A stretch of DNA of 32,466 bases from a virus, in IMG/VR virus record IMGVR_UViG_3300022074_000202, positions 1 through 32,466 of that record. One strand, 5' to 3'. Both the position numbers and the translations under genes were made by a program. Shown piece by piece: positions 1 through 32,466 of this stretch (position 1 is its first letter; each line of letters starts with the position of its first letter). The notes beneath the pieces were generated by a model that was not told the origin of the DNA, searched no databases, and saw only the letters and a program-made list of their open reading frames with translations.

Positions 1-856
1 CCATGGTTTCAGCAACGAAAGAACCAGTGTTACCAGGATCGGTTACACCAGTTGTACCGCCGTAAGCAGTACCATACTTACCCAGGAACGGAATGTTCAT
101 GGACTTGTAGATCTTGATACCAGCAATCTCAATGATGCCGTTACCGGACTGCAGAGCTGTGCCCTGAGCGTCACGGTTCACCAGGCCGTTGGAACCAACA
201 GCTTGGATCAGTTCGTAGTATTGACGTGGGTTCAGGACGGCAACACGGCCATCACTAGAGACACCCTTCTCGTCAAGAGCAGCGGCTGCATCATAGAATG
301 CAGACACCAAGTTAGCAGCAACATATGCATCAGAGTCATTGGTGGTAGAACCTACACGGATCTGTGTACCACCTGGCTCAACATAACCAGTTGCAGTGAT
401 AGGTGAAGCCTGACGTGCACCACGTGCAACAGCACGGAATGCAAGACGGTCATACTTTTCTGCCAATGCATAACCGATCTTACGTGAGATCTCGCTACGC
501 AGGTCATAATGAGAAAGTACCTCGTCCAATTCATAGACGAAAGCAGAGCTGATCAACAGGTCATCAATTGTGATCGTCTTCTCAGCCACTGGAGGTGCAC
601 CATTGGTATCACCCAAAATGCTATTTCCAGGAGTATGAAATTCCGATTTGGTACGGCCTGTGAAGATGAACTGCAAAGATTTGCCGTTCTTAAGTGTACG
701 CTTCATGATCAAGTCACGAGCGATTGTGTTATTCTGGAAGCCTTTGAACATCTCGCCACTGAACAACTTAAGGTACAGTGCGCGTTTGTCGCCAGCTAAA
801 TTAGCCTGACCCAGCTGAGTAAGCTGAGCAGGGTTTACAGTAGATTGAAAAGCCAT
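1..856 (-). CDS. Major capsid protein, T7 gp10-like (C-terminus off window)
   Basis: The open frame runs from an ATG at 856 to the window edge, giving 285 residues with no stop. The N-terminus reads MAFQSTVNPAQLTQLG. Further on are a KRTLKNGKS segment, an IDDLLISSAFVYELDEVL segment and a GYALAEKYDRLAFRAVARGA helix, all typical of podovirus HK97-fold capsid proteins of T7-like cyanophages. It would build the icosahedral shell. It follows the portal, scaffold and psbA cassette, the usual place. There is no Shine-Dalgarno purine run directly before the ATG, which is preceded by an A-rich stretch and palindromes. The truncation is due to the window edge, not a mutation. Confidence 0.9.
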   Translation of the reverse strand, partial: MAFQSTVNPAQLTQLGQANLAGDKRALYLKLFSGEMFKGFQNNTIARDLIMKRTLKNGKSLQFIFTGRTKSEFHTPGNSILGDTNGAPPVAEKTITIDDLLISSAFVYELDEVLSHYDLRSEISRKIGYALAEKYDRLAFRAVARGARQASPITATGYVEPGGTQIRVGSTTNDSDAYVAANLVSAFYDAAAALDEKGVSSDGRVAVLNPRQYYELIQAVGSNGLVNRDAQGTALQSGNGIIEIAGIKIYKSMNIPFLGKYGTAYGGTTGVTDPGNTGSFVAETM

Positions 857-941
857 TTTTTTAAAGAGAGTTATTTTCGACTCTCTGAACGTTCAGAGTT
901 ATTTAGTTGTATATGTGTGGTCTGTCCCACCGTCTAGACGG
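857..941 (-). promoter_or_regulatory. Capsid gene leader with two perfect palindromes
   Basis: The leader of the capsid gene holds a perfect 16-base palindrome at 883-898 (CTCTGAAC/GTTCAGAG) and a perfect 12-base palindrome at 930-941 (CCGTCT/AGACGG). A further pairing GAGAGT...ACTCTC spans about 866-884. As RNA, the two palindromes can form 6-bp and 4-bp stems with four-base loops. In T7 the capsid gene has its own strong promoter and nearby RNase III sites, so a promoter, processing site or stability element is plausible here. Which of these applies cannot be decided from sequence alone. Confidence 0.4.
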
Positions 942-978
942 CAAAGGGTATCCGCGTACGGGCCAATGCCAATAGTAA

Positions 979-999
979 AGAGGGGACTCGAACCCCTCT
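979..999 (-). terminator. Hairpin downstream of psbA, terminator-like, T-arm-like loop
   Basis: A perfect 7-bp stem (AGAGGGG/CCCCTCT) encloses a 7-base loop that reads TTCGAGT on the coding strand, followed by TTTACTATT. It stands after psbA and the mini-gene and before the capsid gene. The T-tract is weak, so this is at best a leaky terminator. Stem and loop also look like a tRNA T-arm, but no other tRNA arms could be found around it. Confidence 0.45.
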
Positions 1000-1005
1000 G
1001 TAAGC

Positions 1006-1065
1006 CTATTTCTTATTTACAGTTTTGTTGTACTTGTTGCCACGATACGTGAGAGTAACAGTCAT
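1006..1065 (-). CDS. 19-residue mini-protein with a DUF4278-like LTYRG motif
   Basis: This tiny frame encodes MTVTLTYRGNKYNKTVNKK. The LTYRG-x-KY start matches the N-terminal motif of DUF4278, a short cyanobacterial and cyanophage family of unknown function. Family members are usually longer, so this is a minimal or truncated version. A TGAGGAA ribosome binding site stands 6 bases before the ATG, which supports real translation. A hairpin (ACCTGA/TCAGGT, 1082-1107) lies between the psbA stop and this gene. It is probably co-transcribed with psbA. Confidence 0.5.
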   Translation of the reverse strand: MTVTLTYRGNKYNKTVNKK

Positions 1066-1139
1066 TGTTAATTCCTCAAATACCTGACCCCCGTTCCATG
1101 ATCAGGTGGCATGCGTCCTAATGGATGAACGTAAGTACA

Positions 1140-2219
1140 TTAACCAATAGTAGGAGCAGTCAGTGCTACCTGTGTGGTAGACGCTGCTGCTAAATCAAGT
1201 GGGAAGTTATGAGCATTACGCTCATGCATTACTTCCATTCCAAGTCCCGCACGGTTAAGAATATCAGCCCAAGTAGGGACAATACGGTTCCCGTTATCGA
1301 CAATGGATTGATTAAAGTTGAAGCCGTTAAGGTTGAAAGCCATAGTGCTAACACCCAGGCTAGTAAACCAAATGCCAACAACAGGCCATGCAGCCAAGAA
1401 AAAGTGGAGGCTACGTGAGTTATTAAATGATGCATATTGAAAGATCAAGCGACCAAAGTAACCATGTGCAGCTACGATGTTATACGTTTCTTCTTCTTGT
1501 CCAAACTTATAACCTTGGTTCTGACTAACTTGCTCAGTCGTTTCACGAACAAGCGAAGACGTGACAAGGCTACCGTGCATAGCAGAGAACAAAGACCCAC
1601 CAAATACGCCGGCAACACCAAGCATGTGAAATGGATGCATAAGAATATTATGCTCCGCTTGGAAGACGAGCATGTAATTAAACGTGCCGGAAATCCCGAG
1701 AGGCATTGCATCTGAAAAAGAACCTTGTCCAAATGGATAGACAAGGAAGACTGCAGATGCTGCAGCCACTGGTGCGGAGTATGCGACAAAGATCCAGGGC
1801 CTCATCCCTAATCGATAGCTAAGTTCCCATTCGCGTCCCATGTAAGAGTAGATACCAATGAGGAAGTGGAAGACGACCAGTTGGAACGGGCCACCGTTGT
1901 AGAGCCATTCGTCAAGCGAAGCAGCTTCCCAAATTGGGTAGAAATGCAATCCGATTGCGTTGGAAGAGGGGACGACGGCCCCACTGATGATGTTGTTTCC
2001 GTACAGGAGGGAGCCTGCAACTGGTTCTCTAATTCCATCGATGTCTACAGGGGGTGCGCCAACAAAGGCAATAATAAAACAAGTAGTAGCTGCAAGCAGC
2101 GTAGGAATCATCAGGATTCCAAACCAACCGACATAGAGACGGTTGTTAGTAGAGGTAACCCAGTTACAAAAGGCTTCCCAGTTATTTAGTTTTTGTGGTC
2201 TTGAAAGTACAGCAGTCAT
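1140..2219 (-). CDS. psbA: Photosystem II reaction centre protein D1
   Basis: A full-length 359-residue D1 protein without intron. Key residues are all present: Tyr161 (the redox-active TyrZ), Asp170, His190, His198, His215 and the C-terminal Asp342-Ala344, where the precursor is cut. Residue 130 is Glu (in MGREWELS), the form associated with high light in cyanobacteria. In infected cells phage D1 replaces the fast-damaged host D1 and keeps electron flow going. It sits just before the capsid gene as in other psbA-carrying T7-like cyanophages. No strong ribosome binding site precedes the ATG. Hairpins flank the gene with its mini-gene on both sides (2292-2312 and 979-999). Confidence 0.98.
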
Positions 2220-2291
2220 TTAAGTAATAGTTCATGGTTGGGTAAGTAAAATTAAGTAAGACCAGTTTAAAGACTTGGCTGTCTAGAGCTA

Positions 2292-2312
2292 GGGGAGGAA
2301 TTGCACCTCCCT
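2292..2312 (-). other. Hairpin in the psbA leader
   Basis: A 6-bp stem (GGGAGG/CCTCCC, extendable by one wobble pair) encloses a 7-base loop reading TGCAATT on the coding strand. It lies between the stop of the preceding small gene and psbA, about 70 bases before the psbA start. No T-run follows, so it could be a weak terminator or processing site for the upstream genes, or a leader element of psbA. It has the same stem-plus-seven-base-loop shape as the hairpin after psbA. Confidence 0.4.
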
Positions 2313-2324
2313 TATTCTATTTAG

Positions 2325-2474
2325 CTATTTTTTCTTAGCAGTTTTAGCTGAGCGTTTGAAGTTAGCAGCAGTAGGAGCACCTTTGCTACCAGCTTTCCGC
2401 ATTGTTTCTCCACTACCTTCTTTGATGCGTTTCCGCTTGGCGTGGATGTTTGCGTAAAGTCCAGGTTTAGCCAT
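2325..2474 (-). CDS. Small basic conserved cyanophage protein, 49 aa
   Basis: Encodes MAKPGLYANIHAKRKRIKEG and ends in KTAKKK. The MAKPGLYANIHAKRKRI start is a pattern I recognise from small conserved proteins of marine cyanophages; the function is unknown. The protein is strongly Lys/Arg-rich, so nucleic-acid or virion binding is possible but unproven. Its ATG overlaps the stop of the preceding gene (TAATG), so the two are probably translationally coupled. It is the last gene before psbA. Confidence 0.75.
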   Translation of the reverse strand: MAKPGLYANIHAKRKRIKEGSGETMRKAGSKGAPTAANFKRSAKTAKKK

Positions 2475-2746
2475 TACTTTTTCTTTTTGCGTTTACTTTT
2501 ACTGTTACCGCATTTCCATTTGCGTAGTGCTAATGCTTTGCGGGTCGGCTTACCGTTAGGTTTTTTCATTGGTCCTTTAACACCACGCATCCTAGCACAG
2601 AAAGACTTCTTACGTTTTCCTCCACCAGGCTGTGGTGCTTTTAAATTAGAACCAGTTTCTCTATTGTATTTTTCACGACCAGCTTTTGTCAGCCCACCTG
2701 AACGGGACTTGTGCTTGCCGATCTTGAGGCTGACATTCTTAGCCAT
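2474..2746 (-). CDS. Basic conserved cyanophage protein, 90 aa (DUF6321-like)
   Basis: A Lys/Arg-rich protein with the conserved elements SGGLTKAGREKYNRETGSNL, KKSFCARMRGVKGPMK and KPTRKALALRKWKC. This pattern is shared by a small family of cyanophage and environmental phage proteins (I believe DUF6321). The C-terminus ends in a lysine tail. There are two cysteines in the conserved core and no membrane segment. Both ends overlap neighbours by TAATG, in a run of tiny basic proteins between hli and psbA. The function is unknown. Confidence 0.8.
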   Translation of the reverse strand: MAKNVSLKIGKHKSRSGGLTKAGREKYNRETGSNLKAPQPGGGKRKKSFCARMRGVKGPMKKPNGKPTRKALALRKWKCGNSKSKRKKKK

Positions 2747-2814
2747 TAGCTACACATTTTTTTCTTAGGTGGACGACCTTTCTTAGTACCGTACGTTCCT
2801 TTACCTTGTGGCAT
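2746..2814 (-). CDS. 22-residue basic peptide
   Basis: Encodes MPQGKGTYGTKKGRPPKKK followed by MCS. Its start overlaps the hli stop and its stop overlaps the next start, both as TAATG, which strongly suggests a translated gene in a coupled chain. The KGRPPKK core resembles an AT-hook (GRP flanked by basic residues), which binds the minor groove of AT-rich DNA. DNA binding is an inference from that motif only. Confidence 0.65.
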   Translation of the reverse strand: MPQGKGTYGTKKGRPPKKKMCS

Positions 2815-2984
2815 TACCAGACTCCAGGGATAAGTTGACCAGTTAGTGCATAAGCACCTAGTGCTGCAATGACACCTAGCATTGCTAGACGACCATTCAG
2901 CTTCTCAGCTTTTTCGTTGTGATTCACAGTTACTTCTTCCATGTACATGCGTGGTTCGGTGGGCCAGATCTGTGTATCGTTCAT
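2814..2984 (-). CDS. hli: High-light-inducible protein (single-helix LHC-like)
   Basis: A 56-residue protein with the Hli chlorophyll-binding helix: EKAEKLNGRLAMLGVIAALG, with the E-x-x-NGR-x-AM-x-G signature, then a short tail ending in PGVW. Hli proteins sit in the thylakoid membrane, bind chlorophyll and carotenoid, and protect photosystem II during repair. Phage copies are expressed together with psbA. The start (MNDTQIWP) overlaps the upstream stop as ATGA and the stop overlaps the next start. It lies five genes from psbA in the same chain, as in other psbA-positive T7-like cyanophages. Confidence 0.93.
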   Translation of the reverse strand: MNDTQIWPTEPRMYMEEVTVNHNEKAEKLNGRLAMLGVIAALGAYALTGQLIPGVW

Positions 2985-3328
2985 CAGAATGAATACTTCA
3001 GACCAGCTTTGGTTCCATAGGAAGTATTAATATCACCAGTCATGAAGGAGACCTCTCCATAAAGAGCTAGGCGCTCGCTAAGAGACGTGGTACCTCCAAT
3101 CTTACCAGAGAGTTCCAGCTCAGATTCTGCACCATCACTAAGAACGATGGCAGGACCAGCTTGGATATACCAGTTGTTACCTTCGTAACCAACATGATTA
3201 TCAATAACAGTACCGGCATAATCATTACCAGCATAGCCAGAGTTTGCTTCGACATTTACATATGGACCTGCAAAAGCAGCGGGTGCAGCAGCAAAGACGG
3301 CTGCAGGAAGGATAGCAAGAATTTTCAT
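2984..3328 (-). CDS. Secreted porin-like (outer-membrane beta-strand) protein, 114 aa
   Basis: A signal peptide is clear: MKILAILPAAVFAAAPAAFA with cleavage after AFA. The mature part (GPYVNVEANSGYAGNDY) alternates polar and aromatic residues and ends in Phe (GLKYSF), like the last strand of outer-membrane beta-barrels. Similar porin-like proteins occur in cyanophages, but the role is unknown. At about 94 mature residues it is too short for a classical porin and would need to oligomerise. Its ATG overlaps the lysozyme stop (ATGA). It could alter the host envelope or serve in lysis. Confidence 0.7.
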   Translation of the reverse strand: MKILAILPAAVFAAAPAAFAGPYVNVEANSGYAGNDYAGTVIDNHVGYEGNNWYIQAGPAIVLSDGAESELELSGKIGGTTSLSERLALYGEVSFMTGDINTSYGTKAGLKYSF

Positions 3329-3777
3329 TTGAGTTTATTTAAAAAAGAATAAGTGTGTTTTGTGCGATTACCATGAATGCCCCACCCTAACCAGTAATAA
3401 GCAGCATTCATATAGTAAGGGACTGTCTGATGGTTAGTCAGAAATGAGCTAAGGTCATCCCTAAATCTTAGCTCATGTATCATGTAAGCTGTTTGACATT
3501 CTATGGAACTAGGATCATCTTTCCGTTTAGTACAGAAAGTACCTAGTCCATCATAACGATGTTTAGATGTCCATTGAATTAAACCATAACCACCATTAAG
3601 ACACCTATCATAAGGGATGATAGCACCGCCTTCACAGACGTTAGGTTTAAAGGTTGACTCCTGATAGATGTTACCCATAATAACAGCAAGTGCAGTTCGA
3701 TCTGTTACACCCGCAGAAGTCTGTAGTTGTTCTAGAACGTACTGCTCTTGTACAGTACATTGTGGGCAGTCAATCAT
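3325..3777 (-). CDS. Phage lysozyme-like peptidoglycan hydrolase, 150 aa
   Basis: The region VIMGNIYQESTFKPNVCEGG followed by GYGLIQWTSKHRYDGL matches the tail-lysozyme fold (Phage_lysozyme2 type). The Glu40 of YQES is the likely catalytic acid, and GYGLIQW lines the cleft. The N-terminus holds a CxxC pair (DCPQC). There is no signal peptide. It lies between scaffold and capsid genes, so it may be a virion-bound muralytic enzyme or the endolysin; no T7-type amidase is seen in the window. Starts by TAATG overlap with the scaffold stop. Confidence 0.75.
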   Translation of the reverse strand: MIDCPQCTVQEQYVLEQLQTSAGVTDRTALAVIMGNIYQESTFKPNVCEGGAIIPYDRCLNGGYGLIQWTSKHRYDGLGTFCTKRKDDPSSIECQTAYMIHELRFRDDLSSFLTNHQTVPYYMNAAYYWLGWGIHGNRTKHTYSFLNKLK

Positions 3778-4421
3778 TAGAAACCAAGGTCAGAGTTTTC
3801 AAGTTTAGTCATAACGTCAGAGCGATATGCAGGATCATTATCATAACGTGGATCATTCATAGCTTGTACAAGTTCTGATTGACTACGGAATACAGCATTA
3901 GATTCTGCTGCTCCACGTCCTGTAAGAAGTTGACCTTCGGAACCTACAGCATCTGAATACTTATTAGACAATGCCTGAACAGCAAAGTAGATAGAGTTAG
4001 CACTACCAGCTCCCATAACAGAATCATACATTTCAATCTCTTCGTTTGAAAGATTTTGTCCTGCCCATTCCATCATGGAGTCGTAGGCTTTCTCACCACC
4101 AACCATTTTATATAGTTGGTCTGCCTGTGCTTCAGTTAGTTGGCCACCAGGGGATTCATCATCGTCGTCTTCATCGTCATCATCTTCTGATTCTTGTTCT
4201 TCTGGTTCATCAGCTTCAGGTTCTTCCTCACGTGACTCGCCAAGTTTCTTTTGTAGTTCTAGGTAAGCTTGTTCAAGAGATTGTGGACTATCAAACTTAC
4301 CTGCTAGCAACTGCTGTTGTTCCCCTTCATTAGCCTCAGCAATAGCTAGAGACTCTTGCTCATCAGCATTTAGTTCTGGCTGATCAGCTGGTGCATCAGT
4401 TGATGTTAGTGTTTCACTCAT
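3777..4421 (-). CDS. Capsid assembly scaffolding protein, T7 gp9-like
   Basis: A 214-residue, very acidic protein with a run of Asp/Glu at about residues 70-92 and a helical C-terminal half ending in NSDLGF. It follows the portal directly by a TAATG overlap, the T7 gene 8 to gene 9 order. Such scaffolds fill the procapsid, guide shell assembly and leave before packaging. Sequence similarity to gp9 is weak by eye; position, length and charge carry the call. Confidence 0.85.
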   Translation of the reverse strand: MSETLTSTDAPADQPELNADEQESLAIAEANEGEQQQLLAGKFDSPQSLEQAYLELQKKLGESREEEPEADEPEEQESEDDDDEDDDDESPGGQLTEAQADQLYKMVGGEKAYDSMMEWAGQNLSNEEIEMYDSVMGAGSANSIYFAVQALSNKYSDAVGSEGQLLTGRGAAESNAVFRSQSELVQAMNDPRYDNDPAYRSDVMTKLENSDLGF

Positions 4422-5998
4422 TAGACTTGTGGTGGTTGTTGTGCTTGTTGTTGCATGGCTTGCATCTCAGCTTGCTCACGCTTTTGTTCAACAGCAGCCA
4501 TCTGTGGCGCTTGTTGTTGTGCAGCCATAGCCTGCTGTTGTTGCATTGCTTGCTGTTGTTCACCTTGGATTTCGTCCATGCTCTTCACAAGGTTGAGCAC
4601 GTCGATACCAGATGCAGCTGCCAAACGTTTGACAACTTCTTCTGGATTAATAAACTGTTGAATAGCTTCTGGACCCATTGTCTGAGCAATAACTTGTAGG
4701 AATTGACCAAGACTTTCACGATCCTGACCACGACCAAGTGCATTGATACCAGCAACAATAGTTGGTTTAACAATACCACCTTTAGGTAAGCGTGGGATCT
4801 CTCCAGTTTTTTGTGCAACGTTTAGTTTACGATTTAGATATGGTACTAAGAACTCAACAGTAAGTAAACTAAATAGTCCACCAAGTTGTTGCTCTAGTTC
4901 CATCTGTGTCATCCTTACTTCTTCTGCTGTAGTCCTTTCAGACTGACGAACATTAAGAATAAGGAATGCTTCACTAAGACGTTGTGATAATGTACCTACC
5001 ATTTGATAGGCAGTCTGGAAGTCAGCTGTCTTTCCAACCTGTACTACACCAATGTCATCAGGTCGTCCCTGAATGATAGCACCGTTACCTGCCTTAGCAA
5101 GTGTCGATGGTTTGGTGGAGGAGCTTGGACTGACAGTGAATACAATCTTAGCAGCTGCTGCGCTGCCTTCAACCAGTGCTTGTGACAGAGCTTCAAGTGA
5201 CTTTAGGTCACCAAGGAACTCTTCTACCCTACCACGTCCGTAGACTTCGCCGTCTACGTGGTTGAAGCGTAGCACCAGCCAAGGGTTAGAGTCAAGAGGA
5301 GATTTACTCATTGACTTAGGAAGGATCTGATCGTCTACTTCCTGATGCCACATCCAGCGATTGTTATCTAAAACAACGTGTGTATAGATGTCACATTCAT
5401 CATCGTGACGTGTTGTATTGTCAGATGAATCATTGGGTTGTGGTTCTTTGTAATCTGGATTAAATTTTTTCAGTAATTTTTTCGAGATTGTTTCCTTTGT
5501 TACAATTTCAATAACATTACCGTTACCATCTCTGTCTACTACATATCGGTTTAAAGGATAGAGCTTAAGTCCATCCTTACCCATAAAGACAAGAGCATTA
5601 CCAGCTACTACAAGATGCTTTAGTGCTTGGTGAACGACAACACGATCACTGGAAGCCGCAATGGATTCCATGATAGTACGTTCGATCTTAGCAAACGACA
5701 AGTCTAGTTCAGATCTAATCTCTGGTCCTAGTTCTTCAGGTAAGTTAACATCATTAACCTGTAGCTTAAAGAAGCTAGTTTGTGGAGGTAACAATGCAAG
5801 CATTAGTTTACTTGCAAGAGTCACCACACCTTTAGCTCCCTGTGATTGCCACGGGGTTGTAAGTTTAACTGAACCTTTAGTATAAACCTCATCATCACGG
5901 ATGAGATAGGGAAGAGTTAGATCTGCTGCTTGTCTAGCAGTGTTTAGAAACTGTGAACGGTCTGAAGACAATCTGTCATAACGTGTTTTAGCTGTCAT
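4421..5998 (-). CDS. Portal (head-tail connector), T7 gp8-like
   Basis: A 525-residue protein starting MTAKTRYDRLSSDRSQFLN, with the conserved podovirus portal elements AADLTLPYLI, TPWQSQGAKGVVTLASKLML, LPPQTSFFKL, NHVDGEVYGRGRVEEFLGDL and NVRQSERTTAEEVRMTQMEL. It forms the dodecameric ring through which DNA enters the head. The last 60 residues are unusually Gln-rich (repeated QQQAMA), a low-complexity tail seen in some cyanophage portals. The stop overlaps the scaffold start. Confidence 0.95.
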   Translation of the reverse strand: MTAKTRYDRLSSDRSQFLNTARQAADLTLPYLIRDDEVYTKGSVKLTTPWQSQGAKGVVTLASKLMLALLPPQTSFFKLQVNDVNLPEELGPEIRSELDLSFAKIERTIMESIAASSDRVVVHQALKHLVVAGNALVFMGKDGLKLYPLNRYVVDRDGNGNVIEIVTKETISKKLLKKFNPDYKEPQPNDSSDNTTRHDDECDIYTHVVLDNNRWMWHQEVDDQILPKSMSKSPLDSNPWLVLRFNHVDGEVYGRGRVEEFLGDLKSLEALSQALVEGSAAAAKIVFTVSPSSSTKPSTLAKAGNGAIIQGRPDDIGVVQVGKTADFQTAYQMVGTLSQRLSEAFLILNVRQSERTTAEEVRMTQMELEQQLGGLFSLLTVEFLVPYLNRKLNVAQKTGEIPRLPKGGIVKPTIVAGINALGRGQDRESLGQFLQVIAQTMGPEAIQQFINPEEVVKRLAAASGIDVLNLVKSMDEIQGEQQQAMQQQQAMAAQQQAPQMAAVEQKREQAEMQAMQQQAQQPPQV

Positions 5999-6004
5999 TA
6001 TAAT

Positions 6005-6508
6005 TTAGATGTTTAACGTTCGACCTTTATTTTGAACAGTATTAGGTGCTGTAAATCCTATTGCACTGAATGGTGTAGCAGCTCCTGCTCCTCTACGACG
6101 GAAACCAAACGAACCAGGTAGTCTTGATTGAGATGCAGAGTTAAGTTTTAAATCAGCTGCCTGAGTACCACGTGTTTGGTTGCCCAATGTAGTACGTTGT
6201 GCTGTATCAAATCCTTCCTGCATTATTTTTAATCTTTCTTTAAAATCAGACGCTTGCTGTTCAGATTGTATTTTCAACTTCTCCAGCATGTCCTGGTAAT
6301 ATTTATCTTGTTCTCCAAATTGAGAGCTAGGATTTTGAGAATAATATCCTTCTATCTGTCTAAGATCATTTGCACTATCAAGAGATTGAATACCAGCAGA
6401 TCTGGCTCCTTCTACTGCACGGTTGATTTGATTAAGATCATTCTGGCTATCAATATTTTGAATGCCAAGTAATCTAGCAACACGTCTTTGTTCTGCTGTA
6501 ACGTTCAT
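6005..6508 (-). CDS. Putative tail/connector accessory protein, 167 aa
   Basis: Unnamed protein immediately before the portal, the position of T7 gp6.7/gp7.3 virion proteins. The N-terminal part contains a repeat: GIQNIDSQNDLNQI near residue 15 and GIQSLDSANDLRQI near 39. A helical region follows, then a C-terminal segment (AQRTTLGNQTRGTQAADLKL, then FGFRRRG, ending LNI) that is clearly related to the end of the upstream neighbour. T7 gp7.3 likewise ends in a short NI-type tail. A GGAGG stands 8 bases before the ATG. A virion role is inferred from position. Confidence 0.65.
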   Translation of the reverse strand: MNVTAEQRRVARLLGIQNIDSQNDLNQINRAVEGARSAGIQSLDSANDLRQIEGYYSQNPSSQFGEQDKYYQDMLEKLKIQSEQQASDFKERLKIMQEGFDTAQRTTLGNQTRGTQAADLKLNSASQSRLPGSFGFRRRGAGAATPFSAIGFTAPNTVQNKGRTLNI

Positions 6509-6525
6509 TTAATTTGCCTCCATAT

Positions 6526-7290
6526 TTAAACGTTCAACATTCCAGCAGAATTAATACCACCCATCAAAGCTTGACGACGACGACGCCTAAATCCGTATGT
6601 ACCACCTCGTTTCATACCTGGATCGGAACCAAGTTTGAAATCAGCTTGTTGACCAGCACGGGCTTCGTTACCAATTGCAGTACGTTGAGCCAGTTCAAAC
6701 TGTCTCCTTTGTTCGTCAGCTTGACGACGGTATTCTTCAGCTGCGGCAGCTTGTTCAGCACGCATTGACTCAATTTCACTTTGATACCTTGCATATTGTG
6801 CATCCATCATGCTTTGATAGTCCGGCATTTGCTGTTGAAAACTTTGCGCTGCGGGACTAGGTTCTGATGTCATCTGTGGAGCCGGAGCCGGAGCCGGTGC
6901 TGGTGCTGGTGCTGAGGCTGAGGCTGCTCTAGGTGCAGGTCTAGGACGCGACCTAGGTTTTGGTCTTGGTTTTGGTCTTGACAAACGCTGTCGATCAGAT
7001 GCTGCAGCGCCACGACTAATTAGAAGTGGTTCATATGTAGGTCTCCGACCAGAAAATCCGCGATCGTTTTTGTGATCTTTGAATTTATCATAATCCTTAG
7101 CTGATCTACGGTAATCCCTAATGTTTCTGTTGCGAATCGATCGGAGACTGATACCTCTTTTATTAGCTTTGCGGGCTTCTTTCTTAGAGATCTTACCATC
7201 TCTAATAATCTTCCGCATAAACTTTTTCTTTTTTGCCCTTGCCTTACGTTCCTTCCTTCTAGCTTTTCTTTTACTTCTTTTCCTAGCCAT
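6526..7290 (-). CDS. Basic, Ala-Pro-rich putative tail accessory protein, 254 aa
   Basis: The start chosen is MARKRSKRKARRKE at 7290, which has GGAGGAAAAC just upstream and forms a TAATG overlap with the previous gene; an in-frame ATG at 7320 is less likely. Order of parts: a very basic helix (residues 1-60), a linker with repeated KPRPKPRSRPRP and APAPAPAP, a helical Gln/Ala-rich part, and a C-terminal segment (AQRTAIGNEARAGQQADFKL, then YGFRRRRR, ending LNV). This last segment is paralogous to the end of the next gene. Probably a T7 gp7.3-like virion or tail assembly protein. Confidence 0.65.
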   Translation of the reverse strand: MARKRSKRKARRKERKARAKKKKFMRKIIRDGKISKKEARKANKRGISLRSIRNRNIRDYRRSAKDYDKFKDHKNDRGFSGRRPTYEPLLISRGAAASDRQRLSRPKPRPKPRSRPRPAPRAASASAPAPAPAPAPAPQMTSEPSPAAQSFQQQMPDYQSMMDAQYARYQSEIESMRAEQAAAAEEYRRQADEQRRQFELAQRTAIGNEARAGQQADFKLGSDPGMKRGGTYGFRRRRRQALMGGINSAGMLNV

Positions 7291-7472
7291 TAGTTTTCCT
7301 CCATATAGCGGATGACCCATTCAACAACACTGCGTTGACCGGCTTGGTACATAATCTTTTCCATTGTATCTTCAGGTGTTGGATTAATGGGTGGAAAGAT
7401 TTCTTCTAATTGATTTGTTAAACCACGGGCTTGCATACCCACGGTCTCAAGCATACTGGGGGAGATTGACAT
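7290..7472 (-). CDS. Conserved cyanophage hypothetical protein, 60 aa
   Basis: A small soluble protein with the motif EIFPPINPTPEDTMEKIMYQ followed by AGQRSVVEWVIRYMEEN. I recognise this as a recurring small protein beside the RNR genes in T7-like cyanophages, without known function. It overlaps the end of nrdB by 26 bases and its stop overlaps the next start. Met7 is a possible alternative start. Confidence 0.65.
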   Translation of the reverse strand: MSISPSMLETVGMQARGLTNQLEEIFPPINPTPEDTMEKIMYQAGQRSVVEWVIRYMEEN

Positions 7473-8163
7473 TACTATGCTCGAAGAAAGACGGCATTCT
7501 GGCAGATTTGGTGAAGGAAAGTTCAGGAGCCTTGCCCTGATACATTAAGTTATCACTAGATTGCAGCCAAAATTTTTTATCCAAATTCTTATAGGTAGTA
7601 TTTATACCTAGTGGTTGCATAACCCAGTTAATAGTTGCTTTACGCAGTTTATCAAGACTTGGTGAAATATCTAGACCAAGTTCTTTACACACAATACTAT
7701 TAGCCGCGACATGAATCTGTTCGTCTCGTGACACATCGGCACTTACTGTTCGCATTCCAGCGTCACCATTAGCGCGGAAGAATGGTAGAAGAACGAAGAA
7801 AATGCTACGCTCGGCCACCATTGCTTTCGTAATCGTGTGATCAGGATGCGAGATCCATGCATCGCGTAACCGTAACGCTTCGGCTTCAGCCTTTTCATCC
7901 ACCCCGTAAGCATTGGCGATGTAACCAAGAGCCACGTCGTGGTTTTCCTCGTCTTTGACATTTGATAGGAGTAACTCCCGTGCCATGTCTGGAACTTCAT
8001 TGGCAAGTGCATCAGTGATAAAATCTCCCACAGGTAGTTCCATGTGTCGCAAGGCAAGTGCACGGTGGATTGTCTCCTCCGCACCTTCCTTGCATGTACC
8101 AGCAGTTGTCTGTACTGGTGTCCATTTGCGCTTCCGCGCCATTAGTTTTTCGTAAGGGTTCAT
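7447..8163 (-). CDS. nrdB: Ribonucleotide reductase, class I small subunit (R2-like)
   Basis: The start at ATG 8163 gives an ATGA overlap with nrdA; a TTG at 8172 is also possible. The 238 residues form a short ferritin-like R2. Likely metal ligands are Glu29 or Glu30 in helix B, Glu72-x-x-His75, Glu118 and Glu148-x-x-His151. The position four after His75, where E. coli R2 has its radical Tyr122, is Leu79, so a classical tyrosyl radical is not expected. This agrees with what I know of the reannotated P-SSP7-like cyanophage enzyme. It supplies deoxynucleotides together with the adjacent nrdA. Confidence 0.85.
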   Translation of the reverse strand: MNPYEKLMARKRKWTPVQTTAGTCKEGAEETIHRALALRHMELPVGDFITDALANEVPDMARELLLSNVKDEENHDVALGYIANAYGVDEKAEAEALRLRDAWISHPDHTITKAMVAERSIFFVLLPFFRANGDAGMRTVSADVSRDEQIHVAANSIVCKELGLDISPSLDKLRKATINWVMQPLGINTTYKNLDKKFWLQSSDNLMYQGKAPELSFTKSARMPSFFEHSNVNLPQYA

Positions 8164-9527
8164 TCTTGACAATCACATTGAGGTTCATTTAGTAAATCGT
8201 TCAGGTAATCATCAACATCAACATCAGCTAGAGCAGCATACGCATCGGTCTTATCCTGAACATCGCCCATTACTTGCAATGAATAATAAAGCGAGGTTTG
8301 TGGAGACCTTAGCCACTCTTCAATGAATGATTCATCCATGATAGCCAAATCTGACCACCAGTTATATGAATATCCATGGAGAAGTCCACTGGTTTGGTAG
8401 AGAGACATGATGCCATCGGCAACACGTTTATAATTCTCCCATCCTACTTCACTGGCGATTTCTACGTCACCATATGAGTATGTTTGCACTCCAAAAGTGC
8501 CTGAGTCTCGGTCTACAGTACGACCAATAGGTGGTGCAATTTCTGGGGTACAAGTAAAGCCATCAGCATCCTGTGAGCGGTAGCTACAAGACGCTGTAGG
8601 AGCGATAGCAAACGCTCTGACCATATTGTACTCATGTGCAATAAGAGAGGCATCACGGATTCCTGCAGCAAGTTGTTGTACAAGAGAGAATGCAGCAGTA
8701 GCTTCTACTTTGTTACTGTTGTACTGCTCTAATGCACGACCAAACTGCTCATAGCTTACGCCATATCGTCGCAGCAGATTGGCAAGACCAAGTACACCGA
8801 GACCAACCTGACGATCTGTCTCTGATGGTAGGTACTCACCGCTATCTCCTATACCTGTTTTACCATGCAGTTCACATAGTTCTTTCATACCTTCTGCAAA
8901 TGCAGTAGGGATTTGATCAAAACTACATGCACCCAGGTTCACGTGTTGTAAAAGACAAGTACCACGACTAGGTAAATATACTTCCAAGCACACATTACCT
9001 CGGATACGTTGTGTCCCTTGGTACTTTACTTTGTTTAGCCAAATGTCACCAGCCTTGATACCTTGGATTAGCAAGTCTCGTAGCTCTTGTGACATATCAT
9101 CCCACCATTCTTGTGTGATGTTAACGCAACGTTTGACCCAAGGTAGTACATCACGTGGTGTTGTGATGAACTCTTTTAGGTCAGCATGTTGAGCGTCAAT
9201 ATGTAAAACTATTGCTCCGTTTTTATATTTTCCGCCCCTTCTGAGAGTTTCGTTAAGAGCCGAATAGATTCGTCCAAATGATACAGGACCACTCGCAACG
9301 ACGCCAGAGTCTCTCTCGAAGCCTCGTGGGTCAAGTTCTGATAAGTGGATTGCAACGCCAGCGCCATTGCGGAGAGCGTGACTAGCGAACTTCCAGGATG
9401 CTTCGATGCCATTGGGACCTGCCATTTGATTTGATACGTTCATAACCGTGCACGACACGGGGAGACGGCCATCGGGATCATCGATCCACGATTGAACACG
9501 ACCAGTTCTAGAAATTAATTCGCTCAT
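8160..9527 (-). CDS. nrdA: Ribonucleotide reductase, class I large subunit (short cyanophage type)
   Basis: 455 residues, much shorter than the usual 750 or more. It lacks the N-terminal ATP cone, so it probably lacks dATP activity control. The active-site loop NVCLE (Asn178, Cys180, Glu182), the redox pair candidates Cys26 (PVSC) and Cys201 (NLGAC), and a C-terminal CxC (CDCQE) for re-reduction are present. It reduces ribonucleotides to deoxyribonucleotides. Overlaps the MazG-like stop by four bases and the nrdB start by four bases. Short phage RNRs of this type were formerly called class II, but the adjacent R2 makes it class I. Confidence 0.93.
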   Translation of the reverse strand: MSELISRTGRVQSWIDDPDGRLPVSCTVMNVSNQMAGPNGIEASWKFASHALRNGAGVAIHLSELDPRGFERDSGVVASGPVSFGRIYSALNETLRRGGKYKNGAIVLHIDAQHADLKEFITTPRDVLPWVKRCVNITQEWWDDMSQELRDLLIQGIKAGDIWLNKVKYQGTQRIRGNVCLEVYLPSRGTCLLQHVNLGACSFDQIPTAFAEGMKELCELHGKTGIGDSGEYLPSETDRQVGLGVLGLANLLRRYGVSYEQFGRALEQYNSNKVEATAAFSLVQQLAAGIRDASLIAHEYNMVRAFAIAPTASCSYRSQDADGFTCTPEIAPPIGRTVDRDSGTFGVQTYSYGDVEIASEVGWENYKRVADGIMSLYQTSGLLHGYSYNWWSDLAIMDESFIEEWLRSPQTSLYYSLQVMGDVQDKTDAYAALADVDVDDYLNDLLNEPQCDCQE

Positions 9528-9904
9528 TTTACAAGATCATCGAGATTAGGTGGTTTATAATTTGGTCCTTTTAATACCTTACCGTCGGACCGTCGGATAG
9601 GTTTATTATCTAATCCAAGTTTAGATAGGTTTGATTTATGAACACGGTCTAGTGCTTCTTCTAGATCCCATTCCATGTTTTCTGCATATTGAAAGCAGAC
9701 ATAAACAAGATCAGCTAGTTCCTTAAGTTCATCTACATAACCTTCTTCGGTTGCTGCATACATGAACTCTTTGAACTCTTCAACGATCAAATCCCGTTGC
9801 ATAGTCCGGCTCCCCGTAGAGTTCGGGATCCCATATGCTGTCCGAAACTGAATTGCTTGATCCGAAAGTGATTGTTTTTGTAGATGTTGTGTTGTCAAGT
9901 TCAT
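9524..9904 (-). CDS. MazG-like NTP pyrophosphohydrolase, 126 aa
   Basis: The helical metal-binding motif is EEFKEF ... ELKELADLVYV, the E-x-x-E then E-x-x-D signature of the all-alpha NTP-PPase (MazG/HisE) group. The preceding AIQFRTAYGIPN also fits the family, so the start at 9904 is preferred over the internal ATG at 9802, although 9802 has a better GGGGAG site. With that start the gene overlaps DUF3310 by 125 bases in another frame. MazG-type enzymes hydrolyse NTPs or alarmones, and in cyanophages a link to host nucleotide recycling is suspected. The family call is firm; the substrate is not. Confidence 0.75.
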   Translation of the reverse strand: MNLTTQHLQKQSLSDQAIQFRTAYGIPNSTGSRTMQRDLIVEEFKEFMYAATEEGYVDELKELADLVYVCFQYAENMEWDLEEALDRVHKSNLSKLGLDNKPIRRSDGKVLKGPNYKPPNLDDLVK

Positions 9905-10076
9905 TCTCAAGATAGTGGATAGCCTTTTTAAGGTCAGACGCTTTCGTGTTAGCATCTTTGTAACCGGCTCGGCAAGTATATTTAATAACATTACCTAGGT
10001 GGTAGTTGAGGTTTTGATCTCGGATAAAATCCCAGACTTCTATTGTTCCTCTAGTGTAGTGTGCGGGAGATTCCAT
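9780..10076 (-). CDS. DUF3310 protein (T7 gp1.7-like nucleotide kinase family)
   Basis: 98 residues starting MESPAHYTRGTIEVWDFIRD, then LNYHLGNVIKYTCRAGYKD, the DUF3310 signature. Proteins of this family related to T7 gp1.7 are described as nucleoside monophosphate kinases, though no P-loop is present. The last 40 residues after YLENELDN look unconstrained and are read in another frame by the MazG-like gene. It overlaps the end of the NblA-like gene by 37 bases. It lies within the nucleotide-metabolism run before nrdA. Confidence 0.88.
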   Translation of the reverse strand: MESPAHYTRGTIEVWDFIRDQNLNYHLGNVIKYTCRAGYKDANTKASDLKKAIHYLENELDNTTSTKTITFGSSNSVSDSIWDPELYGEPDYATGFDR

Positions 10077-10276
10077 TGGGCGAGTAGTTGTCCTACGTTG
10101 TTAGTAAGAATAAAGTTAGTTTTTTGTAGTTGCAAAAACAACTCTATCATCTGATCAGGAGGACACCGCTTTAACAGCTCCTCCATTCTTTTCAGTTTAA
10201 ACTCTTGTTCTAGAGTTATGTCAGTCACTGGCATTGGTGGGAGTCCATAAGATGGGTCTGTTCTCTTTGAAGTCAT
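10040..10276 (-). CDS. NblA-like phycobilisome degradation adaptor candidate, 78 aa
   Basis: The core LEQEFKLKRMEELLKR followed by QMIELFLQLQKTNFILTNNV matches the two-helix NblA fold. NblA proteins carry an LEQEFKLR-type first helix, a loop, then a second helix with hydrophobic spacing ending near an Asn-rich segment. NblA tethers phycobilisome subunits to the Clp protease so the antenna is degraded. Viral NblA proteins have been reported from marine cyanophages. An N-terminal extension (YGLPPMPVTD) precedes the helix. The start could be 10282, 10276 or 10234. It overlaps the exonuclease end by about 56 bases. The call is by eye, without a profile search. Confidence 0.62.
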   Translation of the reverse strand: MTSKRTDPSYGLPPMPVTDITLEQEFKLKRMEELLKRCPPDQMIELFLQLQKTNFILTNNVGQLLAQWNLPHTTLEEQ

Positions 10277-10949
10277 AATCATCAGCAGTTAGTATCTTAG
10301 CTAATCGTGCATTGAGTAGTGCTTCGTCACTTGTAAGACCTTTAGACTCAAAAGCTTTAACAACGCTATCCCAAGTGTAGCCATGTTCAGAAAAAAATTT
10401 TACGCTAGTTTTTACGCCGAATCCTGGAGCGCCTGAGTAACCATCTGTGCTGTCACCAGCAAGAGTTTGGATAAGAAACCATTCCCAACCAGATTGTTTG
10501 TCTATTGTAAAGGTTTCATCTAGATTGTACAGAGTACCAGGTATTTGTTTCATGTCCTTGTCAGGGGACACAATTACACATTCATCATTTGATGTGGCAT
10601 GAATACCCATGGCATCATCTGCCTCTAGTTGTGGCATCCTGATAACACGATATTCATCATGTAATTTGTGTATTACTCGTCGGTATCCACAAGGTTTTTT
10701 GCGATTCCTGTGACCTTTGTAAGATTTTTCAACTGACTTACGAAAATTAACAGCATCACTGAAGAACAGAATAACATCTGGATCGAAGAAAGCTGATTTA
10801 ATTTTACTGAGTTCTCTAGTAACATTAGCATATGCTTCACTAAATCTACTGCCGACCATGATTACATCATCACCCCAATCAATGTCATACTCAGCTGATG
10901 CACATGCTTTGTAGACAATGTAATCAGCATCGATCAGTAGTGTAGTCAT
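10221..10949 (-). CDS. 5'-3' exonuclease, T7 gp6-like
   Basis: 242 residues with FEN/5'-nuclease signatures: MTTLLIDADYIVYKACASAE at the N-terminus, LEADDAMG near residue 110, VSPDKDMKQIPG, and AGDSTDGYSGAPGFGVKT (the helix-hairpin-helix DNA-binding turn). The aspartates of these motifs bind the metal ions. In T7 this enzyme removes RNA primers and degrades host DNA. Its ATG overlaps the stop of the small basic gene upstream by ATGA. Confidence 0.92.
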   Translation of the reverse strand: MTTLLIDADYIVYKACASAEYDIDWGDDVIMVGSRFSEAYANVTRELSKIKSAFFDPDVILFFSDAVNFRKSVEKSYKGHRNRKKPCGYRRVIHKLHDEYRVIRMPQLEADDAMGIHATSNDECVIVSPDKDMKQIPGTLYNLDETFTIDKQSGWEWFLIQTLAGDSTDGYSGAPGFGVKTSVKFFSEHGYTWDSVVKAFESKGLTSDEALLNARLAKILTADDYDFKENRPILWTPTNASD

Positions 10950-11068
10950 TTACCTTGACCCCTACTCAACTTGCGATCACCTTTAGGTCTTGATAGTTTA
11001 CCTTGACCTTGGGTTGTTTTCTTCTTAGTAGATTTAATCTCCTTTTCGTTTTTCTTCGAGTAAAGCAT
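10946..11068 (-). CDS. Small basic protein, 40 aa
   Basis: Encodes MLYSKKNEKEIKSTKKK and then GQGKLSRPKGDRKLSRGQGK, with the phrase LSR-(P)KG/GQGK repeated. Start and stop both overlap neighbours (TAATG with the polymerase, ATGA with the exonuclease), so it fits perfectly in the chain between the two replication enzymes. The protein is nearly all charged and basic. Nucleic-acid binding is a guess; no function is known to me. Confidence 0.65.
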   Translation of the reverse strand: MLYSKKNEKEIKSTKKKTTQGQGKLSRPKGDRKLSRGQGK

Positions 11069-12405
11069 TAGTGGGTTTCGCTCCAGTTGTTTCCGGTGGT
11101 TGCTTCGGCGTCAATGCGACACCTGATGTTGTAGTATTCACCAGCTTCTGTACTGCTAAGTACCAAGGATGAACATAAGTCTGTGGCGTGCTCGGGAGAA
11201 CACTCGAATTGTAATTCGTCATGAACAAATGCTAGTTGTGAACAGCATAGTTTTAGTTGTTTAATGTTGTGTTGATTGATCAGCATCCAACGTTTAGCCA
11301 GGATTGCAGAGTTACCTTGCAAGCAGTAGTTTAACGCTTTATGCGGGCTATCCACGATAATTTTTCTGTCATCGATAGCTTTGATGTATCCACGTTCTGA
11401 AGCTTTCTTAATTGCATCCAGGAGATCACCGAGTCCTTCAATCGCATCAACATATGCTTCTCTGATCTCTTGTCCTTTTTTCTTCGCTGACGCGGATGAA
11501 AGAAGTTTGTCATAGCTGTGTCCAATTTTTTCATTGCCTGCCCCATAGAGCATTGCATAGGTTACCGTCTTTACTTGTTTACGACTGATACCTATCTTGT
11601 CAGCATTGACTTGATGGATGTCACCGTTAAGTAGGATGTCAGCATAACGACCGCCATCATACTTGGCTAGGAAATGCGAAAGCATTCTTAACTCGATGCC
11701 TGCTAAATCAGCACCGACCATTACTAAACCAGGGCTAGCAGTAAATAGCTGCCTAAATCTAGGATCACTTGGAACTTGCGCGAGGTTGGGGTTACGATGC
11801 GCTTGCCTAAATGTTGCAGTAGCTACTGAACAATGGTGATGTATCCGACTAGCAGTCGTAGATAGCTTCAGCCATGCGTTCGCGCCTTCGGAGATCATCC
11901 CAAGCATTTTCGTTACCGTCAAACATCTCGCAAACTGCATAGCAATCGGAGACCCAATCTCGGTCAGAATAACTTCGTCGATAACTGGTTTCCCAGTAGT
12001 TGTCTTCTGCGTTGGAGTCCAACCACAGAATGTTTGCAATATCCATGAGATGTGATCGCGTGATGTTGGATTGAGTTCTTTTAAACGTGTGAATGGAGCG
12101 TCTTTGACATAGCCTTGGGTCCGATTATTTCTCTTAGGAGTAAATACTGATCCGGCAACGTAAGGGTGCCTGTCACGTAGTAGTTGATAAGTTTGCTCAA
12201 GCTCTCGTCTGAGAGTAGATGCAAGTTCCCATGCAGAGCGTTCATCAAAGTACCATCCATGTAGTTCCTGTCTTGTGAGGATTTGGGCGGACTCATGCTC
12301 TAATTTAATCCACTCAGGTATGGTTGAAAATGTTTCCAAAGTTTGTTCGTAACAACAACGTCTTGTATCATGTAATCTTGCATTTCTTGTGACCACTCCT
12401 TCCAA
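11068..12405 (-). CDS. DNA polymerase, family A, polymerase domain (T7 gp5-like), separate frame
   Basis: The polymerase half of a T7-type DNA polymerase. Recognisable sequence begins near 12340 (ETFSTIPEWIKLEHESAQIL); the 20 or so codons before that are shadow of the exonuclease frame. Motif A is GADLAGIELRML, motif B is KQVKTVTYAMLYGAGNEKIG with Tyr at the nucleotide-selecting position (T7 Tyr526), and motif C is FVHDEL. The thioredoxin-binding insertion of T7 seems strongly shortened. No ATG, and no start with a ribosome site, lies near the true domain boundary, so expression probably needs a -1 frameshift from the exonuclease gene, or the gene is broken. Confidence 0.88.
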   Translation of the reverse strand: MEGVVTRNARLHDTRRCCYEQTLETFSTIPEWIKLEHESAQILTRQELHGWYFDERSAWELASTLRRELEQTYQLLRDRHPYVAGSVFTPKRNNRTQGYVKDAPFTRLKELNPTSRDHISWILQTFCGWTPTQKTTTGKPVIDEVILTEIGSPIAMQFARCLTVTKMLGMISEGANAWLKLSTTASRIHHHCSVATATFRQAHRNPNLAQVPSDPRFRQLFTASPGLVMVGADLAGIELRMLSHFLAKYDGGRYADILLNGDIHQVNADKIGISRKQVKTVTYAMLYGAGNEKIGHSYDKLLSSASAKKKGQEIREAYVDAIEGLGDLLDAIKKASERGYIKAIDDRKIIVDSPHKALNYCLQGNSAILAKRWMLINQHNIKQLKLCCSQLAFVHDELQFECSPEHATDLCSSLVLSSTEAGEYYNIRCRIDAEATTGNNWSETH

Positions 12406-12839
12406 TCTGTGTCCTTACCAAATGTTCCTTTGTTTTCTTCTAGACGATAACCGTAAGCTTCTAAGCTATGGCGACCGTATAGTTTAAGAGGCATGTCTTT
12501 CCAGACACGTTTCTTATCTATATCTAATAGGTTTGGGTGATACAAACGGCTGAGCAGAAGAGTATCCAGGCAATCACCAATACGTCTAAACCAGGGGTAT
12601 AACTTATTAATGATAGCAAGATCGTACCCAATAATGTTATGACCAATAATACACTCAGCGTCTTCCAAATACTGAAGACCTCTAATAATTGGTTCAGCAG
12701 CTGCTTTATCTGTTGCATGTTTAAACGCTTGATCATTGTAAACCATTGTTTGCTCAGTTTCTGTATCATAAATACAGAGACAGTGGATCTTGGTAACATC
12801 ACAGAGTAATCCGTCAGTCTCTAAATCAAAGATCAGCAT
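12300..12839 (-). CDS. DNA polymerase 3'-5' exonuclease domain, separate frame
   Basis: 179 residues holding the proofreading domain of a T7-type DNA polymerase. Exo I is FDLETDG (Asp5, Glu7), Exo II is GHNIIGYD (Asp73), and Exo III is YMIQDVVVT (Asp160). The frame ends at KHFQPYLSGLN and a TAG, while the polymerase domain continues in the -1 frame. In T7 both domains are one 704-residue protein. A TTTT run at the Phe codon (KHF) and the following bases are where a shift could happen. The start overlaps the upstream gene as TAATG. Confidence 0.88.
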   Translation of the reverse strand: MLIFDLETDGLLCDVTKIHCLCIYDTETEQTMVYNDQAFKHATDKAAAEPIIRGLQYLEDAECIIGHNIIGYDLAIINKLYPWFRRIGDCLDTLLLSRLYHPNLLDIDKKRVWKDMPLKLYGRHSLEAYGYRLEENKGTFGKDTDWKEWSQEMQDYMIQDVVVTNKLWKHFQPYLSGLN

Positions 12840-12970
12840 TACTTACCGTGCCATTTGTATGTCTTATCGACAAACTGTGCTCTAGCAATTGCTTGAGTTG
12901 TTGGTGGGTTAGGGCGTTTCAATTCAGAAGTCTGTTGAGGGATTGAAGTCTGCTGTTTCTGTTGTTTCAT
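12839..12970 (-). CDS. Small conserved protein between primase-helicase and polymerase, 43 aa
   Basis: Encodes MKQQKQQTSIPQQTSELKRP and then NPPTTQAIARAQFVDKTYKW, ending HGK. It overlaps the primase-helicase end by 47 bases and joins the polymerase gene by TAATG. The pattern TSELKRPNPPTTQAI is familiar from T7-like cyanophages, but its function is unknown. The N-terminus is Gln-rich. There are no membrane segments. Confidence 0.6.
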   Translation of the reverse strand: MKQQKQQTSIPQQTSELKRPNPPTTQAIARAQFVDKTYKWHGK

Positions 12971-14555
12971 GAAATTTACAGGTAGATAAGTCATAGTTTA
13001 ATCGACAAGCAACGCCTGTTTCCCCAGAGTAGCGATTTTTGAGAATTCTAACAGTTGTATCAGAGTGTTTAGATCCACTCTGCTGATCTCTTTCGAGTCC
13101 AATAACTGCATCGCTAAGTTGAGCGATTGCCGCACTTCCTCTAAGTTGTCCGAGTGTAACACGTGCACCTTCTTCATGATTTTGATCCGATGATGTGCGC
13201 TTAAGATGCGACACAAGAAATAAAGCAATGCCAGTGCGCTCCACGAGAGAACGTAGGCGGGTCATTGTAGTATCTATCATACGTCGTTCGTCTCCATCTA
13301 ATCCACTGAGTAGGATTGATAGGTGATCGAGAAAGATAACCTTGGTATCAAGACCTGCAGCAAGATATTCAATACGATTGTAGATAATATCAGGATCAAA
13401 AGATCCAAACCCATCAAACAAAAATAAATCCCAATTGGCAAGCGTTCTCTCATAGGCTTCAGTCAACGTTGAACGATCGTGTTCACCCATGTGTAATGCT
13501 TTACCAACAATAGGAGACATAAGTCCTAAAGCAGTACGTCGGTTTGACTCTTCAAGCGCCAAATAACCGACCCTTTCTCCCTTCGATAACAAGTGAGCAG
13601 CCAAGTCTCTACAGACGGACGACTTCCCTTGTCCAGATCCTGAAGTAATTGTGACAAGTTCTCCATACCTGATCCCGTGAAGCTTTGCTTGTAATCCTTG
13701 AAATGGGTAGTCATGATCTGATGGTGGTGATGGTGTGGTAACTAATTCAAGTAATGATTTACCATCTACAATACCATCGGGACGATATTCTCTACGTTTA
13801 AAGAATGCATCATCGATAGACTTGTAATCATTAGCTTGTAATGCGTCTGAGAGATCCTTGTAAGCCTCTAGACGGGCTATGAATGCCCTGCCAGGTGGTA
13901 ACACACTCGCAGCTTCTTCAGCAGCCTTCTGTCCTGGTTCATCAGAATCAAACCAAAGTACAATTTCTTTGTAACCTTGGAGGAATTCTAAGTTCTTTTG
14001 TATTGCTTTCTTGGCACCAGCTGCACCGCTAGGTAGTGATACAACAGGCCAAGTAGGGAATAGTTCTGCATATGATACGCAGTCTAGTTCGCCCTCTGTA
14101 ATAATAATACGTTTACCACTGTTACCCCATAAGTATTGGGCGAAGAATGTACCAGGTGAGTCTCCTTCGTAAGTAAACTGTTTGTCTTTTGTTTTAACCT
14201 TAGCACCTTTGACAATGCCAGATTGATCGTGATAATAAAACCTTAGCTTATCGCCATCACGATATACCTTGTATTTTTCACAAGTTTGTTGAGAGATTTT
14301 TCGTTTCTGCAGCCGTTCAGCTGAGCCTTTAATCTGCACGCGATTTGTATGATGAATGTGGATTGGCTCTTCATCACCTGGAGTGTAGAAATGACACACA
14401 AAACAATAACCGTGACCATCAGAATAGATACTATTACCATCTGATGAGCCACAATTGTTACATGCCTCATGCCTAATAAACTCAGATGAGCCATTTAAGG
14501 GGGATGTTTTTGAATGATGTCCAAAGGATGTCATGTCTATCGCACCACTTTGCAT
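12924..14555 (-). CDS. DNA primase-helicase, T7 gp4-like
   Basis: 543 residues. Zinc ribbon Cys32/Cys35/Cys51/Cys54 (ACNNC...YCFVC) recognises priming sites; the TOPRIM core has TEGELD (Glu155) and WFDSDEP (Asp203, Asp205). The RecA-like helicase has Walker A SGSGQGKSS near 305-313 and LALEES and FLDHLS strands further on. The hexamer unwinds DNA and makes primers for the phage polymerase. Met8 at 14534 is an alternative start; either choice overlaps the endonuclease end by 50-74 bases, and neither has a clear ribosome site. Confidence 0.95.
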   Translation of the reverse strand: MQSGAIDMTSFGHHSKTSPLNGSSEFIRHEACNNCGSSDGNSIYSDGHGYCFVCHFYTPGDEEPIHIHHTNRVQIKGSAERLQKRKISQQTCEKYKVYRDGDKLRFYYHDQSGIVKGAKVKTKDKQFTYEGDSPGTFFAQYLWGNSGKRIIITEGELDCVSYAELFPTWPVVSLPSGAAGAKKAIQKNLEFLQGYKEIVLWFDSDEPGQKAAEEAASVLPPGRAFIARLEAYKDLSDALQANDYKSIDDAFFKRREYRPDGIVDGKSLLELVTTPSPPSDHDYPFQGLQAKLHGIRYGELVTITSGSGQGKSSVCRDLAAHLLSKGERVGYLALEESNRRTALGLMSPIVGKALHMGEHDRSTLTEAYERTLANWDLFLFDGFGSFDPDIIYNRIEYLAAGLDTKVIFLDHLSILLSGLDGDERRMIDTTMTRLRSLVERTGIALFLVSHLKRTSSDQNHEEGARVTLGQLRGSAAIAQLSDAVIGLERDQQSGSKHSDTTVRILKNRYSGETGVACRLNYDLSTCKFHETTETADFNPSTDF

Positions 14556-14838
14556 AAGTGGTTTTACTTTTCTTACTAATTTTATTGAATGGAGATTGAA
14601 AGACCATGCGTAGATCTAGATCAGGGTTCAGTAGTTTAACTGCCTTGATCTTTCTACGATCTTCAGCTTCCCAGTAGCCTTTACATTCTAGATGTATGCC
14701 ATTGGGTAAGATAAAGTCAGGGCAATACAAATGCTCAATTACATATGGAATCTTGACGGTTTCGTATTCATACTTAACTCCAAGCTCGACAAGTAAATCA
14801 GCAACTTTCTCCTCAAGCCCGGAGCGGAATGCCATCAA
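14482..14838 (-). CDS. Endonuclease I / Holliday junction resolvase, T7 gp3-like
   Basis: 118 residues with FRSGLEEKVADLLVELGV, a YCPDFILPNGIHLECKGYW core and DLRMVFQSPFNKISKKSKTT. The acidic residues and Lys of PDF...LECKG form the PD-(D/E)xK site of T7 endonuclease I. It resolves branched DNA before packaging and helps break down host DNA. It overlaps the upstream small gene by four bases. Met2 is an alternative start. Confidence 0.93.
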   Translation of the reverse strand: MMAFRSGLEEKVADLLVELGVKYEYETVKIPYVIEHLYCPDFILPNGIHLECKGYWEAEDRRKIKAVKLLNPDLDLRMVFQSPFNKISKKSKTTYAKWCDRHDILWTSFKNIPLKWLI

Positions 14839-15017
14839 TCCTCCAGTGCTTTCTCAATAAGCTCATCAACGATCTCATTGACAGCACGTTGCATTTCATA
14901 GCGGAAGTCATCACGGGATTTCTTCCATTTGGTTACACTGATCTCAGGCAGTTTGACAGTCATGTCACACCGGTAGAGACCAAGCATATCATCGACAGTA
15001 ATTTTAGCATCAACCAT
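14835..15017 (-). CDS. Hypothetical protein between SSB and endonuclease, 60 aa
   Basis: Encodes MVDAKITVDDMLGLYRCDMT followed by a mostly helical charged C-terminus (NEIVDELIEKALED). Start and stop overlap both neighbours as ATGA, so it belongs to the replication chain. I do not recognise the family. No membrane segment or nuclease motif is seen. The acidic end might contact basic replication proteins, but that is speculation. Confidence 0.6.
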   Translation of the reverse strand: MVDAKITVDDMLGLYRCDMTVKLPEISVTKWKKSRDDFRYEMQRAVNEIVDELIEKALED

Positions 15018-15589
15018 CAGAAGTCGTCCTCTTCTAGTGTTGCGTCCTTGCTGGGTGTGATATTAGGTTCAGAAGCTTTAAAGCCTTCAGTAGTGCCAAA
15101 CATAGCTACTACATCCTCTGTACTCATGTCACCTGTATCTACACCAGCTCCGTTATTGAGAGACACCAGTTGTACACCAACCAGTTTAAGACTCGTGCCA
15201 TAAGTGACTCCATCACGTAGGATATAGGGTTTCTGATAGAATGCCAACTTGACACGACTACCAGCATACATAGGTGTAGCCTCATCTGTAATCTGTACGC
15301 CTTGCGTATCGACAACAGGTGGACGGTTCTCTTCGTTCCAGCTGAACTTGACTTTGTATTGTCCATCAGCTACTTCTTCCCATGGTTCAGGCTTTAGTGT
15401 TGAACGCTTAGGGTTCTTTAGTTTACCTTCTGCCCACTTGAGTGACTCAACACGGTCATCTTCAAGGGTATCAGCCATTGACTGATCGACAATAGCAGCT
15501 AGTGAATAACCAAACTTACTTGGTTTCAATACAGCTTGGTAGCCTTCAAGGACTACAGGCTGTTCGGTTTTGTGTATGTTGCGGGGCAT
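15017..15589 (-). CDS. Single-stranded DNA-binding protein, T7 gp2.5-like
   Basis: 190 residues with an OB-fold-like pattern and an acidic tail ending EEDDF, the mark of gp2.5-type proteins (terminal Phe contacts polymerase and helicase). Conserved stretches include QPVVLEGYQAVLKPSKFGYS, YAGSRVKLAFYQKPYILRDG and SLKLVGVQLVSLNNG. It coats single strands during replication and recombination. It directly follows the RNA polymerase gene. The tail codons ITPSKDAT lie in one copy of a 14-base repeat found elsewhere in the early region. Confidence 0.9.
   Translation of the reverse strand: MPRNIHKTEQPVVLEGYQAVLKPSKFGYSLAAIVDQSMADTLEDDRVESLKWAEGKLKNPKRSTLKPEPWEEVADGQYKVKFSWNEENRPPVVDTQGVQITDEATPMYAGSRVKLAFYQKPYILRDGVTYGTSLKLVGVQLVSLNNGAGVDTGDMSTEDVVAMFGTTEGFKASEPNITPSKDATLEEDDF
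15041..15054 (-). repeat. Repeat TGCGTCCTTGCTGG, copy in ssb
   Basis: One of four copies of this word in under 4 kb. Here it lies in the ssb tail and codes for PSKDA. It is followed by GTGTGATATT, a poorer match to the downstream extension seen in the copies at 17948 and 18955. Confidence 0.6.
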
Positions 15590-17934
15590 TAACAGAAAAA
15601 ATAAGTGGATTCAATCACGGATTCTGGTTCCAGATCTCCGATGATCGGTGGGTCAGTCTCCGCTTCTATTTGAGTAGCGAAGTCTTGTAAGTAATCATGC
15701 TCTGCAAATAAATGCATGTATGTTGCTCGCACTACGGAACTAAGCAGCTCCATGTCTGTAGCACGACATAATACAGAGTCATGTATAAGAGCAATGGGTG
15801 CATAGAAAGCTAATGCACTTAAATGTAGCAACGAAGCGTCAAGTGAATGTATAAGATTAGGTGCTGTTGCGTTCTTGTGGTGTTGCTTATCTACCTTGTT
15901 ACTATCTTCAGTAGCAACAGTAAGTTTACAACGACCTAATAATTGTAGCTCAACTTGAATAGTCTTTGGTTTCATTAGACGTTGGTTAACAACAAAACCA
16001 GATGGTGTTACCCATTTTAGTTTTGTCTTACCTCTATCAATAGCTTTAGCTACTTCTTCCTCAATCCATGACATGACAGCCATAGGACCAGGTACAACCT
16101 CATCCATAGCATTTCTAACAGCGACAACAGTCTTTGTCAAGTCATCTTTCTCAATCTCAATACCTTTCTCTTTTAGTGCGTCCTTAATGTACCCACGGTT
16201 TGAGAACGGCTTTGCATTGTAAGGTACGGTCATCACTACTCTTTTGACTACCTTTCTATCCATATGATTACGAATAGAACTAGGGCAGAAAGGAGCAGCA
16301 GTATTAGCAACGACAGCATAAGCATCCTGTGGTTTATCAGAAGGGATAACATTTACTAAACTAGCAGTAGATTTATCTCTAGCTAATCCAGCTAATATTT
16401 GTAACCCACTACATGTAGCGTCAGTAGCAACTATGCCACCTGTTGTTGTCCTATCTTTAATTAAGACACAATGATAGTATTCATCACAAGCAGCTAAAAA
16501 CTGCCAAGGTTCAGCAACTTCATCCCATTCGTGAATGTGCCGGATTGGATCACATGCGACCATAGAAATAATATGGGTATTATTCTTTACCCATTTTAAT
16601 CTATCTTCAATAGTGTCTTTATCTAGACCATAAGTAGTAGCAACTTGGAAGGCTAACCATTTCTCAGCATACTTATTCATCGTTGCTTCTTTAGCAAATC
16701 GAAGTAGACTTTTTCCAAAGTCAGTATCTTGTGGTGTTAAGTGTGATGGAATTGGATATGCTCTTCCACGGTAGTCAAAGCTCCAAGGTAGATAAAATTT
16801 ATTCTTATCTTTAAACCTTGCTACTGCTTCCATTGTCATTCGAGTCCTACAAGATTTTCTAAACTCTTGAGCTTGTAAGTCATGGACTACTTTAGCTCTT
16901 CGTTTATAATCTTGTCTTGACTCTTTATTTGTATCAATATCTACCGGTTTAGGTGGTAGATCATGATGCATAATAGGGAGGAACTTACCGACAGCTCGTT
17001 CCATTCTATCTAGTTCTTCCGCTACCTTTACTGTGAAAGGGTTTAAACGGTAAGCCACCTTCTGAATCTTGTTTAAAAATTCAATTGGTGTTTCTCCCTG
17101 TATAGATGTGGGATCGCCCCTACGGACTAAATGGTGTCCAGCCATGATCTCATTTAGGAAGTAACCACCACATGACTCGTTGCTCCAATCTCTTGGAGGT
17201 ATAAGCATAGGCCATGCAACAGGACTAAATAGTTCAGCATTTTTCATAATTTCATCCTTTTTTTCCAGAAACTCTGGAGTAGGAATAATATGCTGGATTT
17301 TCTTGCGTCCTTGCTGATGAATGTGCCTGGTAAACCAACCACTAGTTTCCATAATGCAGTCTAGTAACCAACCACCAAGTTTAACACGGTTTTTACTGCC
17401 CCATGTCTGCCAAGGCGTAACATCATACCTGTTCATTAATGTTCTGATGTTTACTAGTTTCTGTTGTGTACCAGAAGAACTGTGCCAGTATCGTTCTTTT
17501 AGTTTATACAGTAAACCAGGTGCTGTCTTCTCATAGTGTCTCATCTGACACTCCTGTTCAACAGCTAAACCAATAGCCTCACAAACGCCTACAACCCCAT
17601 TGGATTTATCTTTGTGACTGAATACCCTATCAAAGCATACCTTGAGTGCTATAGCGGCAGCAGCAAGTGGCTCAACATCAACTAGATACTGTTGTATCTC
17701 CTTGAATGCTACACCTGTTTTGCCTTCCTTTATCCTGGCGTTAGTATCTTCAATACGTGCAACCAACAAAGGAAGCAGGGTATCAATAGAAGCAGTTCCG
17801 TAAACACTAGCAGACGCATAAGATTTGTTTTCTAAGTCCCGTGTGTTCTTATGTAGTTTTTTTAGACCATGTGCAATAGCATCACGTTCTAATTGAATCT
17901 GTTCGTCTAACTCTTGTTCAGTCGGAATCAACAA
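15589..17934 (-). CDS. DNA-directed RNA polymerase, single subunit, T7-like
   Basis: 781 residues, slightly shorter than T7 (883). Catalytic motifs: FDYRGRAYP at 387, ATDATCSGLQILAG with Asp505 (T7 Asp537), KRVVMTVPYNAK with Lys564 and Tyr572 (T7 Lys631, Tyr639), and ALIHDSV with His718-Asp719 (T7 His811-Asp812). The C-terminus YFFC corresponds to the FAFA foot. It transcribes middle and late genes from phage promoters. No ATG lies near the N-terminus: the frame opens with TTG at 17934, nine bases after an AGGAG, so initiation at TTG is likely. The stop overlaps the ssb start. Confidence 0.96.
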   Translation of the reverse strand: MLIPTEQELDEQIQLERDAIAHGLKKLHKNTRDLENKSYASASVYGTASIDTLLPLLVARIEDTNARIKEGKTGVAFKEIQQYLVDVEPLAAAAIALKVCFDRVFSHKDKSNGVVGVCEAIGLAVEQECQMRHYEKTAPGLLYKLKERYWHSSSGTQQKLVNIRTLMNRYDVTPWQTWGSKNRVKLGGWLLDCIMETSGWFTRHIHQQGRKKIQHIIPTPEFLEKKDEIMKNAELFSPVAWPMLIPPRDWSNESCGGYFLNEIMAGHHLVRRGDPTSIQGETPIEFLNKIQKVAYRLNPFTVKVAEELDRMERAVGKFLPIMHHDLPPKPVDIDTNKESRQDYKRRAKVVHDLQAQEFRKSCRTRMTMEAVARFKDKNKFYLPWSFDYRGRAYPIPSHLTPQDTDFGKSLLRFAKEATMNKYAEKWLAFQVATTYGLDKDTIEDRLKWVKNNTHIISMVACDPIRHIHEWDEVAEPWQFLAACDEYYHCVLIKDRTTTGGIVATDATCSGLQILAGLARDKSTASLVNVIPSDKPQDAYAVVANTAAPFCPSSIRNHMDRKVVKRVVMTVPYNAKPFSNRGYIKDALKEKGIEIEKDDLTKTVVAVRNAMDEVVPGPMAVMSWIEEEVAKAIDRGKTKLKWVTPSGFVVNQRLMKPKTIQVELQLLGRCKLTVATEDSNKVDKQHHKNATAPNLIHSLDASLLHLSALAFYAPIALIHDSVLCRATDMELLSSVVRATYMHLFAEHDYLQDFATQIEAETDPPIIGDLEPESVIESTYFFC
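17304..17316 (-). repeat. Repeat TGCGTCCTTGCTG, copy within the RNA polymerase gene
   Basis: Thirteen bases identical to the core of the other copies, then ATGAATGTG. Here it is read in a different frame (HQQGRK), so protein homology cannot explain it. Confidence 0.5.
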
Positions 17935-18046
17935 TCAAATCTTCTCCTGCGTCCTTGCTGGGCGTGTATGTGAAATCGTAACATTGTGCTAGCTCTGGGT
18001 AGGCTTCACTTAGTTCCTCAAATTGATCAATCGAAATCAAACTCAT
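17918..18046 (-). CDS. Small acidic protein upstream of RNA polymerase, 42 aa
   Basis: Encodes MSLISIDQFEELSEAYPELA and ends DAGEDLIVDSD. It overlaps the previous gene by 20 bases and the polymerase start by 17 bases. The phrase YTPSKDA echoes the ITPSKDA of the SSB acidic tail and comes from the shared 14-base DNA repeat. The protein is strongly acidic. No ribosome binding site is visible, so translation would have to be coupled. The function is unknown. Confidence 0.4.
   Translation of the reverse strand: MSLISIDQFEELSEAYPELAQCYDFTYTPSKDAGEDLIVDSD
17948..17972 (-). repeat. Repeat TGCGTCCTTGCTGG plus GTGTATGTG, copy upstream of RNA polymerase
   Basis: Contains the full 14-base word followed by GCGTGTATGTG. 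The polymerase ribosome site AGGAG directly adjoins it on the coding strand. The GCGTGTATGTG part recurs at 19911 and 20648. Confidence 0.6.
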
Positions 18047-18350
18047 CGTGGTTATGTGGTGTAATAAATTGTAGTTCTGAATCTGTACATACGATAAACT
18101 CAGACTTATCAGCCATCAACTGCTTAACTTTATTCTCAGCAGCATATTGCTTTTGATACGTGTACTCTTTGACTTTACCTTTTGATGTAGTTTCTCTGAT
18201 GATACAACAAACAGAGGAGGGTAGTTCCCAACCTCTGAGTTTCCAATCTACAAATTCTTCATAGGTTGGAGCATATAAAAACTCATCAGGTACTTCCTTC
18301 CATTGTCGCCAGTTGTTCGGTAGATAAGGTTTCTTACCAGTCATCGTCAT
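18027..18350 (-). CDS. Conserved cyanophage early protein, 107 aa
   Basis: Starts MTMTGKKPYLPNNWRQWKEV and contains DEFLYAPTYEEFVDWKLRGW, a well-ordered region rich in Trp and Tyr. The C-terminus is acidic (HDEFDFD). I recognise it as a recurring small protein upstream of the RNA polymerase in T7-like cyanophages, of unknown function. Possible starts are 18362, 18350 or 18344; 18350 is chosen because an AAGG lies about 12 bases upstream. It overlaps the next and previous genes by 17-20 bases. Confidence 0.7.
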   Translation of the reverse strand: MTMTGKKPYLPNNWRQWKEVPDEFLYAPTYEEFVDWKLRGWELPSSVCCIIRETTSKGKVKEYTYQKQYAAENKVKQLMADKSEFIVCTDSELQFITPHNHDEFDFD

Positions 18351-18498
18351 CCAAATAAACATCCTTTAGTTTAGAAGAGCCACCGGACAATTCAGCAGCG
18401 GCAAACATTGCACGCTCAAAATCGGGTGCAAGTAACCACTGCACCTGCTCGTCTGTTGTGACATAGCGCCACGTCTTAAGGCGTTGTTTGTTTAGCAT
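18334..18498 (-). CDS. Small hypothetical early protein, 54 aa
   Basis: Encodes MLNKQRLKTWRYVTTDEQVQ and then LLAPDFERAMFAAAELSGG, ending in an acidic tail (LDDDDW). Its start overlaps the previous stop by TAATG and its end overlaps the next gene. Composition is that of a genuine soluble protein. No family is recognised. Confidence 0.6.
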   Translation of the reverse strand: MLNKQRLKTWRYVTTDEQVQWLLAPDFERAMFAAAELSGGSSKLKDVYLDDDDW

Positions 18499-18599
18499 TA
18501 GTCTTCTGTTTTGTTCTTTAGTGCGTGAGCATACTGCTTTACAATACGCTCTGCTTTTGCATACTTACGCTTGAGATAAGTGATAAATGCTGGTGTCAT
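18498..18599 (-). CDS. 33-residue basic early peptide
   Basis: Encodes MTPAFITYLKRKYAKAERIV and ends ALKNKTED. It probably forms one amphipathic helix. The start overlaps the previous stop as ATGA and the stop overlaps the next start as TAATG. These linked overlaps are the main reason to call it a gene. Function unknown. Confidence 0.5.
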   Translation of the reverse strand: MTPAFITYLKRKYAKAERIVKQYAHALKNKTED

Positions 18600-18715
18600 T
18601 TCTTTGAGTAGTAGCGTGATGTAATACGGTTTGAACGCTGATAGATAACAGCAGTCGAGAACAATCCTACCATACCAATGATGGCAAGAATAATTGTTGA
18701 TTCATTCCAAAGCAT
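18596..18715 (-). CDS. 39-residue single-span membrane peptide
   Basis: Encodes MLWNESTIILAIIGMVGLFS and continues TAVIYQRSNRITSRYYSKK. Residues 7-25 form one membrane span followed by a basic tail, so the C-terminus should face the cytoplasm. Start by TAATG overlap. It could be an early inner-membrane effector that alters host physiology; no family is known to me. Confidence 0.55.
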   Translation of the reverse strand: MLWNESTIILAIIGMVGLFSTAVIYQRSNRITSRYYSKK

Positions 18716-18948
18716 TAGTTGCTCTCCTTGTTTGTGTAGTGTGCGCGGATGTTGTTAAGGCGTTGAAGTGAAGTCTCCTCTGATGTTACTTCCATGCATT
18801 CAATCGTCATGGTTTCGTCTTGCTCAAAGTTATCATGTAGATTACTAATTTCTAGGCGATTTAGTACCGCCTGTAGATTAGAATAAACAGAAACCATCTC
18901 ATTGCAGTCGAATGCAGTGCGATAGCGGAGAACATAAACAGTTGACAT
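18715..18948 (-). CDS. Hypothetical early protein, 77 aa
   Basis: The start at ATG 18948 (MSTVYVLRYRTAFDCNEMVS) has AAGGA about 11 bases upstream, inside one of the 14-base repeats; an upstream extension to 19014 looks non-coding. The beta-rich first half and the Glu-rich middle (EQDETMTIECMEVTSEE) suggest a small alpha/beta protein. No recognised family. Its stop overlaps the next start (TAATG). Confidence 0.6.
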   Translation of the reverse strand: MSTVYVLRYRTAFDCNEMVSVYSNLQAVLNRLEISNLHDNFEQDETMTIECMEVTSEETSLQRLNNIRAHYTNKESN

Positions 18949-18954
18949 TGATGC

Positions 18955-18978
18955 TGCGTCCTTGCTGGTGTGTATGTG
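18955..18978 (-). repeat. Repeat TGCGTCCTTGCTGG plus GTGTATGTG, copy before the 77-aa gene
   Basis: This copy is outside the preferred coding region, 7 bases upstream of the ATG at 18948. It supplies the AAGGA ribosome-site-like stretch. It is the closest match to the copy at 17948, with one base fewer between the two parts. Confidence 0.6.
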
Positions 18979-19030
18979 TAATGAAAAATATATAGTGACA
19001 CCAATTGATGCCACTATGTGTTACTTAAGA

Positions 19031-19366
19031 TCAGAAGTTCTGATTGAAGAAGTAGTATTCGGAGTCAAAGTACACCGTAAAGTAATCGTAACGCAGCGAT
19101 TGATGCCACACTAATTCCCAATCAATGGCGTGTTGTACCCAAATAGGTAACGCATCCATCTCAGAAGAATACATTTCACTCATCAAATCCTCACAGAATG
19201 TTGCCTCGTCACGATAGCAACCAGAGTACGCTTCTTCGAGTTGTTCGATGCTAGTAATACCATACGATGTTAACTCCTCCATGAATTGCTCAATGTCAGA
19301 AACATTCTCAGATTCAATAATCTTTGAGATAGCGTCTTCGTAGCGTGTGAGAGTAGGTGCAATCAT
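19031..19366 (-). CDS. ArdA-like antirestriction protein, 111 aa
   Basis: An acidic protein with IEQLEEAYSGCYRDEATFCE near residues 40-60, then IDWELVWHQSLRYDYFTVYF and a final SEYYFF. The elements EEAY-x-G-x-(Y/F)-x-(D/S)-x-x-x-F and the closing D-Y-F-T-V segment fit the C-terminal half of ArdA, a DNA-mimic inhibitor of type I restriction enzymes. It is shorter than typical ArdA (about 165 aa). The start at ATG 19366 is preferred to the TTG at 19399. It sits among early genes, as T7 ocr does. The family call is by eye only. Confidence 0.6.
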   Translation of the reverse strand: MIAPTLTRYEDAISKIIESENVSDIEQFMEELTSYGITSIEQLEEAYSGCYRDEATFCEDLMSEMYSSEMDALPIWVQHAIDWELVWHQSLRYDYFTVYFDSEYYFFNQNF

Positions 19367-19408
19367 AGTTGTGTGAATGTGTTGTTTGATGAGAGACAAG
19401 GTAGTTAA

Positions 19409-19648
19409 TCAGGCAAGAGTGAAAGAAGAAACCTCGTAATCTTTGAGGCAATACTCGTTAACCCACTTGCCGAATGATTTGACATTACCAGCAATCAAGT
19501 CAAAGATACCATCTTCGCTGACATTGCTATAAAGATACTGCTTATCATTGTTGAACGTAACAAGCACTTGTTGTGCAAGTTGGTGAACCTCAAGATTCTT
19601 AATTGCAGAAGACTTGATGGCGTTACGTGCAGAAGGTGTGAAGAACAT
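19409..19648 (-). CDS. KTSC-domain protein, 79 aa
   Basis: The pattern SSAIKNLEVHQLAQQVLVTF ... NDKQYLYSNVSEDGIF ... SFGKWVNEYC fits the KTSC domain, a small fold found in many phage and bacterial proteins and at the end of some lysyl-tRNA synthetases. Its role in phages is unknown. The gene starts with an ATG 38 bases before its SSAIK core. It is flanked by short gaps and is not overlapped. A divergent relative lies two genes upstream (19935-20225). Confidence 0.7.
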   Translation of the reverse strand: MFFTPSARNAIKSSAIKNLEVHQLAQQVLVTFNNDKQYLYSNVSEDGIFDLIAGNVKSFGKWVNEYCLKDYEVSSFTLA

Positions 19649-19719
19649 GGTGTAATAAATAAGGTGAATAAGTAGGTGTGAAACCTACATCTAACCACCG
19701 AAGTGGCTAGAGGTAAGCA

Positions 19720-19932
19720 TCAGCTATGGTTAGCGATGAACTCGTCGAGAGTGTAACCGTCGTCGGTGTCAGTGTCAGCAATGAGCTGATCATAAGACAA
19801 AGAATCTAGATAGTCACGATACTCTGAAGATGACATGTCATTGTCAGGATCGAAGTCATCGTGGCAAAGATAGTCATACTCATGAGACAATGCGTCGATA
19901 AGTTGTGCACGCGTGTATGTGGTAATAGTCAT
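19720..19932 (-). CDS. Acidic conserved early protein, 70 aa
   Basis: Starts MTITTYTRAQLIDALSHEYD and continues with HDDFDPDNDMSSSEYRDYLD, ending EFIANHS. About a third of residues are Asp or Glu. It is a recurring early protein in marine cyanophages. The first in-frame codon is TTG at 19938, but the ATG at 19932 is more likely. Strong acidity allows a DNA-mimic role like ocr, which is only a possibility. The TYTR codons contain the GCGTGTATGTG word. Confidence 0.65.
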   Translation of the reverse strand: MTITTYTRAQLIDALSHEYDYLCHDDFDPDNDMSSSEYRDYLDSLSYDQLIADTDTDDGYTLDEFIANHS

Positions 19933-19934
19933 AA

Positions 19935-20225
19935 TCAAACAGCAGATTGAAGAGTGAGAGGATTAGAATCAAAGTTGTCTGCACACTTACTATCGTAAGC
20001 GACACAATACTTGTTAACCCATGAACCAAGACTGATTGTATCTTCTAACAACAGTTTGGCAATAGCACGACGACTAACATTATTGTATGCATAACGCTTA
20101 ACAGTTTTGTTAGTGTTCTTGTAGTATACAGTACACCAACCGCACCAAGGATTGACGATGATGTAGTCAATACATGCTGAAGAACGGATAACAACGAACG
20201 CTTTGTTGAGTGGATTGGAGAGCAT
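19935..20225 (-). CDS. Divergent KTSC-like early protein, 96 aa
   Basis: The start at ATG 20225 (MLSNPLNKAFVVIRSSACID) lies about 20 bases after the predicted transcription start of the 20251-20279 promoter; the TTG further upstream is inside that promoter and is rejected. The end SLGSWVNKYC parallels SFGKWVNEYC of the KTSC protein, and RSSACIDYIIV parallels SSAIKNLEV, so the two are probably paralogues. Function unknown. Confidence 0.6.
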   Translation of the reverse strand: MLSNPLNKAFVVIRSSACIDYIIVNPWCGWCTVYYKNTNKTVKRYAYNNVSRRAIAKLLLEDTISLGSWVNKYCVAYDSKCADNFDSNPLTLQSAV

Positions 20226-20250
20226 AGTGTGATTGATTTGGTACTTAGTT

Positions 20251-20279
20251 AGTATGGCAGAGAATGGAGAGAAAGTCAA
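20251..20279 (-). promoter_or_regulatory. Early host-type promoter 3
   Basis: On the coding strand TTGACT, 17 bases, then CATACT preceded by TGC (an extended -10). It stands directly before the divergent KTSC-like gene. The -35 hexamer overlaps the stop of the upstream gene. It is nearly identical to the promoters at 20456 and 21020. Confidence 0.8.
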
Positions 20280-20449
20280 GCGGTAGTAGACAGTTCCTCG
20301 CGTGTCATATGGTATTGGTAATCACCATTAGACATACGTGCACGCTGTAATGCACGCTCTGCATCATACTGTGCAGTGTAATAATCAAAGTCTTTGGAAA
20401 CACCATTAAAGGTGCGAGTTAAGACGAATCGAAAGGTTTGTTTGTTCAT
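20276..20449 (-). CDS. Small early protein, 57 aa
   Basis: Encodes MNKQTFRFVLTRTFNGVSKD and then DYYTAQYDAERALQRARMSN, ending ELSTTA. The ATG is only six bases after the -10 of promoter 2, so the transcript should have little or no leader. The YDAERAL-type helix looks like a small regulatory protein, but no family is recognised. The stop overlaps the -35 of promoter 3. Confidence 0.65.
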   Translation of the reverse strand: MNKQTFRFVLTRTFNGVSKDFDYYTAQYDAERALQRARMSNGDYQYHMTREELSTTA

Positions 20450-20455
20450 GCTTAT

Positions 20456-20484
20456 AGTATGGCAGAGAACGAGTGGAAAGTCAA
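20456..20484 (-). promoter_or_regulatory. Early host-type promoter 2
   Basis: TTGACT, 17 bases, TGC-CATACT followed by ATAAGC and the ATG of the 57-aa gene. It lies in the short gap after the 56-aa gene. The block TTCTCTGCCATACTA is shared with promoter 3. Confidence 0.8.
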
Positions 20485-20504
20485 TAGGTAGAATTGCTCA
20501 TCTT

Positions 20505-20675
20505 TTAATTGAGTGGTTGGTAGTACACATGTTCTACACTGTTACTTATTTCATGATGCTGAACACCATTAATCTTTGCTGGTTTGTTACGCTTAGCACG
20601 CTTCTGTACATCACACCATAACAGTGATTTGATTGGTTTACTTTGCAGCGTGTATGTGACTTCTTTTAATCTCAT
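20505..20675 (-). CDS. Basic early protein, 56 aa
   Basis: Encodes MRLKEVTYTLQSKPIKSLLW and continues CDVQKRAKRNKPAKINGVQ, ending YYQPLN. The start overlaps the previous stop by TAATG. A basic patch (KRAKRNK) lies in the middle. It is the second gene of the early block, and no family is recognised. The VTYT codons contain the GCGTGTATGTG word also seen at 17962 and 19911. Confidence 0.6.
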   Translation of the reverse strand: MRLKEVTYTLQSKPIKSLLWCDVQKRAKRNKPAKINGVQHHEISNSVEHVYYQPLN

Positions 20676-20995
20676 TACTTGAACACATATCCAGATTCAA
20701 ACTCAACAACCTCGTTGTTATCTTTAACGAACCATTGATAGTCTTTCTGAAATACTCCATCAGTTAATGCATCACAGAACTCATTGATGATAACATTGAG
20801 ACGAGATTTAGTCGTGGCAGTTCTCCAACCACCATCAAATACTGTTACAAAGGTATCAGTCACAGTTGCAATATGATTACCATGTAGATACACAAGCGAG
20901 GCATTGTTGTCGTTAGTATACACCTCAGTGTTTGCCTTACGCCAACACTTACCCAGTCTAATTGCACTGAGCATGTCTCTCTCAATCTGTCGCAT
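20675..20995 (-). CDS. First early protein, 106 aa, conserved phage hypothetical
   Basis: The start MRQIERDMLSAIRLGKCWRK at ATG 20995 has GGAGAGACA upstream and lies about 20 bases after promoter 1; the longer frame back to 21079 includes the promoter and is rejected. Further features are VYLHGNHIA, FDGGWRTATTKSRLNVIINE and FQKDYQWFV. This GGW-R-T-x-TTKSRLN pattern recurs in small proteins of many marine and other podoviruses, of unknown role. It is the first gene of the chromosome, the slot T7 uses for host take-over proteins. Confidence 0.75.
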   Translation of the reverse strand: MRQIERDMLSAIRLGKCWRKANTEVYTNDNNASLVYLHGNHIATVTDTFVTVFDGGWRTATTKSRLNVIINEFCDALTDGVFQKDYQWFVKDNNEVVEFESGYVFK

Positions 20996-21019
20996 TGTCT
21001 CTCCGTTTGGTATGCATAT

Positions 21020-21048
21020 AGTATGGCACAGCTCAGCGCATAAGTCAA
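21020..21048 (-). promoter_or_regulatory. Early host-type promoter 1
   Basis: TTGACT, 17 bases, TGC-CATACT followed by ATATGC. It is the first promoter after the gene-free junction and drives the 106-aa gene. It shares TTGACTT, the spacing and TGCCATACTAT with promoter 2, but its spacer sequence is different. Confidence 0.8.
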
Positions 21049-21458
21049 CACGTCGTGTGCACTTCGTTAACTGGCGCAACAGATGTTGTGCAATATTTAC
21101 ACGGATACGTGTACCTAATTAAATATTATTTAGCAGAGGTAATCGCTCGCGCTACGCGCTCGCTATGTGCGCGAAATATTATCACATAGTGAGCATGATT
21201 GCGGAAGCGAGCGTAGCGAGCGGCAACGATCAGTATATTTTATACCCCTATGGGGGTAATATTTGCAATACTTATATGATATATGGGTTCACAAATTTAT
21301 GTCATTTTTTAAGGAGCCTTTGCTCGTTAGCGTAAGGTTCCGACATGACAAAAGATGTATAATCAGTAAAATACTGTGGAAAGTAGGACCAAACGGGAAG
21401 ACACTGTTTAATATTATGATAATTGGAGGTACACATAGTAATAAACAGTGCTAAACAG
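21049..21458. other. Gene-free genome-end junction rich in inverted repeats
   Basis: The longest stretch without a convincing gene, between the last late gene (thyX) and the first early promoter. It holds inverted repeats at 21074-21091, 21098-21113 (TACACG/CGTGTA, perfect), 21158-21194 (GCTCGCTATGTG against CACATAGTGAGC, one mismatch, 13-base loop), 21245-21257 (ACCCC/GGGGT) and 21313-21341. A GC-rich patch at 21144-21223 has AGCGAGCGTAGCGAGCG-type repeats in an otherwise AT-rich block. T7-like genomes carry direct terminal repeats exactly here, so a collapsed repeat with concatemer-processing signals is inferred. Confidence 0.6.
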
Positions 21459-22109
21459 TTAATTGCTTGTTGAATTGAGACTATCATTAAACATTGCGGT
21501 ATAAACGATAGGGAATTGCTGTTGGATGAGTGTTTTAACGTTATCTGCTATAAGTTTGTGTTCATATTGGGTACCATTAGCACATCTAAGGTCAGTATAG
21601 TGTAACCATGAGCGAAGAGTACCGTTCATATAGAGTTTAGTGGGTGTTGAGAGGGGGAGAATGTCTCTTGCACACTCTTTAGCAACACCATGATCTAACA
21701 TATCAGTATATAAGTCTAAAGATTTCTTATATAACTCTTGAGTACGGACTTCAAACTGTTGTTGAAGGAAGGGATCAAGATCATCAATACTATTCTGTCT
21801 ATTCTTAGTATCTTGTCTGCGAAGGTTAGGCAGTTGGGGAGTATTAACGACTTGAGCGTAGCGTTGGGAGAACTCTTGAAAGGAGAAGGAACGGTGACGT
21901 AATATTTGACTAGCAACACTTCGGGTTGTGTCAATCTGTACACACATATTAACCATTTCAAAGGGGGACCAATGCTTATGTTTAATTAGATATTTAATAA
22001 GACCTGTATAGTTATCATTATCTTGATTAGCAGGGTTAGATACTCTAGCCATATAAGCTATTAATGATTCAGCATCGGGTGTTACGTGAACGAGTTCTAC
22101 GTTATGCAT
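21459..22109 (-). CDS. thyX: Flavin-dependent thymidylate synthase
   Basis: 216 residues with the ThyX signature RHRSFSFQEFSQRY (residues 71-84; RHRxxSxxExSxRY). It makes dTMP from dUMP using FAD, NADPH and methylene-tetrahydrofolate, complementing the RNR. Other family elements are HWSPFEMV and LRSWLHYTDLRCANGTQYE. It is the last gene before the chromosome end, apart from the other nucleotide genes. No ribosome binding site is seen; a TATACT hexamer lies six bases before the ATG, so a near-leaderless transcript is possible but the -35 is weak. Confidence 0.95.
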   Translation of the reverse strand: MHNVELVHVTPDAESLIAYMARVSNPANQDNDNYTGLIKYLIKHKHWSPFEMVNMCVQIDTTRSVASQILRHRSFSFQEFSQRYAQVVNTPQLPNLRRQDTKNRQNSIDDLDPFLQQQFEVRTQELYKKSLDLYTDMLDHGVAKECARDILPLSTPTKLYMNGTLRSWLHYTDLRCANGTQYEHKLIADNVKTLIQQQFPIVYTAMFNDSLNSTSN

Positions 22110-22188
22110 ACAGTAGTATAAGTTGTGATGGGATTAATAAAGAGTGGTATTAGGCAGTATAATATATACTCCAAGATTCAGTAGTATT

Positions 22189-22226
22189 AAAGGAGGAATG
22201 AGAGCTTGTCTCGAATTCCTCCCTTT
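22189..22226 (-). terminator. Strong hairpin terminator after large terminase
   Basis: AAAGGAGGAAT pairs with ATTCCTCCCTTT (one bulged base), extended inward by GAGA/TCTC around a GCTTG loop. On the coding strand it is followed by TTTAATACT. The T-run is short, but the stem is the strongest in the window and stands after the last structural and packaging gene. Confidence 0.6.
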
Positions 22227-22227
22227 G

Positions 22228-22310
22228 AGCAGTCGGGTCCACCCTTCCCTTCTGCCTATAGATGTGGGACCGTTCTAAACCCAGTGGTTGCAACGCATCT
22301 TGCGATGCTA
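22228..22310 (-). ncRNA. Candidate structured RNA between terminase stop and terminator
   Basis: Right after the terminase stop, the coding strand forms GCATC-GCAA-GATGC, a stem closed by a GNRA tetraloop. A GTTGCAAC palindrome follows, then a GGTCC(C)AC/GTGGACC stem with a 21-base loop, and the terminator. No start codon with a ribosome site is seen. It could be a small RNA, a processing signal or part of the packaging region. Confidence 0.35.
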
Positions 22311-24035
22311 CTACACCCAGGTAGGGACTGAGTTTTTAGGATTAGAGTTAGCTTGTTGTCTTTGTGTTAAATTCATACCCAATACTAAGTGATTAGCAGA
22401 GGATTGAGGGTCGTCAAAGAACTCTTCTAACATAGCATTCCATTCTGTACGTTTACGATCTTTAATAGCTTCTAGGGCAGAGATACCCATAGCATCTGTA
22501 AAGTATTTAATACCTTGAGATAGAGCGTCTATACGATCATCATGTCTAATTGCACCTTTTTCACGACACATCCTAGACATTTGATAGAATAGCATGTATA
22601 GAAGTCGTTCTTCTGGGGGAGCATCAGGATTAGACTTAAAGTCTTTTTCAACTACGGAACGGTCAATAACGAGTCGATGTTGATTGAGGATGGGTTCGAG
22701 GGAATCAATGATTCGATCTTCTTTTCTAACATTTGCTCTGACTTCTTCAATATCAATTCCTTGTTTGGTTTGTTGGAGGTGTTTACGGAACAACTCGCTA
22801 ACAATACCGTCACCAAAATTAGTTTCAATGAGTAGTTTAGATACGCCATACTTTTTACAACCTTTTAAAATATCAAGTAATGTTTGGTCTGAGTATCCGT
22901 CTCTGTAAGCACGCATGTCGTGCAAGTACAGGAAACCGTTTCGTTGTGAGATAAAAGCTGCAGCTGTTTCATCCGTTCCACGGCCCGACGGGTCAACCGA
23001 ACATATTGTTTCTTGGTAAGAATCCCATTCTCCTTGTAGCTGCATTGGAGAGTAGAAATAATCCCCAGGTAATCCAACCGTTGGGAGGTCTTTGATAACG
23101 TTTTGGGGATCGGAGCACCATACGATGGATTCAGGTGCAGTAGTGGGGTTAACAGAAGTGACAATAAGATCAGCACATTTAAGTGGGAATTTTTCTGCAT
23201 CAGATAAAGAAGTGTCTAACATGAACTGCAACATAAAGTTGCTACGACCCATTGACGCTTCACGCTCTACCAGGTCATCATTATCAAATCTATCATCTGT
23301 TACTTCCCATTTCTTAGCACCTTTATCAATGTCTTCAACAAGTTGTGGTGCTAACAAGCCTTCGTATTGACCAACTTTACGAGGGTATCTAGCAGGCCAA
23401 ACGAATGGTTTATAAGCTCGTTCTGCTAGTTTACGATATACAGTAAAGGTAGTCTGTGGTGTTCCGAGGAACATAATACGACTATCAGGTTTAGGAGTAA
23501 GAATAGATTCAGCTTCAGTACATAACTGTAGAAGTTTCTCCCTCATAAATTCCGTCATGCTATTGCCGGGAACCTCTATGTCATCGAGAATCATTAAGTC
23601 AGCGCGAGAACCTGTCAGTTGGCCTGTAATCCCAACAGACTTGACGGAAGGTGCTTGGTGGGGGGAACAAGAAACGTCGAAGCTTATTCGCGACCATCTT
23701 GAGTCGTCGCCTTTGGGTTGTAAATGCTTTAACCATGGTGTTTCAATAATTAACTTTTGTAGAAAGATAGACATGTTATCTGCACGTTCTTTAGATGCAG
23801 AGATAATCATTATCTTTTTTTCGGGGTTATTAAAGAGAGTCCACAGAACAAAAGCACCAGTAATCCAGCTCTTACCAACTCCCCGAAATGCTTGGATCTG
23901 TAAACGCTTTGGACCATGTTGAAGGTAATCAGCAATTGCATATTGGGCACGTGTAGGATTTGGTAGGTCGAGTTCATTCCATAAAGCCTGTAAGAATAGC
24001 TTAAAGTCATCTTTTAATAGATCTAATGTATTCAT
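22311..24035 (-). CDS. Terminase large subunit, T7 gp19-like
   Basis: 574 residues with Walker A QAFRGVGKSW near 50-58, Walker B LMILDDIEVPG near 150, and a nuclease region SVDPSGRGTDETAAAF followed by LLIETNFGDGIVSELFRKHL. It pumps DNA into the procapsid and cuts the concatemer. Of two adjacent ATGs, the one at 24035 has GGAG at better spacing than 24038. It overlaps the sulfotransferase-like gene by about 30 bases. Confidence 0.95.
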   Translation of the reverse strand: MNTLDLLKDDFKLFLQALWNELDLPNPTRAQYAIADYLQHGPKRLQIQAFRGVGKSWITGAFVLWTLFNNPEKKIMIISASKERADNMSIFLQKLIIETPWLKHLQPKGDDSRWSRISFDVSCSPHQAPSVKSVGITGQLTGSRADLMILDDIEVPGNSMTEFMREKLLQLCTEAESILTPKPDSRIMFLGTPQTTFTVYRKLAERAYKPFVWPARYPRKVGQYEGLLAPQLVEDIDKGAKKWEVTDDRFDNDDLVEREASMGRSNFMLQFMLDTSLSDAEKFPLKCADLIVTSVNPTTAPESIVWCSDPQNVIKDLPTVGLPGDYFYSPMQLQGEWDSYQETICSVDPSGRGTDETAAAFISQRNGFLYLHDMRAYRDGYSDQTLLDILKGCKKYGVSKLLIETNFGDGIVSELFRKHLQQTKQGIDIEEVRANVRKEDRIIDSLEPILNQHRLVIDRSVVEKDFKSNPDAPPEERLLYMLFYQMSRMCREKGAIRHDDRIDALSQGIKYFTDAMGISALEAIKDRKRTEWNAMLEEFFDDPQSSANHLVLGMNLTQRQQANSNPKNSVPTWV

Positions 24036-24513
24036 CATTTCTCCAAGTTTCAGGACCGTGTGGTGTGTTAGGTAAGTGTTGTTTTACTGTAAAGTTAGAT
24101 CTATCTTTAACAAACAAAGGATCGTTTACAAGTGATTCATATTGGATATCAAACCATCTGTCTTTATGTAAATATTGTTTTGCTAAGTTAATTAAATCAT
24201 AACAGTTATCAATATATTTACTGTAGAAAGATGGTTCATCTACATAATCTTTATACCACTCAATACGTTCCATACTTTTAATAATATCTGCTTTATTTCT
24301 ATACATGAAAGCAAACTGAGCAGTAGGAAACATAAAAGATACTTCTAGTAAAGCTTTTAAAAGAAAAGGAGCTTGTACTACAGAGTTATTAGGAATGTCT
24401 GGTGAGTAATCTAGTTCATCAATAAACGTTCGTTTAGTTTGACGTGAGATGATGTATGAAGCAAGCCGTGAGCCTGCTCTCTGTGGGCCTGTAACGATGA
24501 TAGGGTGGGTCAT
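24007..24513 (-). CDS. Sulfotransferase-like P-loop protein, 168 aa
   Basis: The N-terminus IIVTGPQRAGSRLASYIIS is a PAPS-binding-type P-loop of sulfotransferases, and FMYRNKADIIKSM fits the 3'-phosphate loop (Arg ... Ser). Later elements are WFDIQYESLVNDP and the C-terminal HGPETWRNDEY. The protein is short for a full sulfotransferase (about 250-300 aa), and the substrate cannot be guessed; sugar or protein modification of virion or host surface is possible. It precedes the terminase. Similar P-loop proteins occur in other marine phages. Confidence 0.55.
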   Translation of the reverse strand: MTHPIIVTGPQRAGSRLASYIISRQTKRTFIDELDYSPDIPNNSVVQAPFLLKALLEVSFMFPTAQFAFMYRNKADIIKSMERIEWYKDYVDEPSFYSKYIDNCYDLINLAKQYLHKDRWFDIQYESLVNDPLFVKDRSNFTVKQHLPNTPHGPETWRNDEYIRSIKR

Positions 24514-24560
24514 AGGTACAATCTAGCGTAGAGTAGGTGAAAGGGTGGTTAGAGAGGCTT

Positions 24561-25742
24561 CTAGTATCCAAACAGGATAGCACCACCAACAGTTTTTAAA
24601 CCACCTAAAATTTGCTTACCTGCGTATTCTAATTCATTAAGTGGGTCTTCTTTAATTTTATTAAATGTATTAATTATAGGTTCAGGATCTCTAGCTACAT
24701 CAATCGCTACGTTTGTTAAATCAGCAGGTGTAGAAACAAATTCAGCAGCAGGGTGTGGTATAACATCAGCTGCTAAAGATAATCCAGATATACCTGCTTG
24801 TACATAATCAAGTGGGTTACCTGTTTCTTTAGCAATCTGTGTTCTACCATAAGTTTCAGCAGCACTAGCTCCAGTACCAGCTATTGATAGAGCACCTACT
24901 CCAGCAGTAGCTAAAGCAGCCATTTGTCTACGTCTTACACGAACACTACCTGATTCTTGTACAACTTCTAGTATACCTTGTTCAATAATTTGTCTGTTTT
25001 CAGGAAGTAAAACTTTTTTTTGGATCTCTAAATTAGTTGGTATATCAGGTGCTCTATAAGCTCTTGGATCTATATTTTCTTGAATAGCTTTAACTAAAGG
25101 ACGTTGTGTTTCATCAGCTACTTTAGCAGCTTCAAGTTGCATATCAATCCTTTTAGCCATGGCATCAAAAAATTTATCAGGGTCTGATAATTCTTCAGGA
25201 CTTAAATCTTTAATAATAGCTTGTGGTACTGTACCAAAAGGGTGTGCAGTTAACTGTTTATTAGGATTAGCTATTTTACCTAATAAAGCTGCTTCAATAC
25301 CTTTAGTATTAGTATCACTTTTATGTGCCCAATTAAGATAACTTTTAATATTTTCAGGAACATCACCAAACTGTGTTCCAAAAAAATCAGCTAACCTAGT
25401 TACAGAGTTTTGCCAAATTTTTGGATCGGCTCTATAAAAACTGCCACCAGCTCTTAACATGTTTTTATGATGTCCAGTTTCTGTTCCTTTAATTACTACA
25501 GTATCATTAAGAAGTCTTTCTTGAAAATTCCGAAGCTGTTTAGCAATTTCTTTTGTTTCTACACCAGAATCAAGTAAACTTTGTACTAAATCTGGAAACG
25601 CCGCAATATTTATTGCTACAGAACTAGAAACTCTTTTTGTTTTTTTAAATCTATTAATATCCCCTAAAGCTTGTAACTCATCTTCATATTCTATCAAACG
25701 TTTGATAACTTCTTTTTGTAACTGAGCTAGTTCTTTATCCAT
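24561..25742 (-). CDS. Large hypothetical protein with GHH motif and hydrophobic segments, 393 aa
   Basis: The first third is helical and charged. Residues 80-115 hold TETGHHKNMLRAGGSFYR, which resembles the GHH motif of His-Me finger nucleases, followed by an ordered region (LNWAHKSDTNTKG, HPFGTVPQ). Residues 270-300 are a hydrophobic Ala/Gly-rich stretch (AALATAGVGALSIAGTGASA) and the end is GGLKTVGGAILFGY. Such a mix suits a DNA-ejection or virion-associated protein with nuclease activity, but this is uncertain. Located between HNH and sulfotransferase-like genes. Base composition is more AT-rich than its neighbours. Confidence 0.55.
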   Translation of the reverse strand: MDKELAQLQKEVIKRLIEYEDELQALGDINRFKKTKRVSSSVAINIAAFPDLVQSLLDSGVETKEIAKQLRNFQERLLNDTVVIKGTETGHHKNMLRAGGSFYRADPKIWQNSVTRLADFFGTQFGDVPENIKSYLNWAHKSDTNTKGIEAALLGKIANPNKQLTAHPFGTVPQAIIKDLSPEELSDPDKFFDAMAKRIDMQLEAAKVADETQRPLVKAIQENIDPRAYRAPDIPTNLEIQKKVLLPENRQIIEQGILEVVQESGSVRVRRRQMAALATAGVGALSIAGTGASAAETYGRTQIAKETGNPLDYVQAGISGLSLAADVIPHPAAEFVSTPADLTNVAIDVARDPEPIINTFNKIKEDPLNELEYAGKQILGGLKTVGGAILFGY

Positions 25743-26071
25743 TAATTAATATACTCCATAATTAAGTGTTCACGGAGTTTATTAACTCCAAATTTGGCTC
25801 TCATCCAGGATTGCCAATGGTTACTTCCTTTGTCCTGATTGCATCTGGTACATGCTGGAACGACATTCGTATTGACATCTTCGCCCCCAAGAGAACGAGG
25901 ATGTACATGGTCCAGAGTAAGTTCGTGTAATTCATAAGTTTCTCCACAATAAACACATGTGCAGCCAAAGTGTAATTTAATACTGCGCCTCCAAAGGCGC
26001 TTTGCTTCAGAGGATGTCATGGTTATTAAGTTGTATAGGTAGTGATCAGGAGTTGGAAGTAATGGGGTCAT
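25742..26071 (-). CDS. HNH endonuclease, 109 aa
   Basis: Classic HNH layout: CVYCGE, LTLDHVHPRSLGG, NVVPACTRCNQDKG. Cys pairs CxxC bind structural zinc, and DH and the following His/Asn coordinate the catalytic metal. It is a free-standing nuclease beside terminase genes, a place where HNH proteins often assist terminase cleavage in other phages, or act as homing enzymes. Its ATG overlaps the previous stop (ATGA); Met18 is an alternative start. Confidence 0.88.
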   Translation of the reverse strand: MTPLLPTPDHYLYNLITMTSSEAKRLWRRSIKLHFGCTCVYCGETYELHELTLDHVHPRSLGGEDVNTNVVPACTRCNQDKGSNHWQSWMRAKFGVNKLREHLIMEYIN

Positions 26072-26304
26072 GCTCGGCCTTTACGTGCTCGGTTTTTAGA
26101 TGCTTTTTCAAGAAATGTTTTACCATTTTTCTTGTGTGATACATCTTTACCGTCACCATTGCCATAAGTACCGCGTCGTCGGTTCTCTTTATTTAAAGCA
26201 GACCGCTTTGAGATTTGTAGTTTGGAACCATCATACTTTTTTTGGTATGATTTATAGTTACCATTAGCGAATTTAGCACCGCTATGTTTAGAGCTTCGAG
26301 CCAT
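26068..26304 (-). CDS. Basic conserved cyanophage protein, 78 aa
   Basis: Starts MARSSKHSGAKFANGNYKSY and has QKKYDGSKLQISKRSALNKE, then GTYGNGDGKDVSHKKNGK and a basic end. I recognise the NKENRRRGTYGNGDGKDxSH pattern as common in cyanophages beside HNH or terminase genes. Function unknown; nucleic-acid binding is suggested by the charge only. It overlaps the small terminase by 17 bases. Confidence 0.75.
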   Translation of the reverse strand: MARSSKHSGAKFANGNYKSYQKKYDGSKLQISKRSALNKENRRRGTYGNGDGKDVSHKKNGKTFLEKASKNRARKGRA

Positions 26305-26536
26305 ATAGCCTCCGTTGGACTAGTTCTGGGTCAACAGTTGGCATAATGTTAGCCAATTTATCAAGTGAGTTACCATCAAAGGCGACACCACTAATGTCAT
26401 TCTTTGATAACCAATCACAAGCTGCTTTTAAATCTTGTGTAGTTGCCTCACCAGATTTAACACGGTTTAGAAACTCAGTAGTAACTAGATTGTGTAGCTC
26501 ATTAAATTGTTCTTCACTCGCTTTGTTTTTTGACAT
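26288..26536 (-). CDS. Terminase small subunit, T7 gp18-like
   Basis: 82 residues: an N-terminal helix (SEEQFNELHNLVTTEFLNRV), a SGEATTQDLKAACDWLSKND helix-turn region and a C-terminal tail ending YGSKL. Length, helical character and place before the large terminase fit the T7 gp18 family (DNA packaging protein). It would recognise the concatemer and hand DNA to the large subunit. Several small genes (HNH, GHH and sulfotransferase-like) separate it from the large terminase, a looser arrangement than in T7. Confidence 0.72.
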   Translation of the reverse strand: MSKNKASEEQFNELHNLVTTEFLNRVKSGEATTQDLKAACDWLSKNDISGVAFDGNSLDKLANIMPTVDPELVQRRLYGSKL

Positions 26537-26697
26537 TAGGCAATACCTTTTTTAGCATCCCTAAAGGGATTTCTGCGTCGGCGTTTACTTCCTTTTTCAG
26601 GATCTTTTTCACCAGGACCAAATTTTTTAATCGTGTTTGGATACCAATATCCATCATTAAATGCCTGAGCAGTCTTATCAGTTTTCTTTTTTGACAT
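26536..26697 (-). CDS. Small basic protein, 53 aa
   Basis: Encodes MSKKKTDKTAQAFNDGYWYP and then NTIKKFGPGEKDPEKGSKRR, ending AKKGIA. Start overlaps the previous gene by 20 bases and stop overlaps the small terminase start (TAATG). Positively charged throughout with a DGYWYP turn. No family recognised. Confidence 0.6.
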   Translation of the reverse strand: MSKKKTDKTAQAFNDGYWYPNTIKKFGPGEKDPEKGSKRRRRNPFRDAKKGIA

Positions 26698-26860
26698 TAG
26701 CTTTCTTGGCTTTAGTTTTCTTTACTACGGGTGTTTCAATTGCATACCATGTTTCACCTGGTTCATGCACGAGGTGTGATTCTGCACGTACTGCTTGTTC
26801 AGCAGTTTCATAAGTACCAAGTACCTTTTTAGTACGAAGGTCTACTACGTTGTAAGTCAT
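26678..26860 (-). CDS. Conserved phage hypothetical protein, 60 aa
   Basis: The N-terminal 43 residues (MTYNVVDLRTKKVLGTYETA, EQAVRAESHLVHEPGETWYA) read like a small beta-alpha domain found in many cyanophages. The Lys-rich tail (KKTKAKKANVKKEN) may bind nucleic acid. It starts right after the membrane/coiled-coil gene with no overlap. Function unknown. Confidence 0.7.
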   Translation of the reverse strand: MTYNVVDLRTKKVLGTYETAEQAVRAESHLVHEPGETWYAIETPVVKKTKAKKANVKKEN

Positions 26861-27112
26861 TTAATTATTTCGGAGGACAATTTGGTCTAGTTTGTTTTCA
26901 ATACGCACCATATGATCTTCCATACGCTGAACCATGGTTGATAGATCAGCTTTAGATACATAGTCCTGAGCCACGCTAAGTTCAATAGCGTCGATACGTC
27001 TGTCAAGACCACTAATGCGATCATGTACATTATTTATTCGATTGTGTAATCTGTTATTCAGAGTTGCGCCACCTGCTACTAAAGCAATGACAGCAGCGAC
27101 TATTGCTTCCAT
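26861..27112 (-). CDS. Small membrane-anchored coiled-coil protein, 83 aa
   Basis: An N-terminal membrane span (MEAIVAAVIALVAGGATL) is followed by a long heptad-like coil (INNVHDRISGLDRRIDAIEL ... MEDHMVRIENKLDQIVL). This N-in, coil-out layout is like an inner-membrane spanin (Rz), and such genes recur near terminase in cyanophages. No catalytic motif is present. The start overlaps the previous stop (ATG within 27110-27112). Confidence 0.65.
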   Translation of the reverse strand: MEAIVAAVIALVAGGATLNNRLHNRINNVHDRISGLDRRIDAIELSVAQDYVSKADLSTMVQRMEDHMVRIENKLDQIVLRNN

Positions 27113-27756
27113 TATTTAAGGGATACGATTGGTACGATGTCATGGCAAAGCATTTCGACACGACTGCCAGGTCTAAAAGTAAAACCTGATTTCATAATTT
27201 CTGTACACTTAAGTGCTCTGACTAGCTCGTAGTCAAGACGCATCTTTTGCTCGTGTTTACGGGCGATACCTTTACAGGTTTCTATCATGCCACCATCTAG
27301 TGGGACTGAAAAGTTCAGTTGTACGCCGAAGTTATTGCTTCGTACATACCCTGTGTTATCGTAAGGAATAGTATCGTTGCCCATATAAAAGGGCGAGAAT
27401 TGCATGGTTGCTCCATTACAACTATTATTGCTTGCAAAGTATTGCCGAGACGGTGCACCAGTGTTCTGGAACTGCACCGCCTGATTGGTCACATTACCTG
27501 TAGCTGCTGCAACAGGAGATGATGTATTTTGAACCTTTGGGTCATCATTAGCGTAAGCAGGACTTACTGAGAGAAGACCGATAAGGATGTAGTAGTAGTA
27601 ACTTGTTCGATTGTTTCTGTTACTAGGCTGTCTTGAATCTTTCCTGCTGCTCTGGTTACAATCTCTAGTTGAAATTGATCTCCTGCAGTATGGACTGAAT
27701 AAGTTGTAGCAGCATTTGAGATGTCCCCACTTGGGACTACGTTTGTTCCAGACCAT
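27112..27756 (-). CDS. Secreted conserved cyanophage protein; start codon unclear
   Basis: The C-terminal 150 residues are a typical cyanophage exported protein: a hydrophobic signal-like segment (YILIGLLSVSPAYA), then PVAAATGNVTNQAVQFQNTG, FYMGNDTIPYDN and CHDIVPIVSLK. The first 55 residues (MVWNKRSPKWG...) are a shadow of the upstream gene's frame. No ATG, GTG or TTG lies between that shadow and the signal segment. Real initiation might use an unusual codon (ATC before LIGLL), a -1 shift from the upstream frame near the ACT repeat, or the ORF is disrupted. Confidence 0.7.
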   Translation of the reverse strand: MVWNKRSPKWGHLKCCYNLFSPYCRRSISTRDCNQSSRKDSRQPSNRNNRTSYYYYILIGLLSVSPAYANDDPKVQNTSSPVAAATGNVTNQAVQFQNTGAPSRQYFASNNSCNGATMQFSPFYMGNDTIPYDNTGYVRSNNFGVQLNFSVPLDGGMIETCKGIARKHEQKMRLDYELVRALKCTEIMKSGFTFRPGSRVEMLCHDIVPIVSLK

Positions 27757-27911
27757 GATGAATATGCACCACCATATACATTTGTCGCAATGGTTCGGTC
27801 AATATCAATGGTGGTAGTTGTTGTTGACTGCATTGAACCTTGCGTGAAGTTTGGGGTTACCTGAGCTGATACTGGACTAGCTAAAAACAATAAAAGTAGT
27901 AATCGTTTCAT
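27564..27911 (-). CDS. Secreted Thr-rich cyanophage protein, 115 aa
   Basis: Signal peptide MKRLLLLLFLASPVSA with cleavage before QVTPNFTQGSMQSTTTTT. The mature part has the pattern GGAYSSWSGTNVVPSG, AGDQFQLEIVTRAAGKI and a final TIEQVTTTTSLSVFSQ. I recognise this as a conserved cyanophage protein of unknown role, commonly followed by a second exported protein as here. The end overlaps the next gene in another frame. ATGA overlap with the gene upstream. Confidence 0.75.
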   Translation of the reverse strand: MKRLLLLLFLASPVSAQVTPNFTQGSMQSTTTTTIDIDRTIATNVYGGAYSSWSGTNVVPSGDISNAATTYSVHTAGDQFQLEIVTRAAGKIQDSLVTETIEQVTTTTSLSVFSQ

Positions 27912-28216
27912 TCTTCTTTCTTTTTAGGATCAGGAGATTTGTTATTAGATTTATTATTGGAAGTAGTTAAACCAAAGGTAGCAAGAGCACCAGTAAACAC
28001 AGAAGCAACAAATGTAATGTCACCACCACTCTGACCTTTTTTGATCATTGGTAGTTCAACATAGTTAAGAGTAATAATAAAACCACTCCAAATAACAACG
28101 CCTAGACGAACAAAGGTTCCAAGGATTTGTAATTCATCTTCTGTATTTTCTTTTACCTTTGCTAAGAAGTTTTTATGGTTTCCGGTAGATTCTTCTTTTT
28201 TGTTATTTTGTTCCAT
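27908..28216 (-). CDS. Two-span small membrane protein, holin-like candidate, 102 aa
   Basis: Two hydrophobic spans, about residues 36-53 (VRLGVVIWSGFIITLNYV) and 67-83 (ITFVASVFTGALATFGL), with charged ends and a Lys-rich tail (SPDPKKKEE). This fits a class II-type holin, but cyanophage holins are poorly defined. It sits in a run of exported and membrane proteins before the tail chaperone. It overlaps the Pro-rich gene by about 55 bases. Confidence 0.6.
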   Translation of the reverse strand: MEQNNKKEESTGNHKNFLAKVKENTEDELQILGTFVRLGVVIWSGFIITLNYVELPMIKKGQSGGDITFVASVFTGALATFGLTTSNNKSNNKSPDPKKKEE

Positions 28217-28629
28217 GCTTGCTTCATGATTGGTTTCATAAGCATCACTAAGTATTTAAATAGTGATGTAGCAGCAAGGGTGGCAGCTACAGAAATAAAT
28301 GCTGTAGTTGCTGCAGTAGTCATGATCGTTGTCGTCGGCATTGGGACTTCAATGTCCGTAAATGGGATCTCAATGATCTGAGCTTCAGGTGGTATAGCTG
28401 GTTTAGCTAATGTTGGATTGTTTGTTTGTTGTTGATTCTCTGTATCTTGTGGTGGAGGATCTATATTTATACCCTCTATCCCTGGTGGCGGTCTAAGTAC
28501 GTTAGGAGGCACCACAAGCGGCTCATACGACGGTATATCTGCCTGTGGTACCTCTAGTATAGGTATAGGTAATTGGAACGCTTCAGGGAGTAATAGAGAG
28601 GGTAGTTTGGGTGGGTCAACCCACTCCAT
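28162..28629 (-). CDS. Proline-rich membrane protein, 155 aa
   Basis: Residues 1-75 are rich in Pro and Glu (PPKLPSLLLPEAFQLPIPIL, VPPNVLRPPPGIEG), then a span at about 103-123 (IMTTAATTAFISVAATLAAT) and a basic C-terminus (KKKNLPETIKTS). The layout suggests an extended periplasmic or extracellular arm with the basic tail inside. Similar Pro-rich proteins with a C-terminal span are frequent in cyanophages; a role in lysis or envelope is possible. The stop lies within the next gene. Confidence 0.65.
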   Translation of the reverse strand: MEWVDPPKLPSLLLPEAFQLPIPILEVPQADIPSYEPLVVPPNVLRPPPGIEGINIDPPPQDTENQQQTNNPTLAKPAIPPEAQIIEIPFTDIEVPMPTTTIMTTAATTAFISVAATLAATSLFKYLVMLMKPIMKQAWNKITKKKNLPETIKTS

Positions 28630-28790
28630 TACTCAGCACCAAATAGCCCACGTTCAATAAAATCTACTGCTGTATCATCAACAGTATTGTCTGTTGTAGA
28701 AGCCAACTTCCGTAGCAGGTCAACAATCAATCGTTTGACCTTTGGAGATTGGATAAAAGAGAACAGAATTGGACGGATAAGTGTAATCAT
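28629..28790 (-). CDS. Small conserved protein, 53 aa
   Basis: Encodes MITLIRPILFSFIQSPKVKR and then LIVDLLRKLASTTDNTVDDT, ending FIERGLFGAE. The N-terminal amphipathic helix and short helical core are typical of small cyanophage proteins next to the tail-fibre chaperone. Its stop overlaps the Pro-rich gene start (TAATG). Function unknown. Confidence 0.6.
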   Translation of the reverse strand: MITLIRPILFSFIQSPKVKRLIVDLLRKLASTTDNTVDDTAVDFIERGLFGAE

Positions 28791-28795
28791 AATAA

Positions 28796-29293
28796 TTAAG
28801 ATGGTTCAGTAGGCCAAGTAATAGTGTGTGGAAAACCTTCTGCTGCAGGTAGGTCACGCAATGCTTGGCGATAAGTACCCCAAGTAGTTGAGTTAGCAGT
28901 GCTATCGGCTAGTTGGGTCCAGTCAGTATTAGTTAGTTTTGTATCACGCTGAGCACGGACTGATTTAGCAGCTTCTGCATCAATACGAGCCTTGTATGCA
29001 GCTTCGTTATCTGCTGCTGTAGTTACGTTCCCTTCGCTATCTGTAGTGTCGGTAAAGACTGGACCAGCGATAAACTTAGTAAACCACTTACCATCAATCT
29101 CTTCGACACCACTACGAGTGCTAACACCATAAGGTGCAGTAACAGTAGCTGCAGCACCATTTAGTACAGCGTCATAGCCATAACTATCAAGGATTTCAGT
29201 TGTAATTTGCTTAGGGAAGCTTGTATTCGGTTGTGTTGCTTTGAACTGACTAACAGTAGTCAGCTCACCATTTGATCGATTTCTAATTTCCAT
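28796..29293 (-). CDS. Tail fibre assembly chaperone-like protein, 165 aa
   Basis: The C-terminus is diagnostic: VRAQRDTKLTNTDWTQLADS, then WGTYRQALRDLPAAEGFPHT ending WPTEPS, the phage tail assembly chaperone (APC) pattern. The N-terminal part (MEIRNRSNGELTTVSQFKAT) matches the chaperones seen after tail fibres in cyanophages. It would help fold the fibre coded immediately upstream. Confidence 0.85.
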   Translation of the reverse strand: MEIRNRSNGELTTVSQFKATQPNTSFPKQITTEILDSYGYDAVLNGAAATVTAPYGVSTRSGVEEIDGKWFTKFIAGPVFTDTTDSEGNVTTAADNEAAYKARIDAEAAKSVRAQRDTKLTNTDWTQLADSTANSTTWGTYRQALRDLPAAEGFPHTITWPTEPS

Positions 29294-29305
29294 AGTTAGT
29301 TATGT

Positions 29306-31225
29306 TTAAGCGATTGCAAGGAAGAGGTAGGTGCCGCCGGATTCGTTCCATTGAGCGTAAGATCCGTTAATTGTAAATCCAGCAGCGAGGGGATCAATAT
29401 AATCACCACTTATTTGTGCCGAAGATGAATTAATTGCTATGGCAGAGTCATTGCCGGAAACAATGCCGCGAGCTGTATCGAACATGTACCAATTGCCAGT
29501 GGTATCAGATCGTTTAATCATTACAAACCTTGCACCATTAGTAAATCCGCAGTCAATATTAAGAGCACTACCAGTCCCAGTGTAACTGCCTACTTTGCTG
29601 ATGCCGGGTAGGGTTGCGAATAGGTAGGCGAGGTAATCACCACCAGAGGTGTTATTGCCTAATTCTGGATGATCTACAAGAAATGTTGTTGCCGTATATG
29701 ATCCATACTGAGAAGAATAACCAGTTACACTTTCGGTTGTGTTCAATTTAAAAGCATCTGAAGTGCCATCAATGGCGGTTGTCATAACTCTCCAATGACT
29801 CGTGGCATCTCTTCTTTTGGTGATCAAAAACGTTGGCGTTACACCTAAATTGTGTGTTATAGATCTTTTAGACCCTCCGTCCCCCCTATAAGCAACTACA
29901 TCGAAGAAACCTGGGGCACGTTTAAACATCCAAGCGTATTGAGTAGAAACCGCACTAGTATCAGTTCCTAATCCATCATTCCGATCAAACTCTATCCTAG
30001 TATTGGTATTAGCTGCTTCAGAGCCATTTGTATTTAAATCAAACTCCTTACCTTCTCCAATCAGTCTGGTCCTTGCTGACCAGTTATTACCAGTGTCACT
30101 CCTTCTTTCCCATACCCAGTCAACTGGAAAATCTGATTTATATGTTGGTGGAGTAGGACTTGTACCAGCTCTGGTATCAATAGCAAACACTTCCGTTGCA
30201 GCTTCAGGTGGCTTATTCTGACGGCGGATTGCCATGTAGATGTAAGTTCCACTGCCGTTATAATAGCTATGGGAAGTCAACAATTTAAAACCAGTAGGTG
30301 TTACTACTACCTCAGCATCAGGATGAGTGTATTCGCTATCGGCTGTGTTTGCATACAGTTCAACTCTTTGAGATTCAGATAGACATCTCATATTATCTAC
30401 AATGACCCAATCTGATGAGCCAGTGCTCCTCTTAATAAGTATAAACTGTGGCTCAAAACCTAAATTAATTTCTTGTGAACCACTATTGCCTGTATAACTC
30501 CCACATTTAATGATGCTTTCATCACTATCCGTGCCAAACGATGCGTCGTCATGAGCAAAGATGTAGGCGACGTAAGTTCGGCCGGAACCATTTACTCCGC
30601 CATCAGTACCAACACTAAATACTGAACTTGTAGGTGCTGTATAATTCCATACGGCTGTTGAGCCTGACGCATTGGTGCTGTTTAACTTTATTCTTTGATC
30701 GCCTAATGATCTGTGATAAACAAACCAATCATCTGTTGCACCTGAGACAACTTTTACAATAATCATCCCCGGCACACTGCCTAGGTTATGTGCAATAGTT
30801 CTGGCACTACCCGTTCCTGAATATGTAACTACATCGAAAAAACCTGGCGCTTTGCGGAATGTCCAGGAAACATAGTTGCCAACACTGGTCGAATTCACAT
30901 TAGAACTAATCCCGAGTGTAAATCCGCTACTCGTGAATGCCATTAGTTCATTTGACGAACCATCTCTTTCTTCAGTAGTCAAGTTTGAACTAAGCCTTTG
31001 TCCAGCCCCCCTTTCCGTATCATACAAATGATGATTTTTAGTATTATTCTCTCGGCTTTTAATCCAAACAAGTCCACCCTCGCCGGTTAAATCAATGTCA
31101 TTCGTGATCGTCTGCGTGCTGCTGTTACCCTCATACAAAAACGTACTAAAAACATCATCAACGTAAGGCGGAACTTTCTTACCACCAGCCGCTGCTAGTG
31201 TTGTTTGTTGTGTAATAGGATCCAT
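29306..31225 (-). CDS. Tail fibre / adhesin with duplicated modules, 639 aa
   Basis: Two homologous halves: each has a WIKSR or WERRS start, then an APGFFDVV-x-Y-x-G segment (near residues 127 and 431), a HNLG-x-x-P-x-(F/M)-(I/L) beta-strand block and a GSYTG-x-x-G-S-x-x-(I/L) block (near 242 and 545). This architecture is common in marine phage receptor-binding fibres and appendages. It is followed by its chaperone. It is expected to be a virion surface protein; the receptor is unknown. Confidence 0.82.
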   Translation of the reverse strand: MDPITQQTTLAAAGGKKVPPYVDDVFSTFLYEGNSSTQTITNDIDLTGEGGLVWIKSRENNTKNHHLYDTERGAGQRLSSNLTTEERDGSSNELMAFTSSGFTLGISSNVNSTSVGNYVSWTFRKAPGFFDVVTYSGTGSARTIAHNLGSVPGMIIVKVVSGATDDWFVYHRSLGDQRIKLNSTNASGSTAVWNYTAPTSSVFSVGTDGGVNGSGRTYVAYIFAHDDASFGTDSDESIIKCGSYTGNSGSQEINLGFEPQFILIKRSTGSSDWVIVDNMRCLSESQRVELYANTADSEYTHPDAEVVVTPTGFKLLTSHSYYNGSGTYIYMAIRRQNKPPEAATEVFAIDTRAGTSPTPPTYKSDFPVDWVWERRSDTGNNWSARTRLIGEGKEFDLNTNGSEAANTNTRIEFDRNDGLGTDTSAVSTQYAWMFKRAPGFFDVVAYRGDGGSKRSITHNLGVTPTFLITKRRDATSHWRVMTTAIDGTSDAFKLNTTESVTGYSSQYGSYTATTFLVDHPELGNNTSGGDYLAYLFATLPGISKVGSYTGTGSALNIDCGFTNGARFVMIKRSDTTGNWYMFDTARGIVSGNDSAIAINSSSAQISGDYIDPLAAGFTINGSYAQWNESGGTYLFLAIA

Positions 31226-31226
31226 A

Positions 31227-31874
31227 TCAGTTCACGTAATCAGCAAGAGCAGCACCGCGATAACGTGTGCCACCATCATCGGTGACAAACATAAAGAGGT
31301 GGGTTTTACCAGTGGTAAGAGTAGGTGCTGTATCAGCAGGGAACTTAACGCTTGCAGGCCAGGTAACTGTGCCTGATGTATGAGTAAGTTCTAAGGTAAA
31401 GGTACTTGCGACACCACTATTGCTTGGGTTAGAGAAGGTAAACGTAGAGTTACCGTTAATAGTTTTAGTAAAATAGTTGCTCTGAGAAAGATCAATATCT
31501 AGTGCAGATACTGCTTCTGCTGCTACTGCAAATCTACCAATACAATCTACATTGGTAACACCGAATGAACCACTAAATACGTTTGTACCTGTAAATGTAT
31601 TTGATGTATCTCGTTTTGCAGTGTCTGCATCAAATGCTTGAACAGTTGTTCCAATAGCTGCTGTCAAATCTGCAGCAATCTCTGCATTAACAAATGCTGT
31701 TGTAGCAATTTGAGTAGTATCAGTACCTTGTGCAGCAGTAGGAGCTGCAGGAGTACCAGTAAATGTAGGGGATGCAAGACCAGCTTTATTAGTAATATCA
31801 GCTGTAGAAACTTCTACATCAGAACCACTATTGTCATAGATAATTGCATCTGCTTTAATTTTTCCGTATGCCAT
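31227..31874 (-). CDS. Short tail fibre / virion appendage protein, 215 aa
   Basis: Starts MAYGKIKADAIIYDNSGSDV and contains the fibre-type block PTFTGTPAAPTAAQGTDTTQ, followed by IATTAFVNAEIA, a classic short-tail-fibre repeat. The end (YFTKTINGNSTFTFSNPSNS ... RGAALADYVN) is beta-rich. The unit is encoded between two larger fibres. Probably a trimeric receptor-binding or linking protein. Confidence 0.8.
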   Translation of the reverse strand: MAYGKIKADAIIYDNSGSDVEVSTADITNKAGLASPTFTGTPAAPTAAQGTDTTQIATTAFVNAEIAADLTAAIGTTVQAFDADTAKRDTSNTFTGTNVFSGSFGVTNVDCIGRFAVAAEAVSALDIDLSQSNYFTKTINGNSTFTFSNPSNSGVASTFTLELTHTSGTVTWPASVKFPADTAPTLTTGKTHLFMFVTDDGGTRYRGAALADYVN

Positions 31875-31876
31875 GA

Positions 31877-32466
31877 TTAGTTAAGTACAGTAAGTTGAGA
31901 ATTAGCTCCGACAGTAATAGATATACCTGAATTGATGGCAACTGTCGGTCCCATCATTCCTGCATTAATGTTGGCAGCAATTACTTTATTTGTTGTAATT
32001 GATTGCGGTGTTTCAATAAATGCAGAGTCAATAGTGGCAAAACTTAGTACACCACTACCATTAGTAGTTAGTGCTTGACCAGTTGAACCAGTATCATTAG
32101 GTAGTGTCAGCGTATAGTTAGCAGCTGCACTATGTGGCGGTCCTTTAATCTTAATACCATGAGAATTATTCTCACAGTTAAGAGTAATTTGACCTGAACC
32201 ATTCGTGCTATCACCTTTTACGACAGGAAGTGATTCAGTTAAATACCTATTCTCAGGATCAGCAGCAAAATACTGTTGCCATACCCACTTAGATGTAGAT
32301 GAGTTGTACTGTAGTCGTACTGTTAAGTCAGTTGAACCAACAAAACCTGCTGGTACGCCAGAAACAGAACTATTACTCTCAACTCCTGTTGAATTAACAA
32401 CCTCAACCCTATCTTCATTAGAAGGACTTCCAGGAAGATTTGCAAGTGCTGCAATAGGAGCATAAA
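31877..32466 (-). CDS. Tail fibre, C-terminal part (start off window)
   Basis: Open to the right edge of the window, 196 visible residues ending SGISITVGANSQLTVLN. It holds fibre-type blocks (LQYNSSTSKWVWQQYF, GIKIKGPPHSAAANYTLTLP, NDTGSTGQALTTNGSGVLSF), the last being a very common phage fibre motif. It is adjacent to the next fibre gene with a two-base gap. The N-terminal attachment domain lies outside the window. Confidence 0.85.
   Translation of the reverse strand, partial: YAPIAALANLPGSPSNEDRVEVVNSTGVESNSSVSGVPAGFVGSTDLTVRLQYNSSTSKWVWQQYFAADPENRYLTESLPVVKGDSTNGSGQITLNCENNSHGIKIKGPPHSAAANYTLTLPNDTGSTGQALTTNGSGVLSFATIDSAFIETPQSITTNKVIAANINAGMMGPTVAINSGISITVGANSQLTVLN

Follow-up and report, generated by a model that had tools for sequence, protein, structure and literature searches.

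The fragment considered here raises the question of what is held in the non-coding block of ~460 nt that extends from the stop of thyX (21459) to the first early ATG (20995), and whether the two ends of a phage genome are joined within it. The window is the whole of the 32,466-base virus record IMGVR_UViG_3300022074_000202, and all coordinates given below are positions in that record. Our reading, to which we assign a probability of about 0.93 from the sequence, is that the block represents the joined genome ends (a concatemer junction) of a T7-like cyanophage and carries a single copy of a direct terminal repeat of ~197 bp. Elements of this kind are already known, and what is added here is a base-level prediction of both ends.

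The main genes are all on the minus strand of the window and run, in that sense, from tail-fibre-like genes through the small terminase, the large terminase and thyX to the non-coding junction, followed by small early genes, RNA polymerase, replication genes, ribonucleotide reductase, portal, psbA and capsid; some of these names were assigned by eye from translations and syntenic records. The window begins within the capsid gene and holds a partial genome. Since part of the structural region is absent, it is a fragment, with the two genome ends joined mid-window. The nearest annotated record is that of Synechococcus phage S-RIP1 (Kajamvirus). The features that frame the junction are the following:

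26288-26536, minus strand: small terminase, T7 gp18-like (PF11123, E 1e-16)
22311-24038, minus strand: large terminase of the T7 type (PF22530, T7 terminase, E 9e-36)
21459-22109, minus strand: thyX, the last late gene (PF02511, E 3e-47)
21020-21048, minus strand: first early host-type promoter, TTGACT-N17-CATACT, by sequence match
20675-20995, minus strand: first early gene, Kyano_Gp96 family (PF23790)
20484-20456 and 20279-20251, minus strand: two more copies of TTGACT-N17-CATACT, before small early ORFs

The window encodes the single-subunit RNA polymerase, endonuclease I and primase-helicase of a T7-like cyanophage (Autographiviridae) in T7 gene order, and its RNA polymerase, endonuclease I and both terminase subunits are of the T7 type. 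The original prediction that late genes abut early promoters here is borne out, with the PF22530 terminase and thyX upstream of three TTGACT-N17-CATACT promoters on the minus strand; the block thus has the last late gene on one side and the early promoters on the other, in a phage with a T7-type terminase (PF22530 and PF11123), as a terminal repeat of this group does. A second non-coding gap, of 201 nt, separates the terminase gene from thyX. The PF23790 family takes its name from T4-like cyanophages, and relatives of the first early gene are also found in contigs of >170 kb. No tRNA genes were found in the window, and its sole Rfam match is a Glutamine-II riboswitch (RF01704, 52 bits) at 1082-1134 on the minus strand, outside the block, directly downstream of psbA and before the capsid gene.

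Terminal repeats computed from the phage records that carry them measure 160 bp in T7, 231 bp in T3, 174 bp in SP6, 206 bp in P-SSP7, 237 bp in Syn5 and 180 bp in S-SBP1. The sequence that comes right after the repeat is ATCTGTT in T7, T3 and Syn5, ATCTGTC in S-SBP1 and ACCTGTT in P-SSP7, and the SP6 repeat is one base off, its final base being the A of ATCTGTT. For T7 RNA polymerase this heptamer is the class II termination motif, and the concatemer junction is among its sites (PMC11617373). At the other end, 8 nt lie between the TG of a CANAA..[CG]TG box and the left cut in T7 (ATCTGAGTGACTA), T3 (ATCTGAATGGGTA), P-SSP7 (GTCTGAGGTCATA), Syn5 (TTGTGAAGGGGTA) and S-SBP1 (TGTGTGAACCCATA), each of these sequences ending at the cut; the left flank of SP6 differs, so that the box rule fits five phages and not SP6. 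A C-run begins 25-26 bases inside the repeat in the same five phages, e.g., CCCCCATAGGGGG at position 26 in T7 and CCCCCGTAGGGGG at 27 in P-SSP7. The end signature can accordingly be written as box, N8, cut, ~25 nt, C-run, and then a cut before ATCTGT. S-SBP1 was checked after this rule had been framed and fits it. The signature was not found in Pf-WMP4 or HTVC011P, taken as end controls; the former belongs to another family, and the record of the latter is without a terminal repeat by eye.

Within the window, the counterparts of these elements are as follows:

21282-21301, minus strand: left-end box CATAAATTTGTGAACCCATA, directly preceding the predicted left cut
21085-21281, minus strand: predicted direct terminal repeat of 197 bp, delimited by the left and right end signatures
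21245-21256, minus strand: C-run CCCCCATAGGGG, beginning at position 26 of the predicted repeat, where T7 has the same word
21078-21084, minus strand: ATCTGTT, the class II T7 RNA polymerase pause/termination motif, by sequence

The predicted left end reads TTTGTGAACCCATA up to the cut and TATCAT beyond it. A strict left-end pattern (box, spacing and C-run) has one match in the window, at 21301 on the correct strand, 217 nt before the sole minus-strand copy of ATCTGTT, which starts at 21084 and directly before which the predicted repeat ends. In the sequence searched from S-SBP1, P-SSP7, T7 and T3 the strict pattern matches only the true left ends; it misses Syn5 and WH11-B, which differ slightly. 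A looser pattern gave a few off-target matches, and for this reason the strict one was used for the claim of uniqueness. The predicted repeat is present once in the window because assembly merges both ends.

The closest correspondence is with S-SBP1 (MT424636, 180-bp repeat), in which GTGAACCCATA followed by TAT is identical across the left end (13 shared bases up to TA), ATCTGT stands at the right end and thyX lies upstream, and which differs from the window in being without its GC-rich arms (described below). P-SSP7, whose 206-bp direct terminal repeat was mapped experimentally although its genome assembled as a circle (Sabehi and Lindell 2012, PMC3350473), shares with the window a box ending in CTGAGGTCATA at the cut, CCCCCGTAGGGGG inside the repeat, a right end before ACCTGTT, the placement of the repeat downstream of the last late gene and ahead of the early genes, and a phage promoter-like repeat with a hairpin (H1, below) after the terminase. 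It differs in the length of its repeat (206 bp as against a predicted 197 bp), in its last late gene, which is talC rather than thyX, in having experimentally mapped ends, and in that none of the GC-rich arms of the window's clade were seen. The T7 and T3 junctions resemble that of the window in their box, their C-run at ~26, the ATCTGTT after the repeat, an upstream right-end phage promoter (annotated in T7) and downstream A1-like early promoters, and differ in lacking thyX and the GC-rich arms. In Syn5 the 237-bp repeat ends before ATCTGTT and a hairpin comes directly after the promoter; its promoter sequence and H1 loop are different, and it lacks the GGGG partner of the C-run. The comparison with other cyanopodovirus termini proposed in the original prediction therefore comes out in its favour for P-SSP7, Syn5 and S-SBP1, and the broader claim that genome ends with a terminal repeat and cleavage signals lie here agrees with the termini of T7 and T3 as well, and in part with that of SP6. 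For S-RIP1, which grows in Synechococcus WH8101, the same rule predicts one cut directly behind GTGAGCCCTA and the other ahead of ATCTGTTTG.

Loci related to the junction were gathered from metagenomic sequences on four criteria, namely the thyX protein, the GC-rich arm, the right-end word and the left box. In ~45 distinct metagenomic repeats the C-run is at position 25 or 26 in all, the spacing from box to hairpin is constant within one base, and ATCTGT comes next at the other end, usually after C; the left cut has a one-base ambiguity in other clades. Nearly all of the loci picked on the box alone show a C-run at +33, counted from the box, and a downstream ATCTGT, including clades that lack the GC-rich arms. 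Among those picked on the right-end word alone, the full set is present in 26 of 61; of the remainder, many seem to be unrelated contigs that matched the 16-mer by chance, and others are truncated or deviating. Of the ten to a dozen or so contigs that end in this stretch, three (L003, L029 and L145) stop exactly at ..AAAAC, the predicted right end, past which relatives continue with ATCTGT, and another (L137) stops two bases beyond. The ATCTGT expected next is carried by L148, a relative of L145, whereas L029 is without a close homologue to confirm it. Contigs that halt at the predicted right end lend indirect support to a physical end there. In some clades (L109 and L123) a single predicted repeat carries the palindrome GAGAATNNTTCTC close to its left end and again close to its right end. 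The support for genome ends thus consists of sequence correspondence, spacing, conservation and contig ends, from which the cuts themselves are predicted.

If the ends are as predicted, replication would yield head-to-tail concatemers in which one repeat is shared at each junction. On the T7 model, the RNA polymerase of the phage would start at a right-end promoter (putatively 22269-22257), transcribe across the junction and pause at ATCTGTT (21084-21078); pausing at this motif aids packaging in T7. Terminase may then cut just before ATCTGTT, giving the mature right end, and the left end would be formed at the box, between GTGAACCCATA and TATCAT, once the repeat has been duplicated.

The block also contains several inverted repeats, on which the original prediction placed its emphasis:

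21098-21113, unstranded: TACACG-GATA-CGTGTA palindrome, close to the right end of the repeat
21158-21169/21183-21194, unstranded: nested inverted repeat, 11/12, with a 13-nt loop
21157-21172/21207-21222: GC-rich inverted pair
21206-21223, minus strand: first arm of the GC-rich inverted repeat, the patch singled out earlier, reading AGCGAGCGTAGCGAGCGG on the plus strand
21144-21164, minus strand: second arm, AGCGAGCGCGTAGCGCGAGCG, which has an exact 18-mer in other viral stretches
21402-21418/21434-21450, unstranded: 15/17 inverted repeat with a 15-nt loop, just after thyX (folding of the thyX-side region, z -2.6)

The repeats that had been named (TACACG/CGTGTA, the 11/12 match with its 13-nt loop and the GC-rich pair) do exist, and the predicted terminal repeat as a whole folds better than its shuffles (DNA MFE -33 vs -22 +/- 3.1, z -3.5, reached by 0 of 200). 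They can hardly be called dense, as had been proposed: the block has 6 perfect inverted repeats (arm at least 6, loop 3-20) against a shuffle mean of 2.5, and at least 6 are found in 49 of 500 shuffles and as many in 14 of the 157 tiles of the window. Short ACACG-type palindromes are found near the right ends of Syn5 and P-SSP7 as well. The GC-rich arms hold their position within the repeat in dozens of contigs, where they enclose variable inner hairpins, and the exact 18-mer of the second arm, the arm on which this set of loci was chosen, occurs in 69 viral stretches, most of them with a downstream ATCTGT. A scan of the genomes of 85k species found the arm in no cyanobacterial genome and gave 20 scattered non-cyanobacterial matches. 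Several clades with both end signatures intact lack the arms altogether. Being constant in place, absent from the cyanobacterial genomes searched and missing in clades with intact end signatures, the arms are accessory to end definition, and we rejected them both as a universal element and as a host repeat. Thus the emphasis on inverted repeats was justified insofar as the repeats are real and the whole repeat folds above chance, but the correspondences among these sequences indicate that the ends are defined by the box, the C-run and ATCTGT, with the GC-rich arms as clade-specific accessories. The arms may act as a cruciform, hairpin intermediate or terminator, roles that, like those of the palindromes, are conjectural; the 15/17 repeat may mark either the end of the thyX transcript or a T7-like palindrome to the left of the repeat.

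Other explanations of the block deserve to be weighed against that of fixed ends. The genome could be circularly permuted by headful packaging, the block being merely a pac-like start region with early promoters. That the contig crosses the junction unbroken is what such a genome would give, and the GenBank annotation of a relative, 7B11-B (PV261922.1), is circularly permuted; most of the related contigs also pass through the junction, which is expected of merged repeats and of a permuted genome alike. We nevertheless consider permutation very improbable, because both fixed-end signatures are present once and at exact spacing, the terminase is of the T7 type, contigs stop at the predicted end, and P-SSP7, likewise assembled as a circle, has its 206-bp repeat (PMC3350473). 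As a separate observation, WH11-B (PV261923.1), a near relative of 7B11-B, has box- and ATCTGT-like sequences of the T7 type, and the ends of 7B11-B deserve to be rechecked.

A slightly more remote prospect still is that the conserved inverted repeats serve chiefly as terminators separating late from early transcription, their likeness to phage ends being incidental. The 15/17 repeat does come directly after thyX, and CCCCCATAGGGG and the GC-rich arms could form RNA hairpins, but a simple scan gave no terminator-like site in the block, the box, C-run and ATCTGT stand where ends have been mapped, and some clades retain the end signature but lack the GC-rich arms. The inverted repeats may also have terminator activity. 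A further proposal bears on the arms only and leaves the identity of the ends untouched: they might be a mobile or host-derived repeat inserted by chance in the terminal repeat, as similar AGCGAGCG words after thyX in L003 and L005 could suggest. This is unlikely, if less so than the two preceding explanations, given that the 85k-species scan found the arm in no cyanobacterial genome and that it stays in place inside the repeat in dozens of contigs. Fixed ends with a direct terminal repeat remain the preferred reading, favoured by the single occurrence of each end signature in the window, by the dozens of related contigs and by those that stop at the right end.

The region between the terminase gene and the predicted repeat contains further elements, which can be listed with their second copy elsewhere:

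22257-22269, minus strand: putative phage RNA polymerase promoter TCCCACATCTATA, a counterpart of phiOR, from its exact second copy and the Syn5 position
17101-17113, minus strand: second copy of the putative promoter, a 13-nt exact repeat inside the RNA polymerase gene (+821)
22228-22256, minus strand: hairpin H1, loop AAGGGTGGA, at the predicted transcription start, from covariation and a model match
22189-22225, minus strand: hairpin H2 and a short T-run, terminator-like, which folds in the window, Syn5 and many relatives

The length of the 13-nt repeat alone is not rare, since 21 of 362 random windows reach 13. Syn5 has two verified RNA polymerase promoters (PMC3950665), one at position 4929 of its record, within the RNA polymerase gene, and the other at 44797, immediately beyond the terminase. 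Repeats of 16-21 nt are found in P-SSP7, S-SBP1, S-CBP1 and S-CBP4 at +808 to +815 of the RNA polymerase gene and again after the terminase, and WH11-B has a shorter, similar pair that is weak and was recognized by eye. In each cyanopodovirus checked, these two sites are occupied by a word particular to that phage (weakly so in WH11-B), and it is this common position that makes a promoter likely in the window: by analogy, the pair would be a putative promoter for the phage RNA polymerase, and the copy ~1 kb before the terminal repeat would be the counterpart of phiOR. The window has no close match to the Syn5 promoter sequence. Another word, TTTGTGAACCC, was tried as a genome-wide promoter and rejected, as it has one exact copy only and the rest are at chance level.

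H1 and H2 lie after the terminase gene, directly after the putative promoter and ~1 kb upstream of the terminal repeat. In 43 distinct sequences of H1, 92.7% of cells pair and 74 cells have two-sided changes, compared with 16 in shuffles; the covariation score is 0.682 as against 0.27 in shuffles (0 of 500 reach it) and no more than 0.36 when slid. The frequency of G-U pairs favours RNA. The invariance of the loop AAGGGTGGA is biased by its having belonged to the search word, and 28 of the 38 thyX-chosen loci with a terminase carry it. A model built from the H1 set finds further members, namely L006, L033 and L034, with a changed loop, as well as L012 and L013; it has one match in the window (E 2e-8), at most one in each near-complete cyanopodovirus genome searched, and none in the end stretches of T7 and T3 that were searched. 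Rfam gave no match above the gathering score at 22189-22256, and the open-access literature on cyanophage small RNAs and on promoters beside the terminase yielded nothing relevant, although absence from the literature is not thereby proven. H1 is apparently a strongly conserved and undescribed hairpin of cyanopodoviruses, and a more novel observation than the terminal repeat. H1-H2 is a candidate small RNA, leader or terminator, and we put forward as a tentative and rather doubtful proposition that marine T7-like cyanophages make a structured RNA of ~70 nt (H1 plus H2) from the right-end promoter that acts in packaging or late regulation. If this were true, H1-H2 would represent a phage RNA for which no family has been described.

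Assembly usually loses the ends of T7-like phages. As the signature described here holds for five isolates in which both ends are readable and for ~45 distinct uncultured junctions, the two ends of many marine T7-like genomes could be located with it; this would need no new sequencing, and records that are annotated as permuted could be tested in the same way. The putative promoter, with a strongly covarying hairpin at its start, suggests that abundant marine phages may make a packaging or leader RNA, a possibility that is now testable.
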